This document shows, piece by piece, positions 1 to 64,000 of a stretch of 64,000 nucleotides of DNA. The stretch comes from a bacterium (GTDB lineage: Bacteria; Verrucomicrobiota; Verrucomicrobiia; Limisphaerales; RI-55): assembly GCA_016124235.1 (NCBI GenBank), contig WGOC01000008.1:21783-85782 (forward strand), given 5' to 3'. How positions within the stretch are numbered: the stretch's first letter is position 1; every line of letters begins with the position of its first letter. Made by a program: the position numbers and the translations under genes. The notes beneath the pieces were generated by a model. It ran no database searches, had not been told where the DNA came from, and saw only the letters and a list, made by a program, of their open reading frames with translations.

Positions 1-121
1 GCGGCACATAGACCACTTCGGGCGCCGGCCCGGGACAATCCGCAAAGGCTTCCCGGATCAGGAGCGCATCGGTCTCGTTGTCCTCGACAACTAGAATACG
101 CAAGGTTGACTCCCCATTCAT
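1..121 (-). CDS. Response regulator receiver protein, partial (C-terminus outside window)
   Basis: The first 40 residues of a CheY-like receiver are visible: a beta-1 strand (LRILVVEDN) with the acidic pair E13-D14, then helix 1 (DALLIREAF). The ATG at 119-121 overlaps the TGA of the upstream regulator at 118-120 as ATGA, so the two genes are probably translationally coupled. This makes it the third gene of a kinase-regulator-regulator run. The phospho-acceptor Asp lies beyond the window edge, so any output domain cannot be judged; the neighbour suggests a single-domain receiver. Confidence 0.85.
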   Translation of the reverse strand, partial: MNGESTLRILVVEDNETDALLIREAFADCPGPAPEVVYVP

Positions 122-579
122 TTCGTCCCGTTGGGTGGCAGCGTCGCCACACCTGACCAAAACTTTTGGATGTTGCCCACAACCTGGACCAGGCTTTCAA
201 ACGCCACCGGCTTGGACACGTAACAATTGGCATGTTGCCCGTACGAGCCGAGCACATCCGCCTCGTCTCGCGAGGTGGTCAAGATGACCACCGGAATGGT
301 TTTGAGCCGTTTATCGGCCTTGATTTCCTGCAGCACTTCGAGACCGCTTTTGCGCGGCAGATTCAAATCGAGCAGTACCAGATCGGGCCGGGGCGCGTCG
401 ACATAGGCCCCTTGCCCATGCAGAAATTCCATCGCCTCGTCACCATTTTCGACGTGGTGAATCGTCTTCACCGCCGATGACGAACCCAGCGCTTCCTTGG
501 TCAGCAATGCATCACTCGGACTATCCTCGACGAGCAGGATTTCCAGGGTTTTTGATTCAGCAATTTCGTTCATCCTCAA
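118..579 (-). CDS. Single-domain response regulator (Rcp1-like receiver)
   Basis: This is a 153-residue stand-alone receiver with no output domain. The acidic pocket is E18-D19 (LLVEDS), the phospho-acceptor is D71 (LLDLNLP), the switch residues are T101/T102 and the conserved lysine is K123 (VSKP). The LLDLNLPRKSG stretch is typical of the Rcp1 group, which pairs with phytochrome-like kinases carrying an HDLQEPLR H-box. Such a kinase lies directly upstream, 53 bases away, and is the likely phosphodonor. Translation may begin at M1 or M3. The output is unknown; such proteins act by protein contact or phosphorelay. Confidence 0.9.
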   Translation of the reverse strand: MRMNEIAESKTLEILLVEDSPSDALLTKEALGSSSAVKTIHHVENGDEAMEFLHGQGAYVDAPRPDLVLLDLNLPRKSGLEVLQEIKADKRLKTIPVVILTTSRDEADVLGSYGQHANCYVSKPVAFESLVQVVGNIQKFWSGVATLPPNGTK

Positions 580-632
580 CGCTTATTACACGCGGAGCCT
601 AGCGGGCAGCACAACGCCGACAAATCAAAAAA

Positions 633-3600
633 CTAGCCGTTATTGTCGACAGTCAGCGACCCGCTTGTTGCCCGGGTGTTATCAATATCTGCCGGGCCCG
701 CCGGCATTGTCCAAAGAAAGGTGCATCCGTCACCGGGTTCGCTTTCCACCCAGATGCGCCCGCCGTGGCGTTCGACAATCTTGCGACAAATCGCGAGCCC
801 AATTCCGGTGCCGGGATATTCGCGCCGCGTGTGCAAGCGCTGGAAGATCACGAACACGCGCTCGAAGTGCGCCCGGTCCATCCCAATGCCCTTGTCCCGC
901 ACGGCAAACACCCAGTCACCTCCGTCACGCCGGGCACTCACGTGGACGGCCGGCGGTTTCTCGCCGTGAAACTTGAGCGCGTTACCAATCAGATTCTGGA
1001 ACAGCAGGATCAGCTGCGTGGGATCCCCCTTCACCGACGGCAAAGGATCCTGTGTGATGACCGCGTGAGTTTCGGCAATTGCCGTCTCCAGATTCCTCAA
1101 TGCGTTTTGCAGCGCGGTGTTCGTATCCACAGGACCAAATTGTTTGCCCCGGGTGCCCACGCGCGAAAATGCCAGCAACCCTTCAATCAGGCTTTGCATG
1201 CGATAGGCACCATCCACGGAATGCTTGATCAATTCATCCGCGCGCTCGTCGATTTTGCTCGCGTAACGTCGTTGTAACACTTGCAAACATCCGGCCACCG
1301 CACGCAACGGTTCCTGCAAATCGTGCGACGCGATGTAGGCAAACTGTTCAAGATCCTTGTTCGATCGCAGTAATTCGTCCGCATGCACTCGGAGGGCTTC
1401 CTCCGCATTCTTCAACTCCGTGATGTCCGCGCGGATGGCGACAAATTCGCGGATCTTTCCCTCGTGGTCGGAAAACGGAACGATCGTGGTATCGACCCAA
1501 TAGTAGCCGCCGCCCTTGGCTCGATTTTTGATCTCACCCTGCCAGACGCGACCGGCCTTGATCGTATTCCAGAGACCACGAATGAATTCCTTCGGATGGA
1601 AACCGGAATTGACGATCCGGTGATCCTGACCGATGAGTTCCTCCCGGGTGTAACCGGAGATCGCACAAAACTTGTCGTTCACATAGTTGATCTTTCCCGC
1701 CGGATCGGTGATCGCCACGATCGCATGTTCGTCGAGGGCGCTCTTCAGGTTCGTGATTTCACGAAACGACTCCTTGACCTTTGCTTCCGCCAGCACCCGG
1801 GCGGTGATGTCCCGGATGATCAGAAAGGCCAGCTCGTTGCCCTCGGCGTCCGTGGCCCGTTTGCCACTGTAGCTCACGACGCGTGACCAATCATCCCGCG
1901 GTCGCCGGAGATGCACCACCAGGTCCTGCACGGATTCGCCCCGAAGGATTCGCGCCATCGGCCAGCTTTCCAGCGGCAACAACTCCTGCTCCGTCGATCG
2001 CAACTCAAAAACGTTCGTAAACTCCGGCAGTAATCGGTTCCATTCTTCCTCCCGTGAAATCCCGTGCATCTGCAGCGCCGCCGGATTCCAGTAGATCAAG
2101 CGACCTTCCATGTCCGAGATCACCAGCCCTTCGGACATATTCTGAATGATCGCCTGCAATCGCTCCTCGGCCTCGTGCAAGGCCCGCGCCGCCGCGATGC
2201 GTTCGGTAATGTCGCGGGCAATCTTCGACGCCCCGACGATCTCGCCCCTATTGTCGTGGATCGGTGAAATCGAGACGGACACATCGATCAAATGCCCGTC
2301 CTTGTGCTTGCGCACGGTTTCGTAATGCGAGATTCGTTCACCTCGCTTGATACGCTCGATGAAAGCCGCCTCCTCCGACACACGATCGGCCGGAAACAGA
2401 CGAGTGATCGGCTCGCCCACCATCTCGTCGGCCGAGTAGCCGAAAAGCCTTTCCGCGGAGGCGTTCCAACTGGTCACCACACTGTTCAAATCCTTGCCCA
2501 CGATCGCATCCGCCGAAGAATCGACAATCGCGACCAACTCCGCCCGGGCGCGTTGGGCGACCATTTGTTGCAGGGAAAACGCCACATCCGCGGCGATCTC
2601 CTCGAGCAGCGCGACTTCCTCTTTTTGAAAGCGGTTTTTCAACCGGGCAAACACACACAAGGCACCGGTCACGACGCCACTCTCCAAAATTGGAATCGCC
2701 GCCAACGCGCCGATGCCCGCAGCCCGCAGCTGCGGGCGGACCGCCAGCAACCGGGGATCGCGCAGGATCTGGTTGCTGATGAAGTTGTCGCCCGAAGCGA
2801 GCACCGAACCTACGGGACCCGCGGCGGCGGAACCGCCAGCCCGGCCGGTTATCAAGTCGCCGAACAAATCCAGCTCGATGCCCTCCTTGGCGCTCTGCTG
2901 GAACGCAGTTGCCGGCGGTTTGACCGACACCAGCCATGCGGCCGCAAATCCACCTTCATGCACCGTGACCCGGCAGATTTGGTCGAACAATTCCTGCGGC
3001 GCCGAGCAGTGCACGATCGCCTGGTTGCACCGGCTCAGGACGGCGTAAAGCCGACCGCGATCTTCCAGCCGTTCATGCAGTTTATTCAGCGAGCGCGCCG
3101 TCGCCCACACCACCACCGCGAGGATCAAAATGCCGACCTCGATCAGCAGAGCCGTCCCGACCTCCGTTCCGAAGTATCCCCAATCCTGCGAGCGCAATTG
3201 CAACCACCCCGCGAGGACGGCGAGCACGATGACCCAGGGCAGGATGCGGCGCGCGAGTCGACCACCAACATTCTCGCTCGTGATCGTAGCCATCAAGCCG
3301 TGCCCGGGGCGAACACACAAAACACCAAAACCAAGCATGACGAACAGCACGGACGTGTGCAGGGCCATCGTGCTGTACGGCAAAAACCGGTAGAGGGTAT
3401 GGACGTTGTACAGGTACCCCAGTGTGCCCACCAAGCCCGCCAGAGAAGTCAGTAACGCGAGGAATTCTGCCGGCCGCAAGCGTCGCCATTCCAAACGCAA
3501 CGTGATCAACGCCAGACTCAGAAAGACGAAGCACTGCGCCGTCGCAAATGACATGCGGCCGGGCGGCGACTTTGTTGGATCAGTAAATGCATCGCGAACG

Positions 3601-3950
3601 AACAGCTCATCGATGCGGGCGTTCCAGCCCAGTCGGTATTCGAGTGCGGTCGACAACGCGAGCAGGAAAACGACGGTCGCGAGTGAATAACCGATGATCG
3701 TTCGCCGCCGGCTGGTCGCCGGCTCCAGCAACAACCAGAGCGTCGTGCCGGACAAGAGAAATCCCAGCGCCGTATTGAACTTCATCGTCGCCAGGCCGGG
3801 CAGCACACTGATCAAAGCGCCGATGTGGAAGATCCAACCAAAAATCGCCAGCGTGGACACCACCACGGCGACAAGCGCCGTCGAAGCGGCGAGGGCCCGG
3901 TAGAGCGAATTACCCTCCGTGCCTGGCTCATTGTCGCTGCGTTCGTTCAT
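633..3950 (-). CDS. Membrane-bound multi-PAS/GAF hybrid-sensor type histidine kinase
   Basis: This 1105-residue sensor kinase has about seven to eight hydrophobic segments in its first 290 residues, ending at the VLAVLAGWLQ and LILAVVVWATARSL helices. A GAF-like domain follows (about 300-470), then three PAS/PAC units (about 475-840; each PAC ends in a motif such as ARDITERI). HisKA carries the phospho-accepting H876 in ASHDLQEPLR. The HATPase domain (about 960-1085) has the N-box NLIGNALKF, G1 DKGIGMD and G2 GTGIGLAI. There is no receiver fused to it; the two receivers are separate genes downstream. The signal is unknown, and PAS stacking suggests cytoplasmic redox, light or ligand input. 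Confidence 0.92.
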   Translation of the reverse strand: MNERSDNEPGTEGNSLYRALAASTALVAVVVSTLAIFGWIFHIGALISVLPGLATMKFNTALGFLLSGTTLWLLLEPATSRRRTIIGYSLATVVFLLALSTALEYRLGWNARIDELFVRDAFTDPTKSPPGRMSFATAQCFVFLSLALITLRLEWRRLRPAEFLALLTSLAGLVGTLGYLYNVHTLYRFLPYSTMALHTSVLFVMLGFGVLCVRPGHGLMATITSENVGGRLARRILPWVIVLAVLAGWLQLRSQDWGYFGTEVGTALLIEVGILILAVVVWATARSLNKLHERLEDRGRLYAVLSRCNQAIVHCSAPQELFDQICRVTVHEGGFAAAWLVSVKPPATAFQQSAKEGIELDLFGDLITGRAGGSAAAGPVGSVLASGDNFISNQILRDPRLLAVRPQLRAAGIGALAAIPILESGVVTGALCVFARLKNRFQKEEVALLEEIAADVAFSLQQMVAQRARAELVAIVDSSADAIVGKDLNSVVTSWNASAERLFGYSADEMVGEPITRLFPADRVSEEAAFIERIKRGERISHYETVRKHKDGHLIDVSVSISPIHDNRGEIVGASKIARDITERIAAARALHEAEERLQAIIQNMSEGLVISDMEGRLIYWNPAALQMHGISREEEWNRLLPEFTNVFELRSTEQELLPLESWPMARILRGESVQDLVVHLRRPRDDWSRVVSYSGKRATDAEGNELAFLIIRDITARVLAEAKVKESFREITNLKSALDEHAIVAITDPAGKINYVNDKFCAISGYTREELIGQDHRIVNSGFHPKEFIRGLWNTIKAGRVWQGEIKNRAKGGGYYWVDTTIVPFSDHEGKIREFVAIRADITELKNAEEALRVHADELLRSNKDLEQFAYIASHDLQEPLRAVAGCLQVLQRRYASKIDERADELIKHSVDGAYRMQSLIEGLLAFSRVGTRGKQFGPVDTNTALQNALRNLETAIAETHAVITQDPLPSVKGDPTQLILLFQNLIGNALKFHGEKPPAVHVSARRDGGDWVFAVRDKGIGMDRAHFERVFVIFQRLHTRREYPGTGIGLAICRKIVERHGGRIWVESEPGDGCTFLWTMPAGPADIDNTRATSGSLTVDNNG

Positions 3951-4109
3951 CCCGGGTTCACGTCTTCCACAACGTCACCCTAGATGAACGATTTCCTCCC
4001 TGCACAGTTATTTTTCCCGGTTCCTCCCAGCACGAAAGGCGACCCCATCGACTGGAGTCGACAACGTTGATTCGGCAACAAAAGTCGCTGCGTGAAAATG
4101 CCGGGCAGA

Positions 4110-7100
4110 CTATTCGGGTCGCGTGATCATTTCCCAATCGGGCCGCGCGCGTAGAGGTGCGAATCGGTTCTCGGTGGCCAGGTCCTTGCGCAAATCCTTG
4201 GCGGCGGAATTCGTCTTGAGGCGTCGATCACTGAGCACCACCGACTGGCGCAGGCTCTTCGCTGCCAGATCGAGTTTGCCGAGCGACGACTGCATCGCCG
4301 CAAGGTCGTACCACGCCTCCGGACTTTCGGGACTCACCTGCGTCAACCGGAGCAACGCCCGCTCCATGAGCGGCACATTGCGGAGTTGCTGCGCGAAGAT
4401 CGCCGCCTGCAACACGGCTTCGTGCGTCACGTTCGTTTGCGCCAGCAACGTGTCCAGCACCGCAAATGCGTCATTGCTGCGTTGCAGTTGCGCGTAAGCC
4501 TCGGCGAGATGGAATGCGCTCGTGATGTTGGCCTTGTCCTTGTCGAAGGTCGCCGCGAGCGAGCTGACCTGTTTCTGGACTTCAGTCAGCGTGCTTTCAT
4601 TTTGTTGGTACTTGTCGATCTGGTCGTGCAGGTAGCGGAACTGATCGTTGTTGGGATCGAGTTCCAGCGCCGTCTCAGTGATGAGCCGCGCATCCGCCAG
4701 CCGCCCCGGGATGTTGAGTAACAGGCTCGCATACTTGAACACGGCCTCGGGTGAATACGGGCAAAAGGCAAAGGATTGTTTCCAGGCAAACTCCGCTTCC
4801 CGGGTCAGGCGCGCGCGTTGGGCTTCCGTCTTCGGGAGGTAATCGGAAGGCGTTGGCACACCGGTCAACAAACCAAGGCGCCACAAGTAAATCCCCGCGA
4901 TCGCGCCCCGCAGCTTTGAAAACGACTTCTGCGCCTGATCGTCACGAATGAATTTGGGATCGCCCTTGAACCCGGTGTAATCGCGGCGCACGTACACTTT
5001 CTGCACGAATTCGCAGATCTCCTTCACGCTGGTGTCTTCCTTGATCCAGTTGCCGATCAACCGATCCGAATAATCTGTCCAGAAATGCCGGTCGCGTTGA
5101 AAATCGTCCTCGGTCAATTCCGGCACGTTCTGCCGGTTGATCTTCATGATGATACCGTATGGTGTGAGATGCGGAAACATCCAGTCCAGCGGGAAGCTTT
5201 CCTCGACGTAGAATTCGTTCGTCGGGTTGTGATCGAAAATGGTCTTCGCGAGGATGCCGTTGATCGCCATGACGGACACCTGACCGGCCACCTGAATGCG
5301 GTCGTGACCATCCCCGGCCGGCACGATGTCGACAATTTCGCCGGGTCGCAGTTGGTTCAACTTTTTGCGCCGGGCCGCGTCCTGGAGATAAACTTCAAAA
5401 CTGTCCGCGCTGTCCTGCGGTGTGGGCGTGTAGATTTCGTTGGGCGGATAAACCCCCTCGGCCCGTCGGCGGGCTTCGATCTTGGCACCGAGATCGGTGA
5501 AGAAATGATCGGCCGCGCTCAGCAAAAGAACCTTCGACAGGGTTTTGTCGCCAGCGATCTTCCATTGATCGGCCGCGGGAAGGGAACGTTCCCGATCAGA
5601 AAGCAGCAACGCCTGGAAGAACGGCGGATCCTGCTGCGTGCTGCGATCGTACTGCGCGCGGATGTAGCTGAGGTAGGTGTGATCGGCCAACGCGTTTTGC
5701 GTGATGATGTAGACATCGCGACGATCAAAATTCGGATCACGACGCTGTGTCGGCTTGATGAAGCTTTCGCAGAAGATCATGTAGGTCGGGCAAAACCGGC
5801 CCGGGTCCGTGCCGCCAAAGAGGATCGCGCTCTTCGCCATTTCCGGATACACCAGTTTGGCGGACTTCGGGTCGGCCAGCAGTTGCTTACGTTCCTGGGG
5901 ATCGTAACTGAGTTTGCCATCCGGCGCGGTGAAGGGCGGCGTGAACATGTCGTGACCGAACCACCAGCCAAACAAATGGCCGCGTTGTTCATTGTCCGAC
6001 CAGTGGGCCATCACCGAGTAAAGTGGCGTGATCGCCACCAAGCCGAGGAACACGCCCAAATGCACACGCTCCCGACTCACCAGTACGACCAGCGTGATCG
6101 CGACCATTGAAGCCAGGCCGAAGTACGCGTTGAACCGATCGAGGGGATACGCGGTGTTCATCATCACCCAGGCCACGCCGTACAGGGCGATTGCCGACAT
6201 GATCGCGCCGCCATAAAGCAGCCAGTCACGGTATTCGCGATATGCGTTTTGGAGAATGCCGGCAATCAGCGCGAGGCCGTACCCGGCAAACATTGCGATT
6301 GTGACGTGCGACGCCGTGAAGAAGACGCGCGTCAGATCATGGCTTTGTTTGTCGGAGCCCGGGTTCAACAAATAAATCAGCAGCACTGACAGACATAAAT
6401 AAATGGCTGACTGGCCAATGATCCACGCGCGTTCGCGGTTGCGCATGCGCATCAGAAAGACAAACGGCAGCAGCGCGATCAGGAGATAAACCGGGTTGAA
6501 TTCCTCGATCGCTCCGTCGACCAGCATCCAGCATTGATCGGCAAATTTGGCGACGCTGTCGGTGGGACTGGTCTTTTCGTATTGGCCGCGCGTAAACGCG
6601 TGAATAAAACCCTCGACGGTGCGCGGGTATCCCCAGTTCATCGGCGGGTTCGTCATCGAGGCGATCGGCATGTAGAGGTAAAAACTCGTGCCGATGATAA
6701 ACGTGACGCCACACAAGATCGGAACGAGCCAATCGCGGAACGTCTTCCAGGTCTGGCGCAGCAGATAAACGCTGGCGCCGACCAAACCGCAGCCCAACGT
6801 AAACCAGACAAAGTAACCACCGCTGGACGACACCACTTCGCCCTTGAGCGCGAAGATGGAGAAGAACAGATAGATCAACAGGCCGTACAGGACCCAATCA
6901 CGGAACAGCTCGTAAACCGGCTTGGGGTTCTTGACGAGCAGGTAGATATACGCCGCGGCCGAGAGCAAACCGACCACATGGAAAATGATCAAAACGGGGA
7001 TGTTGCCCTCGAACAAAACGACGATTCCGGAAGATCGTAAAATGACGCCGACCAGATACGCCACCACGTTGCCCAGAATCAGATCACGGCCGAGCCTCGG

Positions 7101-7856
7101 TTTGCCAAACGCGATGAGCACCTCAATACCCATCGCCGCGCAGATCAGTGTCTGGTGATTGGTAAAGCACACGCCGAAAACAAAGAACGCCAGCAACAGC
7201 CAGCGTGCCTGGTCCGGCGTATAAAGCCACCGCATCAGGAGCGCGTACGTGAGTACCAACGACAGCACGCTCAACGTATACACTTCCACGATGACCGCCT
7301 GACTCCACATGAAGCCATTGAAGCCGATCAACATGCCGGCAATCCAGCCGGCCGCGATACACAGGAGATTCTCCGCCTTGCGATCGATGTTTTTGAAGGC
7401 ATCGATGCTTTCCAGCACCATGCTGCTGCCGCGTGAAGTGATCAACGCCAGCACACCACAGGAAAGAGCACCGGCCACCGCCGACGACAAGGCCACCCGC
7501 CAGGCGATATTGGAAAACGGCACCAGCACGGTGAACAACCACGTGTAAAGCGTCCACACCGGGTAGCCCGGCGGGTGCGGCACGCCGGCGTAGAATGAGC
7601 CAACGGCCAGCTCACCCGAATCCTCCAGCGTGACCTCCGGCGCGAGCGTCAGGTAATAGCCAATGAAGACCAACAGCGCCGTGATGCCAAAGCTGATCCA
7701 ATCGCACCGCCGAAAAAAGCGCGTCGATTGCGCGGCGGCCGGCGTGGCCGTTTTCTCCGGCGACGGCGGCAGCGGTTCTGACTTTGCCCGTGTACGATCC
7801 ACAGGCGCGGGACCGCCCTTGCCGCCGGAGGCGGGTTTCGATTTATCCTTGCTCAT
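4110..7856 (-). CDS. DUF2723 membrane glycosyltransferase-like protein with C-terminal TPR repeats
   Basis: This 1248-residue protein opens with a Lys/Pro-rich cytoplasmic tail and then a DUF2723 core. The core has the diagnostic TLEDSGEL motif (76-83) followed by HPPGYPVW in the first periplasmic loop, as in GT-C type protein O-glycosyltransferases. About a dozen membrane helices fill residues 52-630. A soluble middle part and tetratricopeptide-like repeats (about 1010-1230, e.g. SPEAWYDLAAMQSSLGKLDLA) end the protein. The start lies 4 bases after the stop of the upstream membrane protein gene, so it is in an operon with an ECF sigma factor. Transfer of a sugar from a lipid carrier is inferred from the fold; donor and target are unknown. 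Confidence 0.85.
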   Translation of the reverse strand: MSKDKSKPASGGKGGPAPVDRTRAKSEPLPPSPEKTATPAAAQSTRFFRRCDWISFGITALLVFIGYYLTLAPEVTLEDSGELAVGSFYAGVPHPPGYPVWTLYTWLFTVLVPFSNIAWRVALSSAVAGALSCGVLALITSRGSSMVLESIDAFKNIDRKAENLLCIAAGWIAGMLIGFNGFMWSQAVIVEVYTLSVLSLVLTYALLMRWLYTPDQARWLLLAFFVFGVCFTNHQTLICAAMGIEVLIAFGKPRLGRDLILGNVVAYLVGVILRSSGIVVLFEGNIPVLIIFHVVGLLSAAAYIYLLVKNPKPVYELFRDWVLYGLLIYLFFSIFALKGEVVSSSGGYFVWFTLGCGLVGASVYLLRQTWKTFRDWLVPILCGVTFIIGTSFYLYMPIASMTNPPMNWGYPRTVEGFIHAFTRGQYEKTSPTDSVAKFADQCWMLVDGAIEEFNPVYLLIALLPFVFLMRMRNRERAWIIGQSAIYLCLSVLLIYLLNPGSDKQSHDLTRVFFTASHVTIAMFAGYGLALIAGILQNAYREYRDWLLYGGAIMSAIALYGVAWVMMNTAYPLDRFNAYFGLASMVAITLVVLVSRERVHLGVFLGLVAITPLYSVMAHWSDNEQRGHLFGWWFGHDMFTPPFTAPDGKLSYDPQERKQLLADPKSAKLVYPEMAKSAILFGGTDPGRFCPTYMIFCESFIKPTQRRDPNFDRRDVYIITQNALADHTYLSYIRAQYDRSTQQDPPFFQALLLSDRERSLPAADQWKIAGDKTLSKVLLLSAADHFFTDLGAKIEARRRAEGVYPPNEIYTPTPQDSADSFEVYLQDAARRKKLNQLRPGEIVDIVPAGDGHDRIQVAGQVSVMAINGILAKTIFDHNPTNEFYVEESFPLDWMFPHLTPYGIIMKINRQNVPELTEDDFQRDRHFWTDYSDRLIGNWIKEDTSVKEICEFVQKVYVRRDYTGFKGDPKFIRDDQAQKSFSKLRGAIAGIYLWRLGLLTGVPTPSDYLPKTEAQRARLTREAEFAWKQSFAFCPYSPEAVFKYASLLLNIPGRLADARLITETALELDPNNDQFRYLHDQIDKYQQNESTLTEVQKQVSSLAATFDKDKANITSAFHLAEAYAQLQRSNDAFAVLDTLLAQTNVTHEAVLQAAIFAQQLRNVPLMERALLRLTQVSPESPEAWYDLAAMQSSLGKLDLAAKSLRQSVVLSDRRLKTNSAAKDLRKDLATENRFAPLRARPDWEMITRPE

Positions 7857-7860
7857 GGGG

Positions 7861-8358
7861 TTACTGAATCAAGCCGTTGGTCAACGTCAGGAAGACCGGC
7901 AAATTCCGCATAGAAGAAGGGGCAGTCGTCCAGTTTGTCGATTTAAAAGTCTCGCCGTTCACATTGTTCATGGCGCTGTTGGCCCAGTCATGGGCGTCGG
8001 CCTGCAATGTCCGCGCGCGCCATGCGTTGACATTCACATCCTCGAAAAGCTCATTTTCCAGAAAGGCATACGCCAGCAACAAACTGTTGCTTGAACCGTC
8101 GCCCAATGTCGTTGTCGATTGGCCTCCCGCCAGCGGGCGCTCGTGCCCGTCCGGCGTGGCGAGTTGCAGCACCAGCACAAACACACACGCCACGGGCGCC
8201 AGCCAACCCCAACCGGCCAAACGCTCACGCGACGCATGACGGCGAGGCGCGGGTTCCACTTCCCGGCCAAACAGCCGCTCTTCAACTGCCGACGACGGGC
8301 GCCGCGGTGTCCAGGATCGCATCTGCGACTCCAGGCGATTCAGTTCGTTGTTGTTCAT
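7861..8358 (-). CDS. Single-pass membrane protein, candidate anti-sigma factor
   Basis: This 165-residue protein has a charged N-terminal cytoplasmic part (about 47 residues), one membrane helix at about 49-67 (GWLAPVACVFVLVLQLA) and an extracytoplasmic tail rich in Asn, Thr and Ser. Its start lies 77 bases inside the 3' end of the ECF sigma gene, and its stop is 4 bases before the DUF2723 gene. Gene order and topology fit a membrane-anchored anti-sigma factor. I see no zinc-binding HxxxCxxC motif, so this role is inferred from context only. It matches no family I can name. Confidence 0.65.
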   Translation of the reverse strand: MNNNELNRLESQMRSWTPRRPSSAVEERLFGREVEPAPRRHASRERLAGWGWLAPVACVFVLVLQLATPDGHERPLAGGQSTTTLGDGSSNSLLLAYAFLENELFEDVNVNAWRARTLQADAHDWANSAMNNVNGETFKSTNWTTAPSSMRNLPVFLTLTNGLIQ

Positions 8359-8857
8359 AAACTTTCAAACAGGATTTCAATTTCTGCATGCCGTAGCGGT
8401 AGCGGCCAGCGGCGGTATTGGGCGAAATCTCCAGCAGTGACCCAATTTCCTCAAACGTATGCCGATGCCATATCTTGAGGACGATGACTTCGCGTTGATC
8501 CACCGGAAGTCCGGCCAAACACCGCATGGCCGCCATTTCCCACGGGGATTCGGACGCGCCCCGCTCAAACCAACGCCGCGATTCCAGCTCGTGCTTCACC
8601 CGGTTCCACAGGCCGCGGCGCAGATTCAACGCCCGATTGCGGTACGCCCGGACGCAATAGCGATCCGGTTGATCCGGCCAGACCTCGAGCCGCAGCAAGG
8701 CGATGAATGTCTCCTGCAAGACGTCCTCGGCCTCCGCGTGCGTCAGCCCCAAGGCACGCCCGTAAAGCAGCAATTCCGCGGCTTTGCGCTCGTAAAGCGA
8801 CCGGCATTCTGGGCGGTTCGACTGTCCTTCCGTATCCAAACTCTGCTGAATGGACAC
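8282..8857 (-). CDS. RNA polymerase sigma factor, ECF subfamily
   Basis: This 191-residue protein shows sigma region 2 at about 20-85 (AEAEDVLQETFIALLR, then RAYRNRALNLRR) and region 4 at about 115-175 (LPVDQREVIVLKIWHRHTF, then the helix-turn-helix EIGSLLEISPNTAAGRYRYG). It heads a minus-strand operon with the overlapping single-pass membrane protein and the DUF2723 glycosyltransferase, so it probably directs their transcription in response to an envelope signal. The last about 25 codons overlap the next gene in another frame. It is the first gene of its operon. Confidence 0.93.
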   Translation of the reverse strand: MSIQQSLDTEGQSNRPECRSLYERKAAELLLYGRALGLTHAEAEDVLQETFIALLRLEVWPDQPDRYCVRAYRNRALNLRRGLWNRVKHELESRRWFERGASESPWEMAAMRCLAGLPVDQREVIVLKIWHRHTFEEIGSLLEISPNTAAGRYRYGMQKLKSCLKVYEQQRTESPGVADAILDTAAPVVGS

Positions 8858-8995
8858 CAGTGGGGCCGTTTTTTGTATAAATTTTCTTCAGCGATTTTTT
8901 GCCGGCGCCGCTCGAAAGATGCTGAGCTCGGACGCGCGGTGATTCGCCGACGACCAAATCGGTGTTCGATCACGGTGTGATTCCTCTTCATCACC

Positions 8996-9023
8996 AAAAG
9001 GAAAGGCGCCCCGAAGGGCGCCT
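8996..9023 (-). terminator. Rho-independent terminator of the PFOR gene
   Basis: A perfect 8-bp stem (9004-9011 with 9016-9023) closes on what reads as a UUCG tetraloop on the minus strand, followed by the T-rich tail TTTCCTTTT. It starts 30 bases after the PFOR stop codon. Confidence 0.85.
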
Positions 9024-9052
9024 CGAATTCTACGCGAGCCGTACCGTTGGGT

Positions 9053-12000
9053 TCAGCCGACGGCGGCCAATTCGGCCTCGAACAGTTCCCGGGTCTTGCC
9101 CTGCAGGTCGGCCTGGCTGATCTCGCCTTTTTCGAACTTCGCGATCAGGGCCTTCTGCGCCAGATAGTCCTTGTTCACGATGCCGGCCTTGCTTTGGAGC
9201 ATGCGCCACGCTTTGCGGCGCTCGACGGCGAACAACACCATCTGTCGCGACACGGCAAAGAACTTCAGCTTGCCGTTCACGTCCGCCTTGATGAACACGC
9301 CGAAATCCGGAACGTAGCTGCGGTGGTTCTTGTCGAACACGCGGCGGTAAATCACATCTTCCTGCGTCACGCAGACCAGGATGTCGTCGAGGTGAATCAT
9401 CTCGGCGGCCTGTTCTTCCTTGATCGCCTTGACGTGCTTGCGGAAGCGACCCTCAGTGATCGCCCAATGCGCCACGGTGAAGTTATATTTGTCGCCGGTG
9501 GCCTTGAATTTCGTTTCCCACCAATCGCGCTGGAGCGAAGGATTACCCTTCAGCTCGAAGCACTCCTGGGCCGTTTCACCCGCGCGCGGGTTGTAAACAA
9601 ACTCCGGCATGCCGCGCGCATCACGCACCATTTTGGCCTGATCGGCCGACATGTTGTCCGGCACTGCGTGTTCCGGCTGGCACGTCGTGTAAGCCTGGAA
9701 GAAGGCGGTGCCGCGATATTCCAGACCGTCGAGCATCGCCTTGTAGAGCTTCGCGGCGTTGGCCATCGAAACCTGCGCCACAAACGGCGAGCCGTGACCG
9801 CTCGTAAATGCCTCGGCGACGTTCTTCTTCTCAATCAACTTGCCCTGGGAGGCGATGCCGAACTGGTTCATGTCGTAACCGCCCAGCATCGTGGAAGAAT
9901 CGGAGTTCTGGCCACCGGTGTTGGAATACACCTGCGTGTCGAGCATGAGCATCTTCACGTTCGGCCGGTTTTGCAGAACGACTTTTGACACATTCTGGAA
10001 GCCGATGTCGCCGAGTGCGCCGTCGCCGCCGATCACCCAGACCTTCGGCAGTTCACGGATTTCCTGTTCGGTCATCAACGAGTCCTCGAGATGGGTCATC
10101 AGGAAGTATTCAGCCTTGGACGACACATTGTCTTCGCGGTCGAGCAGGGTGTCGGTCAACCGCTCCGGTACCACGGAACGCCGGGCGTGATTCTGGATCA
10201 ACGATTCGCTCAGAAGCCAGGAGATCGTCGAGCCGTCCTGGAATAGCGAATTCATCCAGGGATACGGATGCGGATTGGACGGCGGCGTGGACCCGTAAAC
10301 CGTATTGCAGCCCGTGCTCGCGCCCATGAACATGACGCTCTGGCCGTTGGCCAACCGACCGTCGACGGCCTGTAGTTCCTTGTGATTGAAGGCGTCCTGG
10401 CGAAGAACCGCGCACATCCCACCGATCAATTGCTGGTCCGTGATGGCGCCGTGTTTGGCTTCGTAATCGGCGATGCGTTTGTCGGTGTCCGCATCGTCTT
10501 CGCCGCCCAGGCCCATCACCACATGAGCCACAGTTTTCTTGAAGAGCTGATATTCCTCTTCGCTGCGGTCCTTGAGCTTCTTCAGCTTCAATGGGCCTTC
10601 CTGCTCAAGTTTGGTCGCTTTCTCGCGCAGGCGCTCGGCTTTCTGGTGATAGATCGGCCGCATGTAGGCTTCCGTCACGGAAGCGCAGGCGCGCAGAATG
10701 GACTTTTCACCGCAACCGGCACAGGCGCCGTCGCCGGAGACCAATGCTTCGTAATTGCGACGAACCATCAAATGATTCCGCAACGCTGCTTCGCGCGAGT
10801 TCGCCGCGTCTTCGTCGTTGTAAAGACCCAGGTATTTTTGCGGCGTGTCGGGCAGCAACCGGCTGAAGATCTGCGCCGTCGTCAACTCGGCATTCAGTTC
10901 TTCGGTCTCGCGAGTCATGCGCAACGCATCGTGATCACCACAAACCTGGACGCATTCGCCACAACCTTTGCACAAGTCGGAAACGAAGATCGAGAACAGG
11001 CCGCCCGAACCCGGGCTCTTCTGTTCCACGGACCGGAAGATTGCCGGGACGTTCGCGTAGGACAGCGGCAACTTGTCGATGATCCCCATGAATTCATCGC
11101 GGGCCTTCTGACCCACCGCAGTCAACGCGCCGATTTCGGCCCGGACGATGTCCTTGAAAGGTTCCTTGCCGCGCGCCTTGACGATTTCGACCATTTTGGC
11201 GCGGGCACGATCTTCGACGCCTTTGAGTTCGGCGATCAGGTTCTTTCGTTCCGCCGCGTCGCTCACATAATAAGTCGCCGCCGTTTTCAACACCGTGCTG
11301 ATTTCCTGCGAAGTGTTCGGCAATGCCGTGTCCGGGCAGGCCGTGATGCATTCCATGCACTGGGTGCAGTTTTCGGCGATGTAAACCGGAGTCTCGCGCC
11401 GAGCGACGTATTTGGACTGTGTCGCCCCCGTGCCGGCACCCATCACGCCCGCTGAAGCCAACGCACCTGCCGGCTGGTGGTAGCCAAGACCGCTGCGGAA
11501 TTCGCTGTCAAACTTCGCCAACGACTGGAACGGCGCTTTCGGCTTTTGATCGGCCGGCGCCGGTATGCCGGTCGTGATCGTTCCGCATCCGGCCGTGGGG
11601 ATCAACGGATTGTCCGTCTGCGGACTCAGTGGCGGGTTCCGCATGCTGGAGCGATCCGGATCATCGAGCTCACCGTACTTGATCTCTTCCACGCGGGTGT
11701 AGCCACCGATCATGACGTCCATGTTTGACTTCACAACCGCTTCGCCGAACCGGCCAAACTTCTTATGATACTGTTTGTTGACCGTTTCCCGGAACAGATC
11801 GTCGGAAATGTCGTTGTCCTTGAGAAAACTCGAAACCTTGAAGAAACCACCCAGAAAGCTGTTGCCCTGCATGCGCAGCTGGAGATCGCCGCGGTCGGTC
11901 GCCTTCTTGGCAATATCAAAACCAGGCAGAATATAAACCCGAATGTGATTGTCCCTGATGAACTGTCGATGCTTCGCCGGGATGCGCTGCCAGGCGGTCT

Positions 12001-13786
12001 CCGGTGTGTCGCTCGATTCCCAGACCAACGCGCCGCCCTTGTTCAACCCTTCGAGCGGATTCGTGTGCGTGAATGCCTTGGGATCGCAGCACAGCACCAC
12101 ATCGACGTGGTTCAACTCGCAGTTCACCTTGATCCGGTCGCGGGCAACGGTGAGATAATAATTGGTCGGCGCTCCTTTCTTTTCGGAACCGTATTTCGGA
12201 TTCGCCATGACCCACAAATGCGGAATGACCCGGCCGTCCTCGTCATATTGCGGATCCTTTTCCGTCAGGTAATTACCAAAGTCACCGATGATCTCGCCGA
12301 GATTCTTGCCGGTGGTGATCATGCCCCAGCCGCCGATCGAGTGGAACCGCACCGCGATTGCACCTTCGGGCAGCAACGACGGCGTGTCCTTGGAAATGAC
12401 CGCATAGGGATGATCGACGCCCAACACGAAGAACGTTTCGCCGTCCGCCGCGCCCTTGCCGTCCTTGCGCTTGGTCTGGCCGATCGCAAACTCGTAGGCA
12501 CCCAAGGTGTGTTCCGGACGGAAGTCGCGGGAACCAATCCCGTACGCGCCACGGAACAAACGCGGCATTTCTTCTGGTTTCAATGCCGGCACCTGACCTT
12601 TGTATAGATGCGCTTCGAGCGCCTTGCCCAAAGCGGTCCGAACATCGCGGGCCAACGGATTGTCGCCCGCCATGCCTTCGTCGGTTCGTTCCAGGATAAT
12701 GACGTTCTTTTTGCCCCGCAGCGCGTTGATCACGGCCGCCTCCGGGAACGGCCGGATCACGTTGATGTGAATGGACCCAACCTTGGCGTTACGCTGGTCG
12801 CGTAGGTAATCGCAAGCCTCCTCAATGTTTTCCGCGGCGCAACCCAGCGAAATGAAGACCGTGTCGGCGTCATCGCATTTGTATTGCGAGATCAGCCCGT
12901 ACTTCCGCCCGGTCAGTTTGCCAAATTCTTCGTACGCCTGCTCGATGAACTTGAGAATCGGCTCGTTGAAATTGTTGCGACGAGCCACCACGCCGTTCAT
13001 GTGGTGCTCTTGATTTTGGACCGGACCGAGCAGCAACGGGTTTTTGAGGTCCATCATTTCCGGCACACGGCGGCGCTTCGGACCAAAGAGTTCCTTCTGC
13101 GCCGGCGTCGGGCAATCGATCATCTCGTCGGGCGCCCCGAGAAACTCGCGAAGCAATTCCGATTCGGGCACCAGATACGTCCGCTCCGAGTGCGTCGTGA
13201 GCATGCCGTCCTGGATGTTCATGCCGGGGTTCAAAGAAAGCTCGTTCACCTTGCGCATGATGACCCCTTGGTCCGCCGCCTGTTGGGCGTCCTTGCCGAT
13301 CATCATCGTCCAACCCGTGTCGAGCGCCGCGTAGAAATCGTCGTGTCCGCAATGCACGTTCAACGCGTGCTTCGTCAGCGCGCGGGCGCCTACTTCGAGC
13401 ACCATTGTCGAAAACTTGCCCGGCGCGTGATAATACTGCTCCATGGCGTACACGATGCCCTGGCCGGAGGTAAAGTTCACCGCGCGCTTGCCGCTCACCG
13501 CAAACGCGGTGGCACCGCCCTGGGCCGCGTGCTCGCCTTCGCACTCGACGGCGATCTTGGCCCCGCCAAACACGTTCAATTCACCTTGCGCGTACGATTG
13601 CTGGTAAATTTCGCCCCCTTCGGTCGACGGCGTGATCGGATAAAAAATGCCGCCGTCGGTAATTCGGGTTTCGACAAACTTGGTGACCAGTTGGTTGCCG
13701 TTGCACGTCACCGGGATGCCCGGATACTTCGGCTTGGTCTGGGTGCCCGCACCTTTGGCGGCTTCACTAGTGGATGGATTCGACAT
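9053..13786 (-). CDS. nifJ: Pyruvate:ferredoxin (flavodoxin) oxidoreductase, long form
   Basis: It decarboxylates pyruvate oxidatively to acetyl-CoA, passing electrons to ferredoxin or flavodoxin, in the cytoplasm. At 1577 residues it is about 400 longer than usual PFORs (about 1170-1200). Domain order: pyrimidine-binding alpha domain (FYPITPST at about 48), transketolase-C-like domain, gamma domain (about 475-700), ferredoxin domain with two 4Fe-4S sets (C807, C810, C813, C817 and C939, C942, C945, C949), then the beta domain with CAGC (C1022, C1025) and the thiamine-diphosphate motif GDGALGD (1254-1260). Additions are a linker of about 120 residues between the clusters, a charged helical insert at about 1050-1110, and a C-terminal extension. 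It is monocistronic, with its own terminator. Confidence 0.93.
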   Translation of the reverse strand: MSNPSTSEAAKGAGTQTKPKYPGIPVTCNGNQLVTKFVETRITDGGIFYPITPSTEGGEIYQQSYAQGELNVFGGAKIAVECEGEHAAQGGATAFAVSGKRAVNFTSGQGIVYAMEQYYHAPGKFSTMVLEVGARALTKHALNVHCGHDDFYAALDTGWTMMIGKDAQQAADQGVIMRKVNELSLNPGMNIQDGMLTTHSERTYLVPESELLREFLGAPDEMIDCPTPAQKELFGPKRRRVPEMMDLKNPLLLGPVQNQEHHMNGVVARRNNFNEPILKFIEQAYEEFGKLTGRKYGLISQYKCDDADTVFISLGCAAENIEEACDYLRDQRNAKVGSIHINVIRPFPEAAVINALRGKKNVIILERTDEGMAGDNPLARDVRTALGKALEAHLYKGQVPALKPEEMPRLFRGAYGIGSRDFRPEHTLGAYEFAIGQTKRKDGKGAADGETFFVLGVDHPYAVISKDTPSLLPEGAIAVRFHSIGGWGMITTGKNLGEIIGDFGNYLTEKDPQYDEDGRVIPHLWVMANPKYGSEKKGAPTNYYLTVARDRIKVNCELNHVDVVLCCDPKAFTHTNPLEGLNKGGALVWESSDTPETAWQRIPAKHRQFIRDNHIRVYILPGFDIAKKATDRGDLQLRMQGNSFLGGFFKVSSFLKDNDISDDLFRETVNKQYHKKFGRFGEAVVKSNMDVMIGGYTRVEEIKYGELDDPDRSSMRNPPLSPQTDNPLIPTAGCGTITTGIPAPADQKPKAPFQSLAKFDSEFRSGLGYHQPAGALASAGVMGAGTGATQSKYVARRETPVYIAENCTQCMECITACPDTALPNTSQEISTVLKTAATYYVSDAAERKNLIAELKGVEDRARAKMVEIVKARGKEPFKDIVRAEIGALTAVGQKARDEFMGIIDKLPLSYANVPAIFRSVEQKSPGSGGLFSIFVSDLCKGCGECVQVCGDHDALRMTRETEELNAELTTAQIFSRLLPDTPQKYLGLYNDEDAANSREAALRNHLMVRRNYEALVSGDGACAGCGEKSILRACASVTEAYMRPIYHQKAERLREKATKLEQEGPLKLKKLKDRSEEEYQLFKKTVAHVVMGLGGEDDADTDKRIADYEAKHGAITDQQLIGGMCAVLRQDAFNHKELQAVDGRLANGQSVMFMGASTGCNTVYGSTPPSNPHPYPWMNSLFQDGSTISWLLSESLIQNHARRSVVPERLTDTLLDREDNVSSKAEYFLMTHLEDSLMTEQEIRELPKVWVIGGDGALGDIGFQNVSKVVLQNRPNVKMLMLDTQVYSNTGGQNSDSSTMLGGYDMNQFGIASQGKLIEKKNVAEAFTSGHGSPFVAQVSMANAAKLYKAMLDGLEYRGTAFFQAYTTCQPEHAVPDNMSADQAKMVRDARGMPEFVYNPRAGETAQECFELKGNPSLQRDWWETKFKATGDKYNFTVAHWAITEGRFRKHVKAIKEEQAAEMIHLDDILVCVTQEDVIYRRVFDKNHRSYVPDFGVFIKADVNGKLKFFAVSRQMVLFAVERRKAWRMLQSKAGIVNKDYLAQKALIAKFEKGEISQADLQGKTRELFEAELAAVG

Positions 13787-14067
13787 AGCTCAATAATTCA
13801 AAGTCTGAAACGGCGTTTTCGACAGCCGCAAAAGTTATCATTGGCTCCGCAGCAAGGAAACCATTTAGTTAATCGCGAAATCCAGAAGCTGCCGCGATTC
13901 CCGCCATAAGGCCGACTGGAAATCCCGCAAGTCAACGCGTCGACCGCCACCCGGATTTTTAGTGTTTGGGCACTCCTGCCAATCCCGCTATAGTCCCGCC
14001 ACCGGGTCGCTTCCAGGGAAGTGCTTGCGATTCCTGAGATAAGACTGCGGCGACCCCCGATTACTTC

Positions 14068-16248
14068 ATGCGGATACACTTGTACAGTCTTCACGGCCTG
14101 TTCCGGGCGGAAAACCTGGAGATCGGTCGCGACGCCGACAACGGTGGCCAGATCGCCTACGTCATGGAATTGGCCAAAGCCCTGTCGCGACGACCCGAGG
14201 TGACCCAGGTGCATCTCTTCACCCGCCGCATCGAGGACGCGGCCCTTTCGGCCGATTATTCCAAGTCTATTGAGCCCGTTAACGAAAAATTTGATATTCG
14301 CCGGATCTCCTGCGGCGGCAAAAGGTATCTCCCGAAGGAGCAGCTCTGGCGGCACCTCGACGAGTTTGTTACCAACGCGCTCACCCACATCAAATCCGAA
14401 GACGTTTTCCCGGACTGGATTCATTCGCACTACGCGGATGCCGGCTACGTCGCGTCGGAACTTTCGGCCAACTTGAACATCCCCTTCGCCCACACCGGGC
14501 ACTCGCTGGGACGGCCCAAACTGCAGAAATTGATCGGCGGCGGCATGCCCGAGGACGAGGCCTACGACCGCTTCAAATTCTCCGACCGTTTCAACGCCGA
14601 AGAGGCAACGTTGCTGAATTCAGAATTCATCGTTACCTCGACCGCGCAGGAAGAACTTTCATACGAGGTCTACGAGAACTCCGACAAGGCGGAGTACCAC
14701 GTGATCCCGCCCGGGCTCAATTTTGAACGGTATCACCCATACTACGACGAGCTGAACGACATCGACCCGGATCGGGCCGAACTCCGGAAGCAGGCACGGT
14801 TTTCGGTGAAGCAGAATCTGGAAAAGTTTTTCTCGCACCCGGATCGGCCGGTCATCCTTACCATCTGCCGGCCCGACAAAAAGAAGAACATCGACGGCCT
14901 CATTCACGCCTACGGCACCGACCGGGAACTCCAGGCGATCGCCAACCTGGCCATCTTCGCCGGCTTGCGCAGCGACATCAACGCGATGCCCGCGGGTGAA
15001 AAGGAAGTGCTGACCGAGATTCTTCTGTTGATGGACAAGTACAATTTGTATGGCCGGCTCGCGATTCCCAAGAAGCACGACGTCGAATGGGAAGTACCGG
15101 AAATCTATCGGTTGTGCGCTTTGAAAAGCGGTGTGTTCGTCAACATTGCGCTGAACGAACCGTTCGGCTTGACGATTCTGGAATCGACCGCTTGTGGCCT
15201 GCCGGTTGTGGCCACACAGGACGGTGGTCCGTCGGAGATCATTCCCGTGTGCGAAAGCGGGTTGCTCGTGCCGCCGACTGACACCGCCGCCATCCAAAAG
15301 GCACTGAAAGAAATCCTAACCGATCCCGAACGCTGGCAGCAAATGTCCCACACCGGCGTCCGCCGCGTGCGCGAACACTACAGCTGGGATCATCACGTGG
15401 AGGTTTATTTGAAATTGGTTGCTGAAAATCGAAGTGAAGGCGATGGCAAGATCACCAAGGACGTGGCGCCCAATCCGAAACTGGCCGAACGCTTCAAGAA
15501 GGCCGACCGGATGATCATCTCCGACATCGATGACACCATGATTGATCCCAAGAATGGCAATCCCGGCCTCGATGAGCTGAAGGAGTTCCTTTCCTCACGG
15601 GGAAATCAATTTGTCTACGGCGTCGCAAGTGGCCGTTCGTTCGCATTGATCCGGGACGTCATCAAGGAACACGATCTGCCACTGCCCGACGTCATCATTT
15701 CCGGCGTTGGCACGAGTATTTGCTACGGCATGAACGCGTCGTCCGGTTTCGACAAGGGGTGGATCGGTCACATCGGCCATCAGTGGAATCCTGATCTCGT
15801 TCGTGAACGAATCGCCACCCTTCCGGCGCTCGAATTGCAGGAACCGGAAAATCAAAATGATTTCAAGATCTCGTATTACCTGCACGATCCACACCTCACG
15901 CACGAAGTGATTCGAGGAACGCTCGGCCGGGCCGCATCTTCGGTGAACATCATCATCACGCAGCAGGCCTACGTGGATATTCTGCCGCGGCGCGCTTCCA
16001 AGGGCCGCGCCATTCGTTACGTGGCCAACAAATGGTCGGTACCCATCCAGCGCACCATCGTTTGTGGCGACGCCGGCAATGATCTAGACATGTTCAACGG
16101 CCAGACCCGCGGCATCGTCGTGGCCAATCACGCGCCGGAGCTGGAAACACTGCGCGGCAAACGCCGGGTTTACTTCGCGGGTGCCCCCGCAGCCTCGGGT
16201 ATTCTCGAGGGGCTGCGACACCACCAGTTCACGGAAAGCGCGAGTTAA
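14068..16248 (+). CDS. sps: Sucrose-phosphate synthase fused to a sucrose-phosphatase-like HAD domain
   Basis: The GT4-type N-terminal part (about 1-460) transfers glucose from a nucleotide sugar to fructose 6-phosphate. It has the GRDADNGGQ sugar-nucleotide loop near residue 20, HSHYADAG, and the E364-X7-E372 motif in NEPFGLTILES. The C-terminal part (about 475-720) is a HAD phosphatase-like domain with motif I DIDDT (486-490) and GDAGNDLDM as motif IV, so it may also hydrolyse sucrose 6-phosphate. The two-domain form resembles cyanobacterial and methanotroph enzymes. Fifteen bases downstream starts an amylosucrase, in the same operon. It is divergent from nifJ across a 281-base spacer. Confidence 0.92.
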   Translation: MRIHLYSLHGLFRAENLEIGRDADNGGQIAYVMELAKALSRRPEVTQVHLFTRRIEDAALSADYSKSIEPVNEKFDIRRISCGGKRYLPKEQLWRHLDEFVTNALTHIKSEDVFPDWIHSHYADAGYVASELSANLNIPFAHTGHSLGRPKLQKLIGGGMPEDEAYDRFKFSDRFNAEEATLLNSEFIVTSTAQEELSYEVYENSDKAEYHVIPPGLNFERYHPYYDELNDIDPDRAELRKQARFSVKQNLEKFFSHPDRPVILTICRPDKKKNIDGLIHAYGTDRELQAIANLAIFAGLRSDINAMPAGEKEVLTEILLLMDKYNLYGRLAIPKKHDVEWEVPEIYRLCALKSGVFVNIALNEPFGLTILESTACGLPVVATQDGGPSEIIPVCESGLLVPPTDTAAIQKALKEILTDPERWQQMSHTGVRRVREHYSWDHHVEVYLKLVAENRSEGDGKITKDVAPNPKLAERFKKADRMIISDIDDTMIDPKNGNPGLDELKEFLSSRGNQFVYGVASGRSFALIRDVIKEHDLPLPDVIISGVGTSICYGMNASSGFDKGWIGHIGHQWNPDLVRERIATLPALELQEPENQNDFKISYYLHDPHLTHEVIRGTLGRAASSVNIIITQQAYVDILPRRASKGRAIRYVANKWSVPIQRTIVCGDAGNDLDMFNGQTRGIVVANHAPELETLRGKRRVYFAGAPAASGILEGLRHHQFTESAS

Positions 16249-16263
16249 TAAACGAACGACCGC

Positions 16264-18222
16264 ATGGAATCCAGTTACGACACGTCCTGGTTTGACCGCC
16301 ACAGCGCGTCCTCTTTCATGCGGTTGATGCCGCGCTTGCGCGCGCGGTTCAAGGATATCCCGGAAGCCGATTGGCAAGCCTACACGATGCGGCTGGAACG
16401 CCATTTCCCGCGGCTCTTTCGGCTGCTGCACCGGTTGTACAGCAGTCACTACGATTTCTTTTATCACCTGGAGAACCTGCTGACGACCGCCACCGAAATG
16501 TGGATCCAACGGTCTGACGAATTGAAGGCGTTGGACGCGATTCGCGAGAACGATCCGAACTGGTACCAGTCGCACAGTCTGATTGGTTACATCCTCTACG
16601 TGGACCTGTTCGCCGGGAATCTCGGGTCGGTCCGCGCGCGCATCCCGTACCTCAAGGAACTTGGCGTCACGTATCTCCACTTGATGCCCCTTTTCAAATC
16701 CCCGGCCGGCGACAACGATGGTGGTTACGCGATCAGCAGTTATCGCGAAGTCGACGAAGAACTCGGCACGATGGCGCAACTCGCCGAACTCGCCGGCGAC
16801 TTGCGCAATCACAACATCAGTCTCTGTCTCGACTTCGTTTTCAATCACACGTCCGACGAACATGAGTGGGCAAAGAAGGCCCTGGCCGGCGATCGTGATT
16901 GCCAGGAATACTACCGGATGTACGACGACCGGACGATCCCCGACCAGTACGAGAAGACGGTAAAATCGGTTTTTCCGGACGAACACCCCGGCTGCTTCAC
17001 CTATCGCAACCGCATCAAAAAGTGGGTCTGGACCACATTTAAGAATTATCAGTGGGACCTGAATTACGAGAACCCGGCAGTCTTCAATCGCATGGCCGAG
17101 GAACTGATGTTTCTCGGCAATCAGGGCGTTGAAATTCTTCGCCTCGACGCCGTCGCGTTTCTCTGGAAGAAGCTGGGCACCACCTGCGAAAACCTGCCCG
17201 AAGCGCACCTGCTCATTCAGGCCTTCAACGCCGTTGTTCGCATCGTGGCGCCCGCCATGGTTTTCAAGTCGGAAGCCATCGTGCATCCCGACGAAGTCGC
17301 CCGGTACATCAGCGAAGACGAATGCCAGGTCTCCTACAATCCGTTGTTGATGGCACTTCTCTGGAGCAGCCTGGCCTCACGGGACGCGAAGTTTCTCCGG
17401 CATTGCCTGCAAAAGCGTTTCGCCCTGCCGCAAGGCTGTGCGTGGGCAAATTATGTCCGCTGTCACGACGATATCGGCTGGACGTTCTCCGACGACGACG
17501 CCCGCGAGATTCACATCGATCCGACCGCGCATCGGAAGTTTCTCATCGAATTCTACACCGGCCGGCATGCCGCCAGTTTTGCATCCGGCCTGCCGTTTCA
17601 GGAAAACCCCACGACCGGCGACGCCCGCATCTCTGGTAGCTGCGCTTCGCTGGCCGGGCTCGAACGCGCGCTCCAGGAAAACAATCCCGCGGCGATTGAG
17701 CTGGCCATCCGGCGCATTCTTCTTTTGTACGGCGTCATCTTCACCATTGGCGGCGTTCCGTTGATTTACGCCGGCGACGAAATCGCCGTGCTCAACGATC
17801 ACTCCTACGAAAAGGATCCGGAAAAAGATGGCGACACCCGCTGGGTGCACCGAGCCGTCTTCAATTGGGAGAAAGCGGAACTGCGCACGCAGCCCGATAC
17901 CCCCGAGGGCCGGGTCTTTGCCGGACTCCTAAAACTCGCCCGCGTCCGGCAGAACAACTTTGCGTTCACCCGTTCGGAAACCGAGATCATCGACACAGGC
18001 AACGAACACGTGCTCGGATACTTTCGGCAGCATCAGGAACAAAACGTCCTCGTGCTCGCCAATTTCGCGGAGAGTGAACAACCCATCGCCGCCACACGGC
18101 TGCGCCAACTCGGCCTGCGCCGCACTTTCACCGACATCATCGCCGGCAAAAATGTCACCGCTGCTGCCACGCTCTTGATGGAACCCTGTCAGTTCATGGT
18201 GCTCGTCGGCGCGCGCGGGTGA
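16264..18222 (+). CDS. ams: Amylosucrase (GH13 family)
   Basis: It converts sucrose to fructose plus an alpha-1,4-glucan elongated by one glucose, with no nucleotide sugar needed. The 652-residue length matches known amylosucrases. The helical N-terminal domain (1-90) is followed by the TIM barrel: YAISSYREVD, DFVFNHTSDEHEWA, nucleophile D295 in LRLDAVAF, acid/base E337 in KSEAIVHP, and D402 in RCHDDIGW. Sitting 15 bases behind sucrose-phosphate synthase, it links sucrose made by that enzyme to glycogen-like storage glucan. The chemistry rests on family knowledge; a sucrose hydrolase is the main alternative. Confidence 0.92.
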   Translation: MESSYDTSWFDRHSASSFMRLMPRLRARFKDIPEADWQAYTMRLERHFPRLFRLLHRLYSSHYDFFYHLENLLTTATEMWIQRSDELKALDAIRENDPNWYQSHSLIGYILYVDLFAGNLGSVRARIPYLKELGVTYLHLMPLFKSPAGDNDGGYAISSYREVDEELGTMAQLAELAGDLRNHNISLCLDFVFNHTSDEHEWAKKALAGDRDCQEYYRMYDDRTIPDQYEKTVKSVFPDEHPGCFTYRNRIKKWVWTTFKNYQWDLNYENPAVFNRMAEELMFLGNQGVEILRLDAVAFLWKKLGTTCENLPEAHLLIQAFNAVVRIVAPAMVFKSEAIVHPDEVARYISEDECQVSYNPLLMALLWSSLASRDAKFLRHCLQKRFALPQGCAWANYVRCHDDIGWTFSDDDAREIHIDPTAHRKFLIEFYTGRHAASFASGLPFQENPTTGDARISGSCASLAGLERALQENNPAAIELAIRRILLLYGVIFTIGGVPLIYAGDEIAVLNDHSYEKDPEKDGDTRWVHRAVFNWEKAELRTQPDTPEGRVFAGLLKLARVRQNNFAFTRSETEIIDTGNEHVLGYFRQHQEQNVLVLANFAESEQPIAATRLRQLGLRRTFTDIIAGKNVTAAATLLMEPCQFMVLVGARG

Positions 18223-18314
18223 TCGATTTTCCGCGCAGGATTTTACCTGAATTGTGATACACGGCCGCGCGATGGCTGCGGCAGTCAAACATCGTTCAAC
18301 AGATCAAAATTCGT

Positions 18315-19292
18315 ATGATCGTTCCCCGATATTGGGCCGAAGCGAGACGGCAACAACGCACGCACAAGCGTCAGGTGACGGTGCGAAGGTTTGGCTGGTC
18401 GAACAGCAGTGAAGCGGAAGCGCAACAACAGGCCGAGCAACGGGCTGCCGATGCGCTGCAAAAGATACTCGCGGGCGAAAACGTGCGTCGCTTCGAACCA
18501 CGCGTGGCATACAACGGTGCCGAAGGTGTCCCCATCCGCGAGGAAATTGTCGCCGAGCACGGCCTCACCATCATCACACGCAATAGCTACGGCGCACTCT
18601 GCCTCAACAGCCCCGACGTTTTGTTTGCCGACGTCGATTTCGAAAGGCGACCGGTGTATAGATCTGGCTGTGTTCTATTTATCGTGCTCGCCTTGATTTC
18701 CATCGCCATCGCTTGGAATCAAAAATCCGGAAGACTCGCCCTCGGCTTGATCGCAGCAAGTGTCTTCGCCGCAATCATGTTGCCTTCGCTTGTCCAAAGC
18801 TTGTTGATCGCCTGCCGTGGCGGAGCGCAAAAGATCGCTTTGAAAAACATCCACCAATTTGTCGCCACGCATCCAGATTGGAAGCTACGCGTCTATCGCA
18901 CGCCGGCCGGATATCGCGTGCTGGTTCTTCATCGGCCATTCTCACCAGACGAGCCCGAGGTTGCGGACTTCTTTCGGGCGCTCGACGCGGATCCAGTTTA
19001 CGTGAAAATGTGCCAGCGACAAAAATGCTTCCGTGCGCGCGTCAGTCCCAAACCGTGGCGTATCGGCGTCGCGCATCACGTGAAACCTCGTCCCGGTCTC
19101 TGGCCTGTTCGTCCCGAAGCCATGCCTGCCCGCAGAAAGTGGATCAGCGACTACGAAGACAAGGCGCGTTCATTTGCCTCGTGTCGTTTGGAGGAAGAAT
19201 TCGGTAACGGCACGACTCACGAATCCGTGCGCCCAGTCCTGGAATTGCACGATGAATTGTGTCGCGCGCAAAGCGGCCTGACCATCGCTTGA
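18315..19292 (+). CDS. Conserved membrane protein of unknown function with DxD motif
   Basis: This 325-residue protein is Arg/Gln-rich at the start (RRFGWSNSSEAEAQ), has LFADVDFE with D106 and D108, two membrane helices (about 118-134 and 141-167), then a soluble half with RTPAGYRVLVLHRPF (H206), the Cys pair C233/C238 and RVSPKPWRIGV. I recall similar uncharacterised proteins in other bacteria but no function. The hhhDhD pattern followed by a later hxH recalls archaeo-eukaryotic primase folds, but the membrane hairpin between them makes that doubtful. It has no obvious partner gene; it starts 92 bases after the amylosucrase. Confidence 0.75.
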   Translation: MIVPRYWAEARRQQRTHKRQVTVRRFGWSNSSEAEAQQQAEQRAADALQKILAGENVRRFEPRVAYNGAEGVPIREEIVAEHGLTIITRNSYGALCLNSPDVLFADVDFERRPVYRSGCVLFIVLALISIAIAWNQKSGRLALGLIAASVFAAIMLPSLVQSLLIACRGGAQKIALKNIHQFVATHPDWKLRVYRTPAGYRVLVLHRPFSPDEPEVADFFRALDADPVYVKMCQRQKCFRARVSPKPWRIGVAHHVKPRPGLWPVRPEAMPARRKWISDYEDKARSFASCRLEEEFGNGTTHESVRPVLELHDELCRAQSGLTIA

Positions 19293-19298
19293 GTCCGC

Positions 19299-20822
19299 TC
19301 ACCCCCACAACTGCTTGTCCAGTGACCGCAATTGGATCGCTTCGGAAACGTGTTCCGCGGTGAGCGATTCACTGCCCGCCAGATCAGCGATCGTGCGGCT
19401 GACTTTGAGAATCCGATCGTAGGCGCGGGCGCTGAGTTTGTATTCGTCCATCGCCATCTTCAAAAAGTTCAGCGTGCTCTCGTCCAGCCGGCAATGCTGC
19501 TTCAAATCACGGGCGCCCATCCGGGCATTGCACGTAACGGGTCGACCGGCGAATCGCTCGATCTGCCGCCGCCGGGCCGCAACCACGCGCGTCCGGATTT
19601 CCGCCGATGTCTCGCCGGGTCGCGCCTCGCTCATCTCGCGAAACCGCACCGCCGGCACTTCCACGTGAATGTCGATGCGATCCAGCAACGGGCCCGAGAT
19701 GCGGCCGAGATAATTCTGAATCTCGCGCGGCGAACTTTTGGACTCGCCCGGCATTTTCCCGTCCGGCGTCGGGTTCATCGCCGCGACCAACATGAATTGC
19801 GACGGAAAGGTCATCGTGCCGGCGGCCCGCGAAATCGTGACGTGTCCTTCCTCGAGCGGCTGGCGCATCGTTTCCAAAACGCTGCGTTTGAACTCCGGCA
19901 ATTCGTCGAGAAACAACACACCGTTGTGCGCGAGTGAGATTTCGCCCGGCGTGGGATTGATGTTGCCGCCGAGCAATCCGGCGTCGCTCGCGGTGTGATG
20001 TGGCGCGCGAAACGGTCGCTGCGTGACCAGCGCCTGACCGGCTCGCATCAAACCGACGATGCTGTGAATCTTCGTCGTCTCGAGCGCCTCCTCCAGCGTG
20101 AGCGGCGGCAGAATCGTCGGAATGCGTTTTGCCAGCATGGACTTGCCCGTGCCCGGCGGACCAATCATCAAGATGTTGTGTCCGCCAGCGGCCGCGATTT
20201 CCAACGCGCGCTTGACCGATTCCTGTCCTTTCACGTCGGCGAAATCGAGCGGGTCATCGACCGGTTGATCGAAGACTTTGGACACATCCACCTTCACCGG
20301 GCTGATCTTGATTTCGCCTTCCAAGAACTGCGCGGCCTCGCGGAGATTTTGAATCGGGATCACCTGCAGACCTTCGACCACGGCTGCTTCGGGCGCGTTA
20401 TCCTTGGGGACGAGCACACCGATCAAACCGTCGCGCTTGGCCTGAATCGCGATGGGCAGAACGCCGCGACAAGGGCGCACGGCGCCGGTCAGCGCGAGTT
20501 CGCCGATAAGAATGAAATTATCGAGTTGATCGGTGATGATCTGTTCGCTGGCAGCGAGCATGCCGAGGGCGATCGGCAGATCGAAGCTGGGGCCTTCCTT
20601 GCGCACATCGGCCGGCGCGAGATTGATGGTCGTGCGGCCCATCGGCGGCCGGTATCCGCTGTTGCTCAACGCAGTCAGGACACGATCTTGTGATTCCCGA
20701 ACGGCCGCATCCGGCAATCCCACGATGACGACCCGGAAGTCGCCGTAATCCGAGTTGACCTCGACCTCCACCGGACTGGCCTCGATCCCGTTGACCGAAG
20801 CCGAAAACACCCTCGCAAGCAT
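19299..20822 (-). CDS. comM: YifB/ComM family magnesium-chelatase-like AAA+ ATPase
   Basis: This is the usual 507-residue YifB architecture: an N-terminal ChlI-type Lon-like domain ([17 protein letters not shown], about 1-170), the Mg-chelatase AAA+ core with Walker A GPPGTGKS (about 222-229) and Walker [11 protein letters not shown], and the C-terminal helical domain ([16 protein letters not shown]). The Vibrio and Haemophilus homologue ComM is a helicase promoting branch migration during natural transformation; that role here is by homology. It converges with the membrane protein gene (7 bases apart) and is monocistronic. Confidence 0.93.
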
Positions 20823-21006
20823 GGGCGTGATTGAACTTCAGCCCGCCGGTGCAACGCAAGGTTTTCGACCCTCGCTTCCGACAACTCGCGCTGTTTTTCC
20901 ATAACAGCCTCCCGACCACTCTTTGCTCGGATCGTGTAACGAGGATTGTGTTTGGTGCATCTATGCCCTTAGTTTGAAACACCTTATCCGCCAGAATTCG
21001 CCCATC

Positions 21007-22299
21007 ATGAAACGCTTCCTTTCCCATCTCACGCTGGCTTTGTTCAGCGTTCCCGCCTTTGCGGCGTCGCCCGGTGCCTTCGATTGGCCGCAGTGGCAGG
21101 GCCCCAATCACGACGCGGTATCCCAGGAAACGGGCCTGCTCCAGCAATGGCAGAAGGAAGGACCACCACTCGCTTGGAAGGCCGAAGGTTTGGGCGGGGG
21201 CGACAGTGCACCTTCCGTGGCTGCCGGTCGGGTTTACGCCATGGCCAATCGCGGGAATGACGAAATTGTCTTCGCCCTGTCTGAAGCGGACGGCAAGGAA
21301 GTGTGGGTTTCGCGCCTGGGACCAGCTTTCCAACAACGCGGTTGGCCGCAGGGCAAGGAAGGTCCGGGGTGCACGCCCACGGTCGATGGCGATCGGCTTT
21401 ACGCCATTGGACTCGGCGGCGATCTCACTTGTCTGCAAGTCTCTGACGGCAAGATTCTCTGGCAACGAAGTTTCACCAAGGACTTTGGCGGTCGCATTCC
21501 GACCTGGAGCTACCGCGAGTCGCCGCTGATCGATGACGACAAATTGATCTGCACGCCGGGCGGTGAAGGCGCCACGATGGTTGCCCTCAACAAAATGACC
21601 GGCGACACGATCTGGAAGAGTGAGGCCACCGGCAGCCCAAAAGCCGCCTATTGCTCGGCGACCGCCATCGATTTCAAGGGTGAGCGTCAGTATGTGAATT
21701 TCACCGCGCGATCGCTCATCGGCGTCGCCGCGGCGGACGGCAAATTCCTGTGGGAATACAAGCGGCCCGCCAATGGTCACGGCATCAACATTTCCACACC
21801 GGTTCATCAGGATGGTTTCATTTTCGCGGCGTCTGCGTATGGCGCCGGCGGTGGTCTCATGAAATTGAGCAAGGAGGCGGACGGCCACTACATCGCCGAC
21901 GAGGTTTATTACACCAAAAAGATGCAGAACCATCACGGCGGGATGATCGTGGTCGACGGTGCGCTCTATGGCGCCAATGGTGGAAACGAAGGCGGGCATC
22001 TCGTCTGTCTCGACTTCAAGTCCGGCGACGTGTTTTGGGACGAGGCTGACGACAAGGAACATCAAGTCGCCAAAGGTTCACTGGCCATGGCCGACGGCCG
22101 GCTCTACTACCGGATGGAAGACGGCACGGTTTTACTGATCGAACCGAACTCGAAAAAATACATCGAGCACGGCCGCTTCAAGCAGCCCGACCGAAGCAGC
22201 AAGCCGGCGTGGTCGCACCCCGTCATCGCAAACGGCAAACTCTACATCCGCGATCAGGACGTGTTGTTCTGCTACAACGTGAAGGCGTCCGGCAGTTAG
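21007..22299 (+). CDS. Secreted PQQ-like (BamB-type) beta-propeller protein
   Basis: I chose the ATG at 21007 because it gives a clean signal peptide ([20 protein letters not shown], cleavage after AFA). The 28 in-frame codons upstream look unlike a protein start. The mature protein is a beta-propeller with [10 protein letters not shown] near its start and repeats such as [21 protein letters not shown] and GDTIWKSEA, the Trp-docking blades of PQQ-like/quinoprotein propellers. It is probably periplasmic. These proteins are abundant in Verrucomicrobiota and Planctomycetes. Nothing shows that PQQ is bound; substrate and partner are unknown. Confidence 0.88.
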
Positions 22300-22341
22300 C
22301 GATCCGGAATAACGGAAGCCGTGACAGGGCGCCGAAAGATC

Positions 22342-22409
22342 GGTAGGGCGAGGCTCCTGCCGAGCCGCGACCGTCAACGTTTTGGGCTCAGCGGGAGCTT
22401 CGCCCTACC
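22342..22409. repeat. Dispersed imperfect palindrome, copy 1
   Basis: The left arm starts GGTAGGGCGAGGCTCC and the right arm ends AGCTTCGCCCTACC, so the 68-base unit can fold on itself. Related copies lie at 59556-59616 and 60421-60483. It sits between the propeller and cupin genes and looks like a REP-type intergenic element. Confidence 0.8.
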
Positions 22410-22443
22410 AAAAAGGCCAGGAATTTGATCGAATAAAAAATTC

Positions 22444-22839
22444 ATGGAAATCAAAAGAGCAGGCTCACAACCTTCCAACAAAGGCCCGGCGGATTGGTTC
22501 ACCGGCACGGTGCGAATCGATCCACTTTTTCAAGCGACCGTCCCCGCGCGCGTGGCTGGCGCCAGCGTGACGTTCGAGCCCGGCGCTCGCACGGCCTGGC
22601 ATACGCATCCGCTCGGGCAGACATTAATCGTCACCTCGGGATTTGGCTGGGTGCAACGCGAGGGTGGAGCGATCGAAGAAATTCGCCCCGGCGATGTGGT
22701 GTGGTTTCCGCCCGGCGAAAAGCACTGGCACGGCGCCTCACCCAAAACGGCCATGACCCACATCGCGATTCAAGAAGCGCTCGACGGCAAAGTGGTTGAA
22801 TGGCTGGAACACGTCAGCGACGAACAATATCGTCGGTGA
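22444..22839 (+). CDS. Small cupin protein (manganese cupin hydroxynitrile-lyase-like)
   Basis: This 131-residue single-domain cupin has motif 1 around H53, H55 and Q59 ([10 protein letters not shown]) and motif 2 around H94 (PGEKHWHG). That ligand set and spacing match, as I recall it, the metal-binding residues of the Granulicella/Acidobacterium cupin hydroxynitrile lyases. Many uncharacterised bacterial cupins share this pattern, so metal binding is likely but the reaction is open. It stands alone between two unrelated genes. Confidence 0.88.
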
Positions 22840-22925
22840 ATCGAAGGTCGACTCCCCGATTCCTACCGCAGAGGCGCGGACAAGGAGAATACAGCGACGA
22901 CAGCACGCCATCCTTCCAAGACAAG

Positions 22926-23822
22926 CTATTCGCGGAGCAGTCTGGGTAGGACGTTGGGATCGATGGCCTCGACGGCGTTTGTCGCGTATTGGCGAACATC
23001 AATTTGTGGGTCGCTGAGGGCTCTGAGCAAGGCGGGAATGGCGGCCTTCGCCGCGGCGCCATACTTTTGCAGAGCTACCTCTGCGGCAATCCTGACCAGA
23101 CCCCGCGGATCGTCCAAAGCCGCCGCCAAGGCCGGCACTACTAAGTCCGGTTTCAGTCGCAATTCCCCGAGAGACGCAATTGCGTTGCTGGCGACGCTCA
23201 GTTCGGCGTCGCCAATGCTTCGGATAAGGTCTGGTAGTGCAGGAGCGGCCAGCTCCCCCATGTTGCAGAACGCATGGGCTGCAACATCCCGTAACTCGGA
23301 ACTTGAGTTGGTAAGCACGGTCACAAGCCGATTCAACGCATTGGTCCTCTGGCAATATCCCAATGCTTCAATAGCGCGAGTCGCAACGACGGTACGCTTG
23401 GAATTATTTGCTACTTCTGCGAGGGCACCGATGGATTCGTCTGCGGCCGGTCCCAACGCCCGGAAGGCATAAACAGCAGCGCGCGCTCGGTCTTCGTCGT
23501 TTTGCCGGTTAAAGAAAGGTTCTTTGGTGCGAGCCCAGAGCCAATCGCGTATCTGATCCACGCGGTCTGGTTCCTCGTACCGGATCCATTTGAGGAGAAA
23601 GGGAACGGCATTGGTCCCCATCTCTTTGATGGCTTGGCCAGCATACTGCCGGTCGGCGTCGCTGTTGCCTTGGTATGGTTCATAAAGCGCAACGAAATAG
23701 CTAAGTGGATTTTCTTCGTGGGTCGGTTCGGGCTTACCGGCGAAGAAAAGAAAGACGGTAATCCCGATGATTGCGACCATGGTAATGACCAGCAACAGGC
23801 GTTTCCGTTTCAGTGGTTCCAC
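22926..23822 (-). CDS. Membrane-anchored HEAT-repeat protein
   Basis: This 298-residue protein has an N-terminal membrane anchor (about 8-28, LLLVITMVAIIGITVFLFF). It is followed by five or so HEAT/PBS-lyase-type repeats, for example DDPRGLVRIAAEVALQKYG and SDPQIDVRQYATNAVEAI. These make a superhelical binding surface facing the periplasm or cytoplasm; the orientation is unclear. It is the last gene of a yihY-ald-HEAT series on the minus strand, 29 bases after the alanine dehydrogenase stop. The partner is unknown. Confidence 0.8.
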   Translation of the reverse strand: MEPLKRKRLLLVITMVAIIGITVFLFFAGKPEPTHEENPLSYFVALYEPYQGNSDADRQYAGQAIKEMGTNAVPFLLKWIRYEEPDRVDQIRDWLWARTKEPFFNRQNDEDRARAAVYAFRALGPAADESIGALAEVANNSKRTVVATRAIEALGYCQRTNALNRLVTVLTNSSSELRDVAAHAFCNMGELAAPALPDLIRSIGDAELSVASNAIASLGELRLKPDLVVPALAAALDDPRGLVRIAAEVALQKYGAAAKAAIPALLRALSDPQIDVRQYATNAVEAIDPNVLPRLLRE

Positions 23823-23851
23823 AGCGGGAAATTAGCAGGCGGAAATGGTTG

Positions 23852-24973
23852 TTACATACGTTTGCCAAGCCGGTCATCGGCAAGCTTTTCCCAGAGCATT
23901 CCATGCGCTTCGGCCACTGCCTTGCAAGTGACGCGACCGTCCATGACGTTGATGCCGCCGAGCAAAGCCGGTTGCTTCTCACAAGCTTCGGCGAGGCCAT
24001 GGTCGGCGATCAATTCGATGAAGCGATACGTGACGTTGGTCAGCGCCTGGGTCGCGGTGCGCGCAAAGGCGCCGGGCATGTTGGCCACGCAATAGTGAAT
24101 GACGTCCTCCTCAACGAACGTCGGCTCGTGATGCGTGGTCGGTCGAGAAGTTTCAGCGCAGCCGCCCTGATCGATCGCGATGTCCACCAGCACGCTGCCG
24201 GGTTTCATGACTTCGAGCATTTTGCGATTGATGAGTTTAGGAGCGCGCGCGCCGGGAACCAGAACGGCGCCCACCAACAGATCCACCGTTGGCAGCATTT
24301 CGAGGATGTGCGCTTCGTTCGAGTAAAGCGTGTGCGCAGTGTGCAGCGTGATGTCGAGGAAGCGCATGCGTTCGACATCCACTTCGAGAATGGTCACGTC
24401 CGCGCCCAAACCTTGGGCCATGCGGGCGGCGTTGATGCCTGAAGTTCCACCTCCAAGCACCACCACTTTTCCCGGAAGCACACCCGGCACGCCGCCGAGC
24501 AACGTGCCTTTGCCACCGTTGTGTTTCGCGAGGTAAAAGCCGCCGACCAAAATGCTCATGCGCCCGGCGATCTCGCTCATCGGTTCCAAGAGCGGCAGCC
24601 GTCGGTTTACTTCGACGGTTTCGTACGCCAGCGCGGTGACGCCGGATTTCATCAATCCCTCCGTCAACGGCCGGTTGGCCGCCAAATGAAGGTAGGTGAA
24701 AAGGATCTGGCCCTTGCGGAGCAGCGAAACTTCATCCGGCTGCGGTTCTTTTACTTTCACGATAAGGTCCGCGCGCTCAAAGACTTCTTCGTGCACGACC
24801 AGAATTTCCGCGCCGGCCTTTTCGTATTCGGCATCGAGATAACCGCTGCCCGCGCCCGCACCTCGCTCGACGATGACCTGATGACCACGCCGGATGAGTT
24901 GGTACGCGGCGGAAGGTAACAACGCGACGCGATGCTCGTCGGCCTTCACTTCGCGCGGGACACCGATGATCAT
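23852..24973 (-). CDS. ald: Alanine dehydrogenase
   Basis: It catalyses NAD-dependent interconversion of L-alanine with pyruvate and ammonia. The 373 residues match the family. [18 protein letters not shown] carries the substrate-binding Arg (R15), KVKEP carries the pyruvate-binding Lys (near 75), YLHLAA the catalytic His (near 96), and [20 protein letters not shown] is the Rossmann dinucleotide loop (about 170). It begins 21 bases downstream of yihY on the same strand, so co-transcription is possible. Confidence 0.95.
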
Positions 24974-24994
24974 AACTGGAAGAACAGAGACGGG

Positions 24995-26722
24995 TTAAGT
25001 CGCAGCCGCCGCGTGTGAGGTGCCGATCGCGTGACCTTGTGAGTCGGGCTCGAGGCGCGCGATCAGATCTTGCAGGCTGGTTTTTCCGGAAACGGATTTT
25101 TCCGCGAGCAAGACACTTTCGAAGACTTCATCGATTGCCTTTTTCGCGTCGTCCTCGACCGATTCAGTGCGCTCGCCACGCGCCGTGCGCAAGGTCATCA
25201 AGATGTCGTGGCAGCTGATTTTTTCCAACGGTCGCGTGAGCGTGTAGCCCGTTTCCGTACCGTTCCCGTGCGCTTCCATCACGAGCCCACCGGCTTCCAT
25301 CGATTTCAAAATGTCGTCAACGAGGCGGGTCGAAATGCGCAACGCCTGCGCAATGTCGATCACGCTCGGAGCGACGCCGTGGATGTCATCAAACCGCTTG
25401 CCGACGAACGTCATGATGCGCAATGCCAGATGTTCCTTGCCGAGGAAATTGATCCGTTGGGCTTCCTTTTCCTGGAGATAAGCGACTCGATTCTGAAATG
25501 CGTAAGCGACCTGTGCGCCGAACAAAAGAATCAACCATGAGAAATACAAACCAACCAGAAACACAGGGATTACGGCGAAGCTTCCGTAGATCTTGGTGTA
25601 AGTCACGCCTTTCGAGACGAGTGTTACGTTCATGGCGCTGTTCAATTGCCAGAGAATGCCGCCGGTCAGGCCGCCAAGAAACGCCGCACGCCAACGCACC
25701 TTGGTGTTCGGCATGAGCTGATAAAAAAAGGCGAACCCAAAGCTCAGAATGATGATCGGCAACGCCTTTTCGAGGAGGAACTGCACCAGGAAACCAAGAT
25801 ACAGTTTGTCCATGATCTTCTGCACCCAGGCGAGTTCCGAACCAATGTTGACCGATAGCACCACCACGGGAATCAATGGTCCCAATGTCACGGTCGCCCA
25901 ATATTGCACAATCCGGGAAACCCACGACCGCCCGCGGGCCACTCCCCAGATGTCATTGAACGTAGCCTCAATCGTACTGAAGAGCATGATGGCGACGACG
26001 ATCAGGCCCACCATGCCGGTCACGCCCAGACCGCCGCTGTTCACCCGCTGTAACGAATCATCGATGAATTTGACGACCAGTGTCCGGTCGACGGCCTTGA
26101 CGGCCTCCTTGAACTTTTCCTTCGCCTGCTTGTTCACGACCACGGCGTTTGTCGACGTCGTCGTCGTGTTTGGATTCGCGGCGGCCAAGTTCGTTCCGGT
26201 CTGGTCGACTCGATTGGTATCACCGGCCGCCAGGGTAGGTTGAACTTCGTTCGGCGATTTGGCGTCGGGGTTGGCTTGCCCGGAATCAAGTCCGTCCGTT
26301 GTTGTGTCGCCGGCGTCTGAAGTCGTGGTGGTCTGGTGGGCTTTGTCGACGTCATTTGTGCTGCCGGTGCCCGCTTCGGGCAGCACCTGCTCCACGAGTT
26401 TGTCGATCACCTTTTTGATGGGCGCCTCACCCTGGGATTTCAAAATCCCCGTCGAAATGCTCGCCGTAACCGCAATCAAGGGGATCAAGGCCAGCAACGT
26501 CGTGTAAGCCAGCGCCGTGGCCCGAACCGGGCAGCGATTGGAAATGAAGCCGGTGACGACGAGTTCCCAAAACTGAAGAAACGAGAAGAGTCGTTCGCCC
26601 CAGACCGGGCCGCACGTGTCGCGGAGCTTTTTCCGGATCACGATGCGGAATCGTTTGCCGGAGCCGGGCGCATGCTGAGCCGGATTGGTCATTTGCTGAG
26701 CTTTGACTGATGCCGCTCCCAA
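24995..26722 (-). CDS. YihY/BrkB family membrane protein with winged-helix C-terminus
   Basis: The protein has the YihY fold: a first helix with RATALAYTTLLALIPLIAV, then five more membrane helices ending in FSWLILLFGAQVAYAFQN. Two features depart from the plain family. Residues about 116-195 are a low-complexity Thr/Asp/Asn-rich stretch, placed between helices 1 and 2 where the extracytoplasmic loop is expected. A C-terminal soluble domain (about 425-540, VIDIAQALRISTRLVDDILKSMEAGGLV) looks like a winged helix, as seen in some long YihY proteins. Function is unsettled in the family despite old RNase BN annotations. M12 (26689) is an alternative start. Confidence 0.85.
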   Translation of the reverse strand: MGAASVKAQQMTNPAQHAPGSGKRFRIVIRKKLRDTCGPVWGERLFSFLQFWELVVTGFISNRCPVRATALAYTTLLALIPLIAVTASISTGILKSQGEAPIKKVIDKLVEQVLPEAGTGSTNDVDKAHQTTTTSDAGDTTTDGLDSGQANPDAKSPNEVQPTLAAGDTNRVDQTGTNLAAANPNTTTTSTNAVVVNKQAKEKFKEAVKAVDRTLVVKFIDDSLQRVNSGGLGVTGMVGLIVVAIMLFSTIEATFNDIWGVARGRSWVSRIVQYWATVTLGPLIPVVVLSVNIGSELAWVQKIMDKLYLGFLVQFLLEKALPIIILSFGFAFFYQLMPNTKVRWRAAFLGGLTGGILWQLNSAMNVTLVSKGVTYTKIYGSFAVIPVFLVGLYFSWLILLFGAQVAYAFQNRVAYLQEKEAQRINFLGKEHLALRIMTFVGKRFDDIHGVAPSVIDIAQALRISTRLVDDILKSMEAGGLVMEAHGNGTETGYTLTRPLEKISCHDILMTLRTARGERTESVEDDAKKAIDEVFESVLLAEKSVSGKTSLQDLIARLEPDSQGHAIGTSHAAAAT

Positions 26723-26798
26723 GTCAATTCAGCCCACCGATCGCTGCGCGCAAGAATTTCACTCATTACGGCGAGAGGGTAGTTTTGCGATCGGTCCG

Positions 26799-26833
26799 GG
26801 AAATAGAAACGGGGCCCGGCAATCCGGGCCCCG
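26799..26833 (-). terminator. Rho-independent terminator of groES-groEL
   Basis: A perfect 10-bp GC-rich stem (26810-26819 with 26824-26833) has a 4-base loop and is followed on the minus strand by TTTCTATTT. It lies about 30 bases after the groEL stop. Confidence 0.88.
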
Positions 26834-26861
26834 TCGTGTCAATTTGGATGTGCGGTTTCGC

Positions 26862-28514
<1,653 letters not shown>

Positions 28515-28534
28515 TTAAGTTGGGTTAAAGTTGT

Positions 28535-28828
28535 TTAGCCGATCACCGCGAGGATGTCGTCGCTGTTCAGGATCTTCATTTCCTTGCCGTCGATCTTGAT
28601 TTCCGTGCCACCGTACTTGCTGATCAGCACGCGGTCGCCCTTCTTCACTTCGAATTCGACCTTCTTGCCGTTGTCATCGGTTTTGCCGGTTCCCAGGGCG
28701 ACAATGATGCCTTCCATGGGTTTTTCTTTGGCGGAATCAGGGATGATAATGCCACCCTTCTTCACTTCCTTTTCCTCGGCCGGTTCCACGAGAACACGGT
28801 CGCCGAGCGGTTTAACGTTCAGTGCCAT
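28535..28828 (-). CDS. groES: Co-chaperonin GroES (Hsp10)
   Basis: This is a 97-residue GroES with the start at 28826-28828 ([16 protein letters not shown]). An upstream in-frame extension of 23 codons lacks similarity and was dropped. The mobile loop lies around [15 protein letters not shown], and the C-terminal strand is [10 protein letters not shown]. It is co-transcribed with groEL. I searched the upstream 146 bases for a CIRCE element (TTAGCACTC-N9-GAGTGCTAA) and found none, so HrcA control is not supported. Confidence 0.97.
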
Positions 28829-28925
28829 ACTGTTACTGTATTTGGTTCGTTGTTGTTGGTTAGCGTTGTTACAAAACAAGCCCCGATGCACCCGCACCGG
28901 TTGATTGTTAAGGGGGTATTTGAGA

Positions 28926-28962
28926 CCGGCCGCCGCTTCATGCCTTGCGAAGCGGCGGCCGG
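28926..28962 (-). terminator. Strong hairpin between dnaK and groES
   Basis: A perfect 14-bp stem (28926-28939 with 28949-28962) has a 9-base loop and lies 12 bases after the dnaK stop. There is no T-run on the minus strand, so it may work as an attenuator, an RNA-stability element or a Rho-assisted terminator rather than a classic intrinsic one. Confidence 0.7.
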
Positions 28963-28974
28963 CACAAAAGTGGA

Positions 28975-30924
28975 TCAGCCTTTCTTCTCGTCGACGACTT
29001 CCGCGTCGATAATCGGACCTTCGTCCTTGGCGGATTTCTTTTCGTCCGCTTCAGATTTGGCTTCGCCGCTGGATGCTTGCGATTCACCACCGGCCGCGGC
29101 GCCGGGTTGACCCTGGGCGGACTTGTAAAGTTCCGCCGACGCGGCCTGCCAAGCTTCGTTTAATTTTTCACTGGCGGACTTGATGGCGGCGATGTCGGTG
29201 CCGTTCAAGGCGTCTTTCACGGCTTTCATTGCCGCTTCGATCTTTTCCTTGTCGCCGGCCGGCAATGTGTCGCCATTTTCCTTCAGCATCTTTTCGGAGC
29301 GATAGACGGCGTTGTCCGCTTCGTTCCGCGTTTCTACTTCCTCACGCTTTTGCTTATCTTCTTCAGCGTGGGCGTCCGCGTCCTTGCGCATCCGCTCAAT
29401 CTCGTCCTGCGACAAACCGCTGCTGGCGGTGATGGTGATCTTCTGCTCGCGACCAGTACCGAGGTCCTTGGCGCCAACATGCAAAATACCGTTGGCATCA
29501 ATGTCGAAGGTCACCTCGATCTGCGGCACACCACGCGGAGCGGGCGGGATGTCGTCCAGTTTAAACTTGCCGATGGTTTTGTTGTCGCGGGCAAATTGCC
29601 GTTCGCCTTGGAGCACATGAATTTCAACGCCGGGCTGATTGTCCGCCGCGGTCGAAAAAATTTCCGATTTGCGAGTCGGGATCGTGGTGTTCCGCTCAAT
29701 CAAACGCGTGAACACACCACCGAGCGTTTCGATTCCGAGCGAGAGCGGTGTGACATCGAGGAGCAACACGTCTTTAACGTCGCCCTTCAGCACGCCGCCC
29801 TGAATCGCTGCACCGACGGCAACCACCTCATCAGGATTCACACCTTGATGCGGCGGCTTGCTCACCAAGCTCTTCGCCGTCTCGACGACGCGCGGCATGC
29901 GGGTCATGCCACCAACCAAGACGAGTTCGTCAATCTTGTCCGCTGTGAGGTCGGCATCCTTGAGACAGGCCTTCGTTGGCGTCACGGTGCGTTCGAACAA
30001 ATCGTCGCACAACTGTTCCATCTTCGATCGACTCAGTGCCAAACTGATGTGTTTCGGCCCACTGGCGTCGGCGGTGATGAACGGCAGATTAATGTCGTAT
30101 TGCTGGGAACTCGAAAGCGCGATCTTTGCCTTTTCCGCTTCCTCTTTGATTCGTTGGAGCGCGTCCGGCTGCTTGCGCAAGTCCATGCCCTGATCCTTTT
30201 TGAACTCGTCAAGGATCCAGTCCATGAGTTTGTTGTCCCAGTCATCGCCACCGAGATGAGTGTCGCCATTGGTCGCCTTGACCTCAAACACGCCATCGCC
30301 AATTTCGAGGACAGAAATATCAAACGTGCCGCCGCCCAAATCGTAGACGGCGATCTTTTCATCGGATTTTTTGTCGAGACCGTATGCCAGTGACGCTGCC
30401 GTGGGTTCGTTGATAATTCGCAGAACTTCCAGTCCCGCAATCTTGCCGGCGTCTTTGGTCGCCTGCCGTTGCGAGTCATTGAAATAAGCCGGCACGGTGA
30501 TGACCGCCTGCGTGATCTTTTCTCCCAACCGAACTTCAGCGTCCGCTTTCAGTTTCCCAAGAATCATCGCCGAGATCTCCGGCGGACTGAACTGCTTGGC
30601 TTTGCCGTCAATCTCAACTTCGACAGCAACGTCGCCATTCGATGCCTTTACCACCTTATAGGGCACACGCTTCGCTTCCTCGGAGATTTCGTCATACTTC
30701 CGACCCATGAAGCGTTTGACGGAATAAATCGTATTGCGCGAGTTCGTCACAGCTTGACGCTTAGCCGCGTCGCCGACCAACCGTTCGCCGTTCTTCGCGA
30801 ATGCAACAACGGATGGTGTTGTGCGCTTACCTTCAGAGTTCTCCAGAACCACCGGCTCGCCGCCTTCCATGACAGCCATGCAGGAGTTCGTCGTTCCAAG
30901 ATCGATTCCCAAAACTTTAGCCAT
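28975..30924 (-). CDS. dnaK: Chaperone DnaK (Hsp70)
   Basis: This 649-residue protein has the N-terminal ATPase motif [14 protein letters not shown], the second signature [14 protein letters not shown], and [13 protein letters not shown]. The substrate-binding domain starts near residue 390 ([17 protein letters not shown]), and a Gly/Gln/Ala-rich helical tail closes the protein. A good ribosome site (GAAAGG, 8 bases before ATG) is visible. It is upstream of groES-groEL on the same strand; grpE and dnaJ are not adjacent. The promoter is not clear to me. Confidence 0.97.
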
Positions 30925-31206
30925 AATAAAAACCTTTCAGTTCAAGGTAGCAAACTGGCATCCAATGAATTGCATGTTTGTAAGCTATTCATGTTAAGTC
31001 ACTTATAACAATAGTTGCCGTTGCCCTATTTGGCGATTTCGCGACCGTATGGCGCGTTTGAGCGCCATCGTGGCGCTATATAGGTGGCTTGGGGTTGACC
31101 GCTCCAACTTGGTCGTGGCCCTTGCGAGGAGATGCGCCATGAATCCAACGATAACGGATCCGATCCTGAACGGGATATGGTGGCGCACGCCGACGGTGTT
31201 GTCGGT
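30925..31206. other. Intergenic region upstream of dnaK
   Basis: This 282-base spacer separates the mnmG stop from dnaK. It holds the dnaK ribosome site and a perfect 7-bp hairpin at 31061-31077 (AGCGCCA/TGGCGCT), which could serve mnmG termination. I see no gene and no CIRCE-like repeat. Confidence 0.6.
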
Positions 31207-33072
31207 TCAACTGCGCAGGGCGAGGAGGACAATAGAAATGTCGGCTGGCGTGATCCCGGGAATTCGCGACGCTTGCCCGATTGTCTCAGGCTTGATGCTC
31301 TCCAACTTTTGTCGGCCTTCTGTGCTTAACGCTTGGAGCTTTGAGTAATCGAGCGCCTTGGGAATCTTTTTCAGCTCCTGCGCGGCGAATCGGTTGATCT
31401 CGTCACTTTGTCTTTGGATGTAGCCTTCATACTTGATCTCAATCTCGACTTGCTCCGCAACTTCCGACGGTAATGTTTTGTTCCGCCCTTCAAGCATTTG
31501 GTACCTCATTTCCGGACGTCGGAGGATTTGCGCCATCGAAACGGTACCAATCCTTGTTTTTCGAAGGCGGTCGATTTCCTCGGCTATATTTTTCTGTTTC
31601 TCCCGCACGCGATTGAATCGTTTCGTGGACAACACGCCGGCCGAATGCCCCAATTCCGAAAGGCGCAGATCTGCATTATCTTGTCGCAGTATCAATCGAT
31701 GTTCTGCCCGTGACGTGAACATTCGGTATGGCTCCGTCGTGCCTTTCGTCACCAAGTCATCAATCATCACTCCGATATAACCTTGATCCCGGCGGATGAT
31801 AACGGGGGGAGAGCCGCCAACCTTTCGAGCCGCGTTTATTCCTGCCATCAAGCCTTGGGCCGCCGCCTCTTCATAGCCAGATGTTCCGTTGATTTGGCCA
31901 GCGAGAAAGAGATTCTCGCAAACTTTCGTTTCCTGATTCGGCATGAGTTGCGTCGGCGGTATGTAATCATACTCTACCGCATAGGCCGCCCGCATAATCT
32001 CCGCTCTTTCGAGACCAGGTATTGTTCGCAAAAATTGAATTTGGACATCATAGGGGAGACTCGTTGACAGACCATTCACGTAGTACTCGTCCGTGTGGAT
32101 GCCCTCCGGTTCCAAGAAAACTTGATGGCGCTCCTTGTCCGCGAATTTGACGATCTTGTCTTCAATCGACGGGCAATAGCGCGGACCAATTCCTTCGATC
32201 TTGCCTGAATAAATCGGAGATCGATGCAAGTTCGCGCGAATAATGTCCGCCGTCTGGTTGGATGTAAATGTGATGTGGCAGGGGACTTGACCGCCATACT
32301 GAGCAGCAACTGATTCCGGTGGGTAGATTCCATTGCCAGCGCTTTCCGATTGTTCCACGTGGAACATTTCCTCCCTCCAATACGAAAAGAGAGGCGGCGG
32401 TTCTTCGCCCAATTGCTCCTCCATTACTGAAAAATCGATTGATCTCTTCAACAGTCGAGGTGGAGTACCCGTTTTGAATCGCCCCAACTTCAACCCCACC
32501 TCAATCAACGAGGCGGATATACCGAGAGCTGGTGCTTCCCCCGAACGCCCACCTTGCTCCGTTCGTTCACCGACATGGAGCAGACCTTGCATAAATGTGC
32601 CTGTGGTCAATATCACCGCTAGACCCTCAAAAATCACGCCCATGCTCGTCCGCACGCCTCGGACCTTACTTCCTTCCAACAAGAGGCCGACGGTGTTCCC
32701 TTGCTTCACTTCCAAGTTTGGTTCCTTTTCGCAAATCCACTTCATCCGAAACTGGTATGCTTTCTTATCGCATTGCGCTCTTGGTGCCCACACGGACGGA
32801 CCGCGACTCCGATTGAGCATTCGAAACTGGATTCCGGTCATGTCGGTGTTCCTGCCCATCTCACCACCAAAGGCGTCGATCTCTCGCACCAGATGCCCCT
32901 TGGCCAAACCCCCAATTGCCGGATTGCATGACATTTGACCAATCGTATCCAAGTTGCCCGTGAGCAGGAGCGTCTTTGCGCCTATGCGAGCAGCCGCCAA
33001 GGAGGCTTCAATGCCGGCATGACCGCCACCCACGACAATCACATCATATTTAATTGGATAAACAAATTCCAT
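31207..33072 (-). CDS. mnmG: tRNA uridine-5-carboxymethylaminomethylation enzyme MnmG (GidA)
   Basis: With MnmE, this FAD enzyme modifies wobble U34 of tRNAs to 5-carboxymethylaminomethyluridine. The 621 residues match the family. The FAD loop [11 protein letters not shown] is at 14-24, the MnmG signatures [12 protein letters not shown] and [16 protein letters not shown] are both present, and the C-terminal helical domain for MnmE/tRNA contact contains YEGYIQRQ. mnmG is often close to the replication origin. Here DnaA-box-like sites lie just upstream, and dnaN lies about 3 kb away. Confidence 0.97.
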
Positions 33073-33431
33073 ACGTCAGCAACTTGCACCATCGAAACCA
33101 AATTTGGCCATCCACAAGGATGTTTCACAACTTTACTCAATCTTTAACGCTATAATTCACAAACCATCCAACTAATCGCCCTATTTCAACCAAGACAACT
33201 CTCCACACTTCGTCTTCTGGATTGACTCCCACGCACTGGTAATTGATATAGGCGAATCGCAAACTACAGCGCGGATGTCTAATCGGATCGGGATGCGTTG
33301 GCAAACGAGCAATTCCGAAAACTACGAGATACATTTGGCGCGACAAGCCACGATATCGAAATCCCACGGTTACTCTCTGCGCGCAGAAATGCATCGCTGT
33401 CGGCTTAAGATTTCTTCAAGGTTCTCGGCGC
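33073..33431. other. Divergent mnmG/yicC spacer with DnaA-box-like sites
   Basis: This 359-base spacer contains no convincing gene. Within 54 bases are three DnaA-box-like sites compared with TTATNCACA: CCATCCACA (33108-33116, 7 of 9), TGTTTCACA (33121-33129, 7 of 9) and TAATTCACA (33153-33161, 8 of 9). Promoters for both flanking genes must lie here; a weak TTGACT/GATATA pair near 33222-33250 could serve yicC. The origin-like reading is tentative. Confidence 0.4.
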
Positions 33432-34310
33432 ATGAATTCAATGACTGGTTACGGCCGTGGCGAGGCAACCTACAAAGGCCTCCTGATTGCCATTGAACTC
33501 AGTTCGGTGAACCGAAAACAAGCTGAGATTGCGCTGAACTTGCCGCGGGAATTGGAGTCCCTCGAACCGCGAATTCGCGAGCTGCTCGCTCAGAAGATTT
33601 CTCGCGGTCGCGTGAACCTGCGATTGACCGCCGACTACGGAAAAAATCGGTCTGCCGTTCGTGTTGAGTTCAACAACGACCTTGCCCGCCAATACGTTCG
33701 CGAAATGCGATCCCTCGCGAAGGAGCTCAAGATTGACCAAACATTTTCGTTGGAATCGTTGCTTCGTCTGCCAGGAATAGTCGAGACGCATAGTCCGCTC
33801 GAAGATCCGGACACTCTCTGGAATACGATTGAAAAAGCGCTGAAATCTGCGCTTTCTGCGTTCCTCAAAATGCGCGCGCGCGAAGGGACAGCCCTTGCCG
33901 ATGATTTGAAAACCCGGATGAATTTGCTCCGCCAAGCGAAGGAATCTGTTGGCGCCGCTGCTCCTGATGTCGCCACTCGGTATCGTGACGCTTTGCTTGA
34001 TCGTCTGAAACTCGCTGGCCTCCCGTTATCCCTCGACGACGAACGTTTGCTGAAGGAAATCGTCCTATTTGCCGACCGCTCCGACATCTCCGAAGAGCTT
34101 GCTCGTTTGAACAGCCATTTCGCTCAATTTGATGACTGCCTGCGATCGCGAGAACCAGTCGGCCGCAAACTGGATTTTCTGGTTCAAGAAATGAATCGAG
34201 AAATCAACACGATTGGTTCGAAAGCCAACGACGCTGCTATCGCTTCTCAGGTGATCGTAATGAAGGCCGAATTGGAACGCTTTCGCGAACAAGCACAAAA
34301 CGTTGAGTAA
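33432..34310 (+). CDS. yicC: YicC family endoribonuclease-like protein
   Basis: The N-terminal MNSMTGYGRGEA is diagnostic of YicC, and the family's C-terminal DUF1732 part ends with KLDFLVQEMNREINTIGSKA. The Escherichia homologue is an endoribonuclease reported to act on the small RNA RyhB; activity here is inferred. The gene lies 2 bases upstream of gmk, a very common pairing, so the two are co-translated. Confidence 0.95.
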   Translation: MNSMTGYGRGEATYKGLLIAIELSSVNRKQAEIALNLPRELESLEPRIRELLAQKISRGRVNLRLTADYGKNRSAVRVEFNNDLARQYVREMRSLAKELKIDQTFSLESLLRLPGIVETHSPLEDPDTLWNTIEKALKSALSAFLKMRAREGTALADDLKTRMNLLRQAKESVGAAAPDVATRYRDALLDRLKLAGLPLSLDDERLLKEIVLFADRSDISEELARLNSHFAQFDDCLRSREPVGRKLDFLVQEMNREINTIGSKANDAAIASQVIVMKAELERFREQAQNVE

Positions 34311-34312
34311 TC

Positions 34313-34936
34313 GTGTGCGCTGAAACCAAAACAGGCCTACTGATCGTCATTTCTGCACCTTCTGGCGGGGGCAAGACCACCCTTTGCGATCGACTACTGG
34401 CCAAGCATCCAGAGATTACTCGAGCGGTTACCTGTACCACGCGAGCTCCGCGTGCTGGCGAGCAGAATGGTGTTCATTACTACTTCCTTTCCCGCGATAT
34501 TTTTCTTCAAAAACGGGACTCTGGGGAGTTTCTCGAATATGCCAACGTTTACGATAACTTATACGGAACTCTGCGCTCTGAAGTCCTAACCAGACTTATG
34601 GGTGGCAAACATGTGCTCTTGAACATCGATGTTCAGGGCGCGGAGGCCATTCGGAAAAAGGCCGCTAATGATCCTGAACTTCAACCGCGACTTTTGACGG
34701 TTTTCCTCACTCCTGACTCGCTTACTGAATTGACCCGACGGCTAAAAAAGCGCGGCACGGAGTCTGAAGACGTTCTAGCAAAGCGGCTTAGCCAAGCGTC
34801 CGAAGAACTTTCCCATTGGAACAGGTTCGACTACTTGATCGCCAGCACGTCCGCTGACGAGGATCTCCGCAAAATGGAAACCATTTTGGAAGCGGAGATG
34901 ATGAGATCCACTCGCGTTCGGCCACCCGCCTTCTGA
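34313..34936 (+). CDS. gmk: Guanylate kinase
   Basis: It phosphorylates GMP to GDP with ATP. The start is a GTG at 34313, two bases after the yicC stop; no ATG is available before the P-loop SAPSGGGKTT (14-23). The GMP-binding signature TTRAPRAGEQNGVHYYF and the DVQGAEAIRK region follow. The 207 residues fit the family. The usual downstream rpoZ and coaBC genes are missing: the next gene is dnaN, on the other strand. Confidence 0.96.
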   Translation: MCAETKTGLLIVISAPSGGGKTTLCDRLLAKHPEITRAVTCTTRAPRAGEQNGVHYYFLSRDIFLQKRDSGEFLEYANVYDNLYGTLRSEVLTRLMGGKHVLLNIDVQGAEAIRKKAANDPELQPRLLTVFLTPDSLTELTRRLKKRGTESEDVLAKRLSQASEELSHWNRFDYLIASTSADEDLRKMETILEAEMMRSTRVRPPAF

Positions 34937-34951
34937 GACTTTTAAACCCGC

Positions 34952-36061
34952 TCAGCTTAGCCGCATCGGCATCACCACGTAGAGGAACGGGCCATTGATT
35001 TTCAACACGCCAGGGCTCAAGTCGTCGATCAATTCGAAGAAGATTTCTTCGTCTGCCAGAGCGTTCAACGGCTCAATCAGATAACCTGGATTAAAAGCCA
35101 CAGTCACATCCGACCCTTTGTAGTTAATAGCAATGCTTTCCCGCGCTTCGCCGACATCCGGTGAATTTGCGGTGATCGCCAGGTTATTCTTCGTAAACGC
35201 CAGCTTTACGGAGTTGGCTTTGTCACTCGTCATGATTTCCGCACGCTTCAAGGCATGCAGCAATTCCTCGCGTGACAAAGTAACGCGTTCCTTGGTTTCC
35301 GAAGGAATGACCTGTCGATAGTTCGGATAATTTCCTTCGATCAATTTGGTCGTGATACGAACTTCAGGACCCTTTTCCGGCTTCAACTTCATCGACGCCT
35401 GGTTTTCACCAAATCTCAGCTCAATTTGTCCGGCGTCCGTCAGCAATCGATTAAGCTCGTTGATTGCCTTCGCCGGAATGATGTATTCGCCGCCGGCGGA
35501 ATCTGGGATATCGACTTCTTCGTCAACCAAAGCCAACCGCCGTCCGTCCGTCGCGACCATCGTCAGCTTGTTTTCCTTCATGCTGACGTAGATGCCGTTC
35601 AAAACATAGCGGGACTCATCCGTTGAAATGGCGAATGACGTTTTCTTCATCATGCTCCGGATCTTTTCCTGCGGCAGCACAACCTTGCGATCGTCCTTGC
35701 TCTGGGAGATCGGTGGAAACTCTTCAGAGGCCAATCCGCGTATCTTGTAAAATGAAGCTCCCGCACTGAGGCTGGTCACCTGTTTGTCGTCGGTCGCAAG
35801 CTCCAATTCCTGACTACTGAGTTCCCGAACGATTCCAAAAAACTTCTTAACGGGAATGGTGGTGGACCCTGCCTTTTTAACGCTCGCTTCAACAGAACAG
35901 GAGACCGACACGTCGAGGTCCGTCGCGGTCAACTCCAACCTGGATCCTTCCGCCTTCACTAGAACATTGGAAAGAATGGGGAGTGTCGTTCTACTTCCTA
36001 CAATATTCTGGACCGCTTGAAGCCCGCTGATCAACTGCTCTTTGGCGATGGTGAGATTCAT
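34952..36061 (-). CDS. dnaN: DNA polymerase III sliding clamp (beta subunit)
   Basis: The 369-residue clamp has three repeated domains and starts MNLTIAKEQLISGLQ. DESRYVLNGIYV lies in the second domain and the C-terminus ends VMPMRLS, matching the conserved peptide-binding pocket tail VMPMRL. It dimerises around DNA and tethers polymerase. dnaA and recF are not adjacent, unlike the common arrangement. The upstream spacer has a perfect DnaA box (36107-36115) plus a near match, consistent with DnaA control. Confidence 0.97.
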   Translation of the reverse strand: MNLTIAKEQLISGLQAVQNIVGSRTTLPILSNVLVKAEGSRLELTATDLDVSVSCSVEASVKKAGSTTIPVKKFFGIVRELSSQELELATDDKQVTSLSAGASFYKIRGLASEEFPPISQSKDDRKVVLPQEKIRSMMKKTSFAISTDESRYVLNGIYVSMKENKLTMVATDGRRLALVDEEVDIPDSAGGEYIIPAKAINELNRLLTDAGQIELRFGENQASMKLKPEKGPEVRITTKLIEGNYPNYRQVIPSETKERVTLSREELLHALKRAEIMTSDKANSVKLAFTKNNLAITANSPDVGEARESIAINYKGSDVTVAFNPGYLIEPLNALADEEIFFELIDDLSPGVLKINGPFLYVVMPMRLS

Positions 36062-36106
36062 TAAGATGATTCAGGAAAGAGTATAAATGGTATCCGTAAT
36101 AAGGGC

Positions 36107-36115
36107 TGTGGATAA
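36107..36115 (-). promoter_or_regulatory. DnaA box upstream of dnaN
   Basis: TGTGGATAA on the plus strand is the exact complement of the high-affinity box TTATCCACA. It sits 46 bases before the dnaN start and may mediate DnaA-dependent regulation. Confidence 0.65.
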
Positions 36116-36237
36116 TGCAAACAACTTCCAGTGTCAAGGTCGGCACAAGGACTTACGAAAGCTATTTTCACTTAATAAATACCGGCAAAAAGCCGAAGTA
36201 AGATGGGGGAGAATTTTACCCGATGGTTTTGCTGAAG

Positions 36238-36246
36238 TTGTTCACA
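36238..36246 (+). promoter_or_regulatory. Second DnaA-box-like site upstream of dnaN
   Basis: TTGTTCACA matches TTATNCACA at 8 of 9 positions. It lies 131 bases from the perfect box in the same dnaN upstream spacer and just beyond the cysteine desulfurase stop. Confidence 0.4.
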
Positions 36247-36259
36247 GGTAATCCAGAGT

Positions 36260-37408
36260 TTATACGGGAGTTTGTGAGCAGCTGATGATTTGAGGGAGGA
36301 GGCTACAGACATCGGAAATGTCCGGTTCGGTAACGTCGCGACCGAGCGAAAAGCGAACCAAGTTGGAGGCAATCGAAGTGGGGTAGCCCATGGCAGCGAT
36401 CACGTGGGAAGGCTCCAGCGAACCCGCTGAACAGGCGGACCCACTCGACGCACAGATCCCGTCCATGTCCAAATTGGCAAGGACCGTAAGGCCATCGGAC
36501 CGATCGACGGTGAAGGCGATGGTATTGCAAAGTCGGTTGGATGCTGGCGAAACAACTGAGCAACCGGGAATTGAGCCGATCGAGTTTATGAGTGGCAGGG
36601 TGAGCGGGTCGATAAGTGACCGAGCGAAGACCGGTTGGGAAACAAACAACTCCAACGCTTTAGCAAAACCGGCAATGGCTGGGACATTCTCAGTACCGGC
36701 GCGGCGCTCGTTCTCGTGAGCGCCGCCAAAGAGCAACGGATCGGGATGGAGTGGTGATCGAACGAACAACGCGCCACCGCCTTTCGGACCATGAAACTTG
36801 TGGGAACAGCAACTCACCAGATCAGCGTTAAATTGGTGAATCGATTCAAATGGCTCCTTGCCGAACCACTGAACGGCGTCCGTATGAAATATCACGCCCC
36901 GGTCTCGGCAAATGGAACCGAAGTCCGCGACTCGTTGAATTGTGCCGACTTCGTTGTTCGCTGCCATCAAGGAAACCAACACGGTATCGGGCCGGAACGC
37001 CGCCTTTAGATCCTCCGGGGAAATGCTGGCATATTGGTCCACCGGCAGATAAGTGACTTCAAAACCCTCCTTGCGCCGGAGGTAATCAAAGCAATGGAGA
37101 ACGGCGTGGTGTTCGATTTGGGACGTGATCAGGTGACGGCCTTTGTCCCGCAATAGCCTGGCGACGCCGAAAATCGCCATGTTGTTTGATTCCGTCCCGC
37201 CGCTCGTGAAAATTACTTCCGACGGTTTACACTGCCAGACCACTGAAACCCGTTCGCGGGCTTCATCAAGAAACGCGCGCACTCGACGGCCAACATGATG
37301 AATGCTTGATGGATTTCCGAACGATTCGCCAAGAAATGGCATCATCGCCTCGCGAACTTCAGGATCAAGCGGGGTCGTGGCGTTGTAATCGAGATAGATG
37401 GTTTTCAT
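36260..37408 (-). CDS. Cysteine desulfurase (NifS/IscS family)
   Basis: This PLP enzyme takes sulfur from cysteine to form a persulfide for Fe-S clusters or thio-tRNA. The 382 residues contain the start motif YLDYNATTP, HHAVLHC around residue 101, the PLP lysine K204 in SHKFHGPKG, and the catalytic C326 in SSGSACSAGS, which is the IscS-like active-site loop. No iscU or scaffold gene is adjacent. Proximity to mnmG suggests, weakly, a tRNA-thiolation role. Confidence 0.93.
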   Translation of the reverse strand: MKTIYLDYNATTPLDPEVREAMMPFLGESFGNPSSIHHVGRRVRAFLDEARERVSVVWQCKPSEVIFTSGGTESNNMAIFGVARLLRDKGRHLITSQIEHHAVLHCFDYLRRKEGFEVTYLPVDQYASISPEDLKAAFRPDTVLVSLMAANNEVGTIQRVADFGSICRDRGVIFHTDAVQWFGKEPFESIHQFNADLVSCCSHKFHGPKGGGALFVRSPLHPDPLLFGGAHENERRAGTENVPAIAGFAKALELFVSQPVFARSLIDPLTLPLINSIGSIPGCSVVSPASNRLCNTIAFTVDRSDGLTVLANLDMDGICASSGSACSAGSLEPSHVIAAMGYPTSIASNLVRFSLGRDVTEPDISDVCSLLPQIISCSQTPV

Positions 37409-37475
37409 CCGATACGGCGTTCCGGCGCGCGGGTAAGAATTTCCATCAACCTAACGAAATATTGTCGCATTCGTT

Positions 37476-37805
37476 CTACTTCGCTCTCTTAAGTCGGTAA
37501 CCAACCCGCCAAAGCAAGTAGGCAAGACTTCTGGATGCTTCCGCAACGCGGTCGTTGTCCAAGTCCCAGAAGCACGCATGAATCCCTTCGTCGAGCAACG
37601 CTCGGAGTAGATCGCGTTCGGACAAGTTGGGATCGACCTCAATGGTTCGCACCTTGGGTGTGTTTTGCGTTGCCGCGATAATCCGAAAACCGCGCTCGCG
37701 ATTTGCGCGGGGAATCTTTGGCCTGCGCCAGAGCAGACGAAACCAACGCCCCATGAAGCGATGGCGTTCAACAGCTTGAAAATGAGGGAGTTGCATAATA
37801 ATCAT
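37476..37805 (-). CDS. Small hypothetical protein
   Basis: This is a 109-residue frame starting at ATG 37803-37805 (a GTG six codons earlier is possible). It is basic at both ends (RWFRLLWRRPK; YLLWRVGYRLKRAK) and has a middle of plausible protein character, TIEVDPNLSERDLLRALLDEG. There is no family I recognise and no membrane helix. It ends 67 bases before the cysteine desulfurase gene on the same strand. A competing frame at 37451-37771 looks less protein-like. Confidence 0.45.
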   Translation of the reverse strand: MIIMQLPHFQAVERHRFMGRWFRLLWRRPKIPRANRERGFRIIAATQNTPKVRTIEVDPNLSERDLLRALLDEGIHACFWDLDNDRVAEASRSLAYLLWRVGYRLKRAK

Positions 37806-37918
37806 GTCTGACCGACGCGCCACTTAACACCACCCACATCAAGGAGACAACCTTCTGTTGAAGCCAAGGGCACCGGCGAATCACCGCTTTTCGTGAGTTG
37901 CAGTCATTTGGTTTGTCA

Positions 37919-38551
37919 CTAAGCGAAGCGATCGTCGGTGAAGGGATCAGCAGTGTTTGAATAGCCGCGCAATTCCCAGAACCCCAAAAGATCGCGATCA
38001 AGGAAGATGATTTCCTTCACCCATTTCGCGCCCTTCCAGGCATAGCGCTTCGGAACGATGACCCGAGCCGGTCCGCCGTGCTCCTTGGCAAGCGGTTCGC
38101 CGTTCCAGGAGTGGGCGATCAACACATCATCATCCATCAAGGCATCCAAAGAGTTATTCGTCGTATAGCCGTCGTAAGCCTTGAAATAGACATGCGACGC
38201 TTCGGGCAATGGTTGCACGAGGTCCGTAAGTGTAAAAAAGGACACGCCCTCAAATTCCATGTCGAACTGACTCCACGTCGTGACGCAGTGAAAGTCACTG
38301 ACATCTTTGAATTGCGGCAGTGCTTTGAAGCGTTCCCAATTAAGAGTCGCGGGCGACGCTACTTTTCCGTGGATTTTCAACTCCCACCGCTCCAGCGGCA
38401 CCTCGGGTTGAATGCCGAGGTCAAGTGTGGGGAAATCGGTTACCAATCGCTGCCCGGGCGGGAGCCGATCAGCCGAACGGATGGATCGTTTGCCCTTGCC
38501 GGCCATCTTTTGAGCCCAACGTTCTTTGGCGGCGATATAGGAATCCTTCAT
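37919..38551 (-). CDS. Sulfite-oxidase-like molybdopterin oxidoreductase
   Basis: I start at the internal ATG (38549-38551, MKDSYIAAKERWAQK); the 17 codons before it look unlike protein. The 210 residues form one sulfite oxidase/YedY-type molybdopterin domain: PLERWELKIHGKV, the molybdenum-binding C89 in SDFHCVTTWSQFD, then HGGPARVIVPKRYAWKGAKWV. No Tat signal is seen, unlike MsrP, so it may be cytoplasmic. The physiological substrate is unknown; no haem-membrane partner lies adjacent. Confidence 0.88.
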   Translation of the reverse strand: MKDSYIAAKERWAQKMAGKGKRSIRSADRLPPGQRLVTDFPTLDLGIQPEVPLERWELKIHGKVASPATLNWERFKALPQFKDVSDFHCVTTWSQFDMEFEGVSFFTLTDLVQPLPEASHVYFKAYDGYTTNNSLDALMDDDVLIAHSWNGEPLAKEHGGPARVIVPKRYAWKGAKWVKEIIFLDRDLLGFWELRGYSNTADPFTDDRFA

Positions 38552-38641
38552 GGTCAGGCAGAAAATGAATGCGGCAACGCGCGCGGTCAAATTGCTTCGC
38601 AAACAGCCGACGATGAGCGAAGAATCCCGGTCGGGCGAACC

Positions 38642-38893
38642 ATGATACGATTACCCTATCAACGTTTGGAAATTCCGAGTTTCCGGCGAGCGGGCCGGCC
38701 GGGCTTCGTATTGCGTTTGTTGAAATATCGATGGCGCGTACTGGCGTTGAGTTTCTTGTTCATTGCCGGACCAGTGATTCTGGCCATGTGGATCGTTCCG
38801 TATGCGGCAAGCGTCACGATCAAAGTGAAAGATCTCGGCCCGGGTGGAATCCTCACCAATCAGCCGCCTTCAAAACCGATCGTTGGGTTTTGA
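38642..38893 (+). CDS. Small single-pass membrane protein
   Basis: An 83-residue frame begins at 38642, divergent from the molybdopterin enzyme 90 bases away. It has a basic N-terminal part (PSFRRAGRPGFVLRLLKYR), one membrane helix (about 32-52, VLALSFLFIAGPVILAMWIV), and a short tail ending in PPSKPIVGF. A longer in-frame extension to 38078 is antisense to the oxidoreductase and is discarded. There is no known family; membrane-protein character is the main support. Confidence 0.5.
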   Translation: MIRLPYQRLEIPSFRRAGRPGFVLRLLKYRWRVLALSFLFIAGPVILAMWIVPYAASVTIKVKDLGPGGILTNQPPSKPIVGF

Positions 38894-38953
38894 TTTGTAC
38901 GGCTTGTAGCGAAAACCATTTTCACCGGAACCACCTTTCGCTAGCCTGCGGCC

Positions 38954-39640
38954 ATGTTCAAACCGGAAGATTTGTTCGATCTGTCGCAGACAGAACACGC
39001 CGACTTGTTCAAAGACTGCACTTACGCTTGGGAAGCCTTGCCAAAGATCAAGGCCTACATAGCTTCCAACCTGAAACCGGGACTCAAGAATCGTTGCGTG
39101 GGCGACGCCTATATTGGCGAAGATGTGTTCATCGGTGAGGGGACGGTTGTGGAAGATGGCGTCATGATCAAGGGGCCGGCGATCATCGGCCGCAACTGCC
39201 AGATCCGCCACAACGCCTATTTCCGGGACAACGTGATCGTCGGCGACAATTGTGTGGTGGGCAATTCGTGTGAGCTGAAGAATTCCATGCTCTTCAACGG
39301 GGCCCAGGTTCCGCATTTCAATTATGTAGGCGATTCGATTCTGGGACACAAAGTTCATCTTGGTGCCGGGGTTGTGCTATCGAACGTCAAATCGACCAAA
39401 GGAAATATCCTCATGCTGGTCGACGGGAAGCCGCACGACACCGGATTGCGGAAGTTTGGTGCGTTGATTGGCGACTTTGCGGAAATTGGCTGCAACGCGG
39501 TCTTGAATCCGGGTTCGATCGTCGGGCGGAACTCGATCATATATCCAAACGTCAGCTGGCGGGAGGTCCTGCCGGACAACATGATCGCCAAGAACAAGAG
39601 CCCGGTGGATGTCGTCGTGCTGCGGCCACGGGAGGATTAG
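38954..39640 (+). CDS. Left-handed beta-helix (hexapeptide repeat) acyltransferase-like protein
   Basis: This 228-residue protein is dominated by hexapeptide repeats (VGDAYIGEDVFIGEGTVVED, IIGRNCQIRHNAYF, VIVGDNCVVGNSCELKN), the left-handed beta-helix of GlmU C-termini and UDP-sugar acyltransferases. The stretch HFNYVGDSILGHKVHLGAG resembles the GlmU acetyltransferase active-site region. There is no nucleotidyltransferase domain. It is probably a stand-alone sugar-phosphate acetyltransferase or regulatory subunit; the substrate is unknown. It converges with the glycosylase gene 7 bases downstream. Confidence 0.85.
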   Translation: MFKPEDLFDLSQTEHADLFKDCTYAWEALPKIKAYIASNLKPGLKNRCVGDAYIGEDVFIGEGTVVEDGVMIKGPAIIGRNCQIRHNAYFRDNVIVGDNCVVGNSCELKNSMLFNGAQVPHFNYVGDSILGHKVHLGAGVVLSNVKSTKGNILMLVDGKPHDTGLRKFGALIGDFAEIGCNAVLNPGSIVGRNSIIYPNVSWREVLPDNMIAKNKSPVDVVVLRPRED

Positions 39641-39647
39641 ATGCGGG

Positions 39648-40556
39648 CTACTTTGGCAGGAAATAGCCGCGCTGCTTGTCGTTGATCGACATTTGCAGCT
39701 TTTCCATTATAGCGAGCATATCCTCCCAAACTTTCCGCTTTTCCGTGAGCGATTGGTTGCGCAGCAAATACGCCGGATGATAGGTCGGCATCAACGGCAC
39801 TCCGTTAAAGTCCTGCCAGTTTCCCCGCAGTTTCATGATGCCGTAGGTTTTGCCGAGCAGTCCCTCAACGGCGGTGGCCCCGAGAGCGACGATCACCTTT
39901 GGCCGGATGACACTGATCTGGGCCAGCAAGTACGGCTTGCACGTGTTCATTTCGTCGAGAGTGGGCTTGCGATTGCCGGTGCGTTGACCCGGCGTATCCG
40001 GCCGGCATTTCAGGACGTTCGCGATGTAAACCTTGTCGCGATCGAGGCCCATCGTTTGGATGATCTTGGTTAATAACTGGCCCGCCTTGCCGACAAAAGG
40101 TTCGCCTTGTTGATCTTCGTCCATGCCGGGCGCCTCGCCGACGAACATCAATTCCGTGTGAATCGTTCCGACGCCAAACACGACATTGCGACGGCTTTTG
40201 GCAAGGTGCGGACACTTGACACATGCCAACGCCCGTTCACGAATGCGCGCCATTTCGGCGTCCTTTTCCTCCGGCGAAAGCGCCACTGACGCATCGACGA
40301 TCAATTCCGTGAGAACAGGCCCCTCTGAGGAAACGGCTCGGGCCAGCGGCCGCTCGAGCGCGTTGGATTTCGCGGATTCAGCCGGGGCAACCGCTTTTGT
40401 GTGAGAGGACGGATCGATTGGAGCCTTGCGCGCAGCGGGGCGATTTAGCTCGGCAAGCGACTCAGAATCAACTGGCAGGTATTTTACGCCGCCCCGTTTC
40501 AAATCGTCCACGTGCGCGATTGTGGCAGCGAGCAGTTGTTCGTAAGCGGACGGCAT
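39648..40556 (-). CDS. Uracil-DNA glycosylase, family 4 (Fe-S type)
   Basis: It removes uracil from DNA in base excision repair. The catalytic domain (about 105-300) has motif 1 GEAPG (140-144), motif 2 HPAYLLR (260-266) and the four cysteines of a 4Fe-4S cluster: C112, C115, C184 and C206. Residues 1-100 are a low-conservation Ala/Pro-rich extension. Family 4 enzymes are common in thermophiles and in bacteria lacking or supplementing Ung. It is not in an operon with known repair genes. Confidence 0.93.
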   Translation of the reverse strand: MPSAYEQLLAATIAHVDDLKRGGVKYLPVDSESLAELNRPAARKAPIDPSSHTKAVAPAESAKSNALERPLARAVSSEGPVLTELIVDASVALSPEEKDAEMARIRERALACVKCPHLAKSRRNVVFGVGTIHTELMFVGEAPGMDEDQQGEPFVGKAGQLLTKIIQTMGLDRDKVYIANVLKCRPDTPGQRTGNRKPTLDEMNTCKPYLLAQISVIRPKVIVALGATAVEGLLGKTYGIMKLRGNWQDFNGVPLMPTYHPAYLLRNQSLTEKRKVWEDMLAIMEKLQMSINDKQRGYFLPK

Positions 40557-40627
40557 GACGACGCGATGTTAGAGAAGTGGTCGGCGGGGCAAAGGACAAA
40601 GGATCGCGACGGCGGCTTTTTTCAATT

Positions 40628-41242
40628 CTACGGCTTTTCCTGAATTGGCTGAACGGTTGGTTGGCTCATTCCAGGTGGGCTTGGCGGAGCGGGTGGCGCT
40701 TTGGGGAGCAGAACTTTGATCGGCATGTGAGCGAGTTTGCGCATCAGCTTCAGCTTTCGGCGAAGCGGCCACCAATCGTAGAGGTAAATTTCCATCGGTC
40801 GCCACATCGCCACCCAGCCGGCAATGATCAAACCTTCGCGCAACAGGAGCAACCATCGATTGGCCGGTTGGATCGTGTCCAACACTTCGGCCGCCGTGAA
40901 ACAAACCGCGAGAAATACTGCGCCGATCAACAAGCTCCACTGCCCCTGGCGCATCAGCCGACGAAAGGCCAGGCGTGCTTGGACTGCTCGTTCGTTGAAA
41001 TAGTGATGAACGGCCGTCAGCACCAGATGTTGCGGATCGCTCTCGTCGGCTGGGTTTGCGAGATGAACCACCAGATCGACGGGCTCATTGAGCGGATACT
41101 CTTCAGCCGATTCCACGATGAATTGTTCCGCGTCAGCATCGAGATCCTTTTCCAAAAAGGGCGACGGATCCATCGAATTGAAGAGTTGCTTCAATTCACG
41201 GATCCGAATCTCGATGCGATGATGCGGCGTCGGATTCGACAC
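40628..41242 (-). CDS. Conserved hypothetical protein with two membrane helices
   Basis: This 204-residue protein starts with a soluble acidic part (IRIRELKQLFNSMDPSPFLEKDLD). It has two hydrophobic helices at about 103-120 and 131-150 (LLIGAVFLAVCFTAAEVL, LLREGLIIAGWVAMWRPM), then a Pro-rich tail. The IRELxQLFNSxDPSPF start is recognisable from other uncharacterised proteins, so it is a real family, but I know no function. It is divergent from nif3, with 98 bases between them. Confidence 0.75.
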   Translation of the reverse strand: MSNPTPHHRIEIRIRELKQLFNSMDPSPFLEKDLDADAEQFIVESAEEYPLNEPVDLVVHLANPADESDPQHLVLTAVHHYFNERAVQARLAFRRLMRQGQWSLLIGAVFLAVCFTAAEVLDTIQPANRWLLLLREGLIIAGWVAMWRPMEIYLYDWWPLRRKLKLMRKLAHMPIKVLLPKAPPAPPSPPGMSQPTVQPIQEKP

Positions 41243-41340
41243 GTTGAAACGATGCCTGGCGGATTGGATTTTGGCGAGCCCCGACCGGCACTTGGACGAA
41301 ACCCCTTTGCGCGACGCGAGGTTTTTGATCTGCTCGACGC

Positions 41341-42102
41341 ATGTCTGCCGCGTCGCTCTTCCAGATCGTCAAACACGCCGACCGCTTACTCCAACACGAC
41401 CGCTTTCAGGATTATTCCGGCGCGGTGAACGGGCTGCAGGTGCAAAACCGGGGCAAAGTTCACCGCATCGCGGCGGCCGTCGACGGGAGCGCGGCCACCG
41501 TTCGTCTGGCAATTGAGCAGGGAGCGGATCTGCTTATCGTCCATCATGGGTTATTTTGGTCAACAACCGTTCCTTGGACAGGGCCCAAGTACGAATTGCT
41601 TCGCCTTCTGATCGATAACGACGTCGCCGTTTACAGCTCACATTTGCCGCTAGACGCACATCCAACGTTGGGTAATAACGCCTTGCTTTGCCGCGCGCTG
41701 AAAATGAGGAAGCTCGCGCCGTTCTTCGAGGCGAAAGGGCAAATGCTGGGCTATCGAGGCGAATTGCCCATCGATAGGAATGCTCTGACCAGAGGCCTTG
41801 GCGCCGCTCTCGGCAACCGAGTAACCGTCCTCCCGGGTGGCCCCAAAAAATGTCGGCGGATTGGCGTCGTCACCGGCGGGGCCGGCGCCGAATTGAAGAT
41901 CGCCGCAGATGCGGGTGTGGACACGTTCATCACGGGAGAAGGACCACACTGGACTTTTGCTCTAGCCGAGGAACTTGGAATCAACGTTCTCTATGGCGGC
42001 CACTACGCGACCGAAACGTTCGGGGTCAAAGCGCTTGCCGCCCACTTGAGCCAACGGTTCAAACTGCCATGGGGCTTCATCGACCATCCTACCGGACTGT
42101 GA
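41341..42102 (+). CDS. Nif3-like dinuclear metal-centre protein (DUF34)
   Basis: This 253-residue member of the Nif3/YbgI family has metal-site motifs IVHHGLFW (H68, H69), SSHLPLDAHP and the C-terminal YGGHYATETFG. Family members form toroidal hexamers with two metals per subunit. The biochemical role is unsettled; they are often called GTP cyclohydrolase type 2 without firm evidence. Monocistronic; it converges with the GntR gene. Confidence 0.92.
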   Translation: MSAASLFQIVKHADRLLQHDRFQDYSGAVNGLQVQNRGKVHRIAAAVDGSAATVRLAIEQGADLLIVHHGLFWSTTVPWTGPKYELLRLLIDNDVAVYSSHLPLDAHPTLGNNALLCRALKMRKLAPFFEAKGQMLGYRGELPIDRNALTRGLGAALGNRVTVLPGGPKKCRRIGVVTGGAGAELKIAADAGVDTFITGEGPHWTFALAEELGINVLYGGHYATETFGVKALAAHLSQRFKLPWGFIDHPTGL

Positions 42103-42142
42103 TTTTGAATCCCAACGCGACATTGGGCCAACGCGAATTGCC

Positions 42143-42655
42143 CTAATCGACCAACTCATCGGCGGCTTGCCAGAGATTAGGCCGCCCGGCGGGAATCTTG
42201 TGGTCTTTGGCCTTCCGTTCGACTTTTCGAACCCGCTGCGGTTGCGGATTGACGTGTCCGTCTGAGAGCCGCGTTTGCAGCATTCCGATCAACTGGTCGC
42301 TCGAAACACCCAACCGAACGGCGATCGCAACCAATTCGTCAATTCGCCCCTCGAGAATGATGTATTTGGATTCAGCGTTTCGTGCTTCGTCGAGTTGTTC
42401 CGCGACAAAACAACCAGAACCCTGGCGCTTTCGAATCCGACCGAGCGCTGCCAGTTCAGAGTAGGCACGGGCGACCGTATTGGGATTAATCCGTAATTGA
42501 GCAGCGAGATTCCTGATTTGCGGGAGGAGCGACCCTGGAGATAATTGTCCTGATAAGATAATACAATTGAGGTGGTTTGCGATTTGCAGGTACGCCGGCA
42601 CGTGAGATCCCGTATCGATCTGCACAATGAGTTCGTTTGGCTGAGGCATCGGCAT
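42143..42655 (-). CDS. GntR family regulator, YtrA-like subgroup
   Basis: The N-terminal winged helix (about 15-85: PAYLQIANHLNCIILSGQL, then LAAQLRINPNTVARAYSELA) is followed by a short helical domain instead of a large effector domain, as in YtrA regulators. YtrA genes usually precede ABC-transporter genes; none is here. Two identical spaced palindromes, TTGTA-N12-TACAA, lie 18 and 69 bases upstream, in the 158-base divergent spacer to lgt. It probably represses itself and perhaps lgt. The effector is unknown. Confidence 0.88.
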   Translation of the reverse strand: MPMPQPNELIVQIDTGSHVPAYLQIANHLNCIILSGQLSPGSLLPQIRNLAAQLRINPNTVARAYSELAALGRIRKRQGSGCFVAEQLDEARNAESKYIILEGRIDELVAIAVRLGVSSDQLIGMLQTRLSDGHVNPQPQRVRKVERKAKDHKIPAGRPNLWQAADELVD

Positions 42656-42672
42656 AGTATGGAAGATTATAT

Positions 42673-42694
42673 TTGTACTTTATTAGTAATACAA
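42673..42694. promoter_or_regulatory. Operator-like palindrome 1 (TTGTA-N12-TACAA)
   Basis: The arms TTGTA and TACAA are separated by exactly 12 bases in AT-rich DNA just upstream of the GntR gene. An identical arrangement occurs 51 bases further on, close to five helical turns. Confidence 0.65.
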
Positions 42695-42723
42695 TAGTTC
42701 AGAAACTTGGCAGAGTTGGCATA

Positions 42724-42745
42724 TTGTATCACATAATAAATACAA
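42724..42745. promoter_or_regulatory. Operator-like palindrome 2 (TTGTA-N12-TACAA)
   Basis: It has the same arms and 12-base spacing as the site at 42673-42694, and lies 68 bases before the lgt start. Both sites would let a dimeric regulator cover promoters of both divergent genes. Confidence 0.65.
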
Positions 42746-42813
42746 TTGGTGATCATTTTCGGCTACTTTTGCCATTTGATCTTTGAAAGGGTCGCCGATA
42801 GCTTGCCCGGGTA

Positions 42814-43596
42814 GTGCATCCAATCGCATTCGAAATCAACGGTTTTGCCATTCATTGGTACGGTATCATGTTGGCCTTGGGTGTCGTAGCCGGCGTCTGG
42901 ACTGCGTCACGGCGGTGCGTGCTCGATCGAATCCAACCCATAGTGATCACCGATCTGGCTCCGTGGTTGGTAGGCGGTGTCATGGTGGGCGCTCGAGCGC
43001 TCTACGTGATGACCTACTGGAAGGAGCAGTTTGCCGGGCAGCCTCTCTGGCACATATTCAACCTTCGCAGTGGTGGGCTCGTATTCTACGGGGGCCTGAT
43101 TGGTGCCGTCGTCAGCACGTATCTCTACTTACATTTCAAAAAGCAGCCCGTGTGGAAGGTCGCCGACGCGCTGGCGCCGAGTATTGCTCTGGGCCACGCG
43201 TTTGGTCGCATTGGATGTCTGATGTATGGGTGTTGTTATGGGCGTCCCACGGATCTTCCTTGGGGCATCCAATTTCCGGCGGGGCATCCGACTTTCCCAG
43301 CGCACGTGCATCCAACGGAAATCTACGAATCCCTGCTCAACTTTGGTCTCTATCTCGCGCTCGCCTGGCTTTATCGGCGCAAGAAGTTCGACGGCCATGT
43401 TTTCGGTGTTTACTTGGTGAGCTATGCCATCATCCGTTCTTTTGTGGAACTCTTTCGCGGAGATTATCCATTGGACCAATACCATTTCGGCGGGATGGTC
43501 AGCCCGGGCCAGTTTGTCAGCATTGGGATTCTCGCTGCCGGAGTGGTGCTGCTCTGGCTGCTTGCTCCGCGGCAGTCGGAGGGCAAGCCAGCTTGA
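42814..43596 (+). CDS. lgt: Prolipoprotein diacylglyceryl transferase
   Basis: It attaches diacylglycerol from phosphatidylglycerol to the lipobox cysteine of prolipoproteins at the inner membrane. The 260-residue protein with about seven helices starts at a GTG (42814). It has the FAIHWYGIMLALG opening, the conserved GGLVFYGGLIGA loop and the Lgt signature GHAFGRIGCLMYGCCYG (about 127-143). bioD follows after 33 bases. The upstream spacer is shared with the divergent GntR gene. Confidence 0.96.
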   Translation: MHPIAFEINGFAIHWYGIMLALGVVAGVWTASRRCVLDRIQPIVITDLAPWLVGGVMVGARALYVMTYWKEQFAGQPLWHIFNLRSGGLVFYGGLIGAVVSTYLYLHFKKQPVWKVADALAPSIALGHAFGRIGCLMYGCCYGRPTDLPWGIQFPAGHPTFPAHVHPTEIYESLLNFGLYLALAWLYRRKKFDGHVFGVYLVSYAIIRSFVELFRGDYPLDQYHFGGMVSPGQFVSIGILAAGVVLLWLLAPRQSEGKPA

Positions 43597-43629
43597 TAGA
43601 ACGAACCGCGTAATTGCCGCCTGCCAACC

Positions 43630-44319
43630 ATGGGTAAGATCTACTTTGTGACCGGCACTGATACGGGCGTTGGCAAAACCGTTTTAACGTCCGTGCTCGT
43701 CCGGTATTTACGAGATTCGGGAGTCAAGGCGCGGGCGGTAAAACCGTTTTGCTCGGGCGGACGAGATGACGCCCGGCTTTTGCGTCGCGCTCAGTCGAAC
43801 GAACCCAAGCTGGACGACATCAATCCGTGGCATTTCCGCGCGCCATTGGCACCCGTGTTGGCTGCGCGAATGGAGAGTAAACGCGTCAAAGGTGGCCAAG
43901 TGTTGGGATTCCTGCGCGAGAAAGCAGCGGCGTGTGAGGTGTTATTAATCGAAGGAGCGGGTGGCTTAATGAGCCCACTTGCCGAGGGAATCGACTCTCG
44001 GGATTTGATCGCAGAACTTCAAGCATCGCCGATCGTCGTTTGTCCGAATCGCTTGGGAGCCGTGAATCAAGTGAGGTTGGTTTTGGCTGCCTTGCCGGGC
44101 CAACGCCGCCAGGCCGCGAGGGTGGTGCTGATGAACAACGTCCGGCCAAATGGTGTGGCCCTATCGAATCCGAAACTACTCTCGGAATACTTGCGCCCAG
44201 ATCGGTTAGTCACGTTTCCACGTATTAATTGGCCAGCCGTGTTGACCCAAAAAGCTTTGCCAAGACAAGTGCGCCGGCAATTGCAGTTTTTGAACCTCAA
44301 AAGCGATAGCCCAAATTGA
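43630..44319 (+). CDS. bioD: Dethiobiotin synthetase
   Basis: It closes the ureido ring of dethiobiotin from diaminopelargonate, CO2 and ATP. The P-loop GTDTGVGKT (9-17) and KPFCSGGRDD match BioD, as does LLIEGAGGLMSPL. It lies 33 bases downstream of lgt; no other bio gene is nearby. Its last 23 bases overlap the 3' end of the convergent outer-membrane gene. Confidence 0.92.
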   Translation: MGKIYFVTGTDTGVGKTVLTSVLVRYLRDSGVKARAVKPFCSGGRDDARLLRRAQSNEPKLDDINPWHFRAPLAPVLAARMESKRVKGGQVLGFLREKAAACEVLLIEGAGGLMSPLAEGIDSRDLIAELQASPIVVCPNRLGAVNQVRLVLAALPGQRRQAARVVLMNNVRPNGVALSNPKLLSEYLRPDRLVTFPRINWPAVLTQKALPRQVRRQLQFLNLKSDSPN

Positions 44320-45571
44320 GCGACGCGCGGTTGTCAGTGTAGTCGCGTCCTGCGGTATTCGAATCACGAATCGTGTAACGGTAACCGAGTGCCAGTGAAA
44401 GGTGATCAGTCAGCTTGAAGGGCAGCCCGAAGTCCAAACCTACACGATCGTATTCTTCAGTCCCCGTGGTTCTTGGCTGCTTGCCTTTTTCATAGAACAC
44501 ACCGGCGCTGGGTGCGATTATGTCGGTAATCTGCCAATTGAATCCATAACGAGCTATCCATGTTTCCACGTATTGCGTCTCGACACTGACGCGGACTTCC
44601 CGAGCAACTGACAAATTGTGACTGAAATGCGCCGTCAATTGGTGGCGCACTCCGAGGGACATGTAAGGCAACGAAACATCAGCGGGTGCCGCAAGCTGCC
44701 CGTTGCTGTCAAACAACGTCCAGGTCCAACCAGCGCGGGCGTTGATGGAAATTGCTTCCGTGGCCTGCAGTTCGAGATAAGGACCGACGCTGAGGGAGGT
44801 GAAGTCATTTCGGACTCCGTTGTCATACATGGTTTTCGATGCCGTCGCTTCGACGCCCCAACGGGAGCGTTCGGCGAGGATTTGACCCACACGGAAAAAG
44901 ATCTGGTGCGAGTTACGATCGAGATCGCTGTATTGTTGATTGTCAGAAACGAAGATGTTCCACGAATAACCACCTTCGACTAGAAGGGGTTCGGGCACCC
45001 ACGACACGCGAAAGCCAAGTGAATTATCGAGCCCGCCGTATCGGCCATTGCTCGCGACTTCACCCTGCTGCAACAAATCCTGACTGTAAGTGAAGCGGTC
45101 GTAAGTGGTGATAAGTGTGCGGCCAACTTCGAAGTCGAACGCCAGCTCCGAATTCGGCGCGAGCGTGAAGCGATCCTGCCGGGTACCTTGCGTGTAAACG
45201 TCATAACCGATGCCGACTCCAAAATTGATCCGCGTACGATCAGTGATTGGGTAATACACACCGACGTCGACGCCGGGTGTAATAATGAAATCCTCCTGCG
45301 GGTTGGTATCTCGCAGTAATACGTTGTCATCGTATTCGAGCCCGAGTTTTGCGCCGATGCTGAAGCCGACTGGTCCGGCGCGCATTGGCATCGGTGACTC
45401 GATGGCCTGTTGCCGGCGCGCGTGATAGCTTTGATCTCCTTGCATTGCGTTGCGCAGCGCTTCCTGCGCATTTCCAGTGGAGGAGGTTGCCAGGTAACCG
45501 GCAACTATCGGGAGAGACATCAGCGCCAGGTGTGAACCGGCGCCCGCAGTGGGTTTACGACTCGGGATCAT
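44297..45571 (-). CDS. Outer-membrane beta-barrel protein
   Basis: This 424-residue protein has a signal-like hydrophobic stretch around 15-35 (LALMSLPIVAGYLATSSTGNA, Sec-type). It is followed by many amphipathic strands ending in aromatic residues, for example GFSIGAKLGLEYDDNVLL, INFGVGIGYDVYTQG, and a final strand SLNLGYRF with the C-terminal Phe typical of barrels inserted by BamA. It is similar to porin-like outer-membrane proteins; the cargo is unknown. Confidence 0.82.
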   Translation of the reverse strand: MIPSRKPTAGAGSHLALMSLPIVAGYLATSSTGNAQEALRNAMQGDQSYHARRQQAIESPMPMRAGPVGFSIGAKLGLEYDDNVLLRDTNPQEDFIITPGVDVGVYYPITDRTRINFGVGIGYDVYTQGTRQDRFTLAPNSELAFDFEVGRTLITTYDRFTYSQDLLQQGEVASNGRYGGLDNSLGFRVSWVPEPLLVEGGYSWNIFVSDNQQYSDLDRNSHQIFFRVGQILAERSRWGVEATASKTMYDNGVRNDFTSLSVGPYLELQATEAISINARAGWTWTLFDSNGQLAAPADVSLPYMSLGVRHQLTAHFSHNLSVAREVRVSVETQYVETWIARYGFNWQITDIIAPSAGVFYEKGKQPRTTGTEEYDRVGLDFGLPFKLTDHLSLALGYRYTIRDSNTAGRDYTDNRASLNLGYRF

Positions 45572-45665
45572 GTTGCGCGTTTATTAATGTTCGTTCCGGC
45601 GGCTGGGTCAACGGCGGAAACGAAACCCAATGGTGGCCAAGGCCATCCCTCGCTCGCAAGGAGGA

Positions 45666-46730
45666 TCAGGGATTCAAGCCAAGATCCAGTTGTAGGCCAC
45701 CCGGACGTCGAAAAGAGGCCGTCGATAGCTCCGGTCCCTTCGTGCGGAAACCCGCCTTCTTGGCCGACAATTGGAAGAGCTTCTGGATCTGCTCCGCGAA
45801 CAATCCCTGGCCGCGCATCCGTTCTCCAAATTCGGAACTGTTCAACCGACCATCCCGAATCGACAACAGCCGGTTGAGCACCTTGTCTTTGCGCAGCGGA
45901 ACGCATCGTTCCAGCCATTCCTCGAACAATGGCCTGACGGCGAGCGGAAGCCGCAGGACCACATAACTGGCGAATGTTGCTCCGGCTTCCGCGGCGGCGT
46001 GAAGCAACGCTGGAATCTCCTCGTCGTTCAATCCGGGAATAATCGGTGCCGTCAATACGCCAACTGGGATTTTTGCCTCCGCCAACGCGCGTATGGTTTC
46101 CAGTCGGCCGGTTGGCGATGCCGTTCGAGGTTCCATCATTCGTCGCAAATCGGGTTTCAAAGTGGTCAGCGAAACAAAAACGCTCGCTGCTTGGTGACTC
46201 GCGAGTTCGGCGAGGAGATCAATGTCGCGGGTCACTAGTCGGTTCTTTGTGACGATGCCCACCGGATTGCGAAACTCAGCCAGGACTTCGAGGCAACGCC
46301 GGGTAATCTTGAGCTTCTTTTCCGCCGGTTGATAGGGGTCGGTGACCCCGCTCATGGCGACCCACTGAGGTTGCCATTTTGCGGAGCTTAGTTCTGCGCG
46401 CAAGAGTTCCGCCGCATTTTCCTTCACCATGATCCGGCTTTCAAAATCGAGGCCCGCGGAAAAGCCAAGATATTCGTGCGTCGGTCGTGCATAACAATAC
46501 GCGCAGCCATGCTCACATCCGCGGTACGGATTCAAGCTCGCCCGAAATGGAATGTCCGGACTGTCGTTGTAAGTGAGGATTGTCTGGGAAAGATCGCGCA
46601 GGAATTGTGTGCGGAGTGGCCGCTCTTCGGATGCGTCCCATTCGGGATCGGGTTCCACGTGGAGCGCTTCAAACCGGTTTGCCGGGTTGAACGCCGTGCC
46701 ACGACCGGACTGGTGGGAAGCTTCGGACAT
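45666..46730 (-). CDS. Radical SAM protein, SplB-like (PA0069 family)
   Basis: The CX3CX2C cluster is in YRGCEHGCAYCYARPTHEY (C at about 71, 75, 78). The protein begins with RGTAFNPANRFE, as in the PA0069/SplB-related group, and has SGVTDPYQPAEKKL and GIVTKNRLVTRDIDLL. These proteins resemble spore photoproduct lyase but are widespread in non-sporulating bacteria, with unknown substrates. Monocistronic; divergent from the next membrane protein. Confidence 0.92.
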   Translation of the reverse strand: MSEASHQSGRGTAFNPANRFEALHVEPDPEWDASEERPLRTQFLRDLSQTILTYNDSPDIPFRASLNPYRGCEHGCAYCYARPTHEYLGFSAGLDFESRIMVKENAAELLRAELSSAKWQPQWVAMSGVTDPYQPAEKKLKITRRCLEVLAEFRNPVGIVTKNRLVTRDIDLLAELASHQAASVFVSLTTLKPDLRRMMEPRTASPTGRLETIRALAEAKIPVGVLTAPIIPGLNDEEIPALLHAAAEAGATFASYVVLRLPLAVRPLFEEWLERCVPLRKDKVLNRLLSIRDGRLNSSEFGERMRGQGLFAEQIQKLFQLSAKKAGFRTKGPELSTASFRRPGGLQLDLGLNP

Positions 46731-46798
46731 CGATCAAGGGGAATAGAATCGCGCAAAAATGACGGACGGCAAGCCGGCTGTTCGCAACTTGCAGCACG

Positions 46799-47704
46799 AT
46801 GGCTCGCTCCCTAACGTTTGGCAAAAATTTGAGTGAACCAACACCAGCTGAATCCAGTTCGGAGCCGTTGCTCATCTGGCATCCGTTGACGCCCAATGGC
46901 GTGGCCGGAGCGGCCCGGGCACCACGCTGGCAATTGTGGGTCGCTCTCACCCTGACGGCAGCACTGTCCATTGCTACCACAATCAATTTTTTTGAGCGCG
47001 CCTGGGTACCGGTCATCACCAAGGCAATCGAGTCCCTCGATGATGGTGGAGCGATTCGCAATGGATTACTGGAACCGGGTGGACAAAGAACCAGTGTTGT
47101 TCTGGCGGCAAATCGCAATCTGGCCATTGCTCTCGATTGGTCCGCCGCCGGCGTACATGATCAAGCATCGGACGTCCGCGTGATTCTGCAGATCGACCGC
47201 GCCTTGGTCTGTTCGCTGTTTGGGTGCGCGGGGATCAGCTATCGCACGCTTGGCGACATGCCGATCGGTCATACGGAGACGGGTGCCTGGTGGCGCGCCT
47301 GGCGGCCGACAATTCTCTCGGGGATCGCGGTCGGGCAGGCGATGTTCCTCGTTATTTCATGGTGGGTGCTCGCGATTGTTTACGCATGGGCCATTCGCTT
47401 CTTTGCGTTCTATCTGGACCGGGATGTGGACTTTGGTGGAGCGGCGCGTGTTGCGCAGGCGGCGTTAATCCCTGGCGCGATTTGGTTGACGGTTTCGATG
47501 TACCTGCACACGGAAGGCTGGCTCAATCTGTTTGGGCTGCTGGTGGTCTTTATCATGCACGTGCCGGTTGGTTGGATTTACTCGGGCGCGGCTTGTCGGT
47601 ATCTGCCTCCTCGCGCGGACGTGTTGCCGGCCAATCCATTTCAACCGATTGAGGAGGAAACGCACGCGGATCCGAAAAACCCATTTCGAGGCGCCGGCGA
47701 TTAA
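46799..47704 (+). CDS. Hypothetical multi-pass membrane protein
   Basis: This 301-residue protein has a first helix near 44-64 (LWVALTLTAALSIATTINFF), an extracytoplasmic domain of about 100 residues, then three more helices (GQAMFLVISWWVLAIVYAW, AALIPGAIWLTVSMYLH, LFGLLVVFIMHVPVGWIY) and a Pro-rich tail. It is not assigned to any known family. The divergent promoter is shared with the radical SAM gene. It lies 56 bases upstream of the kinase gene on the same strand. Confidence 0.72.
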   Translation: MARSLTFGKNLSEPTPAESSSEPLLIWHPLTPNGVAGAARAPRWQLWVALTLTAALSIATTINFFERAWVPVITKAIESLDDGGAIRNGLLEPGGQRTSVVLAANRNLAIALDWSAAGVHDQASDVRVILQIDRALVCSLFGCAGISYRTLGDMPIGHTETGAWWRAWRPTILSGIAVGQAMFLVISWWVLAIVYAWAIRFFAFYLDRDVDFGGAARVAQAALIPGAIWLTVSMYLHTEGWLNLFGLLVVFIMHVPVGWIYSGAACRYLPPRADVLPANPFQPIEEETHADPKNPFRGAGD

Positions 47705-47760
47705 CTCGCGCAAAGGTTCCGTGTAACGTTGGTCGACCGATTCCTCAGGAAATGGTGGGA

Positions 47761-50700
47761 ATGAAAAGTGAGCCGAAGAAATGTCCTGATTGTGGTGCGG
47801 CGATCCCGGTCAACGCGCCCCAGGGACTTTGCCCGAAGTGCCTGATGGCCGGCGCCGCGGCGGCCACCGAAACGGGACCCGATTCCGACAGGCAGCCCGT
47901 CCGTCCGGCTCCTTCGCTCGAAGAGATCGCCGACGCCTTTCCGCAATTGCAAATTGTGGAACTGATCGGCCGCGGCGGGATGGGCTTCGTCTATCGCGCG
48001 CGCCAGCCCAAATTGGATCGGGATGTCGCGCTCAAGATCTTGCCGCAACATCTCGCCGAGGACGTGAAATTTGCCGAACGATTCGCCCGCGAAGGCCGGC
48101 TCCTCGCCAAACTAAATCACCCGAACATCGTCAGCGTTTACGACTTTGGCGAAGCTGGCGGCCTCTTCTATCTGCTGATGGAGTACGTCGACGGCGTAAA
48201 TCTCCGGCAGGCCATGCGCGCCAGTCAATTCACGCCCGACCAAGCGTTGTCGATTGTCCCGGCGATCTGCGAGGCGCTCCAGTTCGCGCACGACGAAGGT
48301 GTTCTTCACCGCGACGTCAAACCGGAAAACATCCTTCTCGATACCAAGGGGCGAGTGAAGATTGCCGACTTCGGAATCGCTAAGTTGATGACGGACGGAC
48401 GCACCACACTTCAATCGCCAAAGACCAAAGCGTCCAGTGATTCGCAAACGCAACCAGCCGTTAAACGTTCGGAGTCAGGCGTTGCTTTCGACAAAGGTGA
48501 AGCGACGACGAACGAAATCACCGGCGTTAGTTCGACGCTGGGCACACCGCAATACATGGCGCCTGAACAAATCGAGCATCCGTCCGAGATTGATCATCGC
48601 GCGGACATCTATTCGCTCGGGGTCGTTTTCTATGAATTGCTGACCGGTGAACTGCCGAAGGGAAAATTCGCTCCGCCGTCGAGTCGGACGCCACTCGACG
48701 AGCGCGTCGATAAAATCGTGTTGCGTGCACTGGCGAAGGATCGTGAACACCGCCAACAAAGCGCCCGCGAACTGAAGACCGAGGTGGAAACGGTGGGTGA
48801 AGCATCGGGGAAACGAGAACCGTCACAGACGGCGAAGCGGGGCAACTCGTCGACCTTCCGTTTGCCTGATCAACACAAGCCACTTGTTTCACTCATCCTC
48901 CTCGCGGCGATCGCCTACGGCATCATCGAATTGCTTCCGAAACTTTGGGCCGTGACGGCGCTTGCCGTTCGGAGCCCGTTGATCGATCTGGCCTTGGAAA
49001 TCGGGTATGTCGGTGTTTGCGCTTGGGCCGGCCGTTGGTTATGGCAAAACCATAGCCCAATCCTTGGACCTTTCGGAATTCACCCGCCATCCCGCGGCGC
49101 AGAACATCCGCGTAGCTGGTTGAACGACGCCGACGCGGCGCTATTTTGGACGGCTCGAATTGGCGTGTGCTGCCTGTTTGCAAATCTTGCAATCGACGGA
49201 TTTGGTTTTGCGCTGGTTGTCACGCGACAACTGTTTTCCTTTCTGAGTCTGGATCACGCCGACGGATTACCGGCCGGTATCGGGATCATTCATCTCCTCT
49301 TGTGCGGTCTGGTGTGTCTGATGGCGTTTAGGAATCTCGTACGACGCACACATCGGATCGCAAAGATCGAACCGCCGAGTCGGCTGCGTCGCAGTGGTTG
49401 GTTGTTCATCGTAGCGGGCGTCGTTCTGGTATCGGTAGCGGGAATGCTACCGTACCGAGTGGCGGCAACGACGCTGGTGCTGGCATGTTTTCTCACGGGT
49501 GTCGCGAGTCTCACATGCAATCGAGGCTGGCGCATCGCGGCTCTAATTCTGAACTGGCTGGCCCTGGTGCAGCTATCGCTTGAACTTCGTTTCGAAGTAC
49601 TGCTGTTGCCACTGATCAATGGCTTTGGCGTTCGTGCGTTACCGGGATTTTACTTCAATTCCTTGCTATTGTTCTTGGCGAATCTAGCCCCGTATCTGCC
49701 ATTACCGGCCGGCCTATGGTTGCTCAACTCGAACAAATCGTTGCCCGCCTTTGGAATAGAGTTCGTAAGCGACCAGAACCGACCGGTTGAAGGGCACGAG
49801 CAAGGCGGAAGGAATTTCAAATCGGGGGAGTCGGCACCGCGAAAGTCGGCGGAGTGTGTGAGCCGAGTGAAGTTGGATTCGGCAACGGCATGCGCGTTCG
49901 CAGTGGCGTTGAGCTACGCCGGTTTGGTCGTTGGCATTGGCGCGGGCATTGCGTTGGCGCGGGCTTTTTATGGAGGAGCGCGGATCGTGTTCGTTTGCGT
50001 GTTTGCGTGGGTGATCTCGACTGTCGTGTTCGCCAAGAGCAAATACGATCTAGCCAGAAGCGGACCGCCGCCAGACGAAGAAAAGAAGCTTCTCCGTTGG
50101 ATGGAAACGTTGTGGATGATCGCCGCGTTCCTGTGTCTTCCAGTGTGCGGATTGGGATTGTTCTTTTTAGTTAACCTCGTTGACGAATGGAACAGCCGGG
50201 CGGGTGGTTGGAACCCTGATCCTGTCGAGGCGGTGGTTGTGCCGCTCACAGTTTTGGGATCGTTACTCCTGCCGTGGTCAGCGATGAAACTCCGCACCGC
50301 GGTTCGATCGTCTGTTGATAAAGCACCCCGTAGACGGCCGATCACGGTGATGCTGGTGATGATATTGGTCGTCGTCGTCGTATTTGCCGCATCGAGCGCC
50401 GTCGTCTATCTCGCACGACGAGCGGCCAATGCGGCCGCGCTGCGCCAAACGGCTGCAGCCGAGGCACGCGCAAGATCAACGAAAGTGGACAACGCCGATG
50501 TCGTGGCCATCGCGCGCCCGACAAAGGACGGCACGTTGATCACAAAACTTCCGGTCGGCCAAATCGAGTTGGTCGCCGTTGCGCCGCATCCGTCCGATGG
50601 TCATTGGTGGCGGCCGGATGGTGAACCTATCGTCGCGGAGGGTTTTCAGACCCATGGTGCGTTCATAGCTCATCAGGACGGACGAAAAGAATTTGAATTC

Positions 50701-51606
50701 GTGTGGCGAAAGATCGGAGTACCGAATGGAGCTTCAAACCCAACGTGGAAAATTGCCGACGCGAGTTGGTACGGCAGTGCCGGGGTTGTCTCCACCGGTA
50801 GCGAAGACCTGCCTGATTACGGCACCTTCGCCGTGAGTCTGCCGGCCGAGTTGTCGAGGTTAAGTTTTGAGGCGGGAATGGCAGAGAGGAATTGGGAAAC
50901 AATGATTCAGGTAGAAGAGCCGGGATTCAGTAATTCGAGCGCCCGCCATGGCGGGACGAACTGGAGCATTTCGTTGACGCAGGTAATGCATGATGAAGAG
51001 GGAAATCTTGTCCGAACGGTCGTTCACAATATCGATCGCGATCGTTGGGATCTTCGCCTGATGGCGGTAGATTTTGCGGGCAATCTCCATGTTGGTTCGA
51101 GGATCAATTCATCTGCGGGATGGTTTTCCACCGAGTTCCGCGACCTCACGACTCGCGCGGTGATGAATTGGAAGGTCCAAACGCGACCCGTCGAATGGGT
51201 GCAATTTCAAAACGTGAAACTTCCATCGCCGGCGGATGAAGAAAGCAGACCTTTACCAGATCTTGATCAACTACCTCCGGTCGTTGTGCAAACCGTTCCA
51301 CAATCTGGCGCGACAAACGTTAAACCAGGTATCGCGGCGATCGTGGTTCGCTTCAGCAAGCCAATGCTCGACGAATCTTGGAGCTGGTCCGCGGCGTGGA
51401 GTAATTCGACGCCGGAAGCACTGGATGAACCGCGCTACGATCCGACACACCATACATGCTCGCTCGCGGTAAATTTGGAACCGGACAAGACCTACGCCTA
51501 CTGGCTCAACTCGGAGAACTTCAAAAGCTTTCAGGACACCAACGGCCGGCCGGCCGTGCCGTATCTGCTGATCTTTCACACGCGTTCCGAAACAACAAAC
51601 CAATGA
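47761..51606 (+). CDS. Transmembrane serine/threonine protein kinase with zinc ribbon and C-terminal Ig-like domain
   Basis: I use the ATG at 47761 because AGGAA lies 9 bases upstream; another ATG lies 9 bases earlier. The N-terminal zinc ribbon has CPDC and CPKC. The kinase domain (about 60-330) has GRGGMGFVYRA, HRDVKPEN (D185) and DFG-type ADFGIAK (D203), then LGTPQYMAPEQ. A Thr/Ser-rich loop of about 50 residues lies between DFG and that motif. Ten or so membrane helices follow (about 375-880), then an extracytoplasmic part, and a C-terminal SbsA-like Ig domain (about 1160-1270). The next two genes are a secreted copy of that Ig domain and an ECF sigma factor. Confidence 0.9.
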   Translation: MKSEPKKCPDCGAAIPVNAPQGLCPKCLMAGAAAATETGPDSDRQPVRPAPSLEEIADAFPQLQIVELIGRGGMGFVYRARQPKLDRDVALKILPQHLAEDVKFAERFAREGRLLAKLNHPNIVSVYDFGEAGGLFYLLMEYVDGVNLRQAMRASQFTPDQALSIVPAICEALQFAHDEGVLHRDVKPENILLDTKGRVKIADFGIAKLMTDGRTTLQSPKTKASSDSQTQPAVKRSESGVAFDKGEATTNEITGVSSTLGTPQYMAPEQIEHPSEIDHRADIYSLGVVFYELLTGELPKGKFAPPSSRTPLDERVDKIVLRALAKDREHRQQSARELKTEVETVGEASGKREPSQTAKRGNSSTFRLPDQHKPLVSLILLAAIAYGIIELLPKLWAVTALAVRSPLIDLALEIGYVGVCAWAGRWLWQNHSPILGPFGIHPPSRGAEHPRSWLNDADAALFWTARIGVCCLFANLAIDGFGFALVVTRQLFSFLSLDHADGLPAGIGIIHLLLCGLVCLMAFRNLVRRTHRIAKIEPPSRLRRSGWLFIVAGVVLVSVAGMLPYRVAATTLVLACFLTGVASLTCNRGWRIAALILNWLALVQLSLELRFEVLLLPLINGFGVRALPGFYFNSLLLFLANLAPYLPLPAGLWLLNSNKSLPAFGIEFVSDQNRPVEGHEQGGRNFKSGESAPRKSAECVSRVKLDSATACAFAVALSYAGLVVGIGAGIALARAFYGGARIVFVCVFAWVISTVVFAKSKYDLARSGPPPDEEKKLLRWMETLWMIAAFLCLPVCGLGLFFLVNLVDEWNSRAGGWNPDPVEAVVVPLTVLGSLLLPWSAMKLRTAVRSSVDKAPRRRPITVMLVMILVVVVVFAASSAVVYLARRAANAAALRQTAAAEARARSTKVDNADVVAIARPTKDGTLITKLPVGQIELVAVAPHPSDGHWWRPDGEPIVAEGFQTHGAFIAHQDGRKEFEFVWRKIGVPNGASNPTWKIADASWYGSAGVVSTGSEDLPDYGTFAVSLPAELSRLSFEAGMAERNWETMIQVEEPGFSNSSARHGGTNWSISLTQVMHDEEGNLVRTVVHNIDRDRWDLRLMAVDFAGNLHVGSRINSSAGWFSTEFRDLTTRAVMNWKVQTRPVEWVQFQNVKLPSPADEESRPLPDLDQLPPVVVQTVPQSGATNVKPGIAAIVVRFSKPMLDESWSWSAAWSNSTPEALDEPRYDPTHHTCSLAVNLEPDKTYAYWLNSENFKSFQDTNGRPAVPYLLIFHTRSETTNQ

Positions 51607-51621
51607 ACAAATGAACCAATC

Positions 51622-52029
51622 ATGAAAACCTCCCTCTTACTCGCGGCACTTCTCATGAGCGCAACTTGCACCGCGGTCACCGCGGCGGAGCCTTCGATCG
51701 ACAACATGCCGCCGGTTGTCGTTAAGACGGTCCCGGAAGCCGGCAGCAGGAACGTCGCGCCCGGTGTCACGGAGATCAAAGTCACGTTCAGCAAAAAAAT
51801 GACGGATGAAAGCTGGAGTTGGTCGACGGCCTGGGCGCACTCCGACCCGGAAGTCGTTGGCAAACCACATTACGAAGCAGACGGCCGCACGTGCGTGCTC
51901 AAGGTCAAATTGGAGCCAAACAAAATGTACGGCTATTGGCTCAACAGCGGAAAGTTCAAGAACTTCAAGGACGACGAAAATCGTCCGGCGATTCCTTATC
52001 TGCTCGTCTTCAAAACCGCCGACAAGTAA
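51622..52029 (+). CDS. Secreted SbsA-like Ig-domain protein
   Basis: A 135-residue protein with a signal peptide (MKTSLLLAALLMSATCTAV, cleavage near TAA) is followed by one Ig-like domain: PPVVVKTVPEAGSRNVAPGV, MTDESWSWSTAW, KMYGYWLNSGKFKNFKD. It closely copies the last 110 residues of the kinase 15 bases upstream (MLDESWSWSAAW, TYAYWLNSENFKSFQD), so it arose by local duplication. It may bind the same extracytoplasmic ligand or compete with the kinase tail. Function is inferred from the duplication only. Confidence 0.88.
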   Translation: MKTSLLLAALLMSATCTAVTAAEPSIDNMPPVVVKTVPEAGSRNVAPGVTEIKVTFSKKMTDESWSWSTAWAHSDPEVVGKPHYEADGRTCVLKVKLEPNKMYGYWLNSGKFKNFKDDENRPAIPYLLVFKTADK

Positions 52030-52061
52030 TCAAAACGCTTGATGGCTAAACGCATTTGCCA

Positions 52062-52805
52062 GTGAGCGTGGATGAATCCAATCCACAAAGGGACGAGGCG
52101 GGTGAGTGCTTCGCCACCACGCACTGGACGCGTGTGCTTGCGGCGCGCGGCGAATCACCGGCTGCAAAAGCGGCGCTCAGTGAATTGTGCGCGAATTACT
52201 ACGGGCCGGTGGTTGCGTTTCTTCGCGCGCGAAGTCACGACGATGATCGTGCGCGCGAATTGGCTCACGACTTCTTTCAGCGATTGTTGGAAAGGAATTC
52301 CATCGGCGGTGCCGATCCCAATCGCGGTCGGTTCCGCAGTTATCTGCTGGGTGCGGTAAAGCATTTTGCGGCCGACATGCGGGATCGTGAACTTGCAGCC
52401 AGGCGCGGTGGTCAAGTCGAACATGTTTCACTCGATCCGGGAACGGACACGTCACCGGGCATCGATCCGCCGGCCCAGGGCAATCAATCGCCGGATGTCG
52501 CATTCGACCGCCAATGGGCGCTGACCATTCTGGATCGCGCACTGGAAACGTTGGCGAGCGAACACAAGTCCGCCGAACGCCAGCGACAGTTTGACTTGCT
52601 GAAGCCATGGCTCACTGGCGGCGGGACTTCGCAAGCCGAGATCGCCGCCCGGCTCGGGATGAACGAGGGGGCGGTCAAGGTCGCGGTCCATCGGCTGCGC
52701 AAGCGCTTCCGTGAACTGGTGAAAGCGGAGATCGCCGCCACGGTGAACAGTCAAAGCGATGTGCAGGAGGAAATGAGCTACCTCGTCACCGTGCTCTCAA
52801 GGTAG
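52062..52805 (+). CDS. RNA polymerase ECF sigma factor (kinase-associated type)
   Basis: The protein of about 247 residues has FATTHWTRVLAARG near its start, the hallmark of the PVC sigma factors found beside protein kinases. Region 2 contains RELAHDFFQRLLERN and GRFRSYLLGAVKHF, and region 4 SQAEIAARLGMNEGAVKVAVHRLRKRF. There is no ATG in frame; candidate starts are TTG 52056, GTG 52062 and GTG 52068, with no clear ribosome site. Being last in the kinase/Ig operon, it is probably the kinase's output, but no phosphorylation site can be named. Confidence 0.9.
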   Translation: MSVDESNPQRDEAGECFATTHWTRVLAARGESPAAKAALSELCANYYGPVVAFLRARSHDDDRARELAHDFFQRLLERNSIGGADPNRGRFRSYLLGAVKHFAADMRDRELAARRGGQVEHVSLDPGTDTSPGIDPPAQGNQSPDVAFDRQWALTILDRALETLASEHKSAERQRQFDLLKPWLTGGGTSQAEIAARLGMNEGAVKVAVHRLRKRFRELVKAEIAATVNSQSDVQEEMSYLVTVLSR

Positions 52806-53163
52806 GCACGCATCTCGCCTGTCTTGAAATACAAGAACCGCCTCGATTAGCAATGGCCACTGGTCAGGCGAATAGTATGGAGATCTGTTTTCAAGAGCTG
52901 TTCTCTGGCGCCGTCTCCACCTATTCCAAGACTGTAACCAAAGTCCGCGCGCGAACGATTTGCGCCAGCAAAGTGCTGCCGGCGGCCCGCCGGCAGGGGC
53001 CTTTTCATTCCTCGAAGACCTGTCCCGTCGAAACGCGGCAATTTTTTTATGGCGGAACTATCATTCTACCAGCGAGCCGCTGGCAGCACACTGATCGCAA
53101 ACAGGCAGGTTGGCTGTTTCACCCGAACTGGCCGAAGTTCTCCGATTCGGTCAGGTTGAAAAC
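52806..53163. other. Intergenic region with hairpins
   Basis: This 358-base spacer between the ECF gene and a convergent peptidase gene has no supported gene. It contains a perfect 9-bp hairpin at 52976-52996 followed by a short T-run (possible terminator), and an inverted repeat at 53069-53083. The 14-base string GCTGGCAGCACACT starts at 53079 and recurs at 63908-63921. Confidence 0.6.
52976..52996 (+). terminator. Possible terminator of the kinase/sigma operon
   Basis: The stem CTGCCGGCG/CGCCGGCAG has a 3-base loop and is followed by GGGCCTTTTC. It is 170 bases after the sigma stop and has only a short T-run, so this is tentative. Confidence 0.4.
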
Positions 53164-54450
53164 CTACTTGGCCATCAGTTCCTCAATCTCCGCCGCTTCG
53201 ATCGGGATGTCCGCCATCAGGTCGATCGGTGCGCCATCGGTCACGACGATGTCGTTCTCCAAGCGGACACCGAAACCTTCTTCCGGAATATAAATGCCCG
53301 GTTCAACAGTCAGCACCCAGCCGGGCGCGAATGGTTTGCGGAGAAGTCCGACGTCATGCACGTCGAGCCCAAGCGGGTGTCCGAGTCCGTGCATGAAATA
53401 CTTCCGGCACGCCGGATTGTCGGGATCCTGCTTCTTGATGTCCGAGCGCTTCAACAAACCGAGTCCGAGCAATTCTTCGTTCATCAGCGCCTGGGATTGC
53501 TGTTGCCAGTCACGATGAAACACGCCGGGACGGGCGGCATCGATCATCGCGCGCACAACTCTCAGCACCGCGTTGTAAACCTGCTTCTGTCGACGGCTGA
53601 ACCGGCCGTTCACCGGAACCGTGCGCGTCAGATCGGCATTGTAATTCGCGTAACTCGCTCCCACGTCGAGCAACAGAACATTGCCGTTTTTCATCTGCTG
53701 ATCATTCGCGATGTAATGCAGCACGTTGGAATTCGCGCCGGCGGCGATGATCGGGGTGTAGGCAAATCGCGCGCGGTTGCGGATGAATTCATGGGCGAAC
53801 TCGGCTTCGATCTCGTGTTCCCAGCGGCCGGGTTTCACCTTTTTGAGCACTCGCAGAAAAGCTTTTCGCGTAATACCGCACGCCTTTTTCAACAGATCAA
53901 TTTCGGCCGGTGATTTGACGACGCGGAGTTCGTGCATCAACGGAGCGAGCCGGCAGTAGTCGTGCAACGGAAACCGGCGCATCAGCCAGCGGGTCGAACG
54001 CATGTCGCGGCTTTCGACGTCCACGACCGCGCGCGTGTGCTCGTTGGAATTGAGATACACGTGCTCGGCCTCGCACATCAATTGGCGCAGCACTGTGGGC
54101 AGCTCACTCATCCATTTCACCGTCTTCACACCGCTGATTTTGGAGGCCTCCTGCTTGCTGTGTTTAGCGCCTTCCCAGACCTTCAAATGATCGCTGGCGT
54201 AACGGATAAAAAGCACTTCGCGCAGCTTTTCATCAAAGGCGTCCGGCGCGAGCATCAAGATGGTTTCCTCCTGCTCGATGCCGCTCAGGTAAAACAAATC
54301 GGAATTGGCGACCATCGGTAGTGTGCCGTCAGAGTTCATTGGAGGAATGTCGTTCGCATGAACGATGACCAACGAGTTCGGCGCGAGCCGGGCGCACAGG
54401 CGTTTGCGGTTTTCGATGAAGAGCTTTGGCGGAATCGGTGCGTGACGCAT
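53164..54450 (-). CDS. pepP: Xaa-Pro aminopeptidase (PepP/M24B family)
   Basis: It removes N-terminal residues before proline. I start at the internal ATG (54448-54450, MRHAPIPPKLFIENRKRL), where family similarity begins; the 39 codons upstream look artefactual. The N-terminal AMP_N domain (about 1-140, PMNSDGTLPMVANSDLFYLSG) is followed by the pita-bread metallopeptidase. Metal ligands are in LLLDVGASYANYNADLTRT (two Asp), HGLGHPLGLDVHD (His), VEPGIYIP (Glu) and VRLENDIVV (Glu). Monocistronic; converges with the sigma operon. Confidence 0.95.
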   Translation of the reverse strand: MRHAPIPPKLFIENRKRLCARLAPNSLVIVHANDIPPMNSDGTLPMVANSDLFYLSGIEQEETILMLAPDAFDEKLREVLFIRYASDHLKVWEGAKHSKQEASKISGVKTVKWMSELPTVLRQLMCEAEHVYLNSNEHTRAVVDVESRDMRSTRWLMRRFPLHDYCRLAPLMHELRVVKSPAEIDLLKKACGITRKAFLRVLKKVKPGRWEHEIEAEFAHEFIRNRARFAYTPIIAAGANSNVLHYIANDQQMKNGNVLLLDVGASYANYNADLTRTVPVNGRFSRRQKQVYNAVLRVVRAMIDAARPGVFHRDWQQQSQALMNEELLGLGLLKRSDIKKQDPDNPACRKYFMHGLGHPLGLDVHDVGLLRKPFAPGWVLTVEPGIYIPEEGFGVRLENDIVVTDGAPIDLMADIPIEAAEIEELMAK

Positions 54451-54721
54451 GGACAAACGATGCCGGGTCCGGCGCGAATTTGCCATACCGAAACAGAAGG
54501 CCTGTGACGCCGAAACTGAACAGGAGAAAACTGAGGGAACGGAGATCGACGCAACTACTGTCGACATGGGACCAGCGTAACTTTGCTCGAATAAGGTTTC
54601 TAAAATCGTGGGGCCGGTATCCCGTACTTTCCGAGTTGGATTTCCGTCTTAAGAACGTTCATAGCGTCAGTCAGTTCTCAGTTTCCTCTGTTCTCGCTCC
54701 TGTCTATAAGTTTTGGTGTGG

Positions 54722-56320
54722 TCAGCGGATGACCTGCCAGCTCAGCCCAAACTTCAGCAGATACTTCCGCAATCGATCCGCGTCGTTATTGTCCTTCCGC
54801 TTTTCCCGGGTGACCGCGTAAAGCTTGCGCCCGGCGTCGGAAAGCGAACCGGATTCTCGACAGACGCGAATGACAAATTCCAGTTGCGCGCGATCAAACA
54901 GATCGAGCTGCGCCAGCCGATCGGGCCCAATAAGCTTTGGCAATTGCTCCGGAACATCGCTCCCGCTCGGACTCGCTCCCCAAGTCGAACGCAGGCGTTT
55001 GATCTCCTCGTCCACGGCATCCACACCGATCCGCTTCGATTCCGCAAGCGTTGCCATCCGGCAAACGGCGGCGTTCAGGTCGCGGAAGTTACCGGTCCAT
55101 TGCGCAGCCGGCGACGTCGCAAATTCCAAAAATCGTTCGCGGGCTTCCTTGTTGAACGTCACGTGCGCGCCGGTCTGGCGGGTGAATTGATCCAGCTCGT
55201 AATCGAGATTCGGTTCGATGTCCTCGACGCGTTCCCGCAGTGCCGGCAATTTAAAAGTCCAGAGGTTGATGCGCGCAAGCAGGTCATCGCGGAATTTGCC
55301 GGCGCGCACAGCGTTGTGAAGATCGCGATTCGTGCCGGCGATCAGCTGAAAATCGCTCACCACTTCCGAATCCGCACCGACCGGGAAGAACCGTTTCTCC
55401 TCAATCGCCCGCAGCAACATCGCCTGTTCGTCCGGACCGAGCTCGCCGATTTCATCCAGAAACAACACGCCGCCGTTCGCGGCGAGAAGATGACCCTTAC
55501 GATTCACCGCCGCGCCAGTGAAAGCGCCTTTCACGTGACCGAACAACGCGCTACTCGCCGCGTCGCCACGGATCGTCGCGCAATTCACTTCCACGAAAGC
55601 GCCCTTAAGCTGATGTCGCGCCTTTTTCAATTCGTGGATGCGTCGCGCGAGCTGGGATTTGCCGGCGCCCGTTGGACCCATCAACAGCATCGGCGCGCGC
55701 GAGTGGATGGCCACGCTTTCGATCTGCTCGATCAATTTGTTGAAGCTTTTGTTCCGCGTCGCGATACCGGATTTGAGAAACGTCAACGCCTCGGCGGCTT
55801 CGTCTTCAAATCGAGTGACCAGTTTGTCGTAGCGCGACAGGTCGAGATCGATCACCGCATAACGACCCGGTCCGGATGACTCCTTGCGTTTCGGTGGTGC
55901 GGTCTGGACCAGGCGCGCGGGGAAATGACGCGACTCGGTCAGGAGGAAGAGACAGATCTGCTGCACGTGCGAGCCGGTCGTGATGTGGACCAGATAATCC
56001 TCCTCGTCGGGTTCGAACGGATAGCTGCGCGCGAAAGTGTGGAGCTTGCCGAACACTTCCTCGAAATCCCACGGATCCTCAAACGCGATCTCGCGCAGGT
56101 TTACATCCGTCTCAGGCGACACGCTGCGAATGTCGGCGGCGACCGTTTCCGCCAACGGACGAAACTTGGGCTCAACGATCAACTCGAAGCGATCGATTCG
56201 AAGATCGGCGTGTTGAAACAACGAAACCGTCGGCCGCCAATGTTCCCATCGCCGCGCACCGTCGCCGCGGTCGAGGACGGAACCGAGCAAGCCAAGGGCG
56301 ACTGTGGGGCGATTGTTCAT
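54722..56320 (-). CDS. rtcR: Sigma-54-dependent activator RtcR
   Basis: The start is the ATG at 56318-56320 (MNNRPTVALGLLGSVLDRG), which overlaps the upstream gene's stop as ATGA. The N-terminal domain (1-185) is the RtcR CARF-type sensor, including YLVHITTGSHVQQICLFLL. The AAA+ domain has Walker A GPTGAGKS (215-222), the sigma-54 contact loop GAFTGA (265-270) and Walker B VLFLDE (285-290). A helix-turn-helix closes the protein. In Escherichia and Salmonella RtcR turns on the rsr/rtcBA operon in response to RNA damage signals. Here a GG-N10-GC promoter precedes rsr on the opposite strand. Confidence 0.95.
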   Translation of the reverse strand: MNNRPTVALGLLGSVLDRGDGARRWEHWRPTVSLFQHADLRIDRFELIVEPKFRPLAETVAADIRSVSPETDVNLREIAFEDPWDFEEVFGKLHTFARSYPFEPDEEDYLVHITTGSHVQQICLFLLTESRHFPARLVQTAPPKRKESSGPGRYAVIDLDLSRYDKLVTRFEDEAAEALTFLKSGIATRNKSFNKLIEQIESVAIHSRAPMLLMGPTGAGKSQLARRIHELKKARHQLKGAFVEVNCATIRGDAASSALFGHVKGAFTGAAVNRKGHLLAANGGVLFLDEIGELGPDEQAMLLRAIEEKRFFPVGADSEVVSDFQLIAGTNRDLHNAVRAGKFRDDLLARINLWTFKLPALRERVEDIEPNLDYELDQFTRQTGAHVTFNKEARERFLEFATSPAAQWTGNFRDLNAAVCRMATLAESKRIGVDAVDEEIKRLRSTWGASPSGSDVPEQLPKLIGPDRLAQLDLFDRAQLEFVIRVCRESGSLSDAGRKLYAVTREKRKDNNDADRLRKYLLKFGLSWQVIR

Positions 56321-57717
56321 TGCTCGTCGCCTTTGTTTAACCGCGCTTTCGCGGCCTTTTGGACGTGTTCTTCTTCCGTCCCATCCCGCGAAAGCTCCTC
56401 CAGTCTGGTCCGGCATTGTGGATCGTTGAGGGCAACAAACTGACAAGCGAGCTCGCGATCGCCCGATTCACAATCCCACAAGCACTCGCGACTGTATCGT
56501 TGTATAAAGTCTTGAGGACTGCAGATCGACATCGCTTGGGCGGACCTCTTCCTGGCGTACGAATAGCGGCACTCCACAAACGCGGTTTCCAACTCCGGAA
56601 CCAAGCCGAAGTTGGGAAGGCGCTGAAATGCCTCGAGCAAGGAACAAAGCCGATACAAATTCTTGAAATCGTCTTGGAAACATTCGCGGATGGCGGTCTG
56701 GAGCAGAGGCACATCTTCGACATTGGCTTGATTCTTTAGAATCTCCTCTGCAATCCATCGCTCCCATCGGTCCGTTGACTTGAGCCAGTTTCGTCCAAGT
56801 TGGTAAACCGCATTTAATGGAAGCGCCGCAACGGCATGTCGGCAATGTCCACGAAGCCAACGCGGCTTTTCCGGACAGACTTTCCAAAACGCCAGCAGCG
56901 GCTCGAAGAATTCGGCCTGCGCAAGAAGTTCTAAACCGGCGAGTGCGACGCCTGCCACGAAGGGGCGTTCCGGAGATAGGTTTTCCAACAGAACCTTCGC
57001 GTCAGCAGGCTGGACTTTCGCTTTGATTGCCCTTCTAAATAGCCAGACATTCTTGTCGTTGGCTGTGGCCAATAATTCCGAAACTGAGAGATCTGTACCA
57101 CCGGCTTCTCGTTGTTCCCGCTGGACCAGCAGCCGTCGATTTCGATCCCGTTCAATCAACGTCGCTATCGTTGGATTGCTCTTTCCCCAAGAGATCCAAG
57201 CGGGGTTGTCATCGTTAAACCAACCCAAGGCGTTCTCAAGCAGATTGGCATTGGGGAATAGCGAACAAATAACCTTATCTAGGCCGTTCCACAACGTCGG
57301 GTCAGCGCTGGCACCAAGTTCACGAACCGCGTCGGCCCAACTCGAGCCCCATTCGATGTAGCCGCGAAGTATTTTGCCTGCATCGCTGCTCCCGCGACGG
57401 GCAAGGGAACCCAGAACCTCAATAGTGAGCAACGTGATCCAGCAATTCTGTTTAGGATCGTCGTGCGTCGCCAAATGGTGTTCGAGCGCGTCAAGCGGCA
57501 AGCCAAGCTGGTGGGCGAGCGAAGCATAGTATTCAGTCCGCTGCTCGACTTGCGAATCAATCCGTGGATCGCACGTGATGCAATCGATCAACAACCGGTG
57601 CGCTTCGTCCCGTGGCAGTTCGAGTGCAGCGAGATAGCCAGCGCCTCGGCCACGTTGCAATTGGCCATGAACGGAGCCAGCCGGTGCGTGATGAAATGTT
57701 TTCGGATCAATGGACAC
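56317..57717 (-). CDS. HEAT-like helical protein coupled to rtcR
   Basis: This 466-residue, mainly helical protein has repeats of Leu/Ala/Trp-rich helices (WITLLTIEVLGSLARRG, RPFVAGVALAGLELLAQAEF, WERWIAEEILKNQA), resembling HEAT/armadillo superhelices. It shows no catalytic motif I can see. Its TGA overlaps the rtcR ATG, so the two are translated together, and its start is 198 bases from rsr on the opposite strand. The position implies a part in the RNA-repair response, perhaps modulating RtcR or binding RNA or Ro60. I know no named family. Confidence 0.75.
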   Translation of the reverse strand: MSIDPKTFHHAPAGSVHGQLQRGRGAGYLAALELPRDEAHRLLIDCITCDPRIDSQVEQRTEYYASLAHQLGLPLDALEHHLATHDDPKQNCWITLLTIEVLGSLARRGSSDAGKILRGYIEWGSSWADAVRELGASADPTLWNGLDKVICSLFPNANLLENALGWFNDDNPAWISWGKSNPTIATLIERDRNRRLLVQREQREAGGTDLSVSELLATANDKNVWLFRRAIKAKVQPADAKVLLENLSPERPFVAGVALAGLELLAQAEFFEPLLAFWKVCPEKPRWLRGHCRHAVAALPLNAVYQLGRNWLKSTDRWERWIAEEILKNQANVEDVPLLQTAIRECFQDDFKNLYRLCSLLEAFQRLPNFGLVPELETAFVECRYSYARKRSAQAMSICSPQDFIQRYSRECLWDCESGDRELACQFVALNDPQCRTRLEELSRDGTEEEHVQKAAKARLNKGDEQ

Positions 57718-57863
57718 GTGCTACGACTTATATAGCTATTATTCTTATATCTAGCAATACAGCTTTATTGATCACACCTATCTTCCACCTTTGACGATCT
57801 TACCATGATTGAGAGTCATTATACATCAATATGTTACGCGGTTAACAACGCTAGTTCCTAGCC

Positions 57864-57880
57864 TGGCACCGATCCAGCAA
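57864..57880 (+). promoter_or_regulatory. Sigma-54 promoter of the rsr RNA-repair operon
   Basis: TGGCAC then, after 7 bases, GCAA gives the strict GG-N10-GC spacing: GG at 57865-57866 and GC at 57877-57878. Transcription should start near 57890, 26 bases before the rsr ATG. The AT-rich DNA upstream (about 57718-57860) should hold the RtcR enhancer sites, which I cannot pinpoint. Confidence 0.82.
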
Positions 57881-57915
57881 TTGAGTTTGCCAGTTATTGA
57901 ACGAAAGGCAAAACG

Positions 57916-59484
57916 ATGGCGAACAAAAATCTCTTCCAAACCTTCTGGGGAAAACTTCTGCCGCAGGCGAACGCGGTGAACGAGGCCGGGGGCCGCGCGT
58001 ATGATCTCGGCCCGAAGCACGCGCTTGCTCAATACGCGGCGACTGGTTGCTTGAACGGAACGTTCTACGCCGACGCCGCGACCCAGCTCGAGAAGGTGCT
58101 GGCGCTCTGCGACCAGGTGGAGCCCGCGTTCATCGCGAAGACCGCCGCGTATTGCCGCGAGCAAAGTTTCATGAAGGACATGCCGGCGCTGCTCTGCGCG
58201 GCCCTCGCCAAACGCGATGTCGCGTTGCTCGAGCGGGTGTTCGATCGCGTGATCGACAACGGCAAGATGCTCCGCAACTTCGTCCAGATCGTCCGCTCGG
58301 GCGTGACGGGTCGGAAGTCGCTGGGTTCGGCGCCGAAGCGGCTCGTGCGGCAGTGGTTTGAATCGCGGTCGCCGGATCAGGTGTTCCGCGCGTCGATCGG
58401 TCAATCGCCGTCGTTCGCGGACATTTTGAAGATGGTTCACCCGAAACCGGCGACGTCCGAGCGCGAAGCACTCTACGGCTGGATGATTGGTCGCGCGCAC
58501 AAGGCGGATGCGTTGCCGCAACGCGTGCAGGCGTTCGAAGCGTTCAAACGCGGTGATTCGCCGGTGGTGCCGGACGTGCCGTTCCAGATGTTGACGGCGT
58601 TGACGCTGGACCGCGCCGCATGGGTGGAGATCGCCCGCAACGCGCCGTGGCAAATGACGCGGATGAATCTGAACACGTTCGCGCGGCACGGTGTGTTCGA
58701 TGATGCGCGGCTCACGGACTTGGTCGCGAACCGTCTGCGCGATGCGGAATTGATCCGCAAGGCACGGGCGTTTCCGTATCAGCTCATGGCGGCATTCATG
58801 AACATCGGTTCCGGTATGCCGAAGGCGATCGCGAACGCGCTGCAGGACGCGATGGAAATCGCGATCCGCAATGTGCCGAAGCTGCCGGGCCGGATCGTGG
58901 TTTGCCCGGACGTGTCGGGATCGATGCATTCGTCGGTGACCGGTTTCCGAGCCGGGTCGACCTCGAAGGTTCGATGCGTGGAGGTGGCGGCACTCGTCGC
59001 AGCTGCGTTCCTCCGGCAGAACCCGGACACCGAGGTGTTGCCGTTCGAGAGCGACGTGGTCCCGGTGCGGTTGAACTCGCGTGACTCGGTGATGACGAAC
59101 GCGCAGAAGCTCGCGAGTTTGCCGTGCGGTGGAACGAATTGTTCCGCGCCGTTGCGGTTGCTCGCGGATACGCAGTCGGTGGTGGATCTCGTGATCTTCG
59201 TCTCGGACAACGAGTCGTGGATCGATACGCCGCGGCACGGTTACTTCGGTGGAAGCGCGACGGAAACCATGAAGCAATGGTCGCGCGTGAAGTCGCGCAA
59301 TCCGCGGGCCCGGATGGTCTGTGTGGACATCCAGCCTTACGCGACCGCGCAAGCGGCCGAGCGCGAGGACATCGTGAACATCGGCGGATTCTCCGACCAG
59401 GTGTTCGAGTTGATCTCGCTGTTCGCGAAAGGCGAACTCAACGCCGACCATTGGGTTGGCGTGATCGAATCAACGACGCTCTGA
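57916..59484 (+). CDS. rsr: Ro60-family (TROVE domain) Y-RNA-binding protein
   Basis: This 522-residue Ro60 orthologue binds Y RNAs and misfolded RNA ends and assists RNA turnover. The TROVE HEAT ring (about 10-320) is followed by a von Willebrand A domain with an intact MIDAS: D332-x-S334-x-S336 (DVSGSM), GGTNCS and VSDNESW. A strong ribosome site (GAAAGG, 7 bases before ATG) follows the sigma-54 promoter. Four Y-RNA genes and rtcB lie downstream on the same strand, the arrangement of rsr-yrl-rtcB operons. Confidence 0.96.
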   Translation: MANKNLFQTFWGKLLPQANAVNEAGGRAYDLGPKHALAQYAATGCLNGTFYADAATQLEKVLALCDQVEPAFIAKTAAYCREQSFMKDMPALLCAALAKRDVALLERVFDRVIDNGKMLRNFVQIVRSGVTGRKSLGSAPKRLVRQWFESRSPDQVFRASIGQSPSFADILKMVHPKPATSEREALYGWMIGRAHKADALPQRVQAFEAFKRGDSPVVPDVPFQMLTALTLDRAAWVEIARNAPWQMTRMNLNTFARHGVFDDARLTDLVANRLRDAELIRKARAFPYQLMAAFMNIGSGMPKAIANALQDAMEIAIRNVPKLPGRIVVCPDVSGSMHSSVTGFRAGSTSKVRCVEVAALVAAAFLRQNPDTEVLPFESDVVPVRLNSRDSVMTNAQKLASLPCGGTNCSAPLRLLADTQSVVDLVIFVSDNESWIDTPRHGYFGGSATETMKQWSRVKSRNPRARMVCVDIQPYATAQAAEREDIVNIGGFSDQVFELISLFAKGELNADHWVGVIESTTL

Positions 59485-59503
59485 CGTCGTGTTGGGGAGG
59501 GTA

Positions 59504-59524
59504 GGACGGGTGTTTCGCCTGTCC
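59504..59524. repeat. Small REP-like hairpin
   Basis: GGACGGG and CCTGTCC arms (7 bp with one G-T) enclose TGTTTCG. It is the first of three intergenic hairpins between rsr and the Y-RNA array and resembles short palindromes scattered in related genomes. Confidence 0.5.
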
Positions 59525-59526
59525 GT

Positions 59527-59551
59527 CCCGAGGGGCACGGGGCCCCTCGGG
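59527..59551 (+). terminator. GC-rich hairpin after rsr
   Basis: A perfect 10-bp stem (59527-59536 with 59542-59551) has a 5-base loop, then ATTT. It could partly terminate or process the rsr transcript before the Y RNAs. The T-run is short. Confidence 0.5.
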
Positions 59552-59555
59552 ATTT

Positions 59556-59616
59556 GGTAGGGCGAAGGTCCACCTGAGCCATGGTCGAGAAAGGTTGGCG
59601 GGAGCCTCGCCCCACC
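59556..59616. repeat. Dispersed imperfect palindrome, copy 2
   Basis: It begins GGTAGGGCGAAGGTCC and ends GCCTCGCCCCACC. It is related to copies at 22342-22409 and 60421-60483, and sits just before the Y-RNA array. Confidence 0.78.
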
Positions 59617-59648
59617 GAAAATCGCTTTTGATCTTTGAAACAAATTTG

Positions 59649-59780
59649 CAGCGGCGGGAATGCCCGCAGGACTACATGGTAGAGCGCTCCCGGGAAACCG
59701 GGAGAGGCCCGGGTTCAAGACCCGGTTCCGCAATCGCGGAATAGCCCAGTATCGTCCTGCCAACATTTGTCCCGTCGCTG
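59649..59780 (+). ncRNA. Y RNA 1 (YrlA-like, divergent tRNA-like module)
   Basis: The outer stem of 11 bp pairs 59649-59659 with 59770-59780 (one G-T). An internal loop follows (ATGCCC against CAACATTTG), then a 7-bp inner stem GCAGGAC/GTCCTGC and the shared TACAT. The module has an added GAAA-capped hairpin, then a T arm (CCGGG TTCAAGA CCCGG), a short acceptor hairpin TTCCGC-AATC-GCGGAA, the TA dinucleotide, and a degenerate D arm (GCCCAGTATC, no closing strand). T-before-D order is that of the YrlA tRNA mimic. It lies downstream of rsr. Confidence 0.82.
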
Positions 59781-59788
59781 GCGAAAAT

Positions 59789-59853
59789 GGTAGTAGCCGA
59801 CGTGAGGAGGCTCTGTTCAATTTGGAATGAGCCTCGTTACCTCGGCGACTACC
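59789..59853 (+). ncRNA. Long hairpin RNA between Y RNAs 1 and 2
   Basis: An imperfect helix of about 24 base pairs is formed by GGTAGTAGCCGA with TCGGCGACTACC (one A-G mismatch), a GTGA/TTAC segment and GAGGCTC/GAGCCTC, around a 15-base loop. It carries no T arm, D arm or ATGC/TTG internal loop. It could be a processing signal, a stripped Y RNA or a dispersed repeat; the sequence alone does not decide. Confidence 0.45.
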
Positions 59854-59865
59854 TCAAACAACTTT

Positions 59866-59995
59866 TGTGACGAATGCTGATGGAACTACATCTCAAGAAT
59901 GCGTGGTCGTGGGTTCGAGTCCCGCCCCTGGCACCATCGATGCCAGGGTAGCTCAGTGGTAGAGCACGAACCGTTTCATCGATTTTGTCGTCACA
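59866..59995 (+). ncRNA. Y RNA 2 (YrlA-like, with CCA in the acceptor loop)
   Basis: The outer stem TGTGACGA/TCGTCACA is perfect (8 bp). The internal loop is ATGC against ATTTTG, and the inner stem TGATGGAAC/GTTTCATCG has 9 bp with two G-T pairs. TACAT follows, then the T arm (GTGGG TTCGAGT CCCGC) and the acceptor helix CCCTGGC/GCCAGGG. The loop between acceptor strands reads ACCATCGAT, that is, a discriminator A plus CCA and a short linker. TA and a canonical D arm (GCTC AGTGGTA GAGC) complete it. No anticodon arm exists; the stem replaces it. Confidence 0.88.
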
Positions 59996-60003
59996 GATCC
60001 TTT

Positions 60004-60134
60004 CAGACCGAATGCCCGACGGGATTACATCATTAACACATGAAAGGTTGCCGGTTCGAATCCGGCCCCCGGCACCAATGACGTCGGGGTAGCTCAATGG
60101 TAGAGCAACATCTCGTCACCAACTTGTCGGTCTG
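60004..60134 (+). ncRNA. Y RNA 3 (YrlA-like, with CCA in the acceptor loop)
   Basis: The outer stem CAGACCGA/TCGGTCTG is perfect (8 bp). The internal loop is ATGCCC against ACCAACTTG, and the inner stem GACGGGA/TCTCGTC has 7 bp with one G-T. TTACAT and a linker lead to a perfect T arm (GCCGG TTCGAAT CCGGC). The acceptor helix CCCCGGC/GTCGGGG (one G-T) encloses ACCA plus ATGAC. TA and a D arm (GCTC AATGGTA GAGC) follow. It is the most regular of the four units. Confidence 0.88.
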
Positions 60135-60165
60135 GTTAACTTTGAAAAGTCGGAAAAATGGATGA

Positions 60166-60247
60166 GCCACGGATGAAACACAGATTGAGCACTGATCAGA
60201 CACGGCGTGAACCGGAAGACATTTTGAATCCGTGTTCAATCTGTGGC
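60166..60247. repeat. Imperfect inverted repeat between Y RNAs 3 and 4
   Basis: The 21-base arms 60166-60186 and 60227-60247 match at 17 of 21 positions as inverted copies (core CCACGGAT and CACAGATT). A related scrap, CACTGATGAACACCGATTA, occurs at 62708-62726. It looks like an inserted intergenic repeat that separates Y RNA 4 from the rest. Confidence 0.65.
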
Positions 60248-60268
60248 TGGAAATGAATGAGAGAATTT

Positions 60269-60392
60269 GCGGTGAATGCCTGGGGAACTACATGTAAGCC
60301 GTTGGTTGCCGGTTCGAATCCGGCGTCCGGGAAACCGGAGTAGCTCAATTGGATAGAGCAGCGGAGATCGTTTCCTAACACCTTGTCACCGC
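60269..60392 (+). ncRNA. Y RNA 4 (YrlA-like, GAAA-capped acceptor)
   Basis: The outer stem GCGGTGA/TCACCGC is perfect (7 bp). The internal loop is ATGCCT against AACACCTTG, and the inner stem GGGGAAC/GTTTCCT has 7 bp with two G-T pairs. TACAT and a linker lead to the T arm (GCCGG TTCGAAT CCGGC). The acceptor is reduced to TCCGG/CCGGA capped by GAAA, with no CCA. TA and the D arm (GCTC AATTGGATA GAGC) follow. TTTT lies just after the outer stem. Confidence 0.86.
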
Positions 60393-60420
60393 GTTTTGAA
60401 AACTGAATGAACGAATACCT

Positions 60421-60483
60421 GGTAGGGCGAAGGTCCTCCTGAGCCCAAATCAAGATGGGGCTCGGCAGGAGCCTTGCCCTACC
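60421..60483. repeat. Dispersed imperfect palindrome, copy 3
   Basis: It starts GGTAGGGCGAAGGTCC and ends GCCTTGCCCTACC; the inner arms TGAGCCC and GGGCTCG also pair. It lies between Y RNA 4 and the next gene, so the array is bracketed by copies 2 and 3. Confidence 0.8.
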
Positions 60484-60501
60484 AACAGAATTGACTCACC
60501 A

Positions 60502-61299
60502 ATGAAGCAATCGATAGGAGAGTTTCGGTCGACTTTGAAAGCTGCACTTCTAGCAAAGGAGACTGCTGCAAACGTTTCAACAGACAGACTTGGAAGCGAG
60601 GTCGACGCCCTCTACTTGAGGGTCATACTGGCTGGTCTTTCGATAAACCAATTGCTCAAGCCCAGACCAGTGGCTGGAATACGCGCTCCGTCTGTGCCCG
60701 ATCCGGGTTCTATCGCCGCCATAGTCCGCTCAATTGCCGAAGGCTACCTCATGCAACTTATGCTTTCAGAGTCTCGCAATGACCTCGATATGCGCGAACT
60801 GCGATTGCTGTGGTTGGATTGGCATCGTGCAAACGAAATGGAGAGGGCATCAGTCACAACGTCTGCCGGTCCGCAATCTAAGTTACAACTGCAGAAGCTA
60901 AGGGCAAGGATTACCGCTCATCACCGATATTCGTCTATCCCGGAAGATCTGCGAAAGCCGTTTGAAAAAGGGAAGCGACCAAAGAGAGCTACATTTGAAG
61001 AAGTTCGCGAAGCCGCTTCAAAAGCTGGCCTAAACACAGACCGTTTCGAATTCTTCTACCAACTGACTTCAGCACAGGCGCACGCCGAACCTTTTGCCGT
61101 TGATGTTTTCAAATCACAAGATCCGTTCTCAACCAAAGTTACTGGCTATCTATCGCTCCTGTTGAAGGACGCTACGGCGTTCATCGCGTTTTCTACAGTG
61201 CAGCATTTGAAGGAATTTACCGGAGATATCGACATTCTAGGCGGAGCTTTCCGAAAGACACTCCTCACATGGCGCGGCGTGCTTAGCCAGCCTTTCTAA
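60502..61299 (+). CDS. Orphan helical protein in the rtcB operon (DUF5677-like)
   Basis: This 265-residue, mostly helical, soluble protein is encoded 2 bases before rtcB, so it is co-translated with it. AAIVRSIAEGYLMQLML (Arg and Glu on one helix face) and FFYQLTSAQAHAEPFAV (a Ser-His element) recall DUF5677-type, HEPN-like proteins, but this is a weak resemblance. A central basic segment (RKPFEKGKRPKRATFEEVR) could bind RNA. I know no function; a toxin-like or RNA-handling role is only a guess from context. Confidence 0.78.
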   Translation: MKQSIGEFRSTLKAALLAKETAANVSTDRLGSEVDALYLRVILAGLSINQLLKPRPVAGIRAPSVPDPGSIAAIVRSIAEGYLMQLMLSESRNDLDMRELRLLWLDWHRANEMERASVTTSAGPQSKLQLQKLRARITAHHRYSSIPEDLRKPFEKGKRPKRATFEEVREAASKAGLNTDRFEFFYQLTSAQAHAEPFAVDVFKSQDPFSTKVTGYLSLLLKDATAFIAFSTVQHLKEFTGDIDILGGAFRKTLLTWRGVLSQPF

Positions 61300-61301
61300 A
61301 T

Positions 61302-62696
61302 ATGAACACCAAACAACTTCAAAAACTCGGCATCCCGTTGGGGGAGCCGATGCATCGGGCGAAGGATTTCATCGCCGAATACATCCTCAAAGGTGGCGAT
61401 CGCGAGCAGATCGAAAACGTAGTTGCGGCAATTGTCGCTGATCCAGCGGCGCATTTGAATGATCCGATGGGCGGCCCGTTCGCCAAATCGTTGCTCGAAG
61501 GCCGTACGATGGCACGCACGGAACCGGTTCCTTGGAAACAATGGGGCGCCGATCTTGATCCCAACTCAATCGAGCAAATCGAGAACGCCTGCCTGCTTCC
61601 CGTGTCCGTTCGCGCGGCGCTCATGCCGGACGCGCACGTCGGTTATGGCCTCCCGATCGGCGGCGTGCTCGCCACGGAAAATTCGGTCGTGCCGTACGCC
61701 GTCGGGGTTGACATCGCGTGCCGCATGAAACTCACCGTGCTCGATATCCCAGTGGAGGATCTCCAACGCCGCCAAGACTGGTTGCGCGAGGCGATCGAGA
61801 CGGAAACCAAGTTCGGCGTCGGCGCACATTTCAAACGCAGGCGCGCGCATGACGTGATGGACCGCGACTGGTCGGTCAGCAACGTGACGAAGTCGCACAA
61901 GGACAAGGCGTGGTCACAGCTCGGAACGAGCGGCAGCGGAAATCACTTCGTTGAGTTCGGTACGTTTGAGTTGAAGGAAACGGTCAAGGGTCTCGCGCCC
62001 GGCGAGTACGTGGCGTTGCTCAGTCATTCCGGTTCGCGCGGAACGGGCGCCGCCGTGTGCGCGCATTACAGCAAACTCGCCAAACAACGGCATCCGGAAC
62101 TCCCGCGTGAACTTGCGAACCTGGCCTGGCTCGATCTCGATTCCGAGGAGGGCCGCGAGTATTGGGACGCGATGAATCTGATGGGCGAATACGCCGCCGC
62201 CAATCACGCGTGCATCCACCGACATGTGGCGCAACATCTCGGCGTGGACGTTTTGCTCGACGTCGAAAACCACCACAACTTTGCGTGGAAGGAAACGCAC
62301 GTGATCGACGGTCAGAAGCGCGAAGTAGTTGTGCATCGCAAAGGCGCAACGCCGGCCGGTGTGGGTGTGCTCGGGATCATTCCGGGATCGATGGCGTCGC
62401 CGGGATTTCTCGTCCGCGGCAAGGGCAACGCCGCTTCGTTGAACAGCGCCTCGCACGGAGCGGGCCGCGTGATGAGCCGCACGCAGGCAACCAAATCGCT
62501 GAACTGGAAGGACGCCAAACGCTTTCTCAAGGAACGCGATGTGACGTTGATCTCGGCCGGTCTCGACGAGGTACCGATGGTTTACAAAAACATCCACGGC
62601 GTCATGGCCGCGCAGTCCGACCTCGTGGAGATCCTCGGCGAGTTTAACCCGAAGCTCGTAAAAATGGCCCCCGCCGGCGAACGTCCTGAAGACTAA
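61302..62696 (+). CDS. rtcB: RNA-splicing/repair ligase RtcB
   Basis: It joins RNA ends carrying 2',3'-cyclic phosphate or 3'-phosphate to 5'-OH, using GTP and Mn. The 464-residue protein has the metal-site motif GVDIACRM (D137, C140), GTSGSGNHFVE, HSGSRGTG, and the guanylated histidine H385 in SASHGAGRVMSR. It is in the rsr/Y-RNA operon under the sigma-54 promoter. rtcA (the 3'-phosphate cyclase) is not in the window; hen1 sequences follow instead. Confidence 0.97.
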   Translation: MNTKQLQKLGIPLGEPMHRAKDFIAEYILKGGDREQIENVVAAIVADPAAHLNDPMGGPFAKSLLEGRTMARTEPVPWKQWGADLDPNSIEQIENACLLPVSVRAALMPDAHVGYGLPIGGVLATENSVVPYAVGVDIACRMKLTVLDIPVEDLQRRQDWLREAIETETKFGVGAHFKRRRAHDVMDRDWSVSNVTKSHKDKAWSQLGTSGSGNHFVEFGTFELKETVKGLAPGEYVALLSHSGSRGTGAAVCAHYSKLAKQRHPELPRELANLAWLDLDSEEGREYWDAMNLMGEYAAANHACIHRHVAQHLGVDVLLDVENHHNFAWKETHVIDGQKREVVVHRKGATPAGVGVLGIIPGSMASPGFLVRGKGNAASLNSASHGAGRVMSRTQATKSLNWKDAKRFLKERDVTLISAGLDEVPMVYKNIHGVMAAQSDLVEILGEFNPKLVKMAPAGERPED

Positions 62697-62794
62697 TCTG
62701 AGCAACCACTGATGAACACCGATTATAACAAAGAGGGTTTACGCGAATTGAATGTGTGACCGCCAATTCGTAGAGTTTTTCCTCGGACGGAACC

Positions 62795-63355
62795 ATGCTT
62801 CTCACGATTTCCACCACCCATCAGCCGGCGACCGATCTTGGTTACTTGTTGCGCAAGAATCCGGCGCGACCGCAGTCGTTCGAGCTGTCGTTTGGCCGAA
62901 CGCATGTTTTCTACCCGGAAGCGACCGCTGGCACTTGTACGGTAGCGCTGCTCGTCGAGGTCGATCCGGTCGGGTTGGTGCGCAATCGGCGTGGGCCGGC
63001 CGGCGAAGGCGGCGCACTTGAACAGTACGGCAACGATCGACCGTACGCAGCGTCCTCGTTTCTGAGTGTGGCCATCGCGGAGGTGTTTGGCAGCGCGTTG
63101 TCGGGCCGAAGCAAGGAGCGACCGGATCTCGTGGATCAACCGTTGCCGTTGAAGGCGATCCTTCCGGCGGTCCCGTGTCGGGGCGGCGAGGACGTTTTGC
63201 AAAAAATGTTCGCACCTCTTGGTTATCAGGTAACGGCGAAACGGCTGCCCCTGGACGAGAACTTTCCGGATTGGGGCGAAAGCTCGTGTTATCGCGTCGA
63301 GCTAGACGGCGTCCTGCGCCAGCGGGAGCGGGCAATGGGGCGGCACGCGGTATAA
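62795..63355 (+). pseudogene. hen1: Truncated hen1: N-terminal domain only
   Basis: The 186-residue frame starts MLLTISTTHQPATDLGYLLR and continues with FYPEATAGTCTVALLVEVDP, ASSFLSVAIAEVFGSALSGR and DENFPDWGESSCYRVELDG. This is the bacterial Hen1 N-terminal domain, which activates the PNKP ligase. A full Hen1 is about 460 residues and ends in a 2'-O-methyltransferase; here similarity stops after RVELDG and the frame ends 15 residues later. No methyltransferase sequence follows in the next 645 bases. It is either a decayed gene or one cut by an insertion. It lies 98 bases after rtcB. Confidence 0.85.
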
Positions 63356-64000
63356 CAGCTCTTGTGGTGGCGGGAACGAATCGCATCCAACCATGCCACG
63401 CGCTCGCGCAATCACAGCGGAGCAAAGTTTGAAAACCGGGGTCGCGATCCATTTCGCGATACGCCATCGGCGTGCGAGTCCAAACGAGCATCCTCCCCTC
63501 CCTGTCTCCGATGGATCGGAGAGCGAAGGTGAGGTGGAGTGAAGCGAAGAGTGCCGGTGGACTGACATCGGCAGGTCGCCGGCTGCGCAGCGTAACGAAC
63601 CGAACGCAGCGGTCCGAGGAATCGGAGTCAGGGGTCCTACCCGGCCGGCAGTCTGACACGGTGACGTCAGTCAGCCCTGGCAGTCTGACGGACGATTCAA
63701 ACACTGCCGGTGGGTGCCGGGCTCGCTGCCGGAAGCGAAGCCCTCAGGCACGCGGTGGGATGAATCTCAAAAGACCGGCGTCCGCGATGGGCTACGGCTC
63801 CGGCGCAACGCAGTGCAGCGGGAGAGTCAGCCGCTCGCGGTGGCCGGGCGGCAACCTGCCGCTGGGCAATCGGCCTGGCGGCTGGACCGAGACCCTGCCA
63901 GCTAGCTGCTGGCAGCACACTTTTCCAATCCACCGAGGAGCGGGAGCGACGACTGTGGCCAGTTACAAATATTGCTAGCCTGCCGCGCAGTGAAAGCCAT
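63356..64000. other. GC-rich non-coding tail of the window
   Basis: I see no supportable gene in these 645 bases; open frames on both strands have low-complexity Arg/Pro/Ser-rich translations. Features present are the short repeats GGCAGTCTGAC (63650-63660, with a second GGCAGTCTGAC at 63679-63689) and a palindrome at 63896-63914 (TGCCAGC/GCTGGCA) that contains the start of GCTGGCAGCACACT, also found at 53079. It may be a dispersed element inserted in hen1, or the decayed rest of it. Confidence 0.55.

What the first reader, a model, noticed from the sequence alone, without database searches (positions are those of the whole stretch)
59649..60392. Four tandem Y-RNA genes with permuted tRNA-like modules between Ro60 and RtcB
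Direct reading shows four units of about 130 bases. Each has two helices around an asymmetric internal loop (5' side ATGC plus two bases, 3' side ending TTG), then TACAT, a T arm, an acceptor helix closed by a loop, TA, and a D arm (degenerate in unit 1). The outer helix always ends in GA/TC, so the strand pair reads GAATGC and TTGTC. As I recall, bacterial Y RNAs carry a Ro60-contact motif of the GNCGAA-N-G / UUGNC kind, which fits. T-arm-before-D-arm order is what the YrlA tRNA mimic needs. A four-member array with diverged members, in this lineage, looks undescribed and would be missed or called broken tRNAs by routine annotation.
Basis: partly seen in the sequence, partly recalled or inferred. 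Interest (0 to 1): 0.95.

Follow-up and report, generated by a model that had tools for sequence, protein, structure and literature searches.

The report
Y RNA built into tRNA D-loop
Between the genes for the ring protein Ro60 and the RNA-repair ligase RtcB lie four predicted genes for tRNA-like Y RNAs: three resemble the known YrlA type, while the first is predicted to fold as a whole tRNA body, anticodon arm included, that is opened in a different loop (the D-loop) to hold the likely Ro60-binding helix, and matching units are found in genomes from three bacterial phyla.

Summary
Four Y-RNA units lie at 59650-59779, 59864-59997, 60002-60136 and 60266-60395, between Ro60 and RtcB and beside divergent RtcR. 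Units 2-4 are of the YrlA type: a circularly permuted tRNA with the Y helix at the anticodon. Rfam gives them 69.6, 47.0 and 75.5 bits (cut-off 69). Arrays of two to six units are common beside Ro60 (54 of 74 loci), so the array is not the news.

Unit 1 is. Its D arm is not degenerate but split: the 3' half (GGTAGAGC) and an anticodon arm precede the T arm, and the 5' half (TAGCCCAG) follows the closed acceptor stem. The Y helix thus stands in the D-loop. A covariance model of this "class B" finds 28 distinct units (12 used for training) in Verrucomicrobia, Acidobacteria and Planctomycetes. Pairing is 92% (39-45% when slid). The tRNA tertiary pair 15-48 covaries (G-C/A-U), and GG is kept in 28 of 28. 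ARAGORN of 26 de-permuted units tRNAs, and 0 of 28 native ones. Anticodon loops are irregular and acceptor ends closed, so translation is unlikely. I infer Ro60 adaptors that present a tRNA mimic in a second orientation; function is untested, and the main Y-RNA papers could not be read.

The parts
59650..59779 (+). Unit 1, class B Y RNA: Y helix inserted in the D-loop of a four-armed, circularly permuted tRNA body
   Evidence: R1 119.0 bits versus R2 51.1 (in R1's training set); RNAalifold on 12 class B units
59650..59659 (+). Unit 1 outer Y helix, 5' strand (pairs with 59770-59779)
   Evidence: sequence
59666..59672 (+). Unit 1 inner Y helix, 5' strand GCAGGAC (pairs with 59754-59760)
   Evidence: sequence
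59678..59685 (+). Unit 1 D-arm 3' half GGTAGAGC (GG corresponds to tRNA G18 G19)
   Evidence: GG kept in 28 of 28 class B units
59687..59704 (+). Unit 1 anticodon-type stem-loop CTCCCGGGAAACCGGGAG
   Evidence: helix covaries across class B units: 4 of 4 modelled pairs with changes on both sides
59709..59725 (+). Unit 1 T arm
59726..59741 (+). Unit 1 acceptor stem TTCCGC / GCGGAA closed by AATC (no free 3' end, no CCA)
   Evidence: sequence
59742..59749 (+). Unit 1 TA + D-arm 5' half TAGCCCAG (one C-A mismatch in the D stem)
   Evidence: sequence
59754..59760 (+). Unit 1 inner Y helix, 3' strand GTCCTGC
   Evidence: sequence
59770..59779 (+). Unit 1 outer Y helix, 3' strand, begins in the TTGTC motif (59767-59771)
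   Evidence: sequence
59864..59997 (+). Unit 2, YrlA-type (class A)
   Evidence: RF02553 69.6 bits; R2 114.6, R1 44.6 (in R2's training set)
60002..60136 (+). Unit 3, YrlA-type (class A)
   Evidence: RF02553 47.0 bits, below cut-off; R2 110.8, R1 49.8 (in R2's training set)
60266..60395 (+). Unit 4, YrlA-type (class A)
   Evidence: RF02553 75.5 bits; R2 118.1, R1 53.8 (in R2's training set)
57916..59484 (+). Ro60 (Rsr) gene
   Evidence: Pfam vWA_Ro60 1.8e-19 and TROVE 3.4e-6; Rsr structure 2nvo 4.2e-23
61302..62696 (+). RtcB RNA ligase gene
   Evidence: Pfam RtcB 1.8e-85
54722..56446 (-). RtcR sigma-54 activator gene (start codon not settled)
   Evidence: Pfam RtcR 1.4e-80 and Sigma54_activat 1.9e-49
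57864..57879 (+). Candidate sigma-54 promoter TGGCACCGATCCAGCA upstream of Ro60
   Evidence: 0.56 expected by chance in the window; a slightly looser pattern stands within 250 bases upstream of Ro60 in 38 of 78 loci, window included, versus 0.2% of shuffles
60502..61299 (+). DUF5677 gene between the array and RtcB
   Evidence: Pfam 2.8e-6

Best explanation
The locus is predicted to encode four Y RNAs of a likely RtcR-controlled RNA-repair operon, and the first of them most likely is a Ro60 adaptor in which the Y helix opens the D-loop of a complete, circularly permuted tRNA body instead of its anticodon. Shown by sequence and comparison: the order D-loop 3' half, anticodon arm, T arm, closed acceptor stem, D-arm 5' half inside the Y helix; covariation of the helices; the covarying 15-48 pair; conservation next to Ro60 in other genomes. 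Inferred: RtcR, on sensing broken tRNAs, turns on Ro60, the Y RNAs and RtcB together; Ro60 binds the Y helix; units 2-4 hold the tRNA mimic by its anticodon side and leave elbow and acceptor end free, while unit 1 holds it by the outer part of the D-loop and leaves anticodon arm and acceptor end free. One Ro60 ring could thus be linked to tRNA-binding enzymes (nuclease, modifying or repair enzymes) in two orientations. Which enzyme binds is not known.
For: Rfam and gene neighbours. RNAalifold, given no structure, recovers both Y helices, D stem, anticodon arm, T arm and closed acceptor on 12 class B units; 90.4% of cells pair, against 37-46% when slid. The model R1 separates the classes: 16 units at 80.8-124.8 bits (12 trained, 4 not), the next at 62.1, over 99 sources; R2 scores for those 16 are 34.2-59.0. 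Genome-wide search without Ro60 finds 11 of 343 genomes in one phylum (10 outside the training set) and 3 of 347 in another (2 outside it); Ro60 lies in the flank of 9 of those 10 loci, and the tenth ends at a contig end with an RtcB-like stretch on its other side. For 28 units: 34 pairs, 92.3% of cells paired, 31 pairs with changes on both sides against 20.5 in shuffles. Pair 15-48: 21 G-C and 4 A-U of 28 by script, and one more A-U (L168) on reading. De-permuted units called as tRNA: 20 of 26; native 0 of 28; shuffles 0 of 2600. sigma-54 sites: 38 of 78 loci.
Against: No expression, binding or probing data exist here. The D stem hardly varies, so most of its support is conservation: 2 of 4 pairs never vary, and RNAalifold on the 28-sequence MAFFT alignment did not call it. 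The minimum-energy fold of window unit 1 alone does not show the D stem, and that stem has a C-A mismatch. The A6 alignment is fitted to the model. L070 (G-G) and L165 (G-A) break pair 15-48. De-permuted class A units are also called as tRNAs (19 of 23, with 8-base flanks), so that test shows a tRNA body but does not by itself tell the classes apart. Class B is a minority: 13 of 80 named Ro60 loci, 8 of 16 Ro60-bearing genomes of the order, 2 of 27 further Ro60 loci from the class of L024's genome at 71 bits or more (short flanks; one of the two scores exactly as L068 and may be its genome), 2 of 384 sampled genomes of the window's class. Ro60 binding is inferred from the shared GAATGC/TTGTC motif.
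Confidence: 0.72

Rival explanations
1. Unit 1 is a decayed YrlA copy whose D arm has been lost; only units 2-4 matter.
For: RF02553 scores only 27.4 bits; the 5' D half has one mismatch.
Against: 28 class B units, the window's included, with compensatory changes, GG kept in 28 of 28, Ro60 linkage found without using Ro60.
Confidence: 0.05
2. The units are permuted pre-tRNA genes: the Y helix is cut out, RtcB joins the halves and working tRNAs result.
For: RtcB is encoded next door; 20 of 26 de-permuted class B units are called as tRNAs and 8 of these 20 calls name an isotype.
Against: 12 of the 20 calls, the window's among them, name no isotype because the loop gives no three-base anticodon; parsed acceptor stems have 4-9 pairs and are closed, 14 of 26 by a GNRA tetraloop; the ATGC of the Y helix's internal loop is invariant in 28 units, which a discarded spacer would not need.
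Confidence: 0.05
3. Unit 1 is a decoy or sensor for nucleases that cut tRNA anticodon loops: its anticodon arm is bait and its fragments feed RtcR or RtcB.
For: The operon responds to tRNAs broken at the anticodon loop in Salmonella, and competitive inhibition by YrlA was proposed there (PMC7790460, passages); class B carries a full anticodon arm.
Against: Anticodon loops are irregular in class B; fragments of Salmonella YrlA were not detected.
Confidence: 0.15
4. The second orientation has no function of its own: class B is a neutral re-opening of the same circularised tRNA that Ro60 tolerates, and all units do the same job.
For: Both classes keep the same tertiary pair 15-48; most named Ro60 loci scanned have no class B unit (67 of 80).
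Against: The anticodon stem covaries and is kept across three phyla, which drift would not do.
Confidence: 0.25

Closest known systems
YrlA, Rfam RF02553; Salmonella structure 6CU1 (as described in PMC8394870 and PMC11472068, passages seen)
   Same: Y helix with GAATGC/TTGTC, T arm, closed acceptor stem, circular permutation of a tRNA, location beside Ro60 and RtcB; units 2-4 follow this plan.
   Different: In unit 1 the opening lies in the D-loop and an anticodon arm is present; the review's passage lists D, T and acceptor arms for YrlA. RF02553 scores 27.4, below its cut-off.
Salmonella rsr-yrlBA-rtcBA RNA-repair operon under RtcR (PMC7790460, passages)
   Same: RtcR divergent from Ro60, Y RNAs and RtcB; sigma-54-type site upstream of Ro60.
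   Different: Four Y RNAs instead of two, a DUF5677 gene inserted; RtcA was not seen among the six window ORFs tested.
Permuted tRNA genes of archaea and algae (recalled, no call)
   Same: A tRNA body with its 3' part encoded before its 5' part.
   Different: Here the acceptor ends are fused by a loop, a conserved Y helix fills the gap, and anticodon loops are irregular.

Membership tests
YrlA (RF02553), units 2-4 | Score at or above the gathering cut-off 69 | tested here: inconclusive
   69.6 and 75.5 pass, unit 3 (47.0) does not
YrlA (RF02553), units 2-4 | T arm, closed acceptor stem, D arm in that order, Y helix at the anticodon side | tested here: met
   alignments; R2 110.8-118.1 bits (training members)
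YrlA (RF02553), unit 1 | Score at or above the gathering cut-off 69 | tested here: not met
   27.4 bits; at gathering threshold none of the class B units of L019, L025, L032, L034 is listed either
YrlA (RF02553), unit 1 | Y helix at the anticodon side, undivided D arm | tested here: not met
   Y helix in the D-loop, anticodon arm present
Bacterial Y RNAs in the wide sense, unit 1 | Encoded beside a Ro60 gene, in homologues too | tested here: met
   window; 9 of 10 loci found without Ro60 in one phylum
Bacterial Y RNAs in the wide sense, unit 1 | Bound by Ro60 | not testable with these tools
   needs pull-down
Functional tRNA, unit 1 | Free 3' end with CCA on a 7-pair acceptor stem | tested here: not met
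   six pairs closed by AATC
Functional tRNA, unit 1 | Anticodon loop with a three-base anticodon | tested here: not met
   ARAGORN reads a four-base 'gaaa' on the de-permuted unit and gives no isotype
RtcR-RtcB RNA-repair operon | RtcR, RtcB and a sigma-54 site | tested here: met
   Pfam; site pattern (by chance alone 0.56 expected in the window); RtcR and RtcB in the same places in 5 of 5 chosen class B loci
RtcR-RtcB RNA-repair operon | RtcA present | not tested
   not among the six ORFs scanned; no genome-wide search was made

The most novel reading that the evidence does not exclude
Bacteria build Ro60 adaptors by grafting one Ro60-binding helix into different loops of a tRNA body: the anticodon loop (YrlA), the D-loop (window unit 1 and 27 relatives) and the acceptor stem (two Acidobacteria). 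A single stress operon thereby supplies tRNA mimics that face Ro60 in different orientations, one of them with an anticodon arm, and in Acidobacteria these sit among a whole spare set of tRNA genes.
Probability: 0.6. Interest if true: 0.85.

Novelty: new variant of a known kind. Interest (0 to 1): 0.74.

Why it matters
As far as the passages seen tell, bacterial Y RNAs mimic three arms of a tRNA. A conserved second way to open the same fold, with the anticodon arm kept, suggests that the Ro60-binding helix is a movable module and makes an open question testable: which tRNA-binding enzymes does Ro60 recruit, and does orientation decide which? The RNA lies in an operon of a kind that answers to broken tRNAs, and neither the Rfam YrlA cut-off nor ARAGORN calls the window's unit, so such units are likely missed in genome annotation.

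Tried and rejected
Rejected: (a) unit 1 as a broken YrlA (28 class B units). (b) A normal tRNA at 59942-60074: the Rfam tRNA match joins units 2 and 3 and ARAGORN finds none. (c) Working permuted tRNAs (irregular loops, closed acceptor). (d) Weaker R1 matches to about model positions 28-108 in Acidobacteria: those read are ordinary tRNA genes in arrays. (e) Phage carriage: no match to unit 1 in 50,697 phage records and none to one exact class B pattern in viral contigs. (f) The first de-permutation script failed on T-arm loop length and was replaced. In one search the script misread L168 (it took an earlier AAGCGCGG for the D arm); read by eye it is A15-U48. L165 and L168 could not be de-permuted and are left out of the 26. 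In one search L068 could not be parsed. In one search, 23 of the 24 R2 training units were tried (L097 left out); calls came only with 8-base flanks, none with 0 or 4. (g) Terminator scan near the array: none found.

Literature: searches (Y RNA terms; tRNA arrays) showed no paper on a D-loop-opened Y RNA in their listings; the listings of 31, 66 and 84 were capped (25 of 68, 10 of 179, 8 of 13 papers). The primary Y-RNA papers (PMC4201824, PMC6281776, PMC6047535) are not held, so absence from print is not established.

Full report
What is there. The stretch 59650-60395 holds four units of 130-135 bases on the + strand. Upstream lie Ro60 (57916-59484) and, on the other strand, RtcR (54722-56446); downstream lie a DUF5677 gene (60502-61299) and RtcB (61302-62696). 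The Ro60 protein matches the solved Rsr structure 2nvo at 4.2e-23. RtcR, Ro60, Y RNAs and RtcB are the parts of the RNA-repair operon that in Salmonella is switched on by tRNA fragments (PMC7790460, passages). A sigma-54-like site stands at 57864-57879; alone it is no more than chance (0.56 expected in the window), but a slightly looser pattern occurs within 250 bases upstream of Ro60 in 38 of 78 loci, the window included, against 0.2% of shuffled upstream stretches. RtcR and RtcB flank the array in five of five further class B loci chosen for the test (L019, L025, L032, L034, L046).

Units 2, 3 and 4. Rfam RF02553 gives 69.6, 47.0 and 75.5 bits against a cut-off of 69. They follow the known plan, called class A here: Y helix, T arm, closed acceptor stem, D arm, Y helix. 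A tRNA is closed into a circle at its acceptor end and opened at its anticodon. Passages of a review (PMC8394870) and of the ARTEMIS paper (PMC11472068) describe the Salmonella structure 6CU1 as a tRNA mimic and a circular permutation. Across 97 class A units found by a descriptor in the window and the 80 named loci, the tRNA tertiary pair 15-48 is G-C in 63, A-U in 30, A-C in 3 and A-A in 1. Relatedness is not corrected for, but the two-way change supports a tRNA-like core.

Unit 1. RF02553 gives 27.4 bits. Read through, the order is: outer and inner Y helix; TACAT; GGTAGAGC; a stem-loop CTCCCGGGAAACCGGGAG; T arm; acceptor stem TTCCGC-AATC-GCGGAA; TAGCCCAG; inner and outer Y helix. GGTAGAGC is the 3' half of a D arm and TAGCCCAG its 5' half. 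Rotated, this is a full tRNA body in natural order with the Y helix standing in the D-loop, between the bases that correspond to 15 and 18. From recall, positions 16-17 point to solvent in tRNA, which would make this a tolerant site.

Homologues. A scan of named genomes with Ro60 gave 80 loci, the best of 254 relatives. Twelve units with the same plan were aligned. RNAalifold, given no structure, predicted both Y helices, the D stem, anticodon arm, T arm and closed acceptor: 34 pairs, 24 with a change on both sides. Control: 90.4% of cells pair, 37-46% when partners are slid by 1-3 columns; 24 pairs with double changes against 14.9 +- 2.1 in shuffles. A covariance model R1 from these 12 was run over 99 sources; repeats of the same loci and some small fragments among those then held were left out. 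Sixteen matches score 80.8-124.8 bits, four of them not used for training (L112, L110, L042, L044); the next is 62.1. A class A model R2 gives those 16 only 34.2-59.0 bits, while window units 2-4 get 110.8-118.1 with R2 and 44.6-53.8 with R1 (each window unit was in the training set of its own class). Thirteen of the 80 named loci carry class B.

Test on genomes not chosen by Ro60. R1 at E <= 1e-10 found 11 of 343 genomes in the phylum of L046's genome (titled Phycisphaerae), ten of them outside the training set, and 3 of 347 in the phylum of L021's genome (titled Acidobacteria), two of them outside it. Of the ten, nine have Ro60 in the 1.5-kb flank; the tenth (L156) ends at a contig end and shows an RtcB-like stretch on the other side. 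R1 exceeds R2 in all twelve: 64.7-100.6 against 32.9-60.6 bits. These surveys used strict filters and scored only some 8-9 candidates per genome, so they are lower bounds. In the window's own class R1 at E <= 1e-12 found 2 of 384 sampled genomes. In its order 16 of 320 genomes have Ro60, and eight of these show class B (several loci are cut by contig ends). Among 27 further Ro60 loci from the class of L024's genome (of 30 fetched; three repeats left out) two reach 71 bits: L153 at 102.1, the same score as L068 and perhaps its genome, and L130 at 71.3, which is the genome of L168. The window's genome, which is incomplete, has no R1 match at E <= 0.001 outside this array.

Twenty-eight units together. 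On a MAFFT alignment RNAalifold pairs, 28 with double changes, but not the D stem, which hardly varies. On the model-fitted alignment 92.3% of cells pair (39-45% slid), 31 of 34 pairs have double changes (20.5 in shuffles), and the D stem pairs in 97.3% of cells, with two of four pairs showing a compensated change. The GG of the D-loop is kept in 28 of 28. Pair 15-48 reads G-C in 21, A-U in 4, G-G in 1 (L070), G-A in 1 (L165) and G-U in 1 (L168) by script; L168 was misread and is A-U on inspection. A G15-G48 pair is known from E. coli tRNA-Cys (PMC9976931, passages).

De-permutation. Put back in tRNA order, 20 of 26 class B units that could be parsed are called as tRNAs by ARAGORN; 0 of 28 are in their native order, and 0 of 2600 shuffles. 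An earlier run gave 12 of 15, with 3 of 800 for other rotation points. Class A units with 8-base flanks are also called, 19 of 23 (none with 0 or 4 bases), because part of the anticodon stem remains. The test shows a tRNA body in both classes; the order of the parts tells them apart.

Not a working tRNA. Of the 26 parsed, acceptor stems have 4-9 pairs and end in closed loops, 14 of them GNRA tetraloops; of the 20 tRNA name no isotype and 8 do. The arm is kept, a uniform anticodon loop is not.

How it most likely works. Shown: sequence plan, conservation, neighbourhood. Inferred: RtcR control, Ro60 binding, partner proteins. In class A, Ro60 would sit at the anticodon side; in class B, at the D-loop, leaving anticodon arm and acceptor end free. 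An operon that answers to tRNAs cut in the anticodon loop may need both. For YrlA, binding of PNPase and modification by DusA and TruB are reported (PMC8394870, passages). Whether class B recruits the same enzymes is open.

Known or new. Y RNAs beside Ro60 and RtcB are known; arrays of several units are common (2-6 units in 54 of 74 loci). A Y RNA opened in the D-loop with an anticodon arm was not in the listings of seven literature searches (three of them capped), but the primary Y-RNA papers were not held. I rate it a new variant of a known kind.

Noticed in passing
L053:548-4862; L061:78-4928; L063:536-4864; L064:121-4933; L094:510-4892: Acidobacteria carry large tRNA arrays directly upstream of Ro60: 27-33 ARAGORN tRNA calls per locus covering 19-20 amino acids (L061's count of 33 includes one call inside a Y unit at 6872-6941). 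17 of 80 named Ro60 loci have at least 8 tRNA calls. It looks like a spare tRNA set tied to RNA repair. Anabaena has a stress-induced 26-gene tRNA operon whose repressor also controls rtcB (PMC10272220, abstract start and passages).
   Followed up: partly
L021:3037-3171, L030:3420-3560, L044:2022-2151, L068:4263-4397, L098:2275-2411, L167:1501-1644: In these six Acidobacteria loci the class B unit lies inside the tRNA array; in five of the six the next tRNA call is tRNA-His.
   Followed up: partly
L024:4480-4584; L029:6842-6946: A third topology: D arm, anticodon arm and T arm in natural order inside GAATGC/TTGTC, the inner Y helix standing in for the acceptor stem; ARAGORN calls tRNA-Leu(taa) and tRNA-Ser(tga) there. 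Only these two genomes among the loci scanned (L019-L098 and L126-L155).
   Followed up: partly
L025:6870-6975, L034:3954-4060, L020:1899-2004, L061:6860-6986: Shorter Y units with T arm and a closed hairpin but no D-arm 5' half; some keep a GG or an anticodon-like stem, L061 with an Ile-type GAT loop.
   Followed up: no
L025 about 6620-6690; L023:6593-6643; L020:1812-1875: Minimal Y units with no tRNA part, in these loci the first unit after Ro60.
   Followed up: no
window 59555-59616 and 60410-60490: The Y array is flanked on both sides by copies of a dispersed inverted-repeat element; 14 matches, the query itself included, in the incomplete genome.
   Followed up: partly
window 62795-63355: An ORF with the N-terminal part of the Hen1_L domain (profile positions 1-175 of 242) lies just after RtcB, near the contig end: a second RNA-repair gene, possibly incomplete.
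   Followed up: no
window 56317-57717 (-): A 466-residue ORF between RtcR and Ro60 without any Pfam match at 0.001.
   Followed up: no
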